NCBI RefSeq assembly: GCF_022602565.1
Contig: NZ_JALBCV010000016.1
Coordinates: 1-64,000, forward strand
From: Rosenbergiella metrosideri
Lineage (GTDB): Bacteria > Pseudomonadota > Gammaproteobacteria > Enterobacterales > Enterobacteriaceae
Direction of reading: 5' to 3'
DNA: 64,000 bases
Made by a program: the position numbers and the translations under genes. Below, piece by piece: positions 1-64,000 of this stretch. Below the pieces are notes generated by a model. The model did not search any database. It was not told where the DNA came from and saw only the letters and a program-made list of their open reading frames with translations. How positions within the stretch are numbered: position 1 is the stretch's first letter; every line of letters starts with the position of its first letter.

Positions 1-73
1 TCGTTAGCTCAGTTGGTAGAGCAGTTGACTTTTAATCAATTGGTCGCAGGTTCGAATCCTGCACGACCCACCA
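1..73 (+). tRNA. tRNA-Lys (anticodon TTT), 5' end cut by window edge
   Basis: The sequence folds as a tRNA: D-loop AGCTCAGTTGGTAGAGC, anticodon stem-loop with TTGACTTTTAATCAA (anticodon TTT), T-loop GGTTCGAATCC and an encoded CCA at 71-73. The acceptor 3' strand CGACCCA expects a 5' GGGTCG, of which the first three G lie outside the window, so the gene is 76 nt in full. It decodes AAA/AAG. It is probably the last gene of a Val/Lys tRNA cluster, as in the equivalent E. coli region; that cluster would be upstream and is not visible. Confidence 0.97.
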
Positions 74-117
74 AATTCAGTAAAAAAGCACCTTCTGGGT
101 GCTTTTTTCGTTTCTAG
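56..117. repeat. Direct repeat copy 1: tRNA-Lys 3' end plus terminator
   Basis: These 62 bases comprise the last 18 bases of the tRNA gene and the whole downstream terminator. They recur at 225-286 with a single difference (C69 versus T238). The period is 169 bp. Confidence 0.9.
82..108 (+). terminator. Rho-independent terminator after tRNA-Lys
   Basis: Stem AAAAAAGCACC / GGTGCTTTTTT (11 bp) with a short TTCTG loop and a T6 tract, nine bases after the CCA end. Confidence 0.9.
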
Positions 118-137
118 AGCTCAAGAGTAAATTCGTT

Positions 138-230
138 CAGGATGAGAACCTGCTGCAGGTTCGAGTTGAACGCAGTGAGACAACGTTGCCTAGGCAACGA
201 CCCAAAGGGCGAGCGTAGCGAGTCATCCTG
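138..230. repeat. Structured tRNA-linked element between the two 3'-end copies
   Basis: The outer arms CAGGATGA (138-145) and TCATCCTG (223-230) are inverted repeats. Inside are ACCTGCTGCAGGT (148-160, 6-bp arms) and the perfect 16-bp palindrome CGTTGCCTAGGCAACG (184-199). A T-loop-like GGTTCGAG lies at 158-165. There is no ORF. It resembles in principle the E. coli tyrT tRNA-linked repeats, each of which carries a copy of a tRNA 3' end. It could be a transcribed processing structure or a scar of recombination at the tRNA 3' end. Confidence 0.6.
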
Positions 231-286
231 CACGACCTACCAAATTCAGTAAAAAAGCACCTTCTGGGTGCTTTTTTCGTTTCTAG
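225..286. repeat. Direct repeat copy 2: tRNA-Lys 3' end mimic plus terminator
   Basis: Second copy of bases 56-117 (61 of 62 identical) with no functional tRNA body in front of it. The single change turns the acceptor-end CCCA into CCTA. The last bases of the repeat supply the yfeR stop codon (TAG on the minus strand, 283-285). Confidence 0.9.
251..277. terminator. Bidirectional terminator, second copy
   Basis: Same stem as at 82-108, flanked by A6 on one side and T6 on the other, so it can stop transcription from both sides. It lies directly beyond the yfeR stop codon and probably ends yfeR transcription on the minus strand as well as read-through from the tRNA. Confidence 0.85.
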
Positions 287-1200
287 CGTACGCTAATTTG
301 CCGTTTGTGTGCCAGCTGTTGCGCTTGCTCGGCAACGAGTTGCCAAATCACCTCTGCGGCGGGAGAGAGTGACCTATTTTTACGGCGTATCAATGTCAGC
401 AATCGACCTCTCTCTGGTGAAATTTTTCTCACCACTAGCCGACTCTCTTGCGGTAAAGGCAGCGCCAGTGCTGGAAGAATACTAACGCCAATCCCTGCAT
501 CAACCATGCTGAACAGCGTACTAGGATGGCCGACTTGCTGAACCACCTCAGGGTGACCCCCTTGCTGCTGAAAAATAGCATCGATCAATACCCGGCTGCC
601 AGAGGCATAATCTTGTAATACACATTGGCGCGGCGCGATATCGGCCCAACTGACTCTGGGTTTCTTTGCGAGTGGATCATCGTCGCGGCACAATAATAGA
701 AAAGGGTCTTGCAGTAGGGGTTGTGTTTCGAATTCACGCGTATTCTGAAGCTCAATCACGATGCCAAAATCGACCTCTTCCTGCCTTACCGCCTGTACCA
801 CCGATTGCTGGACACTGTCTTGCAACAGTAAACGTATTTCTGGGTAACGCTGCTGACAGCTCGCCAAGCACTTTGGCATCAGTTGCGCAGAAATCGTTTG
901 GCTTGCTGCCACTCTCACGGTTCCGGTCCGCTGTTCACCGTAGCTATAGAGATCTTTGATCAAATTATCCATATCATCAATCAATAACGCCATGCGTGAA
1001 GCCAACTGTTTACCTGCTAAGGTGAGTAGCACTTCGCGAGTCGTGCGATCGATAAGCCGTAATGAGAGCGTGTGTTCTAGCTCCTTAACGGCATGACTGA
1101 CTGCCGACTGACTCAAACCAATTAACTCCCCTGCTCGGCTAAAACTCTGCTGCTCAGCGACCGCGACGAAGATGCGCAGCTGACGTAAACTATAATTCAT
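283..1200 (-). CDS. yfeR: LysR-family transcriptional regulator YfeR
   Basis: A 305-residue LysR-type regulator. Residues 1-60 form the winged helix-turn-helix (SFSRAGELIGLSQSAVSHAV is the recognition region) and residues from about 90 form the periplasmic-binding-like effector domain. It is transcribed divergently from yfeH with a 94-bp gap, the arrangement of yfeR/yfeH in E. coli, so it probably controls yfeH and itself. The ATG at 1200 is the only sensible start; the upstream purine stretch GAAGAAAA is a weak ribosome site. The inducer is not known from sequence. The stop codon lies inside the tRNA-derived repeat, so the repeat defines the C-terminus. Confidence 0.88.
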   Translation of the reverse strand: MNYSLRQLRIFVAVAEQQSFSRAGELIGLSQSAVSHAVKELEHTLSLRLIDRTTREVLLTLAGKQLASRMALLIDDMDNLIKDLYSYGEQRTGTVRVAASQTISAQLMPKCLASCQQRYPEIRLLLQDSVQQSVVQAVRQEEVDFGIVIELQNTREFETQPLLQDPFLLLCRDDDPLAKKPRVSWADIAPRQCVLQDYASGSRVLIDAIFQQQGGHPEVVQQVGHPSTLFSMVDAGIGVSILPALALPLPQESRLVVRKISPERGRLLTLIRRKNRSLSPAAEVIWQLVAEQAQQLAHKRQISVR

Positions 1201-1294
1201 CTATTTTCTTCATATATTCATGTAATAAATCAATTATATTTCTAACCTGATTTCAAGCACAATCCAATCATTACTTATTGCATGGATACAATTT
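1201..1294. promoter_or_regulatory. Divergent yfeR/yfeH promoter region
   Basis: A 94-bp AT-rich space between divergent genes that must hold both promoters and, by analogy with other LysR pairs, the T-N11-A regulator sites. No single strong box stands out. Confidence 0.5.
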
Positions 1295-2272
1295 ATGGGC
1301 TTTCTGCGACTCGACCCGATGATGGTTAAACTCATCATCACTGTTTTACTCGCCACCTTCCTTCCTGCGCGCGGAGGATTTGTCCCGATTGTCGAGGGAC
1401 TCACCACTGCAGCCATCGCACTCTTATTCTTCATGCATGGTGCCAAACTTTCCCGTGAAAAAATTATCGCCGGCAGTAGCCACTGGCGCTTACATTTATG
1501 GATTATGTGCAGCACCTTTGTCGTATTCCCTATTTTGGGCTGCTTATTGGTGTGGTGGCATCCGGTCAACGTCAGTAACGACATTTACACTGGCTTTATT
1601 TATCTCTGTATTCTTCCTGCCACCGTGCAGTCGGCGATTGCCTTTACCTCTTTAGCGGGGGGGAATGTCGCTGCAGCAATTTGTAGCGCCTCGGCCTCCA
1701 GCCTACTGGGTGTCTTTGTTTCACCCTTATTAGTCAACTTAGTAATGAATGTTCACAGTGCAATGCCGGGGAATGGCTTCGAGCAAATTGGAAAAATTAT
1801 GCTGCAGCTCTTATTACCTTTTGTGCTGGGGCATATTGCGCGCCGTTGGATTGGCGGATGGGTGGAGCGTCATCGCAGTTTGATTGGTAAGACTGATCAA
1901 ACATCAATATTACTGGTGGTTTATACTGCCTTCAGTGAAGCGGTCGTCAATGGTATTTGGCATAAGGTCGATGCGACTACACTTGGCTGGATCGTCGTGG
2001 GCTGTATTCTATTGCTCGCTATCGCACTATTAATTAACCTAGTGGTTGCACGCCTCTTCGGCTTTAGCCGTCCCGATGAAATCACCATTCTATTCTGCGG
2101 TTCGAAAAAAAGTTTGGCAAATGGCGTGCCGATGGCCAATATCCTTTTCCCCGCGAGCATCGTTGGTATTATCGTATTGCCGTTGATGATCTTTCACCAG
2201 ATCCAGCTGATGACCTGTTCATGGATTGCACAACGCTATAAAAAAGCCGGTGAGCAATCGTCTACTGAATGA
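1295..2272 (+). CDS. yfeH: YfeH, bile acid:sodium symporter-like membrane protein
   Basis: 325 residues, nearly all hydrophobic segments (about nine or ten helices). It matches E. coli YfeH through LTTAAIALLFFMHGAKLSRE, ILPATVQSAIAFTSLAGGN and FCGSKKSLANGVPMANILFP. The family (SBF-like, related to eukaryotic SLC10A7) is thought to be secondary carriers of the inner membrane; the substrate is not established. The ATG at 1295 is in frame with the conserved N-terminus, but no good Shine-Dalgarno sequence is visible. Confidence 0.9.
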   Translation: MGFLRLDPMMVKLIITVLLATFLPARGGFVPIVEGLTTAAIALLFFMHGAKLSREKIIAGSSHWRLHLWIMCSTFVVFPILGCLLVWWHPVNVSNDIYTGFIYLCILPATVQSAIAFTSLAGGNVAAAICSASASSLLGVFVSPLLVNLVMNVHSAMPGNGFEQIGKIMLQLLLPFVLGHIARRWIGGWVERHRSLIGKTDQTSILLVVYTAFSEAVVNGIWHKVDATTLGWIVVGCILLLAIALLINLVVARLFGFSRPDEITILFCGSKKSLANGVPMANILFPASIVGIIVLPLMIFHQIQLMTCSWIAQRYKKAGEQSSTE

Positions 2273-2285
2273 TAACCTTTTCACC

Positions 2286-2314
2286 ATCACCCAATGGGAT
2301 AACTCTTGGGTGAT
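2286..2314 (+). terminator. Hairpin after yfeH
   Basis: ATCACCCAA / TTGGGTGAT inverted repeat (9 bp, 11-nt loop) 14 bases after the yfeH stop. The U-rich tail is poor (GACTTTATC), so it may be a weak terminator or only a 3'-end stabiliser. Confidence 0.45.
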
Positions 2315-2365
2315 GACTTTATCGATATTCTTAACGCCAACTCGTCATATTTTATCTACACTCAT

Positions 2366-2379
2366 AACGTACGAACGTT
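2366..2379. promoter_or_regulatory. Inverted repeat ahead of the efflux operon
   Basis: AACGT-ACGA-ACGTT at 2366-2379, about 40 bases before the likely emrA start, in the 148-bp space after yfeH that must carry the operon promoter. It could be an operator; no regulator gene adjoins the operon, so the protein is unknown. Confidence 0.3.
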
Positions 2380-2420
2380 GAAGATGTCACCTTCGGGTAA
2401 TTTTTAGGATGGAAGATACC

Positions 2421-3560
2421 ATGACAGACAATACGCGAGATGACCGCGAACAGGGTGCAGCTGAACAAGATCAGGATGCCCAGACTACCGAAAACGAAAA
2501 TAACGACGCGCCACCGCGACACCGTCCAGGTAAAAAACCCCTCATTATTCTCGCCATTATCGCCATCATTATTCTTTGTGTGGCAGTCGTTTTTTGGCTT
2601 ATGAATCGCGGGATTGAATCGACAGACGATGCCTTTACCGATGGTAACGCGGCGACAATTGCGCCGAAGACCAGCGGATATGTCGTCAATCTCAATGTAA
2701 GAGATAACCAGTTTGTCCATCAAGGTGATTTACTGGTCGTCATTGATCCCCGAGACGCCACCGCCCAGCGTGAACAGGCTCAAGCACAACTTGGTAGCGC
2801 TCAAGCGCAATTGCAACAAGCCCAAGCGCAGTATCAACTCGCTAAAGTCCAATATCCCGCACAACTGCATCAGGCACTTGCTGATCAAGCCAAAGCGAAA
2901 GCGAATTTGGCCAATGCGCAATCGGTCTATCAACGTCAACACGGTGTTGACCCACGGGCAACGACCCAAAGTAATATAGATAGTGCGACCTCACAATACC
3001 GCGCCGCGCAGGCCGATTATCAGCAAGCACAAGCGCAAGTTGAAATCGCTTCTCAGGTTCCACTGCAATTACATCAACAGGAAACGGCTATCGCCGCACG
3101 TCAACAACAAGTTGTTCAAGCCGAAGCACAACTGGCCACGGCCAAGCTTAATCTTTCTTATACCGAAGTACGAGCACCTTACGATGGATATGTCACCAAG
3201 CGTAATGTTCAGGTCGGCAGTTTAGTTCAGGCCGGTACCGCCCTGTTTTCGCTGGTCTCACCGCAAATTTGGGTGACAGCGAATTTCAAAGAGTCACAAC
3301 TTGAACATATGCATCCAGGGAATAAGGTGACGGTGAGTGTTGACGCTTGGCCTGACCTAAAACTTGAGGGGCATGTGGACAGTATTCAAATGGGTTCAGG
3401 TTCACATTTCTCAACTTTCCCAGCAGAAAATGCCACCGGTAACTTCGTCAAAATTGTGCAACGCGTTCCTGTGAAAATCATTATCGATAAGGGACTTGAT
3501 CCCCATCACCCTCTACCCTTGGGCCTATCGGTAGAGCCTGAGGTTCATGTTGATGAGTGA
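2421..3560 (+). CDS. HlyD/EmrA-type membrane fusion protein
   Basis: Periplasmic adaptor of a tripartite drug-efflux pump. It has an acidic cytoplasmic N-terminus, one membrane helix (LIILAIIAIIILCVAVVFWL) and a lipoyl half-motif (GNAATIAPKTSGYVVNLNV). A long Ala/Gln-rich coiled-coil hairpin follows (about residues 110-240), then the second lipoyl half (VRAPYDGYVTKRNVQVGSLV) and a beta-barrel region. About 379 residues, normal for EmrA. An ATG at 2409 is in frame, but AGGATGGAAG sits correctly only for the ATG at 2421. The stop overlaps the start of emrB-like 3553, indicating one operon. Confidence 0.9.
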   Translation: MTDNTRDDREQGAAEQDQDAQTTENENNDAPPRHRPGKKPLIILAIIAIIILCVAVVFWLMNRGIESTDDAFTDGNAATIAPKTSGYVVNLNVRDNQFVHQGDLLVVIDPRDATAQREQAQAQLGSAQAQLQQAQAQYQLAKVQYPAQLHQALADQAKAKANLANAQSVYQRQHGVDPRATTQSNIDSATSQYRAAQADYQQAQAQVEIASQVPLQLHQQETAIAARQQQVVQAEAQLATAKLNLSYTEVRAPYDGYVTKRNVQVGSLVQAGTALFSLVSPQIWVTANFKESQLEHMHPGNKVTVSVDAWPDLKLEGHVDSIQMGSGSHFSTFPAENATGNFVKIVQRVPVKIIIDKGLDPHHPLPLGLSVEPEVHVDE

Positions 3561-5124
3561 AGCACAACGCTGGCAACCGCGCTGTAATCCTTGGCTGGTT
3601 GCCCTTACGGTGACGTTAGCGGTATTTATGGAGGTACTCGACTCCACTATCGTTAACGTTGCCCTCCCCCATATCGCTGGTTCACTCTCTTCCAGTTATG
3701 ATGAGGCGACTTGGGTGCTCACCTCGTATCTGGTCGCCAATGGCATTGTTCTGCCCATCTCCGCCTTTTTTAGCCGCCTCTTTGGCCGTAAGAATTACTT
3801 CTTAATCTGTGTCGTGATGTTCACCCTTTGCTCTTTTCTCTGTGGTATCGCAACCGAGCTGTGGCAACTGATACTGTTTCGTATTTTACAAGGCTTCTTC
3901 GGCGGAGGATTACAGCCCGTCCAGCAATCTGTACTACTCGATTATTTTAGTAAGCAAGACCGTGGCAAGGCTTTCGGACTTTCTTCGATCGCCATTATTG
4001 TCGCGCCAGTGATTGGCCCGACCTTAGGCGGCTGGATTACCGATAACTTCAGTTGGCGTTGGATTTTCTTTATCAATATTCCGGTCGGCATCTTAGCGGC
4101 TTTCGCCATTTATCAACTACTCGAAGATCCGCCTTGGGAACGTAAAGCGAAGAAAGACCAACTGCGTATCGATTATATCGGTATCAGTCTTATCACACTG
4201 GGATTAGGCTGCTTGCAGGTCTTCCTAGACCGCGGTGAAGATGCAGATTGGTTCAACTCCTCCTTTATCATTACTTTTGCCGTACTTGCGGCAATTGGAC
4301 TTGTTGGAACCGTCTATTGGCTAATGTACGCCCGCCGACCGGTGGTGGATATATTGGTGATGCGCGATCGTAATTTTTGGGTCGCGGGACTGTTAATGGC
4401 CGCCATGGCCTTTATCCTCTATGGTAGCTCTGTCGTCATCCCACAATTGGCTCAACAAGACTTAGGTTATACCGCCACCCTAGCAGGTTTAGTGTTAACG
4501 CCCGGTGCCTTCTTTATTATCTTGACCATTCCTCTGGTATTGAAATTAATGCCAATCGTACAGACCCGCTTTATTATCATGTTCGGCTTTACCTGCTTAA
4601 TGGGGTCCTTCCTATACTCAGGTTTTCAAATGACCCCTACCCTCGACTTCACATCGTTGGTCATTATGCGCAGCGTACAGTCGATTGGACTAGGCTTCTT
4701 ATTTGTTCCCTTGACCACGATCGCCTTCATTACTATCCCTCAGCAGTTGAATGCCGATGCCTCAGCGCTCTTTACCATGTTCCGGAATGTGGCGGGTTCA
4801 ATCGGTATTTCTCTGTCTACTGCGGCGATTACCGAACGGCAACAGGTACGTTCGGCGTATCTCTCCGATCATACCACCGTATTTGATGAACCTTTCTCGC
4901 AAATGGTTCAAAAGATGGGTGCGGCGATAGAGAATTTCACTACCTTAGTCGGAAACAGTACCCAATTGGCTACGGCACAACTCTATAAACAGATGATTAG
5001 CCAAGCCCGGATTTTGGCGTATGTCGATGTCTTTACCGGGCTATGTATCATTGCCCTGATCATGATCCCCTTCTGTCTTTTACTCGCCCCTGTAAAGAGT
5101 GAAGGCAGCGCAGGAGGCCATTAA
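3553..5124 (+). CDS. EmrB-type MFS (DHA2, 14-helix) drug exporter
   Basis: About 523 residues. The N-terminus carries the DHA2 signature MEVLDSTIVNVALPHIAGSL, followed by the antiporter motif region RILQGFFGGGLQPVQQSVLL and VIGPTLGGWITDNFSWRWIF. It uses the proton gradient to drive export through the adaptor and outer-membrane channel encoded on either side. GAGG at 3540-3543 is well spaced for the ATG at 3553 and too close for the in-frame ATG at 3547. It overlaps the adaptor gene by 8 bases and abuts the next gene. The substrate cannot be told from sequence. Confidence 0.9.
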   Translation: MSEAQRWQPRCNPWLVALTVTLAVFMEVLDSTIVNVALPHIAGSLSSSYDEATWVLTSYLVANGIVLPISAFFSRLFGRKNYFLICVVMFTLCSFLCGIATELWQLILFRILQGFFGGGLQPVQQSVLLDYFSKQDRGKAFGLSSIAIIVAPVIGPTLGGWITDNFSWRWIFFINIPVGILAAFAIYQLLEDPPWERKAKKDQLRIDYIGISLITLGLGCLQVFLDRGEDADWFNSSFIITFAVLAAIGLVGTVYWLMYARRPVVDILVMRDRNFWVAGLLMAAMAFILYGSSVVIPQLAQQDLGYTATLAGLVLTPGAFFIILTIPLVLKLMPIVQTRFIIMFGFTCLMGSFLYSGFQMTPTLDFTSLVIMRSVQSIGLGFLFVPLTTIAFITIPQQLNADASALFTMFRNVAGSIGISLSTAAITERQQVRSAYLSDHTTVFDEPFSQMVQKMGAAIENFTTLVGNSTQLATAQLYKQMISQARILAYVDVFTGLCIIALIMIPFCLLLAPVKSEGSAGGH

Positions 5125-6657
5125 ATGAAAGGAAAACTCATGAAATCACAGCGATTATTATTGCCGATGCTGATTGCAGTCCTCAGCGGCTGTGCGGTCG
5201 GGCCCGATTATCATGCTCCTGAAAACCACTTAACTGGCGCATGGCAGGCGAGTCAACAAGATCAAGCTTCCCACCCGTTAATGACCGATACCCAGGTCAG
5301 TTGGTGGGAAAACTTTAAGGATCCGCTGCTCAATAGCCTTATCCAACGGGCGACAAAGGGCAATTTGACGTTACAGCAAAGCGTACTGCGTATTGCTGGC
5401 GCTCGTGAGCAGGTGACCAGTGCACAGGGGGGGTTATTACCCACCCTGAATGGTCAGGCTTCTTATTCTCGCCAACAGTTGGGATTAAAAGGAGAGCTAC
5501 AATCACAGGGGATCTACGATGCGATTCCCAGCGATATCGCCAACCAAGCAACGGGTAGCGTGAACTTTTACCAAGGTGGATTTGATGCCAGTTGGGAACT
5601 TGATTTGTGGGGGAAAACCCGCCGACAGATTGAGATGGCACGTGCCAGCGAACAGCAACAGATTGCACAGCATAATGATGCACTCGTCTCTCTTGAAGCA
5701 GAGGTCACTCGGACCTATCTTCAACTGCGTGCGGCTCAGGCTACCGAAGCCTCATTGGATCAACAGATCGCTATCGCGCAACAGAGCCTCGAATTGACGC
5801 AAAGTCAGATGCAAAACGGTCTTGCACCGCGTAGTGATGTGGAGAGTGCAACGGCGCAATTGGCCGCTTTACAGGCGCAACTACCGCAATATCAATCACA
5901 AATTGCCCAAGCGAAAAATGCGCTGGCGGTATTGATTGGCCAGCCGCCGGGTGCCTTGGATAGCGAATTAGCGTCGGTTAAACCGTTGCCGACATTACCG
6001 CAATTGGTTGCCGTCGGCGTTCCTTCCCAGCTTACGCGCCGTCGGCCAGATATCCGGTCGGCAGAAGCCAATCTTCATGCACAAACGGCTAATATTGGTG
6101 TCTCGGTAGCGCAATTATTCCCTAGCCTCTCCCTTACAGGACAACTGGGTGTGCGTAACACTGATATCAGCTATATGGATAATTGGAGCAGCCATTTTTA
6201 TAGCATCGGGCCGGGGATAAATCTGCCGATATTTGAGGGCGGTCGCCTCGTCTCCAACGTGAAATTGGCGCGTGCGCAACAAGCCGCCGCCGCACTCAAT
6301 TATCGACAAACCGTGTTAACAGCCCTACAAGAAGTGGAGAATGCTTTAGTCAGTTACCGTACAGGGCAACAACAAGACTCAGCCTTAACGCAGTCGCGTG
6401 ATGCATTACAACGCGCCTATCAACTCGCTTCAGAAAACTACAGGAAAGGCTTCATCACCTATATCACCGTGCTCGATGCACAGCGTCAGTTAGCGCAAAC
6501 CGAACAGCGTGCGATCCAGGCGCAAGCACAAACGGCCGTCGATTTAGTTGCGCTGTATAAAGCGCTAGGGGGTGGCTGGGAACAGCAGTCTGCAGTGACA
6601 CTACCGCATTATTCGGTTTTTGGTGACGTGGAGAAGACAGGCGTTACCTCCCTCTAA
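5125..6657 (+). CDS. NodT-family outer-membrane efflux lipoprotein
   Basis: 510 residues. A lipoprotein signal ends with the lipobox LSGC, so Cys23 should be acylated; the mature start CAVGPDYHAPE is typical of OprM/NodT-type factors. Two outer-membrane-efflux repeats follow, with the usual long helices and the GGWEQ-type end. It completes the tripartite pump with the two upstream genes. GGAGG at 5113-5117 serves the ATG at 5125, which directly follows the emrB-like stop; an in-frame ATG at 5140 is also possible and would keep the signal peptide. Confidence 0.9.
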   Translation: MKGKLMKSQRLLLPMLIAVLSGCAVGPDYHAPENHLTGAWQASQQDQASHPLMTDTQVSWWENFKDPLLNSLIQRATKGNLTLQQSVLRIAGAREQVTSAQGGLLPTLNGQASYSRQQLGLKGELQSQGIYDAIPSDIANQATGSVNFYQGGFDASWELDLWGKTRRQIEMARASEQQQIAQHNDALVSLEAEVTRTYLQLRAAQATEASLDQQIAIAQQSLELTQSQMQNGLAPRSDVESATAQLAALQAQLPQYQSQIAQAKNALAVLIGQPPGALDSELASVKPLPTLPQLVAVGVPSQLTRRRPDIRSAEANLHAQTANIGVSVAQLFPSLSLTGQLGVRNTDISYMDNWSSHFYSIGPGINLPIFEGGRLVSNVKLARAQQAAAALNYRQTVLTALQEVENALVSYRTGQQQDSALTQSRDALQRAYQLASENYRKGFITYITVLDAQRQLAQTEQRAIQAQAQTAVDLVALYKALGGGWEQQSAVTLPHYSVFGDVEKTGVTSL

Positions 6658-6661
6658 TACT

Positions 6662-6683
6662 TTCGCCCCGTAACCGGGGCGAA
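6662..6683 (+). terminator. Terminator of the efflux operon
   Basis: TTCGCCCCG-TAAC-CGGGGCGAA, a 9-bp GC-rich stem, then TTGTTTAAA. It lies between convergent genes, five bases after the efflux operon stop and just before the end of ypeB. Confidence 0.7.
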
Positions 6684-6687
6684 TTGT

Positions 6688-6902
6688 TTAAACTTTAAGC
6701 GGTATCACTAGGTGTTCAAGCCCTTCGATTCTTATCGCTAAAGCCAACTGCAGTAACTGTCCAAGATGCCCTTCTGGGAAAGCTTCTTTTCGAGCAAACC
6801 ATAATAAATACTCTTCGGGGAGATCAATCAGCCGCCTGCCTTGATATTTACCAAAAGGCATACGCCAGTTCGCCAGCTCAACTAATTGCTCTTTTTCTGG
6901 CA

Positions 6903-6903
<1 letters not shown>
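6688..6903 (-). CDS. ypeB: YpeB, DUF3820 small protein
   Basis: 71 residues, matching the short DUF3820 family (WRMPFGKYQGRRLIDLPEEY is the conserved core). The function is not established; family members are annotated as quorum-sensing-regulated virulence-factor-like, which is weak evidence. The start codon overlaps the ligA stop by one base (TAATG), so it is translationally coupled to ligA, as in E. coli. Confidence 0.88.
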
Positions 6904-9972
<3,069 letters not shown>

Positions 9973-10187
9973 TATATTCTCTGTTGTTCAAACACTTTGC
10001 CTAAAAAAGGCACCTATATACCACTAAATGTATTGGTCAGCGCGAATAAGTGCAAGCATACACTGCCATTTATCCTGAATAATATCACTAATCTGGTGCG
10101 ATTGATTAAATTAACAGCAGCAAGGCCTACGCCGAGACAAAAAAAACGTTACTATGAGAAGGTAATTATAATTGTGAGTAATTGGAT

Positions 10188-10955
10188 ATGACACAGCGTC
10201 AACAACCTCTTCCCTCTTCCGGTTTTACCTATGTAAGATTAGGGTGCCATCTCGTTTGTTTACCCGGTATTCGCCGTTATGTCATCGTCCCACTATTGAT
10301 TAACATTCTCTTACTCGGGACTGCATTCTATTGGTTATTCACTAAGCTCCATCAATGGATCCCTCAGTTAATGACCTATATACCTCATTGGTTGGCATGG
10401 TTGAATTTCATCCTTTGGCCACTCGCCGTTATCTCTATTGTGCTGGTCTTTGGCTACTTTTTTTCCACCCTTGCCAATTGGATAGCTGCGCCCTTTTTCG
10501 GTTTATTGGCTGAACAACTCGAACAGCGTCTAACCGGTCATACACCTGATGACATGAGTTGGTGGTCCTTAATTGCCGACCTGCCCAGAATTATGAAACG
10601 GGAATGGCTCAAGCTCTGTTATTACCTCCCCCGCGCGGTCGGTTTACTGCTTATCCACTTTATTCCTGGGATAGGTCAACTGCTGGCACCCATTCTTTGG
10701 TTTATCTTCGGAGCTTGGATGATGGCTATTCAATATTGCGATTACCCTTTCGATAACCACAAGATCGCTTTTGACAATATGCGTAGAAATCTTGCCGGTG
10801 ATCGAAAAATTAATCTAGAATTTGGAGGACTGATTAGCGTTCTTACAATGATCCCTATTATCAATTTAGTCATTATGCCGATTGCTGTCTGCGGCGCTAC
10901 CGCGCTTTGGGTTGATCGTTACCGTCAAACGCTAATCAATAGTGATCGCCCGTAG
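10188..10955 (+). CDS. cysZ: Sulfate transporter CysZ
   Basis: Inner-membrane protein of 255 residues, matching E. coli CysZ along its length ([46 protein letters not shown]). The family moves sulfate across the inner membrane and supplies cysteine synthesis; cysK follows. The reading frame opens with TTG at 10182, but the ATG at 10188 is preferred. The ribosome site is poor either way. Confidence 0.93.
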
Positions 10956-11060
10956 TTATTGCACTCTGACATATCGATATACCATTTCGTCACTTCACTG
11001 CGACCGTATAAAGCGTATTCTCACTAGGTTCCCCAAAATTCAAAGAGTTAAGGATAGGAT

Positions 11061-12029
11061 ATGAGTAAGATTTACGAAGATAACTCGTTAACAATCGGCC
11101 ACACGCCTTTAGTCAGGTTAAACCGCCTCGGTAATGGACGTATTCTTGCCAAGGTTGAGTCACGAAATCCGAGCTTTAGCGTGAAATGCCGAATCGGCGC
11201 GAACATGATTTGGGATGCCGAAGAAAAAGGGTTATTGAAAGCGGGCGTCGAACTGGTCGAACCCACTAGTGGTAATACCGGCATTGCCCTAGCCTATGTG
11301 GCGGCTGCCCGCGGCTATAAATTGACGTTGACCATGCCTGATACCATGTCAGTGGAACGCCGTAAACTTCTCAAAGCTTTAGGGGCTAACTTAGTCTTAA
11401 CTGAAGGCGCAAAAGGTATGAAAGGCGCGATTGCTAAGGCCGAAGAAATTGTCGCCAGTAATCCCGCAAAATATTTGATGCTACAACAATTCAGTAACCC
11501 TGCTAATCCGGCTATCCACGAGAAAACGACTGGCCCTGAAATCTGGGAAGATACTGACGGTGAAGTGGATGTCTTAATTTCCGGTGTTGGCACAGGCGGT
11601 ACCCTGACCGGTACGGCTCGCTATTTAAAACGGACTCAAGGTAAAACCAGTTTATATGCCGTGGCGGTGGAACCGACAGACTCTCCGGTAATTTCGCAAA
11701 CCCTCGCGGGTGAAGAAGTTGTACCAGGCCCCCATAAAATTCAGGGTATCGGTGCAGGATTTGTGCCTGACAACTTGGATCTGAGTTTAGTCGATCGTGT
11801 CATGACCATTACCAACGAGGAATCCATCACCACTGCCCGTAATTTAATGGAGTCAGAAGGGATTTTAGCGGGCATCTCTTCAGGCGCAGCGGTTGCGGCA
11901 GCACTGAAATTACAACAAGAGCCAGAGTTTGCCGATAAAAATATTGTCGTCATCCTCCCTTCTTCTGGTGAGCGTTACCTATCCACAGCGTTGTTTGCAG
12001 ACCTGTTCACAGAAAAAGACAACGGTTAA
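11061..12029 (+). CDS. cysK: Cysteine synthase A (O-acetylserine sulfhydrylase)
   Basis: 322 residues, a fold-type II PLP enzyme that makes cysteine from O-acetylserine and sulfide. PLP lysine is Lys42 in [10 protein letters not shown]; the substrate loop is [12 protein letters not shown] and the phosphate-binding loop [17 protein letters not shown]. The C-terminus ends ...KDNG, unlike the usual Ile of CysE-binding CysK proteins, although CysK C-termini vary. AAGGATAGG gives a good ribosome site. The 105-bp gap after cysZ suggests its own, presumably CysB-dependent, promoter. Confidence 0.96.
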
Positions 12030-12064
12030 TAGACTTTCTTCTTACTTTTAAAAAAGCTGTCTAT

Positions 12065-12089
12065 AAAAGCACCTAAGGGTGCTTTTTTT
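12065..12089 (+). terminator. cysK terminator
   Basis: AAAAGCACC-TAAG-GGTGCTTTT stem with a T7 tract, 35 bases after the cysK stop. The rest of the 324-bp gap to ptsH holds the pts promoter region. Confidence 0.9.
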
Positions 12090-12161
12090 GTGCAGCAGAT
12101 CTCAATTTTGCTTGGTTCGCATTTGCTTTACTCCCGCTGATTCTGGTATCAACGATGGGAT

Positions 12162-12182
12162 TTATTTCGAGCCAAAAAATAA
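12162..12182. promoter_or_regulatory. Possible Mlc-type operator ahead of ptsH
   Basis: TTATTTCGAGCC followed by AAAAAATAA: an imperfect palindrome with TTATTT/AAATAA arms. Mlc represses ptsHI from an A/T-armed palindrome in E. coli. Spacing and position fit; the centre matches poorly. Confidence 0.35.
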
Positions 12183-12200
12183 TGCACTCGATTTTTTGCT

Positions 12201-12216
12201 CTTGATCAACATCACA
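12201..12216. promoter_or_regulatory. Probable CRP site in the pts promoter region
   Basis: CTTGA-TCAACA-TCACA matches the CRP pattern TGTGA-N6-TCACA with a perfect right half and 3 of 5 in the left half. It lies 138 bp upstream of ptsH, where the E. coli pts operon also has cAMP-CRP control. Confidence 0.5.
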
Positions 12217-12353
12217 TTGCAAAAACGGTAGGGTTATCGTCGTAATTGAAGTATAACTTTTAGTTGAACCGTGATCTTTGGCAGATTCAATGCGTTATAA
12301 CATTTGAATAATCACGTTAAGTAACAAACATTTTGATTATCTTGGGGAAAAAT

Positions 12354-12611
12354 ATGTTTCAGCAAGAAGTAACAATCACTGCACCAAATGGTCTACACAC
12401 TCGCCCTGCTGCACAATTCGTAAAAGAAGCTAAAGGGTTTCAGTCTGATATTACCGTTACCTCTCAAGGTAAAACAGCCAGCGCTAAAAGCCTCTTCAAA
12501 TTACAAACCTTGGGATTAACTCAAGGAACCGTAGTAACCCTTAGCGCAGAAGGCGAAGACGAGCAGCAAGCGATAGAACATTTAGTAAAATTAATGGCTG
12601 AACTTGAATAA
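12354..12611 (+). CDS. ptsH: Phosphocarrier protein HPr
   Basis: 85 residues, the exact HPr length. Phosphoryl-acceptor His15 lies in [11 protein letters not shown] and the regulatory-position Ser46 in [13 protein letters not shown]. It carries phosphate from enzyme I to the sugar-specific EII proteins. The open frame begins with TTG at 12333, but the ATG at 12354 follows GGGGAAA and gives the canonical N-terminus. First gene of ptsH-ptsI-crr. Confidence 0.97.
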
Positions 12612-12746
12612 TTGGCCTGCAATACGATAAGCCCATTGATTATTGGTCAGGCGTAGCTTTACACTCAATGGCTCCATTGAGCCGCTACACTTGGGCGCTT
12701 ACTTCCAGTATTTACACTTAAGCATCGTTGATTTAAAGGTAAGATT

Positions 12747-14474
12747 ATGATTTCTGGTATCCCTGCGTCACCCGGTATTGCATTCGGTAAAGCACTCCTT
12801 CTAAAAGAAGATGACGTTGTCATCAATAGCCACAAAATCGATCCGAGCCAAGTTGAGCAAGAAATTAATCGTTTTCTTGAAAGCCGCCAGAAAGCTTCTG
12901 CACAATTACAGATGATCAAAACAAAAGCTGGCGAAACTTTTGGTACCGAGAAAGAGGCTATCTTCGAAGGGCATATTATGCTGCTGGAAGATGAAGAGCT
13001 TGAACAAGAAATCATAGATCTTATCCGTAAAAATCACCAAACCGCTGATGCCGCGGTTCATGCCGTTATCGAAGACCAAGCTTCTGCGTTAGAAGAATTA
13101 GACGACGAATACCTCAAAGAACGCGCGGCAGACGTGCGGGATATCGGTAAGCGTCTGCTGCAAAACATTCTTGGCCTAACCATCATTGACCTCAGCGCAA
13201 TTGCTGAAGAGTCGATATTAGTTGCGAAGGACCTGACGCCATCGGAAACCGCACAACTAAACCTTGAGAAAGTTTTAGGCTTTATCACTGATTTAGGCGG
13301 CAGAACTTCACATACCTCAATTATGGCTCGCTCCCTGGAGCTGCCAGCCATCGTGGGGATTGGCAATATCACTCAATCGGTGAAAAACGGTGATTTTCTT
13401 ATTCTCGATGCCGTCAATAACCAAGTCCTTATCAATCCTTCAGAAGATGAAATCGCGGAACTGCGCGAAATTCAAACCACTTGGTTAGATGAAAAACACG
13501 AGATGGCTAAGCTGAAAGATCTTCCGGCGATAACGCTAGATGGTCATCACGTTGAAGTTTGCGCCAATATCGGAACGGTGCGTGATGTCGCCGGTGCTGA
13601 GCGTAATGGTGCTGAAGGTGTCGGACTTTATCGTACGGAATTCTTGTTTATGGACCGTGAGTCACTGCCTTCTGAACAAGAACAGTTTGAGGCTTATAAA
13701 GCCGTTGCCGAAGCCGTCGGGGCGCAAGCCGTCATTATCCGTACTATGGACATCGGTGGTGATAAAGACCTGCCCTATATGAACCTGCCAAAAGAAGATA
13801 ACCCCTTCCTCGGTTGGCGCGCAATTCGTATAGGTATGGATCGTAAAGAGATCCTTCACGCACAGCTTCGCGCTATCCTACGAGCCTCTGCATACGGAAA
13901 GCTGCGTATTATGTTCCCGATGATTATTTCCGTGGAAGAAGTGCGTATCTTAAAAGCTGAACTTGATACGCTAAAAGCGCAATTAACTGCAGAAGGTAAG
14001 GCGTTTGATCAGGCAATTGAAGTCGGTATTATGGTTGAAACCCCTGCTTCAGCAGCGATTGCCCATCACTTAGCAAAAGAAGTCGATTTCTTCAGCATCG
14101 GGACTAACGATCTGACACAATATACTTTAGCCGTTGACCGAGGAAATGACCGAATTTCCCATTTGTATAATCCGATGAGCCCTTCTGTACTGCTTTTGAT
14201 CAAGCAAGTTATTGACGCATCTCACGCTGTTGGAAAATGGACGGGGATGTGTGGCGAGTTAGCTGGCGATGAACGTGCTACACTATTACTATTAGGCATG
14301 GGACTAGATGAATTTAGTATGAGTTCTATTTCTATCCCTAGAATTAAAAAAATTATTCGTAACACTAATTACGAAGACGTTAAAGCTTTAGCCGCACAAG
14401 CCCTTTCGCAACCGACTGCTGAAGATTTGACGGATATCGTTGATAAGTTTATTAAAGAAAAAACACTTTGCTAA
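12747..14474 (+). CDS. ptsI: PTS enzyme I
   Basis: 575 residues. It autophosphorylates from phosphoenolpyruvate at His189 ([12 protein letters not shown]) and passes the phosphate to HPr. PEP-binding signatures are visible: [46 protein letters not shown] and the Cys in [18 protein letters not shown] precedes the ATG. The 135-bp gap after ptsH contains an imperfect hairpin region but no convincing terminator, consistent with co-transcription. Confidence 0.98.
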
Positions 14475-14515
14475 CTTGTCACAAGTGTTTCGACGTTATT
14501 GCTTAGGAGAAGATC

Positions 14516-15019
14516 ATGGGATTGTTTTCTAAACTTTTTGGCGACAAATCGGATAGCGATTCAAGCAACATTGAAATTGTTGCGCCGCTTTCGGGCGAGA
14601 TTGTCAATATCGAAGATGTACCAGATGTTGTTTTCGCTGAAAAAATCGTTGGTGATGGTATCGCTATCCGTCCTAACGGCAACCAAATTGTGGCCCCAGT
14701 CGAGGGAACAATTGGTAAAATTTTCGAAACTAACCACGCCTTCTCTATTGAGTCGGATAACGGCATCGAACTGTTCGTACACTTTGGTATCGATACTGTT
14801 GAGTTAAAAGGTGAGGGCTTTAAGCGCCTCGCAGAGGAAGGACAGAAAGTCAAGAAAGGTGATCCTATCATCGAGTTCGATTTAGCCTTCCTTGAAGAGA
14901 AAGCGAAATCTACCCTGACCCCTGTCGTTATCTCTAATATGGATGAAATCAAGTCGCTATCCAAACTGTCAGGACACGTGACAGTCGGCGAAACTCCGAT
15001 TATGCGGATCCAGAAATAG
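14516..15019 (+). CDS. crr: Glucose-specific EIIA component (EIIA-Glc)
   Basis: 167 residues, two shorter than E. coli EIIA-Glc because of a shorter lead. Active-site histidines are His74 ([10 protein letters not shown]) and His89 ([13 protein letters not shown]). It phosphorylates the glucose EIIB and, by its phosphorylation state, controls adenylate cyclase and inducer exclusion. It lies 41 bp after ptsI with AGGAGAAG before the ATG and ends the operon. Confidence 0.97.
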
Positions 15020-15023
15020 TGAT

Positions 15024-15055
15024 AAAAAAGCTCATCCTTGGATGAGCTTTTTTTT
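15024..15055. terminator. Bidirectional terminator between crr and the sensor kinase gene
   Basis: AAAAAAGCTCATCC / GGATGAGCTTTTTT, a 14-bp perfect stem with a 2-nt apex between convergent genes. T- and A-runs on both sides allow use from both strands. The kinase stop codon (15054-15056) overlaps its edge. Confidence 0.9.
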
Positions 15056-16388
15056 ACTCTGGCCACCGTGGCAGGCGTATTGAGATTTTAAGCCCACCTT
15101 CTTGGCGGTTAGACGCCGAGACTTGACCATGATGTGCCGTAATCACCTTGCGCACGATAGCTAAGCCCAATCCATAACCTTTGCCAGAAAGCGATGATTG
15201 TAAGCGAACATAGGGATCAAAAATACTTGATATTTTATCCTCTTCCACGCCGGGCCCACTATCACAAATCGTGAGGAGCAGTGTATCGCGATCGACCTCC
15301 AATTTGACCACTATCACCTGTCCCTGCGTTGAATAGCGTAAGGCATTGCGTAACACGTTCTCGATAGCACGACGAATAAGCTCAGCATTACCTCGGACCG
15401 TTACTGACTTAAGACTATCGTAATGAGCCACCACATCGACCTGCGGTTTTTGCGCCTCGTAACGCACATCAACCAAGATCGCCTCTAGAAGCGCAATAAA
15501 ATCGAAATACTGGTCAATATCAATGCCGTCGTGCTCAGCGCGCGATAAGGTCAGTAGCTCGCCAATCATTTTATCAAGCCGCTCAGTCTCAAGATCGATA
15601 CGATCCAGCGATTGAGGGATATTCAACTCACTCTGCCGTGCTAAACCTACTGCAAGCTGTACTCGCGCCAAAGGCGTACGCAGCTCATGAGAAATATCAT
15701 GAAGTAGCGCTTCCCGGGCTTTAACCAGCACATCGATACGTTCAACCATCGCATCAAAGTCCTTTGCCACTATTGATAACTCGTCATAACGACGCTTCAT
15801 AGCGGGGAAAAGCCGTACAGTTAGATCGCCGCGTGAGACTTTGGCAAATCCTTCCCGCAGCTGTCTTATCGGTCGAGTCATATTCCAGGCTAAGAGTAAA
15901 CTGAAGAAGATGCCAAGAAAAGGCGCGAAAAACATGATCGGCGTAGGGATATGCAAGGAATCGTGCCACGAGCGGTGGTTCCGTTCGTTAAAGCCCTCTA
16001 ACCTGGTGTAATCTAACGTGACTTGATAGAGATGCCCTGCATTGTCGTGAAGCTGCTGGCTGATCTGGCTGGGTACCCCTCGAGCCTCTTCATCGATATT
16101 GTTCGGGGTAACCCAGTTGTCAGTCAGGGTCATCTGCGGCCTGACCTCCGGGTCCCAACTCTCGACTAAACCTTGCACGGCTGCGGGGCCTGACGAGTGT
16201 GCCAGTAACTGAGTGATAGACGCCAGTTGAACTTGTTGCAAACTACGCTGTTGTCTAGCAAACGGCGAGCCATCATCATGGGCGACAAGCGGAAATCCTA
16301 ACCAGATGACTTGGCTTATTAATAGAAATACAAATAGAAAAGCCACCAGCATCTTGGTGAATAAGCGCCTTGGATAACGTTGATTCAT
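15054..16388 (-). CDS. CpxA-like sensor histidine kinase
   Basis: 444 residues: first membrane helix at 13-32, periplasmic sensor of about 115 residues, second helix at about 150-170, HAMP region 170-225, dimerisation/phosphoacceptor motif HDISHELRTPLARV with His234, then N box (ENVLRNALRYS), G1 (CDSGPGVEE) and G2 (GKGYGLGLAIV). Closest in motif style to CpxA. The start overlaps the regulator stop by 4 bases. The signal is not known; the periplasmic part does not look like CpxA, so the symbol is left empty. Confidence 0.88.
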   Translation of the reverse strand: MNQRYPRRLFTKMLVAFLFVFLLISQVIWLGFPLVAHDDGSPFARQQRSLQQVQLASITQLLAHSSGPAAVQGLVESWDPEVRPQMTLTDNWVTPNNIDEEARGVPSQISQQLHDNAGHLYQVTLDYTRLEGFNERNHRSWHDSLHIPTPIMFFAPFLGIFFSLLLAWNMTRPIRQLREGFAKVSRGDLTVRLFPAMKRRYDELSIVAKDFDAMVERIDVLVKAREALLHDISHELRTPLARVQLAVGLARQSELNIPQSLDRIDLETERLDKMIGELLTLSRAEHDGIDIDQYFDFIALLEAILVDVRYEAQKPQVDVVAHYDSLKSVTVRGNAELIRRAIENVLRNALRYSTQGQVIVVKLEVDRDTLLLTICDSGPGVEEDKISSIFDPYVRLQSSLSGKGYGLGLAIVRKVITAHHGQVSASNRQEGGLKISIRLPRWPE

Positions 16389-17065
16389 CGAATTTTGTAA
16401 CCAATACTGCGCACGGTTTCGATAAAGATTTGGTCCTGAGTGGTTTTTGCAATTTTCTGGCGAATATTACTGATATGCACGTCGACGCTTCGGTCATAGG
16501 CTTCACGTGTACGCCCTAATGCTTTTTCCGAAAGTTCGTCTTTCGACACTACACGATCCCCTGCCACTAAGAGCAGTTCAAGTAAGTTAAACTCTGACGC
16601 CGTGAGATCAATCGGTTGCTGTTGCCATGTCACAGAACGCATCGCTGGATTAAGCTCAAGTTCTTTTAAGACTAGCGGTTGGTTATCGCTAGGCGCGGCC
16701 GGGATCTCTTCAAAACGACGCATAACCGAACGTAAGCGGGCAACCAATTCTCGTGGATAACACGGCTTAGGCATATAATCATCTGCCCCCATCTCTAAGC
16801 CAATCACTCGGTCGATATTTTCGCCCTTAGCGGTAAGCATAATGATAGGTAATCGATGGTGCTGGCGTACCTGACGTAACACTTCAATCCCACTGATATC
16901 AGGTAGCATGATATCCAAGATCATCGCATCATAATGCGCCTGATTAATTACTTCTAAGGCACGCTTACCGTGGGTAATGACATCAGTATTCATTCCTTCG
17001 CCCGCCAAGTACTGACTGAGCATCTGTCCTAACTCTTGATCGTCTTCAACTAATAAAATTTTCAT
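16385..17065 (-). CDS. CpxR-like OmpR-family response regulator
   Basis: 226 residues. Receiver domain with acidic pair Glu7/Asp8-Asp9, phosphoacceptor Asp51 (AMILDIMLPD), Thr in IIMLTAKGE and Lys in YMPKPC; then a winged-helix DNA-binding domain (DLTASEFNLLELL, DVHISNIRQKI). Its order and the 4-bp overlap with the kinase gene show a functional pair. It lies 79 bp downstream of cysM on the same strand, where E. coli has unrelated genes, so it is a lineage-specific insertion or retention. Confidence 0.9.
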   Translation of the reverse strand: MKILLVEDDQELGQMLSQYLAGEGMNTDVITHGKRALEVINQAHYDAMILDIMLPDISGIEVLRQVRQHHRLPIIMLTAKGENIDRVIGLEMGADDYMPKPCYPRELVARLRSVMRRFEEIPAAPSDNQPLVLKELELNPAMRSVTWQQQPIDLTASEFNLLELLLVAGDRVVSKDELSEKALGRTREAYDRSVDVHISNIRQKIAKTTQDQIFIETVRSIGYKIR

Positions 17066-17144
17066 ACTATGGCCTCTAACTCACTTTACGTATAATGACG
17101 TCTTTTCTGCCGAGATTCTGTTTGATTTACACAATAATTACGCT

Positions 17145-18038
17145 TTAATCGAGTTGCTGATTAAAAACACCGGTCGAGAGATATCGGTCACCGCGATCGC
17201 AGACTATCGCGACCACTACCCGTTCAGGATGCGATTCTGAAAGGCTTAATGCCGCCGATACCGCGGCCCCCGAACTTATCCCACCGAAAACCCCTTCTTG
17301 CTGTGCCAGCGCGCGCGTCGACTCCTCCGCCCGCTCCTGCGTCATCATCACAATATCATCAACCCACTGTGGCTGATAAATCGTTGGTTGGTACGCCTCT
17401 TTCCAATGGCGGATCCCCGCAATCTGGCTTCCCGCGGCAGGTTGTAATCCAATAACCTGAACGGCTGAGTTTTGCTGCTTAAGATAACGGCCAGTGCCGC
17501 TGATCGTACCGGTTGTCCCCATACTGGAAACAAAGTGAGTGATGCGACCGGCAGTCTGTTGCCAAATTTCTGGGCCAGTGGTCTGGTAGTGCGCTAATGC
17601 ATTATCTGGATTATTAAACTGATCCAGTACGATCCCCACGCCTTTTGCCGCCAGAATTTGTGCATAATCCCGCGCATACTCCATACCCTGAGCTTGATCG
17701 ATCAAAATCAATTCAGCCCCATAGGCCTGCATCGCCGCTTGGCGCTCGGTACTCATATTATCGGGCATTAATAGCTTCAGTTTATAACCTAGCACCGCAC
17801 AGATCATCGCGAGTGCAATACCGGTATTACCACTGGTGGCTTCAATTAATGTGTCACCCGGTTTGATAAGACCCCGTTGTTCGGCCTTGCGCACCATTGA
17901 CCAGGCTGCGCGGTCTTTGACCGACCCTGCAGGGTTATTACCTTCCAGTTTTACCCACACCTCACCCGCACCGGCGGCGGGCAGACGCTGCAATCGAACT
18001 AAGGGCGTATTACCTATCGTGCTTTCTAGGGTGGTCAC
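17145..18038 (-). CDS. cysM: Cysteine synthase B (O-acetylserine sulfhydrylase B)
   Basis: 297 residues. PLP lysine Lys41 in PAGSVKDRAAW, substrate loop [13 protein letters not shown] and glycine loop SSMGTTGTISGTGRYLK. CysM can use thiosulfate to give S-sulfocysteine, which fits its place after the thiosulfate transporter genes. About 20 residues shorter than CysK and with the CysM-type N-terminus. It is separated from cysA by an 84-bp gap with a strong hairpin. Confidence 0.96.
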   Translation of the reverse strand: MTTLESTIGNTPLVRLQRLPAAGAGEVWVKLEGNNPAGSVKDRAAWSMVRKAEQRGLIKPGDTLIEATSGNTGIALAMICAVLGYKLKLLMPDNMSTERQAAMQAYGAELILIDQAQGMEYARDYAQILAAKGVGIVLDQFNNPDNALAHYQTTGPEIWQQTAGRITHFVSSMGTTGTISGTGRYLKQQNSAVQVIGLQPAAGSQIAGIRHWKEAYQPTIYQPQWVDDIVMMTQERAEESTRALAQQEGVFGGISSGAAVSAALSLSESHPERVVVAIVCDRGDRYLSTGVFNQQLD

Positions 18039-18060
18039 GTTTTTTTCCTATCGCTTAAAC

Positions 18061-18094
18061 GCCATCAGCCTAGGTAGAAACCTAGGCTGATGGC
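18061..18094. other. Strong intercistronic hairpin between cysA and cysM
   Basis: GCCATCAGCCTAGGT-AGAA-ACCTAGGCTGATGGC: a perfect 15-bp stem with a tetraloop and no T-tract on either strand. It is therefore more likely an RNA-stabilising or processing element within the cys transcript than a terminator. Confidence 0.7.
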
Positions 18095-18122
18095 AATGCT
18101 AACCTTGAAATTATCAGTACGG

Positions 18123-19199
18123 TTAATCAAAGGCAAGTGGCGCTAAGAGATTGTCTTGTTGATACACCCGTGCTTGCCCAATATTGAGATAGACTGTGCT
18201 GCCCCGCTCTGGCGCGACCACCGTTTGACTCACGGCAGAGACCGGATCAATGGCTAAGCCCTCGACCTCTAAGCTGAGTTGCCAAAAGTGGCCCCGAGGG
18301 GTGACCTCCAAGACCTTCGCCGGCAGGCGATGTAATGTATCCTGCATCGCTGACAAGGTCAGTTCCCAAGGGCGAAGAAAGAGGTCGATATTACCCTGTA
18401 CAGGATAAGGTTGACTCAGTTGCCACTGCTGCCCCCCCACCTGCAGTGATTGTCCGGCAATCGTCGCAGGGAGTTTATTGATCTCACCTAAAAATTCCAA
18501 CACGAAGCGACTCTCTGGCTGTTGCCAAACTTGCTGCGGGGTACCATGTTGTTCGATATTTCCTTGGCTCATCACCACGATATGATCAGCGACGTCCATC
18601 GCCTCTTCTTGGTCATGCGTCACAAAGACACTGGTAAATTTCAGCTCCTCGTGTAGCTGGCGTAACCAGCGACGTAGCTCCTTACGTACTTGCGCGTCTA
18701 GGGCACCAAAGGGTTCGTCGAGTAATAATATGGCAGGTTCAACAGCCAGCGCACGGGCTAACGCCACACGCTGTTTTTGCCCACCGGAGAGCTGAGCGGG
18801 ATAGCGTTTAGCGAACTCCTTAAGCTGTACCATCTCCAAGAGTTTCATCACCTTTTCACGGATCACGGCTTTGCTCGGACGCGTAGTACGCGGCATCACG
18901 GTCAGACCAAAGGCAATGTTATCGAAGACGTTCATATGGCGGAATAGCGCATAATGTTGGAAAACGAACCCCACCTGCCGATCCCGAGCATGGACTTGGC
19001 TTACATCACGCCCATGGAACATGATCTCCCCAGCATTCTGGTTTTCCAACCCAGCGATAATCCGCAGTAACGTGGTTTTTCCCGACCCAGATGGCCCCAG
19101 TAACGCCACCATCTCGCCGGAAGGGATATCCAGACTGATGTTGTTCAGTACCTGAGTCTGACCAAAAAATTTAGAGATCTGGTTAATATTAATGCTCAT
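18123..19199 (-). CDS. cysA: Sulfate/thiosulfate ABC transporter ATPase CysA
   Basis: 358 residues. Walker [11 protein letters not shown]-loop [12 protein letters not shown], signature [15 protein letters not shown], Walker [13 protein letters not shown] and H-loop [10 protein letters not shown]; the rest is the TOBE-like regulatory part. It energises uptake through CysT/CysW. The start overlaps the end of cysW by 11 bases. Fourth gene of the minus-strand order cysP-cysT-cysW-cysA-cysM. Confidence 0.97.
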
Positions 19200-20034
19200 T
19201 TTCGCCCGCCTGTGCGCCGTGCTGCTGACGTTCTAAGCGCCATTGCAATACACTTTTTAAACATAAGGTGACCATCGCCATCATGGCGAGTAACGCCGCA
19301 GCCGTAAAGGCCCCAACGGTATTATAATCTTGGTTCAGCAGTTCGACCTGTAACGGAAGCGTATAGGTTTCGCCGCGTATAGCGCCAGAAACAACCGACA
19401 CTGCACCAAACTCGCCGATCGCTCGCGCATTGGTCAGGACCACACCGTACAGTAATGCCCAACGGATATTCGGTAGCGTCACTCGACGAAACATCTGCCA
19501 GCCATTGGCCCCCAGCAAGATCGCCGCCTCATCCTCTTGGCTCCCCTGACTGAGCATGACCGGCACTAATTCTCGAATCACAAACGGGCAGGTAACGAAA
19601 ATAGTCACCAGTACCATTCCCGGCCAGGTAAACATCACTTGGATATTATGCGCGTCTAACCAGCTCCCCGCAGGACCGTTAATCCCCCAAAACAGCAGAT
19701 AGAGTAAACCTACGACGACCGGTGAAATCGCAAACGGAATGTCGTACAAGGTTAACAAGAACTGCCGTCCTGGGAAATTGAAGCGGCTGACTAACCACGC
19801 CAACAAGGTGCCAAAAATTAAGTTTACCGGCACAGTAATCAATGCGATCAGAACCGTTAGCCAGATGGCGTGCAACATGTCACCGTCACGCAAATTATGT
19901 AAGGCGACCCCTACCCCTGCGCTAAGCGCCTGCCAAAAAATATAGATGAGTGGTACTAATAGGAAGAGTGTGGCACTGAGCAGGGCCAAACCGATCAGTA
20001 TCCATTTCGTCCAAGGGCGTGATGAGACAGCCAT
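19189..20034 (-). CDS. cysW: Sulfate/thiosulfate permease CysW
   Basis: 281 residues with about six membrane helices and the ABC-permease EAA loop [20 protein letters not shown], which contacts CysA. It pairs with CysT to form the membrane channel. Its start meets the end of cysT (one shared base), as expected for a coupled operon. Confidence 0.96.
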
Positions 20035-20867
20035 TATTTACCCCCTAAACGACGCCCGTAGCGACTCTGTAATGTATTGATTGTAAAGAGCAGTATTAAC
20101 GATGCCCCCATAATGACCGAGGCGATAGCGCTAGAGGCTGGGAAATCAAATTCTTGTTGGCGAACAAAGATCAGCAACGAAATGACTTCGGTCTTCCATG
20201 CAATATTCCCGGCGATAAAGATGACGGCACCAAACTCTCCCAGACTGCGGGTAAAAGAGAGCGCAGTCCCGGCGAGCAGCGATGGCGCAATTTCCGGTAA
20301 AATAACCTTGAAGAAAGCCTGTCGAGGCCGTGCCCCCAACGTTTCGGCGGCTTCTTCATACTCTGGGCCAAGCTCTTCTAATACCGGCTGAACGGTTCGG
20401 ATCACGAAAGGAATACTGGTAAACGCCATGGCGACCGCGATCCCCAACCAGGTGTAAGTCACCTTAATACCGTGCTCCGCCAACCAATGGCCGTACCATC
20501 CATTCGACGAGAATAATCCCGCAAGCGTTAAGCCTGCCACCGCCGTCGGCAGGGCAAAGGGGAGATCCATCAAGCCATCCAGAAATGTCCGGCCAGGGAA
20601 ACGATAGCGCGTTAATACCCACGCCATTAATGTTCCAAACACCGCGTTAAAGAGTGACGCTACCGCTGCGGAGAGCAGTGTAATTTTGTAGGCGGCAACT
20701 AACTGCGGCTCGCTGATAACCCGCCAATACTCGGCCCAAGTCATGTGCGATAACTGCATCAATAACGCGCTGACCGGTAACAGTAAAATCAAACAGGTAA
20801 AGAATAGGCTGGTACCGAGACTCAGGCCAAACCCGGGTAAAACGCGACGTTGACGTGAAAAAATCAT
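20034..20867 (-). CDS. cysT: Sulfate/thiosulfate permease CysT (CysU)
   Basis: 277 residues. The EAA loop is EEAAETLGARPRQAFFKVIL; RRVLPGFGLSLGTSLFF matches the E. coli N-terminus. The open frame extends upstream to 20942, but the ATG at 20867 gives the family N-terminus and overlaps the cysP stop by four bases (ATGA), so the longer form is rejected. Confidence 0.95.
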   Translation of the reverse strand: MIFSRQRRVLPGFGLSLGTSLFFTCLILLLPVSALLMQLSHMTWAEYWRVISEPQLVAAYKITLLSAAVASLFNAVFGTLMAWVLTRYRFPGRTFLDGLMDLPFALPTAVAGLTLAGLFSSNGWYGHWLAEHGIKVTYTWLGIAVAMAFTSIPFVIRTVQPVLEELGPEYEEAAETLGARPRQAFFKVILPEIAPSLLAGTALSFTRSLGEFGAVIFIAGNIAWKTEVISLLIFVRQQEFDFPASSAIASVIMGASLILLFTINTLQSRYGRRLGGK

Positions 20868-21874
20868 AGTGGTGATCCTGCTGCCTGCAATGTATCGAAC
20901 TCCCCTTGCGGTGCGAACTGTGACTGCATGGCTTTCGCCCATGAGCCAAACTGCTGTTCAACCGTGAAAAAATGAACCGGCGCAAAATGCTGTTGCGCCA
21001 CAATGCTCGGTGTCGCGTGATAGGTACGGTAATAAAAACGCGTTAAGATGTTTTGCGCCTCGGGTTGGTAAAGAAAATTAAGGTAAGCTTTTGCCACCGT
21101 GGTGGAGTGATCGCGCTCAGTATTGCGGTCAATCCAAGTAACGGGAAACTCAGCTTTAATATTGGTCTGCGGAATAATCACTTGGTAATGCTCATCCGGG
21201 TATTGCTGTTGTAAAGCACGCGCTTCGGCTTCAAAGGTGATCAGTACATCGCCCAATTTTTGATTCACAAAGCTTTGCGTTGCCCCACGTCCGCCAATAT
21301 CGGCGACCTGAGTGTTTTTTACCCACTGACGCATCGCCCGACGCACCGCTGAAATATCTTGATGATGAGAGAGGCTTAACGATCCCCAAGCGGCCAACCA
21401 GGCATAACGGCCATTGCCCGAGGTTTTAGGATTAGGATAGATAAGCTTAACATCCGGTTTGACCAGATCCTGCCAACCTTTGATATGTAGAGGATTACCG
21501 CGACGTACCACTAAAGCCATGGTTGAGTAGTAAGGTGAACTGTTATTAGCTAAACGTTGTTGCCAATCGCTGGGGATCAGCTGCCCTCTATCATGCAGTA
21601 TCTGAACGTCAGGCACTTGATTGAACGTCACCACATCGGCACGCATCCCTTGTAATAAGGCAAGGGCTTGTCTGGACGATCCACCATGGGATTGACGGAT
21701 TGTTAAGGTATCTTGTGGGTGCTGAGCGTCCCATTGCTGAATAAATACCGGGTTCAATTGTTCATACAGCTCGCGTGACACATCGTAGGAGCTATTGAGT
21801 AATTGAGCTGGATAGGCAGACGGTGCAGCGAGCAGTAATAAGCCCACCACCGATGATGTATAGCGTCTCTTCAT
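20864..21874 (-). CDS. cysP: Thiosulfate/sulfate-binding periplasmic protein CysP
   Basis: 336 residues with a cleavable signal peptide (KRRYTSSVVGLLLLAAPSAY, cut near AYPA-Q). Mature LLNSSYDVSRELYEQLNP, IYPNPKTSGNGRYAWL and FGSWAKAM match the CysP/Sbp family. It delivers the anion to CysTWA. The frame opens with TTG at 21895, but the ATG at 21874 starts the signal peptide and is preferred. The 125-bp upstream region should carry a CysB-activated promoter. Confidence 0.94.
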   Translation of the reverse strand: MKRRYTSSVVGLLLLAAPSAYPAQLLNSSYDVSRELYEQLNPVFIQQWDAQHPQDTLTIRQSHGGSSRQALALLQGMRADVVTFNQVPDVQILHDRGQLIPSDWQQRLANNSSPYYSTMALVVRRGNPLHIKGWQDLVKPDVKLIYPNPKTSGNGRYAWLAAWGSLSLSHHQDISAVRRAMRQWVKNTQVADIGGRGATQSFVNQKLGDVLITFEAEARALQQQYPDEHYQVIIPQTNIKAEFPVTWIDRNTERDHSTTVAKAYLNFLYQPEAQNILTRFYYRTYHATPSIVAQQHFAPVHFFTVEQQFGSWAKAMQSQFAPQGEFDTLQAAGSPL

Positions 21875-21935
21875 ACCTGAAAATTCCAATCTCAACCTCA
21901 GTCAATCTAGAAGTTCTCAGTGTATTAATAAGGAT

Positions 21936-21972
21936 AAAAAAGCAGTAATGGTTTTATATACCGATTACTGCT
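21936..21972 (-). terminator. yfeY terminator
   Basis: AGCAGTAAT / ATTACTGCT arms (9 bp) with a T5 run after the stem on the minus strand, 28 bases beyond the yfeY stop. It separates yfeY from the cysP promoter. Confidence 0.8.
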
Positions 21973-21999
21973 GTGTAATTGCTAAAAAATATATAACGA

Positions 22000-22614
22000 T
22001 TAGGCGTGCCAGACGATCTCAGAGAGTGTCCACTGCTTGAGCGTGGCATCGGCAGGCATGATACCGGAAGGACCACTAAATTCGCCTTGATAGATAACCT
22101 CAAGATGTTGGCTATTCGGGACTTTACACTGCACGTGCTGGCTATCACGGCCTGGCTGGCAGTTACCATACGCTTTCTGGAATAACGCAGAGAACGGTGC
22201 GCCAAATGCGATACCCTTAGGCGTACCAATCTGGGTATCCGATACACTAATTTTATTCACCGTACCATCGCCGTAAAAGGTCATCGCTACCTGTTGATCT
22301 TTCATTGCTTGAATATAGCTTTCAATCTGCCCATTACGCGTACCCATTCCTTGACGGATACGATAATCGCTACCAATACCTTCACTAATTGCCTCGGCAT
22401 TAAAAGGGGTTGAGCGAGTAATTTTACCCACGCCTTCCTCACTCACGGCGACTGAGGCGCCAAACCAGTTCCATGGCAGTGCGGAGGACCACGAATAGCT
22501 CAAGGGGTTCCACCAATGGACGCTATTGTTCGACGTGTCTGCCTGATGGCTGGAACCCGCACAGCCGCTGAGCAATACCACACTGGCAAGCAGTGCACAG
22601 GATAACGCTTTCAT
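22000..22614 (-). CDS. yfeY: YfeY, DUF1131 outer-membrane lipoprotein (RpoE-regulated in E. coli)
   Basis: 204 residues. The signal peptide ends in lipobox LLSGC, so Cys18 is the acylated residue. ALPWNWFGASVAVSEEGVGK and GIGSDYRIRQGMGTRNGQ match E. coli YfeY. Function is unknown; the E. coli gene belongs to the sigma-E envelope-stress regulon. The frame is open to 22641, but AGAGGAATAGAA places the start at 22614, exactly at the signal peptide. Confidence 0.88.
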   Translation of the reverse strand: MKALSCALLASVVLLSGCAGSSHQADTSNNSVHWWNPLSYSWSSALPWNWFGASVAVSEEGVGKITRSTPFNAEAISEGIGSDYRIRQGMGTRNGQIESYIQAMKDQQVAMTFYGDGTVNKISVSDTQIGTPKGIAFGAPFSALFQKAYGNCQPGRDSQHVQCKVPNSQHLEVIYQGEFSGPSGIMPADATLKQWTLSEIVWHA

Positions 22615-22672
22615 TTCTATTCCTCTTGCATAGCTGATCAATGCTACTAGGAGTGATCTTCGAGTAAAAAGT

Positions 22673-23125
22673 TTACTGTAAACCGTTTTTTTGTTGGATG
22701 AAACACCGTTTTAGGCGGCTCATCGTCAGTAATGCGGCTTCGGTTAATAGATCAAATAAGGTCAAAATCAGTAACAGCGGCGAGCTTTCTAACGCCACTT
22801 GGTTCCATTGACTCAGCTGCCAAGCGCAGAGCAACGCACCGCCGATGAGTATACTGATACGACAAAGCCGCCAACTACGGGGAAAGCGTTGACGATAACC
22901 GCTTAGCGCCATGCATAGCAGCGCGGGTAAGCCTAGGGCTAAACCAATATAAAACGTCGAGGGGTCCGGTACAAAAAAACGTAAAAGTGTATCGCCTTGT
23001 TGCCGTGAGACCCCTGCCATAATCAGCAATATCCAGGCCCGGGCTTGATACAGCAAAATGGCCCATAGCAAAAAGGGTAAAGGGGCTGCTCCCCCCTCAC
23101 CTTCGGCATCGAAATCTTCCATCAT
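22673..23125 (-). CDS. yfeZ: YfeZ, DUF2919 inner-membrane protein
   Basis: 150 residues with about four hydrophobic segments (LPFLLWAILLYQARAWILLI, LALGLPALLCMALS, LILTLFDLLTEAALL). It matches the DUF2919 family of uncharacterised inner-membrane proteins by layout and by position between yfeY and ypeA. The start could be the Met at 23125 or 23122. Confidence 0.75.
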   Translation of the reverse strand: MMEDFDAEGEGGAAPLPFLLWAILLYQARAWILLIMAGVSRQQGDTLLRFFVPDPSTFYIGLALGLPALLCMALSGYRQRFPRSWRLCRISILIGGALLCAWQLSQWNQVALESSPLLLILTLFDLLTEAALLTMSRLKRCFIQQKNGLQ

Positions 23126-23134
23126 CGGTTGGAA

Positions 23135-23560
23135 TTAATATTCACGGTCTTCAATTAACCGTTTACCGAGGCTGGTCACTTCATTAATTTCGTAATCCAG
23201 TTTTTCATAAAAACCCAGCACTAAGTCATTATCATCACGGATTTGAAGATTGAGTTTAGGGCAGCCTCGAGCAATCAATTTCTTTTCAAGGCGATTCATC
23301 AACGCATTGGCAAAGCCACGCCCTTGATAATCAGGATGTACCGCAAGGTAATAGGCTGAGCCCCGATGGCCGTCGTAGCCGCCCATCACACTGCCGACGA
23401 TCTGCCCTGAAAGGACAACAACCAGAAAAAGGTCAGCATCCTGGCGTAATTTACGTTCGATATCGAGTTCAGGATCGTTCCAAGGCCGTAATAGGTCACA
23501 TCGCTCCCATAACGTAATAACCTCGTCGATATCTTGTTGTTCGAAAACACGAATTTCCAT
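23135..23560 (-). CDS. ypeA: YpeA, GNAT-family N-acetyltransferase
   Basis: 141 residues. Acetyl-CoA-binding motif A is visible as [20 protein letters not shown]. The substrate is unknown. The open frame extends to 23662, but GGGGAGG spaced 8 bases from the ATG at 23560 and the family start [10 protein letters not shown] decide for the shorter form. It lies 9 bases upstream of yfeZ in the same operon. Confidence 0.9.
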
Positions 23561-23733
23561 TTTTTGACCTCCCCTTGGCGAAAACACACTATTATGCGTG
23601 TGAGTGAGGGTGTTAGAAAAGGCAATACTCAGTAAAAGGCTGAAATATTTCAATGTTAGCAATATGGCTAATGTTATTATATAACCTAATTATTAATAGT
23701 AATTCTCATTAACTCTTCACGGATCTGAAACTA

Positions 23734-25541
<1,808 letters not shown>

Positions 25542-25669
25542 GACCACGGCTCGGTATCGCACGCCGAGCCATCACCATTGCTTATAAAAAGAAACATAAT
25601 AGTTAATCCTTTTTCTAATAAGCATGGGGTAAACCCGTTATTATCATCACTGACTTTTATTCACTGTGT

Positions 25670-26821
25670 ATGGACCGCTCTCCCTTGAAAAAACTAACAT
25701 TATCCCTCGTTGCAGCGCTCGTTCTCTCTGCAACCAGTACCAGCTTTGCTGCCCCGAGAGTCGCTCCGCAAGTTAGCGCCGATATCGTGCAGCGCTATGC
25801 ACAACAAATTTATCAACAAACCGCAGCGGCCAGCATGACGATGGTGGTCATTGATGGTAACCAGCACTATTTCACCAGTGCGGGAGAGACTCGGCGAGGA
25901 ACCGGTGTTCGCCCGACGAAGGAGAGCGTTTTCCGCCTCGCTTCCATCAGTAAACTCTTTACCAGCGAAACCTTGGTTAAACTGGACCAACAAGGCGTGG
26001 TCAAGCTTTCCGATCCGCTCAGTAAATACACGCCTAAAGGGATGACGGTACCCTCTTATCGCGGATACACCATTAAGTTACAAAATCTTGCTACCCATAC
26101 GGCAGGACTTCCCCGCGAAATGCCAGGCGGACGAGCAAATCGTCCTGTCTTTATCTGGCCAGAAAAATCTTCGCGCTGGCAGTGGTTACAGCATGCTAAG
26201 TTGAAAGCGATCCCCGGTACCGTCGCCGCGTACTCGAATTTAGGCTTCGACTACCTAGCTGATGCCCTGAGCCGTGCCAGCGGTAAACCTTATCCTCAGT
26301 TAGTGCAATCATTAATTACACGTCCATTAGGCATGAAGGATACGACCTTCACCCCTTCTCCTGATCAATGCCGTCGATTAATCATCCCACGCGATCATGC
26401 TAGCCCTTGTAACAATACCCTCGCGGCCATTGGCAGTGGTGGCCTCTATTCAACGGCCGATGATATGGAACGCTGGATGCAGCAATTCCTATCCAGTTCA
26501 ATCCGGCCTCGTTCTCCGCTCGCCAGCACCTTACAGCGCGTGGTCTATCCCCGCAGCCAATTAGTACGGATGAACGGCATGGACGTTGCTGGCCCTGCCA
26601 GCGGATTAGGATTAGGCTGGGTCCATATGGATGCAATAGGTAGCCAACCGGCGTTGGTCGAAAAGACAGGTGGTGGTGGCGGTTTCATGACCTATATCGT
26701 GATGGACCCACGCAGTAACGTCGGGGTCTTTATCGCAGTTGCTCGTGCACCAGGCAGTCACTTTACCCCTATGAGCCAAGGGGCTAACCAACTGGTGACG
26801 GCGTTAGTGAATAATCGTTAA
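25670..26821 (+). CDS. ampH: AmpH, penicillin-binding DD-carboxypeptidase/endopeptidase
   Basis: 383 residues with a signal peptide (to about residue 28). A class-C serine peptidase fold: nucleophile motif SISK with Ser92 and Lys95, then the YSN motif in AAYSNLGFDYLADALS, and the KTGGGGG motif near the C-terminus. RPLGMKDTTFTPSPDQCRRL and SPCNNTLAAIGSGGLYST match E. coli AmpH closely. It works on peptidoglycan in the periplasm. In E. coli ampH lies elsewhere, so its place beside hemF is different here. The ribosome site is unclear; a TTG at 25685 is an alternative start. Confidence 0.92.
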   Translation: MDRSPLKKLTLSLVAALVLSATSTSFAAPRVAPQVSADIVQRYAQQIYQQTAAASMTMVVIDGNQHYFTSAGETRRGTGVRPTKESVFRLASISKLFTSETLVKLDQQGVVKLSDPLSKYTPKGMTVPSYRGYTIKLQNLATHTAGLPREMPGGRANRPVFIWPEKSSRWQWLQHAKLKAIPGTVAAYSNLGFDYLADALSRASGKPYPQLVQSLITRPLGMKDTTFTPSPDQCRRLIIPRDHASPCNNTLAAIGSGGLYSTADDMERWMQQFLSSSIRPRSPLASTLQRVVYPRSQLVRMNGMDVAGPASGLGLGWVHMDAIGSQPALVEKTGGGGGFMTYIVMDPRSNVGVFIAVARAPGSHFTPMSQGANQLVTALVNNR

Positions 26822-26831
26822 TAACAGACAT

Positions 26832-26865
26832 AAAAAAACGGTGCCATAATCTACGACACCGTTTT
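26832..26865. terminator. Bidirectional terminator between ampH and ansP
   Basis: AAAACGGTG / CACCGTTTT (9 bp) between convergent genes, with an A7 run on the left serving as the T-run for ansP on the minus strand. Confidence 0.75.
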
Positions 26866-26901
26866 AACCTTCTGACTACCCAGCGTTAATCCCTGTTAGT
26901 C

Positions 26902-28371
26902 TTACTCTTCGTGATGCGCAGATAGATGTTGCTGCTCACGCAATGACACTTCATGAACACGCTTACGTACCCCAAACCATCCGATAACCAACAGAATGAT
27001 AATCAGTGGTACGGAGGCAATGGTGTAAGTCCCGTTCGGGTAATCAAACGCCATCAATACCAAGACACTGGCTAAGAACAGTAGCGTCAACCAAGAGGTG
27101 AATGGCGCGCCTGGAAGCTTAAAGGAGATATCTTCTGCTTTACCTTCACGGATCGCTTTACGTAACCGCAGCTGGCATAGCACGATAAAGGCCCACGAGC
27201 TGATGATCCCAAGTGAGGCGAAGTTTAGAACGATTTCGAACACTTGGCTTGGCACGTAATAGTTGAGGACTACACCGAAGATATAGATCACTATCGTCGC
27301 GAGAATGCCCGCGTAAGGTACTTGCTGGCGACTCATTTTCGACATAAAGCGTGGTGCTGAACCGCCCATCGACATAGAACGTAAAATACGTCCAGTTGAA
27401 TAGAGGCCCGAGTTAAGGCTCGATAATGCTGCCGTTAATACCACGATATTCATGATGCTACCAATATATGGCACGCCTAATTTACTGAAGAAGGTCACAA
27501 AAGGACTCTGACCCGCTTGATAGGCATTCCAAGGTAGTAATAGAACAAGTAATACCACCGAACCGACGTAGAACAGACCAATCCGCCAGATCACGCTATT
27601 AATCGCTTTCGGCACCATGATTTTAGGGTTTTTACACTCCCCTGCCGCCGTACCGACCAGTTCGATTGATGCGAAGGCAAACACCACACCTTGCACTAAG
27701 ACAAAGGCAGCCATAATCCCATGAGGGAAAAAGCCTCCGTTATCAGAGATCAAGTGGAAGCCAGTCGTGTTACCGTCCAGTGGCTTGCCGCTTCCTAAGA
27801 AGACTACCCCCACGACTAAGAAGACCACGATGGCCAAGACTTTGATTAGGGAGAACCAGAATTCCATCTCCGCAAACCATTTAACGCCGACCATATTCAT
27901 GGTGCCCACAATCGCGAGCGCACCTAATGCAATCACCCACTGTGGAATATCGCCAAAGGCTCCCCAGTAGTGCATATAGAGCGCAACCGCGGTGATATCC
28001 ACGATGCCGGTCATTGCCCAGTTAACAAAGTACATCCAGCCCGCTACATAGGAGGCTTTCTCACCCATAAACTCACGAGCGTAAGAGACGAAACTGCCGC
28101 TTGATGGGCGATGCAGAACCAATTCCCCTAATGCGCGTAAGATAAAAAATGAAAAGATGCCACAAACTAAATAGACCAGTGCGAGGGCTGGACCCGCGAG
28201 TTGTAATCGTGCCCCTGCACCGAGAAAAAGCCCGGTACCAATTGCTCCGCCAATTGCTATCATCTGTACTTGACGGTTGCCCATCTCCTTACGATATCCG
28301 GAGTCATGGGAGTTTAACCACTTACGTCTGGCGTGCTGTAAATCAGCCGCTGTTTTTTTTGTATTTTTCAT
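26902..28371 (-). CDS. ansP: L-asparagine permease AnsP (amino acid/polyamine/organocation family)
   Basis: 489 residues, about twelve membrane helices. The N-terminal signature GNRQVQMIAIGGAIGTGLFL and the block MGVKWFAEMEFWFSLIKVLA-type, together with SLGIISSWAFIVLCQLRLRK, match E. coli AnsP nearly residue for residue. It imports asparagine with protons. It stands alone on the minus strand, with a terminator behind it and a 375-bp upstream gap. In E. coli ansP lies elsewhere. Confidence 0.9.
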   Translation of the reverse strand: MKNTKKTAADLQHARRKWLNSHDSGYRKEMGNRQVQMIAIGGAIGTGLFLGAGARLQLAGPALALVYLVCGIFSFFILRALGELVLHRPSSGSFVSYAREFMGEKASYVAGWMYFVNWAMTGIVDITAVALYMHYWGAFGDIPQWVIALGALAIVGTMNMVGVKWFAEMEFWFSLIKVLAIVVFLVVGVVFLGSGKPLDGNTTGFHLISDNGGFFPHGIMAAFVLVQGVVFAFASIELVGTAAGECKNPKIMVPKAINSVIWRIGLFYVGSVVLLVLLLPWNAYQAGQSPFVTFFSKLGVPYIGSIMNIVVLTAALSSLNSGLYSTGRILRSMSMGGSAPRFMSKMSRQQVPYAGILATIVIYIFGVVLNYYVPSQVFEIVLNFASLGIISSWAFIVLCQLRLRKAIREGKAEDISFKLPGAPFTSWLTLLFLASVLVLMAFDYPNGTYTIASVPLIIILLVIGWFGVRKRVHEVSLREQQHLSAHHEE

Positions 28372-28746
28372 AGGTTTCCTGTTTGTCCACTTCTACAGCT
28401 AATCCCCTCTACCGCATCAGCACAGGTAAATATTGGCGAATTCATCCAGAGGGTGATGAATCCTACCTGTAAGAAGCTGAATTCGTAAAGCCCTGTAAAG
28501 AATTAATCTACGTTACCGTTTGCTTTTTTAGGTAAAAATAAGTTTAACTCATTGATAAAAAGACATTTTTATTTATAAAAAGCTTTGTATAAATTCATGA
28601 TGTTGTTCTCAGTTCCCCCATTGACCGAAAAACGCCTTGAGATAATGGTTGCCCATCCTCTAGAAGAGTAGAAAATACGGGCTAAATGCGGCATTATCCT
28701 TGATTAACTGTGATCTTTTGACTTAATAATTAGGTAGTACTGTCTC
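28372..28746. other. Intergenic region ansP/yffB
   Basis: 375 bp between divergent genes. It is AT-rich near 28540-28600 and must contain both promoters. No ORF, repeat array or clear regulator box was recognised. Confidence 0.5.
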
Positions 28747-29127
28747 ATGACTCAAGAAACCGCGCCGACCCTTACCCTCTATGGTATTAAAACCTGTGAC
28801 ACCGTAAGAAAGGCACGCAAGTACCTCTCCGAACATCACTGTGAAGCCACTTATCATGATTTCCGCCAACAGGGCTTAGACGAAGCCTTACTAGACCAAT
28901 TGATCGAAGGTCTTGGTATTAAAGTATTACTTAATACGCGAGGCACCACTTGGCGCACGCTTTCTGACGAGCAAAAGCAGCGTGCTAGCGATCCGGTGGC
29001 GGCCCGTCAAATCATGCTTGAACACCCAGCTGTGATTAAACGTCCCGTGCTAGTCCGCGCGGATGGCAAGATGCTGGTAGGCTTTGATACCGCCGTGTGG
29101 TCAACGTTCATCCAAGGGGACCACTAA
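28747..29127 (+). CDS. yffB: YffB, ArsC/Spx-family thioredoxin-fold protein
   Basis: 126 residues. Starts with [19 protein letters not shown], the ArsC/Spx fold with a CxxT active site. The physiological substrate is unknown; it is not part of an arsenic operon. It precedes dapE by one base (stop at 29125-29127, dapE ATG at 29129), the same pair as in E. coli, which suggests coupled translation. Confidence 0.92.
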
Positions 29128-29128
29128 T

Positions 29129-30256
29129 ATGTTTTGCCCGGTTATCGAGCTTGCACAACAACTGATTCGCTGCCCATCGTTAAGTCCCAACGATGCGGGC
29201 TGCCAAGCGTTGCTTATCGCTCGCCTTGAAGCGATAGGCTTTCATATTGAGCCAATGCATTTCGGCGATACCCAAAATTTCTGGGCGACTCGGGGTCAAG
29301 GCCAAACCCTTGCTTTCGCCGGCCATACCGACGTCGTTCCCGTCGGCGATGAACGCCAATGGATTAACCCGCCGTTTGAACCCGCGATTCGTGATGGACT
29401 GCTGTTTGGCCGCGGTGCCGCGGATATGAAAGGCTCCTTAGCCGCCATGGTGGTGGCCGCTGAACGCTTCGTAGAACAACATCCTCACCATACCGGACGG
29501 CTGGCTTTTTTGATCACCTCTGATGAAGAGGCGACTGGTATCAATGGTACGGTTAAAGTCGTTGAGCAACTGATGGCGCGACAAGAGCGTGTGGAATATT
29601 GCTTAGTAGGTGAACCCTCAAGTACTGAGCGCGTCGGCGATGTCGTGAAAAACGGCCGCCGTGGGTCGATCACCGCGAACTTAACCGTACATGGCGTACA
29701 AGGACATGTCGCATACCCTCATCTTGCGGATAATCCCGTTCATCGTGCGCTCCCTGCACTGCAGGAATTAGCGGCAACTGAGTGGGATCAAGGAAATGAG
29801 TTTTTTCCACCGACCAGTATGCAAATCGCCAATATTCAGGCCGGTACCGGCAGTAATAACGTGATTCCGGGCGACTTATTCGTCCAATTCAATTTCCGTT
29901 TTAGCACCGAATTAACCGACCAGCAAATTCGCGAAGCCGTCGCCAGCCTGCTTGATCGCCATCAGCTTCGTTATACCTTAGAGTGGAATTTATCCGGTCA
30001 ACCCTTCCTGACAGCAAAAGGGGCATTAGTCGATGCTGTCGTCGACGCCGTTCAGCACTATAATGAAATTAAGCCAGAGTTACTCACGAATGGGGGAACC
30101 TCTGATGGACGTTTTATTGCCAGAATGGGGACTCAAGTCGTTGAGTTAGGGCCGGTGAATGCTACCATCCATAAAATTAATGAATGTGTCAGTGCAGCCG
30201 ACCTCCAAACGCTCAGCCGAATGTATCAACGGATTATGCAGTTACTGCTGACCTAA
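29129..30256 (+). CDS. dapE: N-succinyl-L,L-diaminopimelate desuccinylase
   Basis: 375 residues, a two-zinc M20 peptidase-like enzyme of lysine and peptidoglycan synthesis. Metal ligands His66 and Asp68 lie in [12 protein letters not shown], the bridging Asp in [13 protein letters not shown] and the catalytic Glu pair in [19 protein letters not shown] is the C-terminal block. The frame opens at 29084 inside yffB, but AAGGGGACC and the family N-terminus fix the ATG at 29129. Confidence 0.97.
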
Positions 30257-30266
30257 GGAGCCTTAC

Positions 30267-30458
30267 ATGGAATGGGTTAAAGAGTATTGGTGGGTATTAA
30301 TCATCCTATTTATGGTGGGATTATTGGTCAATGTGTATAAGGATTTGAAGCGCGTTGATGTCAAAAAATACTTAGATAATAAACCTAAGTTACCCCCGCA
30401 TCGTGACTTTAACGACAAGTGGGATGACGAAGAGGATGACTGGCCAAAGAAAAAATAG
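30267..30458 (+). CDS. ypfN: YpfN, UPF0370 small membrane protein
   Basis: 63 residues: an N-terminal membrane helix ([18 protein letters not shown]) and a charged tail ([11 protein letters not shown]). It matches the UPF0370 family; function unknown. AAGGAG ahead of the ATG and a 10-base gap after dapE indicate operon membership. Confidence 0.92.
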
Positions 30459-30471
30459 GCCATCATTGATG

Positions 30472-30492
30472 GACTGCGGGCTCACCGCAGTC
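30472..30492. terminator. Hairpin between convergent ypfN and ypfH
   Basis: GACTGCGG-GCTCA-CCGCAGTC, an 8-bp GC-rich stem between two convergent stop codons. The T-tract is poor. Confidence 0.5.
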
Positions 30493-30500
30493 GATTTCCG

Positions 30501-31205
30501 TTAAATCATTGGGATCACATCGTCGTTATCCGGTGCCTGCCCTTGCGCGGCATCATCGAAATAACGTTGCGGGATGGTCTCTTTAAGATGTTTTAAAGCG
30601 ATAGCAATGCCCTGCTCATCGATCGCATGGGGTAAATTTTCAATAATATTCAGCGTTACATCTCCCCCGGCTTCATTTAGCCACTGCTCGGCGTTAACCG
30701 CATGGATCAATGGGATCTGCTCATCATCCTCACCGTGAATAAGGTGAATAGTGGTGTTCATAGACGCCACAGTAGGCGCACTGTTGTAGCGACCACTGAA
30801 TATAATCGCCCGCCCGGCTAATAATGCTTCGCTTTTTAGCGCTTCAAGGATCATCACACTGCCTTGCGAAAAACCAATCAGTGCTGTCGCTTCTGGACTG
30901 ACGCCGCACTGTTTTTGGCATTCACGAATCGTCTGAGTAAACAGCGGCAGAATCTGGTCGATCTTCTGCTGTATCGCTGTGGTTGAGGCGTCTGGCACCT
31001 CGTCAACAAACCAGGCACTGCCACCTTGTGCTAGCGGAATGGGTGATCCGACAGATACCACAAAAGCGGCAGGAAAATCTTTAGCAAACCATCGGCCGAT
31101 CTCAGCCATTGAACGCGGATCATCACCGCTACGATGGAATAACACAAAAAGTTGTGGTTGCGGTCCACTACCTTGCTGAACCATTACATAATCGATATGT
31201 GCCAT
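30501..31205 (-). CDS. ypfH: YpfH, alpha/beta-hydrolase esterase
   Basis: 234 residues. Nucleophile elbow GFSQGS, an oxyanion-side motif LFHRSGDDP (usually HG-G; here Arg-Ser replaces the usual Gly-Val) and the C-terminal catalytic His in NLPHAIDEQG. A carboxylesterase of the phospholipase/carboxylesterase type; the true substrate is unknown. AGAGAGGT sets the start at 31205 rather than the longer frame to 31247. Confidence 0.9.
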   Translation of the reverse strand: MAHIDYVMVQQGSGPQPQLFVLFHRSGDDPRSMAEIGRWFAKDFPAAFVVSVGSPIPLAQGGSAWFVDEVPDASTTAIQQKIDQILPLFTQTIRECQKQCGVSPEATALIGFSQGSVMILEALKSEALLAGRAIIFSGRYNSAPTVASMNTTIHLIHGEDDEQIPLIHAVNAEQWLNEAGGDVTLNIIENLPHAIDEQGIAIALKHLKETIPQRYFDDAAQGQAPDNDDVIPMI

Positions 31206-31240
31206 AAATGACCTCTCTCTGGCAATCCATCCTGGGTCGG

Positions 31241-33193
31241 TTAACACGACGTATCAGGTAAAAATGTTAAAAATTCTGCCGTTTCACGGCGTAATTGAAC
31301 CAGCCACTGTTTACGACTCCAGCCAGCGGGAAGCTGTGGAGAGTGTAAACAATGCTGTAAATATTGCCCACACACTAAGTGGGGATAGCATTGCCACGCC
31401 CGCCAAAGTGCGGGGAAGCTGACACTCAACGGACGATGCGCTTGCGCGAAGCCAACCAGTTCCTGATAATCGTCTGAAGAAAATAGGGGATCTCCACTGG
31501 ATTGTTCATCTAGCGAGAGTTCTGGCGAATAACGTGCTTGCTGGATCGGCCAGTCTCGCTGAAAATGGGCCACTGCCTGCTCACATAACTGCTGGCCTGC
31601 CTCAGAGATCGGAGCGATCGCCATGGCAGCATAACATCCACTGCTCGCTTCACGTTGAGTCCCCATTCTCACCAGCTGGAAACCACAGCGCTGCCAAAAC
31701 TGCCACAGCGCTGGCGTAAAGCCAAAGCTGACAGAAAGAAAATCCTTATTTTGGCTGCTCTGCCGTAACGCTGCAACCAACCGGTGGCCAATACCCTGAC
31801 GACGCAACGATTGGCTTACTGCGATGCGGCTAATGCGTCGACTTGCCAGCAACATCGCTTGGGGAAAACGACTGTGAGCGGCTAACGACTGTGCCACTAA
31901 ATTACCACGAGGCCGCCTTTCGCCGCGCCATACTGCTTGGGCAAGTTCGGCTGACTGCTCACCTTCTTCTACCCACCCCAGCGCACCATAACAGCACTGA
32001 TCATCGACCATTTGCCAGTAACCGCACTGTGGGGCATCCATCATACGACGTAAATCAATAGGCGTCGTGCGATAGTGCGCGGATTGTAGCAGTTGAAATG
32101 TCGTCGTGGCTAACACCGGATGCTGCTGCCAATCTTCTGGTTGATAGAGGCGCAGTGACAGCTCGCAAGAAGGTTTCACTACCGATGCAGGAAGATCGCG
32201 TAACACCAATAATCGTTCGATAAAGCTTTCCAGTGGATCGCGAGCCGAATAGCGCTGTGGCGTGGTTAGGGTATAATGCTTCGTCACTGCTCCCGATGCG
32301 GCAAACTTCAATAAAAAACCCTGCCCGGTCCCTTCGTACCCTTCCGTTGTGGTCAGTAATAAACAGCGGGGAAAGCGGGCAATCAAAGCGTGTAGCTGAG
32401 GGGTCGGCAGCGATGCGGCCTCATCAATAATCAGCCACTGCCACGTGCCAGTATCCTCTGCCGCCAAGATGGCGTCAGGCGCCTGAAAATGGTAGTGCTC
32501 ACCTGCGTGACGCGCCATCACAGCGGTCGCCACTTTGGCAGGACCCGTGATCAAACAAGGAGGTTCTAAGGCGGCTAACATTCCCCCTAAGGCTGATTTT
32601 CCGCGGCCCCGCGGCGCCGTCACACTGTAGTTGCCCGCGGGTAACTGCCGTAACGCTTCAATAATCGCTTGCTGCGCTTGTCCACCTTGCGGCGTCCAAT
32701 CGGGCATCATGAGTGGTGAGTCGGTTGGCGCTGGTTCGCCCTCACGCCAGATGAGGTGAGAAGTATCACTAAGGAGTTGACGCCACAGATGGCGATAAAA
32801 GATCGGTGTAGCAATCGGCTGTTCGCACTCCGCCCAACGCAGGCTATCGACATCGATCAGCGGCTGTTGTGCAGAGGATTCAGGTAACAGCAGAACGAGC
32901 CAGCTGCCTGCCACTAAGGTGCCTGCCAGCGCCGCCAGTGTCTCGAGGTGAAGGCCTTGCGTGGCATCATAAATAGCATGCAGCCATTCTTGGCCGAGAA
33001 ATTGCTGCGCACGCTGGGCGAGATACTCGTCAGCATGGCCAGTGGCCGCTGTGGCAACGCGAAGCCAGTCACCGGGATACGCCGCTTGCCACTGTAGTGT
33101 TGCCCTATCGCGAAACGGCTGTGAACCGCTTATCACACAAATGCGCCGCACCCCCTTGCGACGCATTTGTTCAGCAATAAACGCAGACTGCAT
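31241..33193 (-). CDS. tmcA: tRNA(Met) cytidine acetyltransferase TmcA
   Basis: About 650 residues. It forms N4-acetylcytidine at the wobble base of elongator tRNA-Met. An N-terminal DUF1726-like part is followed by an RNA-helicase-type ATPase with Walker A APRGRGKSALGG and Walker B LIIDEAASLP, then a GNAT domain (SRISRIAVSQSLRRQGIGHR; SVSFGFTPALWQFWQRCGF). The frame starts with GTG at 33199, overlapping the ypfJ stop, but the ATG at 33193 is a more usual start. It lies between ypfJ and ypfH as in E. coli. Confidence 0.95.
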   Translation of the reverse strand: MQSAFIAEQMRRKGVRRICVISGSQPFRDRATLQWQAAYPGDWLRVATAATGHADEYLAQRAQQFLGQEWLHAIYDATQGLHLETLAALAGTLVAGSWLVLLLPESSAQQPLIDVDSLRWAECEQPIATPIFYRHLWRQLLSDTSHLIWREGEPAPTDSPLMMPDWTPQGGQAQQAIIEALRQLPAGNYSVTAPRGRGKSALGGMLAALEPPCLITGPAKVATAVMARHAGEHYHFQAPDAILAAEDTGTWQWLIIDEAASLPTPQLHALIARFPRCLLLTTTEGYEGTGQGFLLKFAASGAVTKHYTLTTPQRYSARDPLESFIERLLVLRDLPASVVKPSCELSLRLYQPEDWQQHPVLATTTFQLLQSAHYRTTPIDLRRMMDAPQCGYWQMVDDQCCYGALGWVEEGEQSAELAQAVWRGERRPRGNLVAQSLAAHSRFPQAMLLASRRISRIAVSQSLRRQGIGHRLVAALRQSSQNKDFLSVSFGFTPALWQFWQRCGFQLVRMGTQREASSGCYAAMAIAPISEAGQQLCEQAVAHFQRDWPIQQARYSPELSLDEQSSGDPLFSSDDYQELVGFAQAHRPLSVSFPALWRAWQCYPHLVCGQYLQHCLHSPQLPAGWSRKQWLVQLRRETAEFLTFLPDTSC

Positions 33194-33198
33194 ACTCA

Positions 33199-34071
33199 CT
33201 ACCCAGCAAAGGTATTACATTGGCCCGGTTCGCCGCTGTCGAATCCACGTTTAAACCAGCTGTAACGTTGCTGTGAGGTTCCGTGAGTAAAGCTATCCGG
33301 CACGACACGCCCTTGGCTTTGCTGTTGAAGCTTATCGTCACCGATGGCTTGTGCCGCATTTAAGGCTTCTTGCAAATCACCGGTTTCTAAAACATTTTTC
33401 TGCTGCATGTAATGGCCCCATACCCCGGCAAAACAGTCAGCTTGCAGTTCGAGTTTTACCGACAGACGATTGGCATCGGTTTGCGAGCCTTGCTGCATTT
33501 GTTGACGGACCTTGCTTTCAATTCCAAGAAGGTTTTGTACGTGGTGGCCGACTTCATGAGCAATTACATAGCCTTGTGCAAAGTCGCCATCTGCGCCCAG
33601 CTTATTCTTCATCTCATCATAAAAAGAGAGATCGATATAAACGGTTTTATCGGCGGGACAGTAGAACGGTCCCATAACAGATTGGCCGGTGCCGCAGCCC
33701 GTGCGGGTGGCATTACGGTACATCACTAATTTCGGTGCTTGATACTGCTTACCCATCTTCTGGAAAATCTCGCCCCAGGTATCTTCTGTCGAGGCAAGGA
33801 TCACTGAGGTAAATTTAGCGGCTTGAGCATCGTCGCTATTCGCGGGAGCTGACGTGTGTGACTGGCTCACGGAAGTACTTTGCCCACCACTACCACCGAG
33901 TAGGGGAGTTAAGTCATAACCATAGTAGCCAGCTACCACGACGACGATTAACAGTACAATTCCACCCTTCCCTGCTGGGATACGAAAACCAGACCCCCCG
34001 CCCGTTGACGTTGGACTATCGCCACGACGGTCTTCTACATTGTCACTCTCTCTACGTCCTTGCCAACGCAT
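33199..34071 (-). CDS. ypfJ: YpfJ, putative zinc metallopeptidase (neutral zinc peptidase family)
   Basis: 290 residues with one N-terminal membrane helix ([19 protein letters not shown]) and the zinc-peptidase motif [24 protein letters not shown] and [19 protein letters not shown] match E. coli YpfJ. The substrate is unknown. AGAGGTG and homology put the start at 34071 rather than 34086. Confidence 0.93.
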
Positions 34072-34214
34072 AGCACACCTCTCCATCTCTATTATCGCAT
34101 AATGATAAATAGTAATCGCAGTAGGCGGAGATAACCAGTAGAAAAACTAAAGTTGCTGAAAGGGATGGGGAAGAAAAGATAGCACTCGCCGAGGGGTAGC
34201 GAGTGCTTAAATCA

Positions 34215-34928
34215 TTAGTCTAAGGTTACGCCAAGACGTTGAGCGACCACTTCGTAGGCTTCCACCACGCCACCAAGGCTCTGACGGAAACGGTCTTTAT
34301 CCATTTTATCTAATGTTTCTTTATCCCAAAGACGCGCGCCATCAGGAGAAAATTCATCACCCAGGACCACTTCGCCATTGAACAGCCCAAACTCAAGCTT
34401 GAAATCGACCAGAATCAGACCTGCTTGGTCAAATAAGTCGGTCAGTACTTGGTTCGCTTTGAGCGTCAATTCACGCATACGCGCCAGATGTTCAGGGCTG
34501 ACCCAGCCAAAAGTGACACAATAGGATTCGTTGATCATCGGATCATGATGGGCATCATCTTTCAGGAAGAGGTCGAAAAGCGGTGGCGTTAATACCCGCC
34601 CTTCTTCTACACCTAAACGCTTGACCAATGAGCCTGCTGCGCGGTTACGGACAACGCATTCCACAGGCACCATATCGAGTTTTTTCACAAGGGCTTCAGT
34701 GTCTGACAGTAACGCTTCCATCTGCGTTGGGATACCGGCTTGTGCTAATTTTTCCATGATGAAATGGTTAAATTTATTATTGACCATTCCTTTACGGTCA
34801 AACTGCTCAATACGCGCTCCGTCTCCGGCTGATGTATCATTGCGGAATTCCAGAATTAGCAGGTCCGGGTTCTCGGTGCTATACACTGTTTTTGCTTTTC
34901 CGCGATACAGCTCAGCTTGCTTTTGCAT
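34215..34928 (-). CDS. purC: SAICAR synthetase PurC
   Basis: 237 residues, the exact E. coli length. It condenses carboxyaminoimidazole ribotide with aspartate in purine synthesis. [12 protein letters not shown] is the ATP-binding start, followed by [10 protein letters not shown] and [11 protein letters not shown]. The frame is open to 34997, but GTGGAG and the family N-terminus fix the ATG at 34928. A PurR box lies 64 bases upstream. Confidence 0.97.
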
Positions 34929-34991
34929 CTTGTTAACTCCACTCATGGTCGACTCTGAAAATGACTCTGCGCAGCGACTGAATCTATCACT

Positions 34992-35007
34992 ACGCAATCG
35001 TTTACCT
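34992..35007. promoter_or_regulatory. PurR box ahead of purC
   Basis: ACGCAATCGTTTACCT fits the PurR consensus (ACGCAAACGTTTNCNT) with the central CG intact. It is located between the bamC terminator and purC, in the position expected for purine repression. Confidence 0.8.
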
Positions 35008-35036
35008 TGCTGGGCGCTATTATGCCAAAATTAAAT

Positions 35037-35062
35037 AAAAAAAGGCCGGAAATTTCCGGCCT
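35037..35062 (-). terminator. Terminator after bamC
   Basis: The palindrome AGGCCGGAAATTTCCGGCCT followed on the minus strand by T7, ten bases after the bamC stop. It isolates purC from the dapA-bamC unit. Confidence 0.9.
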
Positions 35063-35071
35063 GTGACATAT

Positions 35072-36103
35072 TTATTTATTGAAGGCGGCTTGTAACACTG
35101 CGACCAACGCATCATTTTGCGATTGCGTGAGGATATGCCCTTTAGGATCGATAAACTGCAGGCTACTACGGTTATCCAGATCACCGACTTGCAGTTTATA
35201 TTTACCTTCTGCTAGTTCAGGATCTTTCGCACCCAAGGCGGCCCATTGGCTGCTGTTCAGATCATTGTAGCTCAGCTGCAAGCTACCGTCTGCACGGTTG
35301 CTATCAGAAATCGTCATGCCCACAAGCGGTAACGCTTTAGGCAGACGCTGCCAAGTTACATCAAAAGGTGCACGCACGATTAAGTTAGGTAACCCTGTCT
35401 CATCGGCACCGCTTTGTACATCAACACTGCCAGCGCGATTAGCCGCTGCCACATTCTGACGAACAGTTTCCGCGGTATTCAGCTGCGCTGAGATATCGTT
35501 GAGTAACTGAGCGGTGTAACGCTGCATTTCAGTATTGCTGGTGACCGCTTGGCCTTTCTGTTCTAAGGCAATCGGCTTAACCATCAAGGTTTGCTCATAG
35601 CCTTGAGCGACGACTGCAACTTGGTAGCGACCACGGTATTGGTGATCTTCATCATGGCGGTTCCAAGAAATCCAATCAGTGGTGAGTTGCTGACGAGCGT
35701 CATCTTGTTGAGCAATCGCGAATTTGTTCGCTTGCAGCGCCGCGACCGTTTGTCCCCATAAAGAGCTTCCCGTATTGGCAATCTGCAACATACCGGTGGT
35801 GCCTTGGAATTGCGCACGGCTACCGTTCAGCAAAGACAGTGCCTGAACCGGTGGGCGAATATCTAATTGCTTACCAACTGCCCCTTGCGCACGTCCTTGC
35901 GGAACGGCATAGTTTGCGGATTCGAGCGGTAGAATCATTCCCTGAGGAACATTCAATTGGCTCAGTGCTGGCGCATCGAGATATTCTTCATTGCCATTCA
36001 CTTCGCGCTTGTAGTGTTGATCATGCGAACAACCCGCTAATAGCATTGCGACGGATAATCCAGCAACCTTTATTACCGCCGAATTTTTAACTGAGTAAGC
36101 CAT
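35072..36103 (-). CDS. bamC: Outer-membrane assembly lipoprotein BamC
   Basis: 343 residues. The lipobox is LLAGC with acylated Cys25; the N-terminal unstructured part is followed by two helix-grip domains (RGRYQVAVVAQGYEQTLMVK; VGDLDNRSSLQFIDPKG). A non-essential subunit of the BAM complex that inserts beta-barrel proteins. It follows dapA by 14 bases in the same operon, as in E. coli. Confidence 0.96.
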   Translation of the reverse strand: MAYSVKNSAVIKVAGLSVAMLLAGCSHDQHYKREVNGNEEYLDAPALSQLNVPQGMILPLESANYAVPQGRAQGAVGKQLDIRPPVQALSLLNGSRAQFQGTTGMLQIANTGSSLWGQTVAALQANKFAIAQQDDARQQLTTDWISWNRHDEDHQYRGRYQVAVVAQGYEQTLMVKPIALEQKGQAVTSNTEMQRYTAQLLNDISAQLNTAETVRQNVAAANRAGSVDVQSGADETGLPNLIVRAPFDVTWQRLPKALPLVGMTISDSNRADGSLQLSYNDLNSSQWAALGAKDPELAEGKYKLQVGDLDNRSSLQFIDPKGHILTQSQNDALVAVLQAAFNK

Positions 36104-36117
36104 TAAATCTCCCTAAC

Positions 36118-36996
36118 TTATCGCAGTCCTGCATCACGAATCGCCTGTAACAATATCGGCTCTGAAGTTGCCGATAACGGTGTCATAGGCAGACGCAAGG
36201 TATCATTTGCGATCAATCCCAGCTGTTTAGCCACCCATTTCACTGGGATAGGATTTGGTTCATAAAATAAGTGCTGATGAAGCGCCATGAGTCGCTGGTT
36301 CAAGGCACGTGCCTCAGTAAATTGTCCCGCGGCAGCCAGTGCACAGAGTTGAGCCATTTCCTGTGCTGCCACATTCGAGGTTACTGAAATAACGCCCTGC
36401 CCCCCCAACTGCATAAAGTCTAACGCTGTTTCATCATCACCACTAAGTAAAATAAAATCTTCTTTGGTCAACGCTTGGATCTGACTAACGCGAGATAAGT
36501 TCCCTGTCGCCTCTTTAATTCCGATAATATTTTTTATTTCGGCAAGACGTGCGACCGTTTCAGGCAACATATCACAGCCTGTCCGCCCGGGCACATTATA
36601 GAGTAATTGCGGTAAATCGGTACTCTGTGCAATCGCTTTAAAGTGTTGGAAAATGCCCTCTTGCGTTGGACGGTTATAATAAGGCACAACGGTCAAACAG
36701 CCAACTACGCCGCTTTTTTCGAGACGCTGTGTCAGCGCGATGCCTTCAGCGGTAGCATTCGTACCGGTTCCAGCAATAACTGGGATACGTCCGTCTGCCA
36801 ATTCGACGGTACGCAAGACAACGTCGATATGCTCGTCGTGGGTTAAGGTTGCCGATTCACCTGTCGTGCCAACGGCAACGATCGCAGAAGTGCCACTATC
36901 AATGTGGTAATCGATTAATTTTTTAAGGCTGCTCTCACAAACTTGCTCGTTTTCGTCCATCGGTGTGACGAGTGCAACAATACTTCCGGTAAACAT
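36118..36996 (-). CDS. dapA: 4-hydroxy-tetrahydrodipicolinate synthase DapA
   Basis: 292 residues, a TIM-barrel enzyme that condenses pyruvate and aspartate semialdehyde. The Schiff-base lysine is Lys161 ([11 protein letters not shown]) and the proton-relay tyrosine is Tyr133 ([10 protein letters not shown]); GTTGESATL is the substrate loop. GAGGGGAT sets the start at 36996; the longer frame to 37026 is rejected. First step specific to lysine and diaminopimelate. Confidence 0.97.
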
Positions 36997-37138
36997 AGCT
37001 ATCCCCTCATTTCCCAAGGTCTTCATGGTAAGGTGTCAATCACACTAAAAGCAAGACAGTGAATGCACTCAACTGCTTGTCAGCAGTTTTTTTTATGTTT
37101 ACCTTAAGATAATTAGTAAAACATTGGGAAATATCACA

Positions 37139-37687
37139 TTGTCATCCTCACCTGTGCATTTAGTCATCACCGCACTCGGCAGCGACCGGGCGGGAATCGT
37201 CAATACTATCACCCGCCATGTTAGCCAATGTGGCTGTAATATCGAAGATAGCCGACTGGCTTTACTGGGCGGGGAGTTTACTTTTGTCATGTTGCTGTCT
37301 GGCTCGGCTAACGCCATCAATATGATCGAATCGACCTTACCGATTAAAGGTGCGGAACTGGAATTATTAATCGTGATGAAGCGCACCCCTACGGGCTCCA
37401 CGCCAGTGCGTCATGAAGGCTTTTCACTTGCCGTCGAAGTCCCTGACTCGCCTCGTATTATTGAGCGCTTTACCGCGCTGCTCACCCATCATCGTATGCA
37501 TATCGCGGAATTAATGACCCGCGCCCAGCCTGGCAGCCCCGCGATGCTCTCGATTCGAATCCACGCTTATGGCAGTTCAGCCCAAGCCTTGGCAGATTTG
37601 GAGAAAAATTTTCAGCAGCTTTGCATTGAGTTATCGGCTCAGGGAACGCTCCAAGCCGATGGTCGGCAAGATACCGAACGACTTTAA
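37139..37687 (+). CDS. gcvR: Glycine cleavage system repressor GcvR
   Basis: About 182 residues made of two ACT domains (VITALGSDRAGIVNTITRHV and SLAVEVPDSPRIIERFTALL). It represses the glycine cleavage genes by binding GcvA. No ATG is available: E. coli starts at an ATG-ACA-TTG that reads ATC-ACA-TTG here. The likely starts are TTG at 37139, preceded by GGGA at good distance, or TTG at 37124. It is divergent from dapA. Confidence 0.9.
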   Translation: MSSSPVHLVITALGSDRAGIVNTITRHVSQCGCNIEDSRLALLGGEFTFVMLLSGSANAINMIESTLPIKGAELELLIVMKRTPTGSTPVRHEGFSLAVEVPDSPRIIERFTALLTHHRMHIAELMTRAQPGSPAMLSIRIHAYGSSAQALADLEKNFQQLCIELSAQGTLQADGRQDTERL

Positions 37688-37841
37688 CGCGCTCTTTCTG
37701 TAGTAACACGCATAATTAACTTGAAAGCTGATAAAATTAGGCTCTATCCTTACGATTGAAAAAAACGTTTTCCGCCGTAATCTAGTAGTAGAAACTGATC
37801 GTTAACATCAGTATTAGGCAAACAATGATTGGAGATGACGT

Positions 37842-38309
37842 ATGGCCCTTTTAACTGTAGGCGATACCGCGCCGCAATTTACTTTACTCGACCAAGATGG
37901 CGAAGAGGTGAGTTTATCTGACTTTAGTGGTGAGCGTGTTCTCGTCTACTTTTATCCTAAGGCAATGACGCCGGGTTGTACCGTACAAGCCTGTGGTCTG
38001 CGGGATAATATGTCATCATTAAAAAGTGCTGGCGTACAGGTATTAGGCATCAGCACAGACAAACCCGAGAAATTGTCGCGCTTTGCCGAGAAAGAGTTGC
38101 TGAACTTCACGCTATTGTCCGACGAAGATCATAAAGTCTGCGAAGCTTTTGGCGTTTGGGGGGAGAAAAGCTTTATGGGGAAAACCTACGACGGCATTCA
38201 CCGCGTAAGCTTCTTGATCGATGGCAAAGGACAGGTTGAAAAAGTCTTTGATAATTTCAAAACATCGAACCACCATGATATCGTTTTAGACTACGTACAA
38301 ACGCATTAA
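37842..38309 (+). CDS. bcp: Thiol peroxidase Bcp
   Basis: 155 residues, peroxiredoxin of the Bcp/PrxQ group. Peroxidatic Cys46 ([17 protein letters not shown]) and resolving Cys51, the spacing of the atypical 2-Cys members. It reduces peroxides with thioredoxin. Its stop is TAATG-overlapped with an open frame leading into bepA. Confidence 0.96.
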
Positions 38310-38335
38310 TGATGGTGTTCCAGCGGGGAGGCGCA

Positions 38336-39796
38336 GTGGCTTTATTTAGTAAGAAGCTGGTCACAACAGTGATCGCTGCGTTACTCAGCTGGAACAGTGT
38401 TGCCAGGGCAGATGTAACCGATACCTTGCCCGATATGGGCACCACCGCGGGTGAAACTCTGTCCATCAATCAAGAACTGCAGATGGGCGATTTCTACGTC
38501 CGACAATTACGCGGTAGCGCACCCCTTATCGATGACCCATTACTTACCCAATATATTAACGGCTTAGGTCAACGACTGGTCGCCCATGCTTGGTCGGTAA
38601 AGACTCCTTTCCATTTCTTTCTTATCCAAAACGATGAACTTAATGCCTTCGCCTTTTTTGGCGGCAACGTTGTCTTACACTCTGCCCTTTTCCGCTACAC
38701 CGATAATGAAAGCCAGTTAGCATCGGTGATGGCCCATGAAATTTCGCATGTCACTCAGCGACATCTAGCGCGGGCGATGGCGGACCAAAAAAGTAATGCG
38801 CCATTAACTTGGGTAGGCGCGCTAGGCTCTATTCTACTGGCAATGGCTAACCCACAAGTCGGTATGGCAGCCTTAACGGGCACGCTCGCCGGGTCCCAGC
38901 AGGGTATGATTAGTTTTACCCAAGAAAATGAACGGGAAGCCGATCGCATCGGTTTACAAGTTTTACAGCGTGCAGGCTTCGATCCGCAAGCGATGCCTGA
39001 TTTCCTTCAAAAATTGGCCGACCAAACGCGCTATTCTACCGCTCTGCCAGAAATTTTACTGACTCACCCCTTACCAGACAGCCGACTCGCCGATGCACGT
39101 AACCGTGCTAACCAGATGCCGCATCCGATACTCCAATCCTCTCAAGCGTTTTATTTTGCTAAGGTCAGGATACTGGCGATGTATGCATCAGAACGCGAAA
39201 ACGGCCTATTAAACGATCTCTTAAGCCAATACGAAAAGGGTAATAGTCGCGAAAAATTAGCGGCAACCTATGGCCGTGCGGTGATGTTTATGCAGGCAAA
39301 AAGTTACGATAATGCCCATCGTTTAGTCACACAGTTACTTAGCCAACAACCGGCCAACCCTTGGTTTCTCGACTTAGCGACCGACGTTAATATAGGCCTG
39401 AAGCAACCCGAACAAGCCGTGAAATTATTAACAGCTGCCTCCGCGGATCAGACCAACCCCGTCATCAGCGTTAACCTCGCTAATGCCTATCTCGAAGCTA
39501 AACGCCCCACCGATGCCCTTAAGGTGTTGAATCGCTATACCTGGAATTATCCAGATGATCCTATTGGTTGGGATTTGATGGTGAAGGCCACGGGTGATTT
39601 AGGCATGACCAACGAACAACGCTTTGACCAAGCCCAAGGATTAGCCCTCAGCGGTCAGATTGACCAAGCGATTAGAGCCTTAAGCGATGCCAGCGGTCAA
39701 GAGAAGACCGGTAGCCTCGCCCAACAACGCTACGATGCGCGTATCGATCAACTGCGGTTATTACAGCAGCGTTTCAGGCAATATCAGAAAGGGTAA
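38336..39796 (+). CDS. bepA: Periplasmic metalloprotease/chaperone BepA
   Basis: 486 residues. Signal peptide ([20 protein letters not shown], cut near ARA-D), an M48 zinc peptidase with [10 protein letters not shown] and the downstream Glu in [10 protein letters not shown], and a C-terminal tetratricopeptide array from about residue 290. It assists LptD assembly and degrades stalled forms. The open frame begins at ATG 38309, overlapping bcp, but a strong GGGGAGG directly before GTG 38336 and the family length favour the GTG. Confidence 0.93.
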
Positions 39797-40262
39797 TGAC
39801 ACGGGTTGATCATGAATAACGTTGTGTTTCGCTATCCCTCTTAACTTCCACTATAACTCGTGACGATCTTTTTTATTAACGTCTAAGCCTTTCAAGCAGA
39901 AAAAGAGAGAATAACGATTTTTTAATGTTTCAGCGCTATTTATCAACTGTTTTTGGAAAACAGAGAAAAATGAAAAATAAATAGGGAATAAAAAAAACCA
40001 AAAGGATTATCCAGTGTGAATACCCTGCATCATTAATTCTTCTACTGACTAGAGATATAAGGGGGAGAAAAAAAATAATAAGGGTAAGAGAGAGATCTCA
40101 TTCAGCGTGGAGCTGTGAGTGTTTAGGTAGAGCGTAAACCAAGAGGATTGAAGGAGTAAAAAGAGCGTATAGACTCCCCTATTTTCAACCCCCTGATAAC
40201 TAAACGTCCGTTTGTAACATCGTAAAACTGCCAGTAACCGTTGCATAAGAGTCTCAAGCATT
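39797..40262. other. Gene-poor region after bepA
   Basis: 466 bp of AT-rich sequence with no convincing gene. A 70-codon minus frame at 40049-40261 has no ribosome site and no protein-like composition. E. coli carries perM and yfgD in this interval; neither can be seen. Confidence 0.6.
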
Positions 40263-40662
40263 TATTTCAATTGAGTCAATGCTCTCATCAGCGATGGAAG
40301 CTCGTTAAGAGGGTCAATGAACTTAATCTGTTTCGTGTGACTATCGTATTCTGCGGCACAAATAGGATTACCCATACCTCCATTATCTTTTATAAACCTT
40401 GCTTCTAGACGACCATTATTGAATTAACACCAACGTCCAGAATTATTCTTAAAAAACATCAGATTAACTATTAACTTGGTGAGTGAATATAAACTAGATA
40501 ATGAATTGTATGAATATTTATTAAGCTCAATACAAGCGGCGCAAGGATCGTTATTGTCGGGAAAAAAAAGAAACTATCGGTCATTACAGGATCATCATAA
40601 AGATCCCCTTTCTTTTTTAAGGAGCCTTTTTTGCCATCCTGTAGGTTGAATACGGATGAGCG
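40263..40662 (-). pseudogene. Remnant of an unrecognised gene with a stop and a frameshift
   Basis: The minus strand shows a protein-like reading frame over about 133 codons, broken by one in-frame TAA (40424-40426) and a frameshift at an A8 run (40562-40569). It contains SVFNLQDGKKGSLKKKGD, then DNNDPCAACIELNK, then, after the stop, FNNGRLEARFIKDNGG and EYDSHTKQIKFIDPLNEL, ending in TQLK. A stop lies upstream at 40663-40665 and no start codon is visible, so it is also 5'-truncated. I do not recognise the family; the two Cys of the CAAC motif and the polar composition suggest a small soluble or secreted protein. Confidence 0.6.
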
Positions 40663-40697
40663 TTAACACGCCAGAGCTTGTGTAGACGCTTTGCCGC

Positions 40698-41399
40698 CTA
40701 CAGTCCGAGCGCCTCTTTCACAAAAGGAATCGTTAATTTACGTTGCAGACGGATGGAAGCGCGATCGAGCTGATCAAGGGTTTCAAACAGCGTTCGCATG
40801 TCACGATCGAGGCGTTTGATAAGAAATCGGCCAACATCTTCCGGAAGCTCAAAACCACGGATCCCAGCACGCTTTTGTAGGGCGAGGACTTTTTCATCGT
40901 CATTAAGCGGTTGTAACCAGTAGATCTGTCCCCAATCTAGACGGGAAGCCAAATCGGGGAGTTGTAGATCAAGTTGCCGTGGCGGTGCATTACCGCTAAT
41001 CAGTAGCCGCGTTTTACCCACCTCAAGAATACGGTTATAGAGATTAAAGATCGCCATCTCCCACTCCTCATCTCCGGCGATGCAGTGAATATTATCAATA
41101 CACACCAAGGCGAGTTGCTCCATCCCCTCCAGCACTTCAGGCGAGAACCACGTCCGTTTATCCAGTGGAACGTATCCGACAGCCTGCTCACGGGCCGATA
41201 ACTCACTGCAGGCGGCATGCATTAAATGACTGCGCCCTGCCCCCTCTCGCGACCAGAAGTAGATGTATCCCCCCTGAGGCTGATTCAGTACCGTTGTCAT
41301 CGACGCAAGTAAAGCGGAATTTGACCCGGGCCAAAAACTGGAAAAGGTTTCATCATCAGGTAGATAGAGTGGTAAAGAGAGTTGCGCTGGCGTGTTCAG
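40698..41399 (-). CDS. hda: DnaA-inactivating protein Hda
   Basis: 233 residues, an AAA+ protein that, with the DNA-loaded beta clamp, stimulates DnaA-ATP hydrolysis. N-terminal clamp-binding motif QLSLPL, P-loop-like [11 protein letters not shown], Walker B LVCIDNIH, sensor-like [17 protein letters not shown]. There is no upstream ATG in frame: the family N-terminus [17 protein letters not shown] is preceded by CTG at 41399 with GAGG five bases before. E. coli hda is also reported to start with CTG. An internal ATG at 41300 would remove the clamp motif. Confidence 0.94.
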
Positions 41400-41529
41400 A
41401 ATAACCTCAATAATGGGAGCCAGTTAAAATCCCAGCCAGTTTAGCATAGATTTTGGCAAGTGTTGAATGGCCGAGATCACTGTTCGATCTTAGGCTACAT
41501 GGGGGAGGCCACTCACCTCCCCTGTTTCG

Positions 41530-42792
41530 CTACTCTTCCTCCGTCGCTTCAGGTAACCAGCGTTCGATAAGATAGAAAATCAGGCTTAATACGATACCGA
41601 CGATCGTTGCTAAGGCCATGCCTTTCAGTTCAGCAGCACCGATATGAATCGAGGCACCGCTCACCCCGACAATAAGAATAATCGCAGTAAGGATGAGGTT
41701 TTTTGCTTTACTGTAGTCGACTTTCGCATCAATCAATACCCGGATACCGGAAGCGCCAATCACCCCATACAGCAGCAGTGAAACACCGCCCATCACCGGA
41801 ACAGGAATGGCTTGAATAATCGCCGCCAGCTTGCCGACACAAGATAGCGCAATCGCCATAATCGCAGCCCCGCCGATCACCCAGGTACTATAAACCCGGG
41901 TAATCGCCATCACACCGATATTTTCACCGTAAGTGGTGTTCGGGGTTGAACCGAAGAAACCGGAAAAGAGCGTTGAGAGGCCGTTCGCTAGCATGGAACG
42001 GTGTAGTCCGGGGTCCCGGATCAGATCCCGTTTAACGATATTCGCCGTGACCACCAGATGGCCGACATGTTCGGCAATCACCACCAGCGCGGCAGGCAGT
42101 ATGGTGAGGATAGCGACCCACTCAAAACGCGGCTGATAAAAGGTCGGTAAGGCAAACCATGCCGCGTGTTCGACCGGCTGCCAATCGACCATACCTAGAC
42201 TGGCCGCGACAGCATAACCGGCTACCACCCCAATCAAGATAGGAATAATGGCCAGAAAACCTCGGAACAGTACGGCACCAAACACCGTAACCCCTAAGGT
42301 AATCATCGATACAATGAGAGTATGACTATCACTCACTGCCCCCGCTTCGGTCACTAATCCGGCCATTTTCGCCGCAACACCGGCTAACTCAAGACCGATC
42401 ACGGCAATAATCGCCCCCATGGCCGCAGGTGGGAATAAAACGTCTAACCAGCGCGTGCCCGCGAACTTAACAATCAGACCGACTAGGCAGAATAATGCAC
42501 CACAGGCGATAAAGCCGCCTAGCGCCACCTCATAACCTTGCGGAAGCAGTAATAGTACGGGTGAGATAAAGGCAAAACTTGAGCCCAGATAGGCGGGGAT
42601 TTTTCCCTTACAGATAAAAAGATAGAGCAGTGTGCCGATTCCATTAAACAGCAAAATTGTCGCTGGGTTAACATGGAATAATACTGGCACCAGCACGGTC
42701 GATCCAAACATCGCAAATAGATGCTGTAGGCTTAGAGGAAGCGTTTGGTGCAGCGGCAAACGCTCATCGACTTCAATAGTACGACGACGCAT
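41530..42792 (-). CDS. uraA: Uracil:proton symporter UraA
   Basis: 420 residues, nucleobase-ascorbate transporter family, 14 predicted helices. Contains VALGGFIACGALFCLVGLIV, the FPPAAMGAIIAVIGLELAG block and the helix-10 motif FGSTPNTTYGENIGVMAITR. It imports uracil for Upp. GGAGTTACT fixes the start at 42792. It follows upp with a terminator-like hairpin between. Confidence 0.95.
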   Translation of the reverse strand: MRRRTIEVDERLPLHQTLPLSLQHLFAMFGSTVLVPVLFHVNPATILLFNGIGTLLYLFICKGKIPAYLGSSFAFISPVLLLLPQGYEVALGGFIACGALFCLVGLIVKFAGTRWLDVLFPPAAMGAIIAVIGLELAGVAAKMAGLVTEAGAVSDSHTLIVSMITLGVTVFGAVLFRGFLAIIPILIGVVAGYAVAASLGMVDWQPVEHAAWFALPTFYQPRFEWVAILTILPAALVVIAEHVGHLVVTANIVKRDLIRDPGLHRSMLANGLSTLFSGFFGSTPNTTYGENIGVMAITRVYSTWVIGGAAIMAIALSCVGKLAAIIQAIPVPVMGGVSLLLYGVIGASGIRVLIDAKVDYSKAKNLILTAIILIVGVSGASIHIGAAELKGMALATIVGIVLSLIFYLIERWLPEATEEE

Positions 42793-42813
42793 AGTAACTC
42801 CCTGAGAAAGACA

Positions 42814-42837
42814 TAAAAAAACCGACCATTGGGTCGG
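42814..42837 (-). terminator. Intercistronic terminator between upp and uraA
   Basis: Stem CCGACC-ATTG-GGTCGG with a T7 run beyond it on the minus strand, between upp and uraA. It should lower uraA expression relative to upp or act as an attenuator. Confidence 0.7.
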
Positions 42838-42855
42838 CATTAAAGAACAGTGCGC

Positions 42856-43482
42856 TTATTTAGTACCAAAAATTTTATCGCCTGCATCACCCAGTCCTGG
42901 AATGATGTAGCCGTGCGCATCAAGACCTTGGTCGATAGATGCTGTATACAGCTCCACATCGGGATGGGCCGCTTCCAACGCAGCAATCCCTTCCGGTGCT
43001 GCCACAAGAACCAAGACTTTGATCGCTTGGCAACCAGACTGCTTCAGTAAATCGATCGTCGCGATCATCGAGCCGCCAGTCGCCAGCATCGGATCAACGA
43101 CTAACGCCATCCGCTCATCCATATTGGAGGCAAGTTTTTGAAAGTAAGGCACTGGCTCAAGGGTTTTCTCGTCACGGTATACGCCAACCACACTGATCCT
43201 TGCGCTCGGGACATGCTCTAAAACCCCTTCCATCATGCCCAGTCCGGCACGCAGAATAGGGACAACGGTAATCTTTTTCCCTTTAATTTGCTCGATCTCG
43301 ACGGGGCCATTCCAGCCGTCAACCGTCACCACTTCCGTTTCTAGGGTGGCGGTCGCTTCGTAGGTTAATAAGCTGCCGACTTCAGAAGCCAACTCGCGAA
43401 AACGCTTAGTGCTGATCTCATTCTCGCGCATTAATCCGAGTTTATGTCTTACCAGTGGGTGTTTTACTTCAACGATTTTCAT
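42856..43482 (-). CDS. upp: Uracil phosphoribosyltransferase
   Basis: 208 residues, exact family length. It joins uracil with PRPP to give UMP. PRPP-binding loop [14 protein letters not shown], and [20 protein letters not shown] and [17 protein letters not shown] at the C-terminus. GGGGAGAAAAG precedes the ATG at 43482; the frame extension to 43527 is rejected. Divergent from purM across a 235-bp region. Confidence 0.97.
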
Positions 43483-43638
43483 CTTTTCTCCCCGAGCTAA
43501 AAAAATATACTGCAAAAAAATCGTCAAATTATACCGCTTTTAAGCCCTCGGCGGTATGCTCACGGCGAAAAATAGCCGGTTTCGCTGAGAGGAGATTCTT
43601 ATCTTGTCTGCTTCTTGCACTTCCGGCGAAACTGAGGC

Positions 43639-43654
43639 TCGCAAACGTTTGCGA
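43639..43654. promoter_or_regulatory. PurR box ahead of purM
   Basis: TCGCAAACGTTTGCGA is a perfect palindrome around the PurR core CGCAAACGTTTGCG, 64 bases ahead of the purM start. It is located in the shared upp/purM upstream region, so it may affect both directions. Confidence 0.9.
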
Positions 43655-43717
43655 CGACTGTTAGAATAGCCCCGCTCTCATTTTACTACCAACCGCAAAT
43701 CGCGTGGGGATTCTGCA

Positions 43718-44755
43718 GTGACCGATAAAACCACTCTTAGTTATAAAGACGCCGGTGTTGATATTGATGCTGGAAATGCACTGGTCGATCGAATTAAAGG
43801 TGTTGTGAAAAAGACTCGTCGTCCTGAAGTCATGGGCGGATTAGGCGGATTTGGTGCGCTGTGTTCATTGCCAACCAAGTACCGCGAGCCGGTATTAGTC
43901 TCTGGAACGGATGGCGTAGGAACCAAACTACGCTTAGCAATGGACTTAGGCCGTCACGATACTATCGGTATTGATCTGGTCGCGATGTGCGTCAACGATC
44001 TGGTGGTACAAGGAGCCGAACCGCTCTTTTTCTTAGATTACTATGCTACCGGAAAACTCGATGTCGAGACTGCCGCGTCAGTTATCACCGGTATTGCTGA
44101 AGGGTGCCAACAATCAGGCTGCGCACTGGTTGGCGGAGAAACCGCTGAAATGCCAGGAATGTATCACGGTGATGATTACGACGTAGCTGGATTTTGTGTC
44201 GGAGTCGTTGAGAAATCTGAAATCATCGACGGCACTAAAGTGGGCGCGGGCGATGCATTAATCGCTCTTGGCTCGAGTGGCCCGCACTCTAATGGCTACT
44301 CTCTGGTAAGAAAAATTCTGGAAGTGAGCCAGACCGATCCCCTCACCGAGCAACTGAACGGTCAATCCTTAGCCGATCATCTTTTAGCGCCGACACGTAT
44401 TTACGTTAAAAATACCCTCGCCCTGATCGAAAAATTCGATATCCACGCTATCGCTCACCTAACCGGTGGCGGCTTCTGGGAAAATATTCCTCGCGTACTG
44501 CCTGAAAATACGCAAGCCGTCATTGATGAAAGCAGCTGGCAATGGCCGGCCGTTTTTGAATGGTTACAAAAAGCAGGCAATGTGAGCCGTCACGAAATGT
44601 ACCGTACCTTTAACTGCGGTGTCGGTATGATCATTGCCCTGCCTGCGGCAGAAGCCGAGGCAGCTATCGCTTACCTACAAGAACTCGGTGAGAACGCCTG
44701 GAAGATTGGCCATATCACCGAAGGCAGCGAAACTGAGCAGGTCGTTATTGCATGA
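43718..44755 (+). CDS. purM: AIR synthetase PurM
   Basis: 345 residues, full length, GTG start after GGGGA. It closes the imidazole ring of aminoimidazole ribotide with ATP. Contains [13 protein letters not shown], the family block [33 protein letters not shown] and [15 protein letters not shown]. Its end overlaps purN by four bases (ATGA). Confidence 0.97.
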
Positions 44756-45396
44756 AACGAATTGTTGTCCTGATCTCCGGATCAGGCTCCAACTTGCAAG
44801 CCATTATTGATGCCTGCCAACTCGGCAGGCTCAAAGCAGAGATTGTCGCGGTATTGAGTAATAAGGCCGAGGCTTATGGTTTACAGCGCGCGCAGCAGGC
44901 CGGTATTGCTACAGCAAGCCTCGCTATCGCTGACTATGCGGATCGTGACGCTTTCGACCAAGCCTTACTGCAACAGATCGATAGTTATCAGCCGGACTTA
45001 GTGGTACTTGCAGGTTACATGCGTATCTTAAGTGCGCCGTTTATAACGCACTATCGAGGCCGACTGCTCAATATCCACCCCTCATTACTCCCTAAATACC
45101 CTGGCTTGCATACGCATCGACGGGCGATAGAGAACGGTGATAGCCACCATGGGGCGAGTGTTCATTTCGTCACTGAACAACTCGATGGCGGGCCGGTGAT
45201 TCTACAAGCGTCCATCCCTGTACTGCCTAGCGACACTGAACAGGATCTCGCCACCCGTTTGTTGAGTCAAGAGCACCTGATCTATCCGCAGGTTATTCAG
45301 TGGTGGGTTGAGGGACGGCTCGCCTTAAAGGATGATCAAGCTTGGTTTGATGGAAAACCGCTTGGTGTTTCGGGAGCGAATGCGACTTCCGATTAA
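44752..45396 (+). CDS. purN: Phosphoribosylglycinamide formyltransferase PurN
   Basis: 214 residues. It transfers a formyl group from 10-formyltetrahydrofolate to GAR. The N-terminal loop is [16 protein letters not shown]; catalytic Asn and His are in [18 protein letters not shown] and Asp in EQLDGGPVI. Coupled to purM. Confidence 0.97.
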
Positions 45397-45430
45397 GTCG
45401 ATGCCTAAGGCAATCATATTGTTCACACTG

Positions 45431-45468
45431 CACCCCAATACTGAGAAGTCAGATTGGGGTGTTTTTTT
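45431..45468 (+). terminator. purMN terminator
   Basis: CACCCCAAT / ATTGGGGTG with an inner CTGA/TCAG stem and a single bulged A, followed by T7. Confidence 0.9.
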
Positions 45469-45486
45469 ATCGCGTTATGACTGAGC

Positions 45487-45519
45487 AAAAAAAACTGAGC
45501 CCCAAAAATAGAACTCAGT
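45487..45519 (-). terminator. Terminator of the lactonase-like gene
   Basis: ACTGAG / CTCAGT arms with T7-T8 after the stem on the minus strand, 58 bases beyond the stop of the lactonase-like gene. The stem is short. Confidence 0.5.
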
Positions 45520-45576
45520 CTTGATAAAAAATCACTCACCTTTTGCAGGGAATTGATTCAGCTATATCGTTAACGG

Positions 45577-46770
45577 CTATTTGGCTAAATTCACAAAACG
45601 GATATGCGTAGGCGTACCGATTTGTAAGGTTGCCCCCGTTGGTGACAGTTCACCGGTCTCAAGATCGCGTGCGAACTCAACCACATTATTCGAATAAACG
45701 TTCGCCACGAATAGATAACGGCCCGATGCATCGAAGCTAAAGTCACGCGGCTCTACGCCACCCGCGGAATAGGTTTTCGACGCAGATAACTTACCTGTCG
45801 CCTTATCTACCGCATAACGAACGATCTGGTTCTTCTCGCCACGGTTACCTACATATAAGAAACGACCATCTGGTGACAGTGACAATCCTGCCCCGCTCAT
45901 ATCGTCAGGTTTAGTCGAGTCAGTCAACTTCTCAGATTGCAGCAGCGCAGTGTTGCCTTGGTTAAAGGAGTAGACCTTAACCTGTGCCGACATCTCTGTG
46001 GTGATGTAGAGATATTTTCCATCAGCAGAGAATAAGCTATGACGTGGGCCATCGCCTTCTGGGAAGCTAAGCGTTTTATCCTTTAAGAGGCTAAAAGGTT
46101 CTTTCGCTTTCGGGTCATAGTGATAGACGTGGATCTTGTCCGCGCCCAAGTCCGCGGCTAACACATACTGGCCATCAATACTGAAGGTCACAGAGTGCGC
46201 ATGCCCAGAAGATTGACGCCCAACCACTTTATTGCTGCCTTGATTATAAGGGAAGAATTGTTGCGTCTTGCCTAAGCGGCCATCGCTCATGACTGGAATG
46301 GCGCTCACGCCCGCTTGACCATCTTTCCCGGAGTAGTTTGCCACTAATAGGAAACGTCCATCGCGGCTTAACGCAGAATGGGTGGGGTGCATCCCGCTAC
46401 TGTCCACGGTATTCAATAAGGTTAACTCACCATTTTTCTCCAAATGATAAGCACTGACCTTACCGTCATCGACTTCGTTAACCACATAGACACGCTGATG
46501 TGGGGCATCGATGGTCAGCCACGAAGGGCTTACTGCCGGGGTTAACGCGATAGGCATCATACTGCCGTTCGCCGCCAGGCGCACGGTATAGATACCTTGG
46601 CTTGGATAAAACGCTTTTTGAACGCGAGCGCCCTGTGCCTCACCGGTCCAAGATCCGACTAAGAAGGTTTGTTCAGCCACGGCAGGTTGTTGGTTTAATA
46701 ATCGCGCTTCGTCGGCGCTGGCTGCGTGGTTGAAAATAAGCGCTGCGGTAATCCCTAGGTACTTTTTCAT
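45577..46770 (-). CDS. Exported lactonase-family (7-bladed beta-propeller) protein
   Basis: 397 residues with an N-terminal signal peptide (KKYLGITAALIFNHAASADE), so it is probably periplasmic. The body is a lactonase/6-phosphogluconolactonase-type propeller with repeated blade motifs: FLLVANYSGKDGQAG, GHAHSVTFSIDGQYVLAADL, PRHSLFSADGKYLYITTE and LSLSPDGRFLYVGNRG. Cytoplasmic Pgl of E. coli lacks a signal peptide, so the role differs; an aldonolactone made by periplasmic sugar oxidation is a possible substrate, which is inference. It is inserted between purN and ppk, alone on the minus strand. Confidence 0.85.
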   Translation of the reverse strand: MKKYLGITAALIFNHAASADEARLLNQQPAVAEQTFLVGSWTGEAQGARVQKAFYPSQGIYTVRLAANGSMMPIALTPAVSPSWLTIDAPHQRVYVVNEVDDGKVSAYHLEKNGELTLLNTVDSSGMHPTHSALSRDGRFLLVANYSGKDGQAGVSAIPVMSDGRLGKTQQFFPYNQGSNKVVGRQSSGHAHSVTFSIDGQYVLAADLGADKIHVYHYDPKAKEPFSLLKDKTLSFPEGDGPRHSLFSADGKYLYITTEMSAQVKVYSFNQGNTALLQSEKLTDSTKPDDMSGAGLSLSPDGRFLYVGNRGEKNQIVRYAVDKATGKLSASKTYSAGGVEPRDFSFDASGRYLFVANVYSNNVVEFARDLETGELSPTGATLQIGTPTHIRFVNLAK

Positions 46771-46933
46771 TAATATTTCCTAACAATTAAACAAGACTTA
46801 AGAGTGGCGTAACTCGTCGCAATTGGCAAATAAAAATGCCTTATTAATCATCCGTAGACAAATGCGGTGATTGATCGCCATAATGGTGAAGAGAAATTGC
46901 AGTCTGCGTTCTGTTATTACCAACGGAGTCAGG

Positions 46934-48994
46934 ATGGGTCAAGAAAAGCTGTATCTAGATAAAGAAATCAGTTGGTTAGCCTTTAATGAGCGGGTGCTAC
47001 AAGAAGCCGCAGATAAACGCAATCCGCTTATTGAACGTATGCGCTTTTTGGGGATCTACTCCAACAATTTAGAAGAATTCTACAAAGTCCGTTTTGCTGA
47101 TTTGAAACGGCGCATTTTGATTGGCGAAGAACAAGGTAGCCATAATGTTCCTCGTCATCTGTTAAAGAAAATCCAACAGCGCGTGGTGGTGGCCGATCAG
47201 GAGTTTGATATCCTGTATAACGATCTACTGCTAGAGATGGCAAGAAATCAAATCTTCTTGATAAATGAACGCCAGCTCTCCGCTAATCAACAGCACTGGT
47301 TAAAGATCTATTTCAACCAAGAGCTACGTCAGCATGTCACCCCAATCGTCCTCAATGCCGAAACTGATTTAACCCAGTTTTTAAAGGATGACTACACCTA
47401 CCTCGCAGTAGAAATTATTCATCAGCAAGATCGCCAATACGCTTTATTGGAAATCCCTTCGGATAAAGTGCCGCGATTTATCGATCTGCCGGCCGAGCCA
47501 CCTCGACGTCGTAAGCCTATGATCCTGTTAGATAATATTATGCGCTACTGCTTAGACGATATTTTTAAAGGCTTTTTCGATTACGACCAGCTTAATGCCT
47601 ACTCGATGAAGATGACCCGTGATGCTGAATATGATCTGGTCACGGAAATGGAGTCGAGTCTGCTGGAGCTGATGTCATCGAGCCTGAAGCAGCGTCTCAC
47701 TGCCGAGCCAGTAAGGTTTGTTTACCAACGGGATATGCCGTCAGAAATGGTCTCCTTGCTCTGTGAAAAGCTGTCGATCACTAACTTCGACTCGATACTC
47801 CCCGGCGGGCGTTACCATAACTTTAAAGATTTCATAAAATTTCCTAATGTCGGGAAATCGAATCTCGAAAATAAAGCCTTACCCCCTATTCGTCACAAAG
47901 GGTTTAATCCGTTTCGTAACGGCTTTGATGCCATTCGTGACCGGGATATTTTGCTCTATTACCCTTATCACACCTTTGAGCATGTTTTGGAGTTTTTACG
48001 CCAAGCCTCGTTTGACCCTAGCGTCTTAGCCATCAAGATCAATATCTATCGGGTGGCTAAAGATTCACGCATTATGGATGCGATGATCCATGCGGCGCAC
48101 AATGGCAAAAAAGTCACGGTGGTGGTCGAACTCCAAGCGCGATTCGATGAAGAAGCTAATATCTATTGGGCCAAACGCCTCACCGAAGCTGGGGTTCACG
48201 TTATATTTTCTGCCCCCGGATTAAAAATTCACGCCAAACTATTCCTGATTACTCGCCGAGAAGGCGACAAAGTGATCCGCTATGCGCATATCGGTACCGG
48301 TAACTTTAATGAGCGCACAGCAAGAAGCTATACCGATTACTCTTTGCTCTCCAGTGATGCGCGGATTACCAATGAAGTACGACGGGTCTTTAACTTTATT
48401 GAAAATCCTTATCGACCAGTCAATTTCGAATACCTCATGGTATCACCGCAGAATACGCGGCAGACGCTCTACCGACTGATCGATGCCGAAATCGCCCACG
48501 CTCAACAAGGGCTACCGGCGGCGATTACCTTAAAAATTAACAACCTCGTCGATAACGGCTTAATCGATCGGCTATATGCTGCCTCCGGTGCTGGCGTAAA
48601 AATTAATCTCTTAGTCCGGGGCATGTGCTCACTGATCCCCAATATCGAAGGGATTAGCGAAAACATTCATATTTACAGTATTATCGACCGCTATCTTGAG
48701 CACGACCGCGTGTATGTGTTTGAGAATAATGGCGATCCAAAGGTCTTCCTTTCGTCGGCAGATTGGATGACGCGCAATATCGATAACCGTATCGAAGTCG
48801 CGGTGACTATCCTCGATCCTAAGGTCAAACAGCAGATTTTAGATATCATCGCAATCCTCTTTAGTGACACGGTTAAAGCAAGAATTATTGATAAAGAGCT
48901 AACAAACCGCTATCGTCCGCGCGGTAACCGCCGTAAGGTTCGGGCGCAGATTGCTATCTATAACTATATTAATACCATTGAAAACACCGACTAA
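46934..48994 (+). CDS. ppk: Polyphosphate kinase
   Basis: 686 residues, PPK1 type. It polymerises the gamma phosphate of ATP into polyphosphate through a phosphohistidine. Contains [18 protein letters not shown], the phospholipase-D-like blocks [13 protein letters not shown] and [20 protein letters not shown], and [12 protein letters not shown]. The frame is open from 46871, but GGAG and the family N-terminus fix the ATG at 46934. It precedes ppx by three bases. Confidence 0.97.
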
Positions 48995-48997
48995 CTT

Positions 48998-50524
48998 ATG
49001 CCTATAAGCCAAAATAGCCCTGAAAAACCTCAAGAATTTGCAGCCATTGATTTGGGATCGAACAGCTTCCATATGGTCATCGCACGCGTGGTTGATGGTG
49101 CCATTCAAGTTCTTGGCCGTTTAAAACAACGCGTCCATCTCGCTGATGCGATTACCCTCGATAATCAACTCACCGAAGAAGGGATTGAGCGTGGCTTAAG
49201 CGTGCTCGCACTTTTTGCAGAACGTCTTCAGGGCTTTGACCCCGCTAATGTGTCGATTGTGGGCACACACACCTTGCGGGTCGTCGATAATGCAGAAGAA
49301 TTCCTTAAGCGTGCTGAGGAAGTGATTCCTTACCCTATCGATGTGATCTCGGGTAACGAAGAAGCACGCCTTATCTTTATGGGCGTAGAACATACACAGC
49401 CCGAGAAAGGTCGCAAATTAGTGATCGATATCGGTGGTGGGTCGACCGAACTGGTGATTGGCGAAGATTTCGAACCGCAGCTTATCGAAAGTCGCCGCAT
49501 GGGGTGCGTGAGTTTTAGTAAACTTTACTTTCCCGGCGGTAAGATCAGCCATGATAATTTCCGTCGTGCTCGCCTCGCGGCAGTTCATAAATTAGAAACC
49601 CTCGCCTGCCAGTATCGTCAAGCAGGATGGCAAGTGGCAATGGGTGCCTCAGGGAGCATTAAAGCCGCCTGTGAAGTATTGGCCGCGTTAGGTGAAAAAG
49701 AGAAAGTGATCACCCGCGACAGCCTCGCCCTGCTCTGGGAGAAGATCAGCCAATTCGATAATATGGATGACTTGGACTTACCTGGTCTGTCAGACGACCG
49801 AAAATCGGTCTTTGTCCCGGGATTAGCCATCCTTAGCGGTATCTTCGATGCGTTGCAAATCAAAGAGCTACTTTATTCAGATGGCGCGCTGCGTGAAGGC
49901 GTTCTCTATGAGATGGAAGGCCGTTTTCGCCATCAGGATATTCGTAAACGTACCGCACTGAGCCTGGCTGAGCATTATGTCGTCGATCGCGACCAAGCCA
50001 AACAGGTACTGGAAACGACTCGTTTACTGCACCGTCAATGGGAAAAACAGAATCCGAAGCTGGCCAACAAGGCGCTCACTGCATTGTTGGAGTGGGCTGC
50101 GATGTTGCATGAGGTGGGGCTGACCATCAATCACAGCGCCATGCAGCGCCACTCGGCCTATATTTTACAGCACTCGAATATGCCGGGCTTCAGTCAGCAA
50201 CAGCAACTTTTACTGGCCACCTTAGTGCGTTTTCACCGTAAAGGCATTAAAACCGACGATGTACCGCGTTTTACCGCCTTTAAGCGTAAGCAATTTTTAC
50301 CGCTTATTTTTCTTTTACGCTTAGCTATCTTGTTGAATAACCAGCGCCAAGCCACGACTCGCCCAGAAAAGCTGTTATTGCATACCGACGAAGGTCACTG
50401 GACTCTGATCTTCCCGAAAGAGTATTTTAACCAAAATGCCTTGGTGCAATTAGATCTGGAACGTGAACAGGCTTATTGGTCTGAGGTCACCGGCTGGCAG
50501 TTAAATCTAAGCGAAGAAAAATAG
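48998..50524 (+). CDS. ppx: Exopolyphosphatase
   Basis: 508 residues. ASKHA-type phosphatase with [16 protein letters not shown] and the second phosphate loop [15 protein letters not shown], followed by a C-terminal HD-like domain ([13 protein letters not shown]). It degrades polyphosphate and (in E. coli) pppGpp. It forms an operon with ppk. Confidence 0.97.
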
Positions 50525-50542
50525 CGCTACGCTGAGGTAAGT

Positions 50543-51139
50543 ATGACAACACGCCCACTCGCACAACATCATCTAACGGCTCCGCATCCCGAAGTGGTGG
50601 CGTTAGTGCCTCGATTAATCGAGGGGGATATTTTGGATCTTGGCTGCGGGTCGGGTCGGCATGCCCTTTACCTCCAGCAGCAGGGGTTTGCCGTCACGGC
50701 ATGGGATAACGATCCGCTGGCGGTACAACGCTTAACGCAACAGACGCCCCAAGCGGCACTGGCGAGAATCACTGTTGCAACCCCGGACCTGAATCATCAT
50801 CGCTTCAACGGCCAATACCATGCGATTTTGGCCATTGATATATTGATGTATTTGCACCCCTCGGCTATCGGCCAGTTAATTGCTGATATGCAAGCGTCCA
50901 CCCTTAAAGGCGGCTATAACCTTATTATCTGCCCGATGCACGATGAAAACTCAGACAGGTCGATCGCCTTCCCGTTTAGTTTCCGTTCAGGAGAGTTAAG
51001 CCACTATTATCGACGTTGGCATATTGTTCACTACCATGAACAGCAAGCGACGTGGGCCTCCCCCGATGCACCGACTGAGCCAATTACCCTTCGCTTTGCC
51101 ACCTTATTGGCACAGAAAATCTCGATTAAAGAGTTGTAA
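50543..51139 (+). CDS. tehB: TehB-like SAM-dependent methyltransferase
   Basis: 198 residues. SAM-binding motif I ILDLGCGSGRHALYL and the TehB-like central and C-terminal blocks GGYNLIICPMHDENSD and FPFSFRSGELSHYYRRWHIV. TehB confers tellurite resistance when overproduced; the natural substrate is not settled. No tehA lies beside it. It follows ppx by 18 bases, so it may be read with it. Confidence 0.8.
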   Translation: MTTRPLAQHHLTAPHPEVVALVPRLIEGDILDLGCGSGRHALYLQQQGFAVTAWDNDPLAVQRLTQQTPQAALARITVATPDLNHHRFNGQYHAILAIDILMYLHPSAIGQLIADMQASTLKGGYNLIICPMHDENSDRSIAFPFSFRSGELSHYYRRWHIVHYHEQQATWASPDAPTEPITLRFATLLAQKISIKEL

Positions 51140-51198
51140 TCATTTGCAGGGGTAACACAGTTGACCGTCACCCCACCCCTAACCTCGGAATCTTTTTG

Positions 51199-51399
51199 AT
51201 GAATAACTCACCCTTAAATCGTCAGAAAAAGAAAAGCGGATCATTAATTCGAATTGTCTTCTGGTTAAGTCTAGTATTACTGGTGGCCCGACTGATTTGG
51301 GTCATCCCTGCTGCCTTCGAACATCATCGGGCAAAACAGGAGAGTGCCGGAACGGAACCCAAGGTCTCAGCCCCTTCTCAGGCTAAGTCTAGCCCCTAA
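51199..51399 (+). CDS. YfgG-like (DUF2633) small membrane protein
   Basis: 66 residues: basic N-terminus, one membrane helix (IRIVFWLSLVLLVARLIWVI) and a short charged tail with EHHRAKQES. It resembles E. coli YfgG, which also lies downstream of ppx. E. coli YfgG has been linked to metal stress; that role is not shown here. The frame opens at TTG 51196, directly before the ATG at 51199. Confidence 0.7.
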   Translation: MNNSPLNRQKKKSGSLIRIVFWLSLVLLVARLIWVIPAAFEHHRAKQESAGTEPKVSAPSQAKSSP

Positions 51400-51451
51400 T
51401 TAATGACAGTAAAGACACTTTAGCCCCGCTGAGAATCACAAAGGATGTAAT

Positions 51452-52882
51452 ATGTCAGAAGTCTATAGTCAGTTACTGGCTCAACGCCGCCAGAAAATTT
51501 TAGAGTTAGTGCTTAACAATCCTTTGTTGGTTGATAGCCTGCTTGAGCCTGAAAAAAAATTAAACGACTCACAGATCGAACAGGTCGCCCAACAGAAGCA
51601 ATTGCTGACCGAGACGGTTTTGCTGCTGCATGCCGCGGATATTGCGGATATCTTGGAGTCACTGCCTGAAGAAGCGCGGCAAGCGGTATGGCAGATTATT
51701 CCCGTTGAGAGTCGCGGGCGAATCTTAGTCGAGGCCTCTGAAACGGTATGGGAAAGCCTGATTGAGTGTATGAGCGATCAGCAAACCTTACAAGCTATCG
51801 CTCCCCTCGACCTTGATGACCAAGCATGGTTATCACGCTTTTTATCACGCGATCTGACTGGAAAATTACTGACCGGTCTCGAGCCGAAACAACGCGCGCG
51901 TATTCTACAACTGATCGGTAAAGATCGGGGTGGCGTGGCGCAGGTGATGGACTTCAATATTATCACTGTGCGGCCAAATGTGACGCTTGGCGTGGTACAG
52001 CGCTATCTGCGTCACCTGAAAAAAATCCAAAGTGGTACCGATAAAATCTTTATTATCGACCACCAAAATCAACTGCTCGGCGAGCTGCTGCTCACTGATA
52101 TTCTGATCCATACTCCCCACGCGCAGGTATTGGACGTCATGAATCCGCATCCGGTAACCTTCCAGCTGGATGAACAGGCTGAAAATGCTGCCAGTGCCTT
52201 CGAACGGTATAACCTTATCTCCGCGGCAGTGACCGACAATGAAGGGAAATTGATCGGTCGGATTGCGATTGAAGACATCATCGACTTGGTCAACCAAGAG
52301 AACGAGAATAATATCCGGAAAATGGGGGGGATACGCGAAGAAGAAGACGTGTTCGCCCCTGTGGCCAAGTCGGTTAGAAACCGCTGGGCATGGTTAGCCC
52401 TCAATCTCTGTACCGCCTTTGTCGCCTCGCGCGTCATCGGGTTATTCGAAAATACCATTGCTCACCTTGTCGCGTTGGCAACCTTAATGCCAATCGTCGC
52501 CGGGATTGGCGGTAACACAGGTAACCAGACCATTACCATGATTGTACGTGCCTTGGCCCTGCGTCAGATCGAACCGAGTAACTTCTCCTTTCTGTTTTTA
52601 CGCGAGATTGGCGTTGCGCTGATTAACGGTATTCTCTGGGGCGGTGTAATGGGTGGTATCACCTACTTGATGTATTACAATCTGGCTCTCAGCGGCGTGA
52701 TGATGTTGGCGATGGTGCTTAACCTGTTACTCGCAGCCTTTATGGGCGTCATGATTCCACTGATTATGACCAAACTAAAACGTGACCCAGCCATTGGCTC
52801 TAGCGTGCTGATTACGGCTACCACCGATACCGGCGGCTTCTTTATTTTCTTAGGATTAGCCACCCTGTTCTTATTGCACTAA
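51452..52882 (+). CDS. mgtE: Magnesium transporter MgtE
   Basis: 476 residues: N-terminal MgtE_N superhelix (LLHAADIADILESLPEEARQ), a CBS pair at about 140-270 and five C-terminal membrane helices with the pore region GIGGNTGNQTITMIVRALAL and TATTDTGGFFIFLGLAT. A Mg2+-gated Mg2+ channel of the inner membrane. It stands alone with a good start. Confidence 0.95.
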   Translation: MSEVYSQLLAQRRQKILELVLNNPLLVDSLLEPEKKLNDSQIEQVAQQKQLLTETVLLLHAADIADILESLPEEARQAVWQIIPVESRGRILVEASETVWESLIECMSDQQTLQAIAPLDLDDQAWLSRFLSRDLTGKLLTGLEPKQRARILQLIGKDRGGVAQVMDFNIITVRPNVTLGVVQRYLRHLKKIQSGTDKIFIIDHQNQLLGELLLTDILIHTPHAQVLDVMNPHPVTFQLDEQAENAASAFERYNLISAAVTDNEGKLIGRIAIEDIIDLVNQENENNIRKMGGIREEEDVFAPVAKSVRNRWAWLALNLCTAFVASRVIGLFENTIAHLVALATLMPIVAGIGGNTGNQTITMIVRALALRQIEPSNFSFLFLREIGVALINGILWGGVMGGITYLMYYNLALSGVMMLAMVLNLLLAAFMGVMIPLIMTKLKRDPAIGSSVLITATTDTGGFFIFLGLATLFLLH

Positions 52883-52893
52883 TCCCCCCTGTG

Positions 52894-52913
52894 GCACGGT
52901 TCGCGCCGTGCCC
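52894..52913 (+). terminator. Hairpin after mgtE
   Basis: GGCACGG-TTCGCG-CCGTGCC, then CCCGCTTTTAG; the T-tract is offset, so termination strength is uncertain. The remaining 255 bp to dat is AT-rich and must hold the dat promoter. Confidence 0.5.
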
Positions 52914-53168
52914 CCGCTTTTAGATTTTTATTCACTGAAAAATGGAACCGGTTTTTGATTTGTCATCAGAACCATTGCTGCGCTTAGCGGCAAAAATGTT
53001 TCAAAATTTAATTATTCAAATAAATGAATAATTAATCCAAAACAGGCTAACTAATCATTGCCCCCCCACTAAAAAGGCTCTATATTGGCCGCGCTTTTTT
53101 TAGCACACACTTTTAATTATTTTATTTAATCAATTGGGACTGAGCGCAGTCTTGGTTGTGGGAGAGAT

Positions 53169-54557
53169 ATGATGACGGATAAGGTCCGTATTGAAACTTT
53201 AGATGCCACCTCTTTCAAGGGGAACAACGATCAATTCTTGGCGCGTCAAGCAGAGTTTGAATCGAATGTCAGAAGTTATCCACGCAAGTTGCCTTTAGCC
53301 ATTGCTAAGGCCAACGGCGTCTGGATCACCGACGTTGAGAACAAAGATTATCTTGACTGTCTGGCTGGAGCAGGAACCTTAGCATTGGGCCATAATCATC
53401 CTGATGTCCTGCAAAGCATCCAAAATGTTATAAGCAGCGGCTTACCGTTACACACTCTTGATCTAACGACTCCGTTAAAAGATCAATTCTCAGAATATCT
53501 CCTCTCTTTGCTCCCTCACCAGGGTAAAGATTATTGTCTACAATTCACCGGTCCAACCGGTGCAGATGCTGTCGAAGCTGCCCTCAAACTGGCGAAAAAG
53601 ACCACGGGCCGAAACAGCGTTATCAGCTTCTCTGGCGGCTACCATGGTATGACCCACGGTGCGCTATCGGTTACCGGAAACCTGGGACCGAAAGAAGCCA
53701 CCAGCGGCATGATGACTGAAGTTCAGTTTATGCCTTACCCACACCTTTATCGCTGCCCGCTGGGGATTGGCGGTCAAGCCGGTATCGATGCATTAAGCTA
53801 CTACTTCGAAAACCTGATTAATGATGTCGAAAGCGGCGTTCGCAAGCCTGCTGCGGTGATCTTAGAAGCCGTTCAAGGCGAAGGTGGGGTTAACCCAGCA
53901 CCGGTCGAGTGGTTACAACGTATTCGTAAAGTGACCCAAGAACACGGTATCTTGTTGATTGTCGATGAAGTGCAAGCAGGCTTTGCCCGTACCGGCCGTT
54001 TCTTCGCCTTCGAGCACGCAGGAATCGAACCCGATATTATCGTGATGTCAAAAGCGGTTGGCGGCGGTTTACCGCTCGCAGTACTTGGCATTAAGAAAGA
54101 ATTCGATGCGTGGTCCCCGGGCCACCACAGCGGGACGTTCCGCGGTAACCAACTGGCGATGGCCACCGGTCTTACCACGCTGAAAATCTTGAAAGAGCAA
54201 GATATTGCGGGTCAAGTCGCGGTCAAAGGCGAGTGGTTAAAGGCACAGTTAACCCAACTGCAAAAACGCTTCCCGCAAATCGGTCATATCCGTGGCCTAG
54301 GTTTAATGATTGGTATGGAAATTGTGAAACCGCAAGAAGCTACCGACCACTTAGGTTGCCACCCTGCTGACCCTGAGTTAGCGGTGCTGCTGCAGAAGAA
54401 GTGCTTCGAAGCGGGTCTGATCTTAGAACGCGGCGGACGTCACGGTTGCGTGTTACGTTTACTGCCATCACTGCTGATCAGCCAAGTTGAATTGACCTTA
54501 TTCCTCGAAAAATTCGAGCAAGCGCTATTAAGCGCTGGCCTTCAACCTCAGGGATAA
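53169..54557 (+). CDS. dat: Diaminobutyrate--2-oxoglutarate transaminase
   Basis: 462 residues, class III PLP aminotransferase. The catalytic lysine is in [16 protein letters not shown]; other family blocks are [33 protein letters not shown] and [20 protein letters not shown]. It makes 2,4-diaminobutyrate from aspartate semialdehyde and glutamate. GGGAGAGAT precedes ATG-ATG. It is 7 bases ahead of ddc, the standard dat-ddc pair for 1,3-diaminopropane. Confidence 0.94.
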
Positions 54558-54564
54558 GACAACA

Positions 54565-56019
54565 ATGTCAACCACTAACACGATACTGACGGGATCACCA
54601 GAGAGCCTTCAGGCCTATCAAGAAGTGATGACCCAAAGCCAGCAAGCGGTTGCCGCTTGGCTGCAACAGCCGGAAATGTATCAAGGTAAATCCGTCGCGG
54701 CACTACGCGAGCGCATCGCCTTACAGTTCACGGCTGAAGGGTTAGGAAATGAAGAAGCGATTAATCGTGCTGTCGAATATTTCTTAAAAGACAGTCTAGC
54801 GGTCCATCATCCACAGTGTGTGGCGCATTTACACTGCCCAAGTCTGGTGATTAGCCAAGCGGCGGAAGTGTTTATCAATGCCACAAACCAAAGTATGGAC
54901 TCTTGGGATCAAAGCCCGTCTGCCACGATTATGGAAGTAAAACTGGTCGAATGGCTACGCAGCCAAATCGGCTACCCGGCGGGGGACGCCGGGGTTTTCA
55001 CCAGTGGTGGAACCCAGAGCAACATGATGGGACTGATGTTGGCCCGCGATGCATTTTTCGCTCGCCGGGGTCACTCAATCCAACAAGACGGCTTACCGAA
55101 TAACCTGCGTAACTATAAAGTGTTCTGTTCTGAGCACGCGCACTTCTCTGTGCAGAAAAATATGGCGCTAATGGGCCATGGTTACCAGTCGGTGGTGCAG
55201 ATCAAAACCGATGACTGTTCGCGTATCGATCTGAATGATCTGTTGGAGAAGCTAGCAACCGCGAAAAGCCAAGGTGAAGAAGTGATGGCTATCGTGGCAA
55301 CCGCTGGGACAACCGATGCGGGCGCCATTGATAATCTTACCGCTATCACCACCTTAGCGGCGGAACAAGGTATTTGGGTACACGTCGATGCAGCATGGGG
55401 CGGCGCCTTACTGCTTTCGGAGAAATATCGTCACTGGTTAGCCGGTTTAGAGCAGGCTGACTCTGTCACGTTAGATTTCCATAAGCAATATTTCCAAACC
55501 ATTAGTTGTGGCGCGTTCTTACTGAAAGATCCGAAGCACTATGAGTTAATGCGCTATCAAGCAGCGTACCTTAACTCAGAGTTCGATGAAGCACAGGGGG
55601 TCCCTAACCTGGTGTCGAAATCATTGCAAACCACCCGTCGTTTCGATGCATTGAAACTATGGATGGGACTCGAAGCGCTAGGACAAAAACAGTATGCCGC
55701 AATCATTGATAATGGCGTCACATTAGCGCAAGACGTTGCCGCCTATGTTGAGAGCATGACCGAAGTAGAATTGGTGATGAAGCCTCAGCTGGCGAGTGTC
55801 CTGTTCCGTGTGCGTCGTGAAGGCTTAGACGATCAGCAGCTCGCGCTGTTCAATCAGAAGATTGGCGATGCACTGCTTGATTCTGGACGCGCAAATGTCG
55901 GTGTCACTGAACACCATGGCGTGACCTGTCTGAAACTGACGTTACTGAACCCTACCGTGACGTTAGATGATATCAAAACGCTGTTAGCGTTAGTCTTACA
56001 AACGGCAGAAACGCTGTAG
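54565..56019 (+). CDS. ddc: L-2,4-diaminobutyrate decarboxylase
   Basis: 484 residues, group II PLP decarboxylase. PLP lysine in VTLDFHKQYFQTISCGAF; WVHVDAAWGGALLLSEKYR and FTSGGTQSNMMGLMLARDAF are family blocks. It decarboxylates 2,4-diaminobutyrate to 1,3-diaminopropane. Co-transcribed with dat and closed by a strong terminator. It is the last clearly intact host gene before the decayed region. Confidence 0.94.
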   Translation: MSTTNTILTGSPESLQAYQEVMTQSQQAVAAWLQQPEMYQGKSVAALRERIALQFTAEGLGNEEAINRAVEYFLKDSLAVHHPQCVAHLHCPSLVISQAAEVFINATNQSMDSWDQSPSATIMEVKLVEWLRSQIGYPAGDAGVFTSGGTQSNMMGLMLARDAFFARRGHSIQQDGLPNNLRNYKVFCSEHAHFSVQKNMALMGHGYQSVVQIKTDDCSRIDLNDLLEKLATAKSQGEEVMAIVATAGTTDAGAIDNLTAITTLAAEQGIWVHVDAAWGGALLLSEKYRHWLAGLEQADSVTLDFHKQYFQTISCGAFLLKDPKHYELMRYQAAYLNSEFDEAQGVPNLVSKSLQTTRRFDALKLWMGLEALGQKQYAAIIDNGVTLAQDVAAYVESMTEVELVMKPQLASVLFRVRREGLDDQQLALFNQKIGDALLDSGRANVGVTEHHGVTCLKLTLLNPTVTLDDIKTLLALVLQTAETL

Positions 56020-56043
56020 TTGAAAAAAAAGTCCCTTGTTGAT

Positions 56044-56081
56044 AATGCCAGTCAGTTGCTTAACTGACTGGCATTTTTTTT
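56044..56081 (+). terminator. dat-ddc terminator
   Basis: AATGCCAGTCAGTT-GCTT-AACTGACTGGCATT (14-bp stem) followed by T6, 25 bases after the ddc stop. Confidence 0.95.
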
Positions 56082-56358
56082 GTGCACTTTGGATACGGAA
56101 AAGGCCACTATTCTTGGAAAGACGCTTTTCCTGCTTATCGGTGGTTTCACGTACTCTCCCGCTACCTTCCAATAATAGATGAAACCAGGATCGCCTAAAC
56201 TAAGCAGCGTGAGTACGATGTTGATTTCTTAATTATGCTGATTAGGTTCTCCCCGGCGTGATATTGAATTAGACAAGACCTGACACTGGGGATTTTGCTA
56301 ACTATGGAATGGGGAGCGTAAGAAGCTGTTATAGTAAATGAGTTTATTAGTAGGATAT
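56082..56358. other. Unassigned sequence at the host/island boundary
   Basis: 277 bp without an ORF or a recognisable repeat. The transition from host operon to decayed island must lie here or shortly after. No attachment-site duplicate or insertion-sequence end could be recognised by eye. Confidence 0.5.
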
Positions 56359-56712
56359 AAAATGCTTTGGTTGATAGTTAAGTATTCGGTAATAGCAGGA
56401 ATGGTCGTGTTGATTTCCAAAGTGGCAAAACGAAGTGATAGGCTAGGGGACTTACTGGCTGCTCTACCTTTTGTAATTGTTCTGGTTCTTGTATGGATGA
56501 AGATAGAGGGGCAGACTCAATAGAAGATCGCTATCCACGCGTGGTATACTTTTTAGTATGTAATTCCTACTTTGCCTATGTTTCTTTGCTTCCCTCTTCT
56601 GTACAGGCATTTAGGTTTCTGGCTTGCGCTTATGACGTCATGCATTACGACGATTTTAGTTTTCTGGGTGTATGCGCAACTCCTAAGATTCTTTGGTATA
56701 AATTTGATGTGA
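56359..56712 (+). pseudogene. DUF3147-type small membrane protein gene with two in-frame TAG codons
   Basis: The ATG at 56359 follows AGGAT. Reading one frame to TGA 56710-56712 gives 117 codons interrupted only by TAG at 56521-56523 and TAG at 56554-56556. The pieces are LWLIVKYSVIAGMVVLISKV, AKRSDRLGDLLAALPFVIVL, then (after both stops) YVIPTLPMFLCFPLLYRHLG and TTILVFWVYAQLLRFFGINL. This is a four-helix DUF3147-like inner-membrane protein. The second TAG probably replaces Trp (TGG). Host genes use TAG as a normal stop, so recoding is unlikely. Confidence 0.75.
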
Positions 56713-56902
56713 TCAGAATTAGAATACATTATACCTAATGCCCCGGTAGTTGTATGTGAACATTACGGGCGGTAGCAGTCTGAAGACTCACATTATTTTG
56801 CTAAAATCATCTCTATTTAACATAATCGACGTTACGCGCAAGCACGGTAGTTCCTAGCACGTTGCCAGTTTTTAGCCTAGAATTCTTTTAAGTACCGCAA
56901 AC

Positions 56903-58014
56903 TTGACTTGCTTAATGTTCATTCGTGCTAACTATGGATCCGGCTTGCCATTTAAACTGCTAAACTATCCTATAGTGTCAAGCGCGTTGCGCCGACCCAT
57001 TCTGGTGGATCACCGTCATGTACCACGGTACTGGGCCACGGTCAGGTCGATCATGTGTGGCGCACAATTGGCGCCGGCGACAATGACTAAGAAGCTTCGT
57101 TACATCTAATCCCTGTACGTTCACGCAGATCAGCTACGTGGGTACGGTACATTGGACATCGCGTTGGCCAACCTCGATGAGGTCATCCTGGCCGAAGTAT
57201 TGGAAGCCTAGCTCGTCTAGATTTGTAATCAGCCGAATCAGACCGAAGCTGACGAAGACCGCTGGCAATCGGGCTTGAGATTTGCCACCTCCATCGTGAC
57301 CTAGTTGTCGCGCAGCACATTCTCCAATGCTTGTCTCAAGCGGATTGAGGAACGACTGCACCCCCTGAGTTTTATCTACGATCAATTGTATGTTCGCCGA
57401 CGCCAGCCATCTCAAGCCATCCGTTCGTTGCCGGCCAATGTGGTGTCGGCGCTCTACGATCATCTCTATACAGCAGCAGCCAGCAATCCTTTCCCTCGTG
57501 AGAAGGTGCGCTGGCAGGTCTAACTGGCGTTCTTTCTGATGCTGCATCAGGGGCTGCGCCGAGCCGAGGTGCTGCGCTTACCGGTGGGTATAATCAAAAG
57601 CGCCTATGACACAACCGGCAGCAGCGCATGCGCTATTGGCTGAACGTGCAGGTGAACCCAATATGCCGCTGAAGAGGATAATCCTTGTTACTCTCGACCC
57701 AGCATTAAGACCGCCCAATCCATCCGCCAGATACCAGTCAGCGACCCCGTGGCAAAGTTGGTTCAGACCTATGTCAAGAACTACCGCGGGGGTCCAGGTC
57801 ATCCTTATCTGCTAAACTCGCAGAAAAACCAGCCACTCTCAACCAAATCGATCGCCAAGCTATTTGCTAAGTTATCCGCCAGTTTGTCTGACACCGCCCG
57901 ATCTCAACTACGCGACTGGACCAGTAAAGAGTCCGTCACTACCCACGATTTGCGGCATACTTTTACCGTGGTGGGCCTGAACCTAATCAGATTGAACATG
58001 CAAAGGTTCGTCTA
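56903..58014 (+). pseudogene. Tyrosine recombinase (integrase) pseudogene
   Basis: The frame containing HRHVPRYWATVRSIMCGAQL, RWQSGLRFATSIVT, FFLMLHQGLRRAEVLRLPV and SIRQIPVSDPVAKLVQTYVK is continuous except for stops at 57107 (TAA), 57209, 57218, 57302 (TAG) and 57521 (TAA). A stretch at about 57600-57690 is shifted (QQRMRYWLNVQVNP is in another frame). The catalytic block THDLRHTFTVVGLN is present, but the tail with the active-site tyrosine is missing after 58014. It belongs to the large site-specific recombinases of integrative elements, now inactive. Confidence 0.85.
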
Positions 58015-58015
58015 A

Positions 58016-58114
58016 ATGGCGTCAGGCGCTTGCTTGCCACAGAAGTGGGTGAAAAACCCTTCCCTGATGGACCTGATCTTTCAACTGGCAAGGATCAAGG
58101 GGCTTGATGACTGA
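58016..58114 (+). pseudogene. Possible C-terminal scrap of a second recombinase
   Basis: 33 codons ending in LMDLIFQLARIKGLDD just before the next gene start, whose ATG overlaps the end. Recombinase trios with a small helper protein often show such overlapping ends. This would mean the middle of the module was deleted at about 58014. Weak evidence. Confidence 0.25.
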
Positions 58115-58511
58115 ATCAATCGAAAATTGTCTTGATGAGGCTATCAAAGCTGTTCTGGGTGACATGCTGTCTAGGGACGAGGACATCACTGCCTGAGCCG
58201 CTGCAAGGCTGCATCCAACGCTTAAAGCAGCATCCTCGATCACGCGTAGTGACAGTCGGAGCGCCCTACTCGCTCAATATCAGCGATAGCAGAAGCAATA
58301 CCGCCTGTGGTCCACCAGGTCAGGAAAACGATCGACTGTGCACCTTGTCGGAGACCTCGCCGCCCGCAAGTCGAGAATCACCGAGTTGGAAAAACAGATC
58401 TCATTGCTGACTGCATCTCACATCGCTATTATTAAAGAGGCAGGCGAACTAGGTGTATTCAGAAAGTGGCTGGAGTTGTTCGAAAAATTAGATAAAAACA
58501 ATCCTACTTAA
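58107..58511 (+). pseudogene. Small coiled-coil (TnpC-like) recombinase helper gene, two in-frame stops
   Basis: ATG at 58107 follows AGGGG. The frame runs 134 codons to TAA 58509-58511, interrupted by TGA at 58194-58196 and TAG at 58287-58289. Blocks: TESIENCLDEAIKAVLGDML, then ITRSDSRSALLAQYQ, then a C-terminal coiled coil (RITELEKQISLLTASHIAII; FRKWLELFEKLDKNN). The layout is that of small helper proteins encoded after recombinase genes (TnpC/DUF6262-like). The family assignment is inference. Confidence 0.5.
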
Positions 58512-58516
58512 GTAGG
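58503..58516. repeat. Perfect 14-bp palindrome
   Basis: CCTACTTAAGTAGG spans the stop codon of the helper gene. It has no T-tract and could be a recombination or regulator site. Confidence 0.5.
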
Positions 58517-58587
58517 TAATTTGTTACCCAAGCAGGACTAAATTGGAACGCGCAAGTAGAGTTCCCTAGGGTTCAGGGACGAATATC

Positions 58588-58665
58588 ATGCCAAAAATAA
58601 TCGGCAACGCTAGCGCTTATCAAGATGAAGAGGATGAATGTCCTCCGGCGGGAGTAAGTTTATGA
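58588..58665 (+). CDS. 25-residue ORF overlapping the start of the NTPase gene
   Basis: ATG at 58588 opens MPKIIGNASAYQDEEDECPP and ends in TGA 58663-58665, overlapping the NTPase ATG (58662) as ATGA. It is acidic and too short for recognition. Upstream of it is CAGGGACG, a weak ribosome site. It may be a leader peptide for translational coupling, a small partner protein or the remaining tail of a lost gene. Confidence 0.4.
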   Translation: MPKIIGNASAYQDEEDECPPAGVSL

Positions 58666-61600
58666 GTATCGCAGGAATACGCTCCAATCGAGGTGATGTT
58701 TATCAGACATTGGTAGCATTTGATTGGGCATTGACAGTATTGTCCGACCAGGATTTTGAATGGCTTGAGATAGATTCGATTACCTATTCCATGGATGATG
58801 TAGTAATAGGAAAATATGACGGTACCCTGATTGCTTGTCAGTGCAAAAAAAATCAAACCGACTTCAAGGCCTGGACGATAGCCGACCTCGCAGATGAATT
58901 GGACAAAGCTTGCCATTTGCTGGCCAATAATCAGAATGTAAAAGTCCGATTTTATTCACGAAACAACTTTGGCAACCTTGCAAAACTGAGAGAGCACAGT
59001 TCGACTCAGTACGATGAAGCTAGCTACCAAGCAAGTTTAGGAAAAGAACAGCAAACTGTAGATGAGAATTTGTCGGCACGACTTGCTACATCCGCCCCCA
59101 ATCTTTCAGCCTTTGAATTCCTGTGTCGAACAAATTTTGTGACCAGCGATGACTTGGATCGCATGGAGAAACTGCTACGCGAACGCTTACGATACATGGT
59201 GAGCAATCCTGACTCTGCATTCACGGCACTTTGGGCAAGCCTCGACCAACTGGGAGCGCGCATGGCTAGCAATAGCGCATCTGTCCAGCATCGATTAACC
59301 AAACGCGACCTCAAGACCATTCTTCAGCAGGCTGGAGCAACAATGGTTCCGCCCATGAATCTTGATGAAATACGTCTTTCTTTTTCCAACACCTCCGCCA
59401 TCGGCAGGTCGTGGCGGCGAGACATTGCAGGACAACGTATATCCAGCCCGACCGTGGATGAGCTCCTTGCAGCCATTGATGCCCAAAAGAGATCAATCTT
59501 GCTCACGGGCCTTCCGGGCTCAGGAAAAACCTGTGTGATGCTGGCGTTGCAAGAGGCGTTGGAGAAACGGGCAGAAGTCAATCCTGACATAGTACCGCTC
59601 TTTATCCAGTCGCGTGAGTTCGCCGACCTGGCTGCATCAGAAGATCGTCAAGCCCAAGGCCTGTCTGAACAATGGGTGGAAAAAGCTGCTCGATTGGCGG
59701 AAGACGCCCATGTGATTACAGTTATCGACTCTTTGGATGTGCTATCCATCGCTCGTGATCATCGCGTTCTGCAGTATTTTCTTGCACAGATAGACCGGCT
59801 GCTATTGATTCCCAATATCACCGTTATTACTGCCTGCCGTGACTTCGACAAGCATTACGACCGACGAATTGCCGAACGGCAATGGGGTTACGAATTGAAA
59901 TGCCAGCCCTTGAACTGGGAGGCCGATATTGCACCGTTACTCTATTCGCAAGGAATTGCGACTACCAACATTGATGCTGTTACTCGTGAGCTGATAAGGA
60001 ATCCGCGCGAGTTGGCATTGTTTGTCGAGCTGGCCCAACGAGACGGCAGCTTCAACGTTGTGGCAAGCCAAGCATTGGCACAGCGCTATCTCGATACCAT
60101 CGTGCGAGCGAACGGTGCATTGGGTGATGTAGCTATACAAGCGATTGAAGCCGTTGCCGCAGAAATGCTGAAATTACGAAGCTTGACGGTGCCGCATCAG
60201 CGTTTCACTGCCTCTCAGGACATTCAGAGAAAATTGTGCAGCCTTAACGTGCTACAAGCAACTCAGGATGGGAAACTGACGTTCGGACATCAAACCTTGC
60301 TGGATGTGCTGGTCATAAGTGGAGCTGTGCGTAGTGGCGTCACGTTGAGTGAGTTCATACACGGCTTACCCCCCGTTCCTTTTGTACGCCCCAGCATTCG
60401 CAGTTTTGTCGCGCAGTTGGCGCTAGGTGAGCGACGCGAATTCAGAAAACAACTCAGGACGGTATTGACTGGTAACGCGGCCTTCCACATCAGACGTTTG
60501 GTAGCAGAATCATTTGCCGAACAGATGCCCCAGGACGAAGACTGGTCACTGATACGTGATCTGCGCGAAAAACACCGCGATGTTTTCCAGGTGATATATG
60601 CCTTGGCTGGTGCTATTGAGTGGCATCGCTTTTGGTTCAAACATTTGGTTCCCTCTTTGAAGGCTACGCAGGATGCTGAAGGATTTATTGGGCATGTTCA
60701 TCGCATTGCGCAATGGATTAATGAAGATTGCACAGACGTACTGTCATTCTGGATGGAAGCGCTCTCACTAGATTGGCTTGATAGCAATAGAGTTGCAGAC
60801 CGCTTAAGTATTCATCTGTCTCATATCAAGTCAGAAAATATGGCACTGGTTGTTCCATTGCTTAACCGGCTGCTTGCTATGCCGCGATCTGAATATAGCT
60901 TTCTTGGTCGTGTCATTGCTAGTTGTGTAACAGCAGGTGTGGTGGAAGACACCGTGCTCTGGCGTTATATAACAGATGGTATCAGCGACGAGGATTTACT
61001 TCAATTCAGCTTCGATAACAAGTTGCGTTGCCAGGCTCGTGAGTTCGGGGACCGGCATGACAATTTCATCGTTCAACGTATGGAGCAATCCAGTACTTTG
61101 CTGGATTTGGCCTTAGAGTCAATCGAACATTGGAGCAATGTGCGGACATCACACTACGGAGAAACCCGCATAGGCTACCGGCATGGTTTCTTGAGCGAAA
61201 CTTCATACGAAAATATGCATAGTCAGAGGGATATAAGTCACTCGAACAGTATGAACCTTCTGCTTGATGCAGTTGAAGCAGCAATTCTTCATCATGCAAA
61301 AACAAACTCAGACTGGTGGTTAAGCAATCGCGAACGTCTTTGTTTCAATAATGAAGGCGCATTGCTTTACTTCGCCATACTCGCTTGCACCGTATCGCCT
61401 GAAGTCAACATCGATCTGATAGGCAGCATGCTGTGCGACAAAAAGATGCTGGAATTTGAACTTTCCTACGAATTGGGTGCATTGATACAGTCGGGATTCA
61501 AGCTTCTCTCCGCCCCCGTACAAGATGCTGTGATGGCGAGCATTTTGACTGTGTGGAATGAAAAAACTAATGACGAGTCCAGACTTTGGGTATTGAGAGC

Positions 61601-63230
61601 GCAAGCAGAATTGATCGTACCGATTCCTTGCTATCTACGCTCACCTGAAGTGCAAGCAGTGGTGGATAAATATGAGAAAAAAGAAGGGGTGTTGATTCGT
61701 CGACCGAATATCCGTCCGCATGGCGGTATTATTAGAGCGCCATTCTCATTTGAGGTGTTTCTCGGTGCCAGTGATAGCGGGGTATTGAGATTGCTAGAAC
61801 ACTACAACGGTCACTCGGATTGGCACGGGGCTGACTTCCTGGTTGGCGGTGAGCGCGAGATTGGCATGCAATTGCGAGAGGCCTCCTCTCGCAATCCTTC
61901 CCGATTCTTGAGCTTATTATCTATTTATTGGCCAGGTATTCCAGAAAAGTTTCGTAATGACATCATGGACGGCGTCGCCACATATCTGGCTTATCGTTAT
62001 GGGAACTTACAAAGTAGCGGAGCGTGGCAGTCGATCGAAGAGCCTAATGTCTATCTTTTAGCAAACCAGATTCTTGATGAGCTAGAAAGACATCCAGCGG
62101 AGTGGCAACACCGACGCTGCACGGCCAAAGCACTTGAGGCCTGCGCCAATGTCATCGAGGATGTAGAAGAAGCAAAGCGGCTGATTTTTTTGGCTATAGA
62201 CTTTGTAGATCTTCATGAGGCTGATCCAATCAAGGGGGATTCCGTAGGCTTACTTGATTTAGGAATCAATATGGCGAAAGGAGACGTTGCCGATGCCTTG
62301 ATGATCTTGGCTAATAAATTTCAAAAGCACGGCAGCGAGTTTCCTGAATTGCTAGTACCCACGTTGCATCGTTTTGCCAGTGACGAACACCCTGCTATTC
62401 GTGCTATGATCTTGCGCCACCTGCCATATTTGCAAAGCAAATCACTCGACCTAGGATGGGAGTTGTTCTATCTCGCCATGCAAGATGCAGATGGGCTTTG
62501 GCAAATCGCCGAGCCATGCCTTTATTATGCGTACCACAATCACTTTGAAGTAGTGAAGCCTTTACTGGCGCGCCTGCGCAACGAGGGGAGCGGTAAAGAC
62601 CTAGAGACATGGGGGCGTATTTCTGCTTTGGCTACCATGACCAAGCACATCGACTTTGCTGAGTTTATAGAAGACTTGAATACTCTGGATAATGCTGACG
62701 CTTGGCGGGGCGCTGCTACTGTTTGGACAAATTCTGAAAATATCCGAAAGCATCGGGAGCTGTGCCTTGCCGGTATGAACTCGGGTTTGAATACAGGCAA
62801 CCTCCACGCCTTAGTAGTTGCCGAGCAGATGGCTCATATTTTCAACGATAAAGCTGATGCGATTTCTGTTCCAATAGAGCTGGTTAGACTCTGTTTGTCA
62901 GTATTTAAAAACGATAGAAGTGTCGAGAATAGAAATCATCGTCTCTTCGGATTCCATGAGTGGCTCAACGCAATAGTCCAACACGATCCACAGCAGGCCT
63001 TGGATGCAGCCGAAATCTATCTAGCCTATGCCAGTCATGAAGGACGACATTTATATGATCATACCGATAGTCTTACCCAGCTTATGACTCGGCTCTTTGC
63101 GGAAGCAGAGGAACGGGAAGAGTCTGACTGCGGCGCGATGCTACAACGCGTTGTGGTAGTGCAAGACACGCTACTTTCATTGGGAGTAAATGGTGTGCTC
63201 GATTGGCTGAAAGCCGCCGAGCGACCGTGA
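58662..63230 (+). CDS. Avs-like defence protein: Cap4/DUF4297-type nuclease + STAND NTPase + long sensor region
   Basis: 1522 residues, fully open. Residues 1-130 look like a Cap4/DUF4297 PD-(D/E)xK nuclease: RSNRGDVYQTLVAFDWAL start, Glu36, Asp45-Asp46 (SMDDVVIG) and QxK at Gln60-Cys61-Lys62 (IACQCKKN). An NTPase follows: Walker A GLPGSGKT at 283-290, Walker B VIDSLDVLS with Asp356/Asp359, then ITACRDFDKHYDRR; about 265-600. The remaining roughly 900 residues are helical and without membrane segments, suggesting a superhelical sensor. In Avs proteins this layout recognises a phage protein, oligomerises and cuts DNA. The ATG at 58662 follows GGGAG and overlaps the short ORF stop; ATG 58638 (after AGAGGATGA) is possible. 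The exact family is not recognised and ligand and activity are inference. Confidence 0.7.
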   Translation: MSIAGIRSNRGDVYQTLVAFDWALTVLSDQDFEWLEIDSITYSMDDVVIGKYDGTLIACQCKKNQTDFKAWTIADLADELDKACHLLANNQNVKVRFYSRNNFGNLAKLREHSSTQYDEASYQASLGKEQQTVDENLSARLATSAPNLSAFEFLCRTNFVTSDDLDRMEKLLRERLRYMVSNPDSAFTALWASLDQLGARMASNSASVQHRLTKRDLKTILQQAGATMVPPMNLDEIRLSFSNTSAIGRSWRRDIAGQRISSPTVDELLAAIDAQKRSILLTGLPGSGKTCVMLALQEALEKRAEVNPDIVPLFIQSREFADLAASEDRQAQGLSEQWVEKAARLAEDAHVITVIDSLDVLSIARDHRVLQYFLAQIDRLLLIPNITVITACRDFDKHYDRRIAERQWGYELKCQPLNWEADIAPLLYSQGIATTNIDAVTRELIRNPRELALFVELAQRDGSFNVVASQALAQRYLDTIVRANGALGDVAIQAIEAVAAEMLKLRSLTVPHQRFTASQDIQRKLCSLNVLQATQDGKLTFGHQTLLDVLVISGAVRSGVTLSEFIHGLPPVPFVRPSIRSFVAQLALGERREFRKQLRTVLTGNAAFHIRRLVAESFAEQMPQDEDWSLIRDLREKHRDVFQVIYALAGAIEWHRFWFKHLVPSLKATQDAEGFIGHVHRIAQWINEDCTDVLSFWMEALSLDWLDSNRVADRLSIHLSHIKSENMALVVPLLNRLLAMPRSEYSFLGRVIASCVTAGVVEDTVLWRYITDGISDEDLLQFSFDNKLRCQAREFGDRHDNFIVQRMEQSSTLLDLALESIEHWSNVRTSHYGETRIGYRHGFLSETSYENMHSQRDISHSNSMNLLLDAVEAAILHHAKTNSDWWLSNRERLCFNNEGALLYFAILACTVSPEVNIDLIGSMLCDKKMLEFELSYELGALIQSGFKLLSAPVQDAVMASILTVWNEKTNDESRLWVLRAQAELIVPIPCYLRSPEVQAVVDKYEKKEGVLIRRPNIRPHGGIIRAPFSFEVFLGASDSGVLRLLEHYNGHSDWHGADFLVGGEREIGMQLREASSRNPSRFLSLLSIYWPGIPEKFRNDIMDGVATYLAYRYGNLQSSGAWQSIEEPNVYLLANQILDELERHPAEWQHRRCTAKALEACANVIEDVEEAKRLIFLAIDFVDLHEADPIKGDSVGLLDLGINMAKGDVADALMILANKFQKHGSEFPELLVPTLHRFASDEHPAIRAMILRHLPYLQSKSLDLGWELFYLAMQDADGLWQIAEPCLYYAYHNHFEVVKPLLARLRNEGSGKDLETWGRISALATMTKHIDFAEFIEDLNTLDNADAWRGAATVWTNSENIRKHRELCLAGMNSGLNTGNLHALVVAEQMAHIFNDKADAISVPIELVRLCLSVFKNDRSVENRNHRLFGFHEWLNAIVQHDPQQALDAAEIYLAYASHEGRHLYDHTDSLTQLMTRLFAEAEEREESDCGAMLQRVVVVQDTLLSLGVNGVLDWLKAAERP

Positions 63231-63350
63231 TTAGGAATCAAATCAATATATAGTTTTAGTTGGCGGGCATAATATTCATCGATTGCGATTGAAAGATAAA
63301 AAATCTTGCGCAGGCTCCCACTCATCCACCAATGGCATACCAAACCAACG

Positions 63351-63917
63351 TTAAGCATCCAGGCAAGCCGAAAATTGGCACCCTAACAACGTATTTTCGA
63401 GGTATCCGCCCCTGGCCGCCATGCGTTCCATGATTTCACCCCAGGTATTCATGGCCTAATGGGCCATTTGCCCTTGGCGGGCGATCAGCTGGCGTTCGAT
63501 CTCGTCATACGCCATACCCATCACGATGCTAGCAAAACTCTGATCGGCATTGAGGGCCGTCAGGCGTTGTCGCACCACCTCGGACGCCGTCGCGGCAAAC
63601 CACTCGGTCGGGCAACGCCCCCCAGTCCAACCACGCCGGCGGTTCGATGCGTACGGCAGCCACGCGTTTCAGCATTTTTTCAGTTCGGTGGTCTGCGCCT
63701 TAGTCTGGCAGCGGATGATTGCCGTATCGTGCAGGTTGAAGTCCTCGAAATAGCGGATGCTGAAACCACTGACCCGTTGTAGCGGGTTTCCTGTCAAGCC
63801 CAACTTGAAGCCGAGCCCATCTGTGAGCGTCAGCATGTAGATGAAAGGCTACGATTGTTCCGTGCTGGTCTTGAGGGTATGGGCGAACACACGGTGATCG
63901 CTGTAGTTGCGGGGCAT
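63351..63917 (-). pseudogene. GIY-YIG-like protein gene, broken by stops and frameshifts
   Basis: GGAGGGG precedes the ATG at 63917. The main frame reads MPRNYSDHRVFAHTLKTSTE, then TAG (63849-63851), then FIYMLTLTDGLGFKLGLTGN and IRYFEDFNLHDTAIIRCQT. A second frame then supplies RIEPPAWLDWGALPD, with shifts near an A6 and a G6 run, and the first frame resumes with TEWFAATASEVVRQRL and IVMGMAYDEIERQLIARQ. TAG follows at 63456-63458 and a last stretch MNTWGEIMERMAARGGYLE runs to TAA 63351-63353. The FIYML ... FKLGLTGNP pattern resembles the start of GIY-YIG/T5orf172-type domains. Clearly non-functional. Confidence 0.65.
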
Positions 63918-64000
63918 GGCGGCCCCTCCTTGACTACCACCACTCGCAACGGAATGTGCTGCGGGCTCTACGAAGTCGGAGGGTCAATCTACTGTTGCGT

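Follow-up and report, generated by a model that had tools for sequence, protein, structure and literature searches.

The question raised by this locus is what is encoded by a single uninterrupted gene of 1522 codons, lying among gene fragments near the end of a 64,000-nucleotide stretch of Rosenbergiella metrosideri DNA (positions 1 to 64,000 of contig NZ_JALBCV010000016.1, hereafter "the window"), and whether its product may serve in defence against phages. A preliminary description, made from the letters alone, had proposed a candidate new antiviral STAND system resembling the Avs proteins. In the accessible part of PMC12931631, the STAND layout is given as an N-terminal effector, a central NTPase and a C-terminal sensor; among Avs proteins, the accessible part of PMC12724215 names the phage terminase as what Avs1-3 sense and the portal as what Avs4 senses.

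The gene and the insertion that carries it

The open frame on the forward strand extends over 58638-63230 (1530 codons counted from its first ATG), and translation from the ATG at 58662 gives 1522 codons with no stop within, a start shared with a homologue of solved structure in the PDB. Both the intact gene and the positions of its motifs (D45/D46, Q60-x-K62, G283-T290 and Walker B at 353-361) had been put forward in the preliminary description, and both are borne out: the frame is one and uninterrupted, and every motif falls at the residues named. The frame at 58662-63230 is not a chance one, since there are seven full-length relatives in genomes at 51-73% identity and the pairwise dN/dS is 0.09-0.16 overall (six of nine relatives with computable dS), values that, at the level of sequence comparison, indicate purifying selection across the relatives.

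The gene ending at 56019 (PLP decarboxylase-like, named by eye) is present in 5/5 genomes of the genus, that of the window included. Downstream of it, the four other genomes (L050-L053) hold 93, 1277, 156 and 503 unmatched bases and then resume at the counterpart of contig position 64963 or 65289-65290. Compared with these four, the window genome thus carries an insertion of 8.6-9.3 kb, and the STAND gene was not found in any of the four. Apart from this gene, no frame longer than 137 aa lies between the end of the 56019 gene and the end of the window. The integrase remnant retains a Pfam Phage_integrase fragment at 4.5e-05, below the Pfam cut-off. That every neighbour of the gene is broken, as had been stated, is true of the insertion as far as it lies within the window, where the integrase and the DUF3147 gene are fragments only; "every" is slightly too strong beyond it, because a complete-looking, lipoprotein-like frame of 160 aa lies inside the insertion at contig 64238-64720. 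The housekeeping gene ppx of the window's genome is 67% identical to that of E. coli, and Pectobacterium peruviense is the one named source among the genome relatives, which suggests an enterobacterial host. The coordinates are collected in Table 1.

Table 1. Features of the gene and of the insertion around it (window positions; residues refer to the 1522-aa protein).
Feature	Positions	Strand	Basis
Insertion, continuing to about contig position 65289	56036..64000	.	Absent from 4/4 other genomes of the genus
Remnant similar to DUF3147 gene of Klebsiella plasmids	56346..56618	+	blastn
Tyrosine integrase remnant, broken over several frames	57420..58012	+	blastn to annotated integrases; Pfam Phage_integrase fragment
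GGGAG, ribosome-binding-site-like, 7 nt upstream of ATG 58662	58650..58654	+	By eye
Gene of 1522-aa STAND protein (nuclease - ATPase - sensor)	58662..63230	+	Frame, translation, homologues
Cap4-like nuclease region, residues 1-240	58662..59381	+	PADLOC LmuA model
D45/D46 ... Q60-x-K62 catalytic-type motif	58794..58847	+	Conservation in 14 rows
STAND-type P-loop ATPase and helical part after it, residues 241-560	59382..60341	+	Pfam, hhalign, fold search
Walker A GLPGSGKT, residues 283-290	59508..59531	+	Translation, alignment
Walker B stretch TVIDSLDVL, residues 353-361	59718..59744	+	Translation, alignment
TACRDFD, residues 390-396, arginine conserved	59829..59849	+	Alignment
Sensor-like half, residues 561-1522	60342..63227	+	Without Pfam, PADLOC or NCBIfam match listed
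C-terminal tail, residues 1471-1522, strongly conserved within a half that otherwise varies	63072..63227	+	Entropy profile, 10 rows

Nuclease-like, ATPase and sensor-like parts

The N-terminal region is matched over residues 11-243 by the PADLOC LmuA model PDLC03848 (a Cap4-type nuclease) at E=9.7e-08, and a LmuA model matches five of ten family members at E≤0.01, two of the ten (L015, L016) having lost the nuclease. In Lamassu, LmuA forms an effector subunit of its own, whereas in the window protein the domain is joined to an ATPase and a sensor. The residues D45, D46, Q60, K62, K63 and N64 are identical in all 14 nuclease-bearing rows, including L030, a part of the G830 gene that is split over contigs. 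The match at family level is modest: the Pfam scan of the window protein gave no nuclease match, the structure model is poor in this part, and hhalign of the nuclease part against the Avs2 set stayed below 1%, its best stretch being the DG..QxK segment.

The central part holds a P-loop with Walker A and Walker B motifs in a NACHT/AP-ATPase-like core. Pfam AAA matches the window protein at 6.6e-07 and NACHT at 0.0033, below the Pfam cut-off, and each of the two is found in 10/10 members at E≤0.01. The conserved arginine of TACRDFD may have a sensor function. Local hhalign of the ATPase against an Avs2 set (L039, which passes the Avs2 cut-off, and its four relatives L040-L043) gave E=3.6e-05 and a probability of 71% over 177 columns, from Walker B through the conserved NPRELALF, and against one Avs4 relative, a single-sequence target, 1.3%. 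Other ATPases also match: the next hit after 9n00 in the profile search of the PDB is PCH-2 at 1e-05, and TRIP13 (PADLOC) and orc1/cdc6 (NCBIfam) each match three of the ten members.

A structure model of residues 1-640, built from five rows (pLDDT 53.7), is usable for the ATPase and not for the nuclease, so that the fold searches speak for the ATPase only; a single-sequence model of residues 1-1060 (mean pLDDT 38) was set aside. The first Foldseek match of the partial predicted model is Avs4 with phage portal (8dgf, E=2.5e-11, at a TM of only 0.26), and Avs5 filaments are also among the matches listed. With VIA-align, whose matches lie mostly over residues 246-473, NSF, p97-type and other AAA ATPases score at a similar Z to the Avs5 filaments (about 12 to 13.4); by fold alone, STAND and other AAA proteins are therefore not told apart, and NSF, p97 and Orc folds fit the ATPase model too. 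The absence of 9n00 from the 50 matches listed in each PDB fold search (library to April 2026) is uninformative.

For residues 561-1522, local hhalign gave no match above a probability of 1%, whether to the Avs2 set or to the Avs4 relative. Mean pairwise identity among ten rows is 51-56% at residues 641-1522 vs 71% in the ATPase, and 77% at residues 561-640; dN/dS is highest at residues 641-1100 (0.16-0.23, computable for five of nine relatives).

Relatives, effector exchange and neighbourhoods

The family is sparse, with matches in 7/295 and 4/394 genomes (E≤0.001) and in 4/398 (E≤1e-10); genomes are shared among the three draws, and the window's own genome is counted in every tally, as are partial or broken matches. 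Full-length relatives were found in Pectobacterium peruviense (L002, 73% identical), in the draws of 295 (L003, L004, L005, L006), 394 (L011, L012) and 398 genomes (L029), and on Nostocales plasmids (L015, L016; a third copy, L017, is split by an IS). These plasmid copies (L015-L017) were taken from seven matching plasmid records. Left out of the full-length count are plasmid hits H4 and H5, the broken copies of G260 (L007, L009, L010) and G615 (L013, L014), the two parts of the G830 gene that lie on separate contigs (L030 and L032), and matches to the ATPase only (L008, L031 and plasmid hits H6 and H7). Three viral contigs carry relatives, two full-length (L026, L027) and one cut by the contig end (L028); an alignment query found all three, a single-protein query none. 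No relative was found among phage records by tblastn, or among 5,426 complete genomes of E. coli, searched closely with the window gene and distantly with 3,900 bases of L003. L031:733-3963 encodes a more distant STAND protein, which matches the family over residues 4-623 (hhalign 99%), its C-terminal half being unmatched.

The layout of effector, ATPase and long sensor is kept with an exchangeable effector, a nuclease in 14 rows and a caspase-type domain in L015 and L016. These two proteins align with the window protein from residues 101 and 141, respectively, to 1519 at 30-31% identity, and carry the caspase-type domain in front, the nuclease part being lost after a short stub; Peptidase_C14 (Pfam) and NF047832 (NCBIfam, 2.7e-23) are accordingly found in two of the ten members. 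L017, also from Nostocales, retains the DD-QxKK motif. The caspase-bearing relative on the L015 plasmid is flanked by two more genes that PADLOC matches to caspase-type models (4144-7104 and 12680-16726).

Wide flanks were examined around seven intact copies (L002, L018, L019, L020, L021, L023, L024). A near neighbour with a PADLOC defence-type match is present in four of the seven, a proportion that is no test of enrichment, since neighbours were picked by eye; of the seven loci, the PADLOC scan covered L018, L019, L023 and L024, and in one batch of ten proteins five matched at E≤0.001. The four neighbours are a DSR2 (SIR2) gene adjoining the family member (L024:5459-9028, PADLOC 1.9e-139; NCBIfam Dsr2 458.9 bits, below its cut-off), an AbiTii (L019, 6e-37), an HNH type IV restriction-like protein (L023, 1.7e-32) and an RdrB-like protein (L018, 1.3e-25, part of the PADLOC model being covered). 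The viral-contig copies L026 and L027 sit among phage-like genes (by eye), and one neighbour tested in each gave no PADLOC match. Immediately upstream of the copies at L020:9648-14369 and L027:8001-12575, and in the same orientation, stands a umuC-like gene (by eye), an arrangement that could reflect an SOS link or a shared insertion spot. The copies in L018 and L022 adjoin a tyrosine integrase, with genes resembling folD/cysS close by (by eye); the L022 copy is decayed.

A probable antiviral STAND protein and the alternatives

The family profile finds one full-length sequence in the PDB, 9n00_A (three entries, six chains). This protein, deposited as "AAA family ATPase" with 1523 aa (9n00/9n01/9yix), matches the window protein over its full length at 2501 bits and shares its start, nuclease motif and Walker motifs, though its sequence differs. 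In the open-licence literature, no paper on these entries was found by entry code, and none tied to the family. Judging from these three entries, the family is already under study, and the proposal of a new system is not supported.

The curated models place it outside the Avs families for which they were controlled. Neither NF041813 (Avs2) nor NF041815 (Avs4) is listed for any of the ten members at E≤0.01, and the NCBIfam controls scored: the Avs2 protein L039 reached 1263 bits (cut-off 1000) and the Avs4 relative L034 reached 639 bits, under the cut-off of 1500. On these grounds the members form a STAND family that the curated models for Avs2 and Avs4 do not cover. PADLOC listed no AVAST model for the window protein; no model of Avs1, Avs3 or Avs5, types that the libraries presumably include, was listed at E≤1 (PADLOC, NCBIfam), the controls being those for Avs2 and Avs4. 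Avs2 is alike in its N-terminal QxK stretch and in a STAND ATPase detectable by hhalign, and differs in its model and in its sensor and nuclease parts, for which hhalign stays below 1%; Avs4, first match of the predicted fold, differs in its model and in its hhalign score against the single relative. The PADLOC candidate PDC-M54A matches six of ten members (best 5.1e-08), as well as the ATPase region of the distant L031, and is not listed for the window protein itself at E≤1. The Gifsy prophage protein GiPD474 was considered and rejected, since in the accessible part of PMC12724215 it is ParA/MinD-like and its Walker A lies at residues 29-34. Of the candidate Avs-like system, the nuclease-like N-terminus, the STAND-type ATPase, the sensor-like C-terminal half and a defence context in several relatives stand; "Avs-like" holds by analogy and not by any Avs model listed, and the statement that the C-terminal half matches no Avs1-4 type is supported for the Avs2 set and the Avs4 relative compared.

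The best reading is probably an antiviral STAND protein whose effector can be exchanged, and we consider it likely that the window gene is a single-gene system of this kind, sensing phages through its C-terminal half and cutting DNA with its Cap4-like nuclease effector. The architecture, the conservation of the motifs, purifying selection across the relatives, the mobile and defence surroundings of several relatives and the effector swap are observed, whereas phage sensing, oligomerisation, DNA cleavage and the identity of the trigger are inferred. Counted in its favour are the LmuA match with the DD-QxKK motif, the AAA/NACHT matches with the hhalign to Avs2, the Avs4 structure as first Foldseek match with Avs5 filaments also listed, the effector swap, the defence-type neighbours and the relatives on viral contigs; counted against it are the modest nuclease match, the low TM to 8dgf, the weak hhalign to Avs4 and the fit of cellular AAA proteins. 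By analogy, the nuclease would be kept idle at rest by the ATPase together with the long C-terminal half; binding of a phage-made protein by the C-terminal half would lead to ATP-dependent oligomerisation, bringing the N-terminal nuclease domains together, and the assembled domains may then cleave DNA, which would halt the phage and probably the cell too.

The odds given to the alternatives overlap with those of this explanation: its architecture would equally be that of a diverged Avs, an anti-plasmid STAND protein or a relic. A target among plasmids or competing prophages, instead of lytic phages, would suit the relatives on prophage-like contigs and beside integrases, and is rather unlikely given that neighbours in other genomes resemble anti-phage genes. 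The fragments around the gene in the window part of the insertion, together with the decayed copies in two other genomes, would suit a relic, intact yet silent or useless in its host; 1522 codons without a stop and with all motifs intact make this unlikely, and dN/dS, which reflects mainly how the relatives evolved, does not settle the matter for the window copy.

That the protein is a strongly diverged Avs1-Avs5 type, with terminase or portal as its trigger, seems quite improbable: the homology of the ATPase to the Avs2 set and an Avs4 as first solved fold are set against a sensor half that hhalign matches neither to the Avs2 set nor to the single Avs4 relative, and the lack of any Avs model listed (NCBIfam, PADLOC), although the controls score. 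Lastly, the Orc1/Cdc6, NSF, p97 and PCH-2/TRIP13 matches of the ATPase would agree with a cellular, Orc1-like or PCH2-like AAA protein handling DNA or proteins outside defence, a reading made very improbable by the sporadic occurrence in the overlapping draws (own genome included), the mobility and the swappable effector.

For the antiviral STAND protein, one sensor (about 30% identical to its end) serves a nuclease or a caspase-type protease depending on the group. On this basis we suggest, tentatively and with low confidence, that the ATPase-sensor part senses a feature common to phages of enterobacteria and filamentous cyanobacteria, that something other than terminase or portal would be its trigger, and that the conserved final 52 residues may contribute to the switch. 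With the structure of a close homologue in the PDB, a direct search for the trigger is possible. The finding adds to the antiviral STAND class a well-delimited family, unnamed by the NCBIfam and PADLOC models used, and offers a natural swap from nuclease to protease on one sensor.
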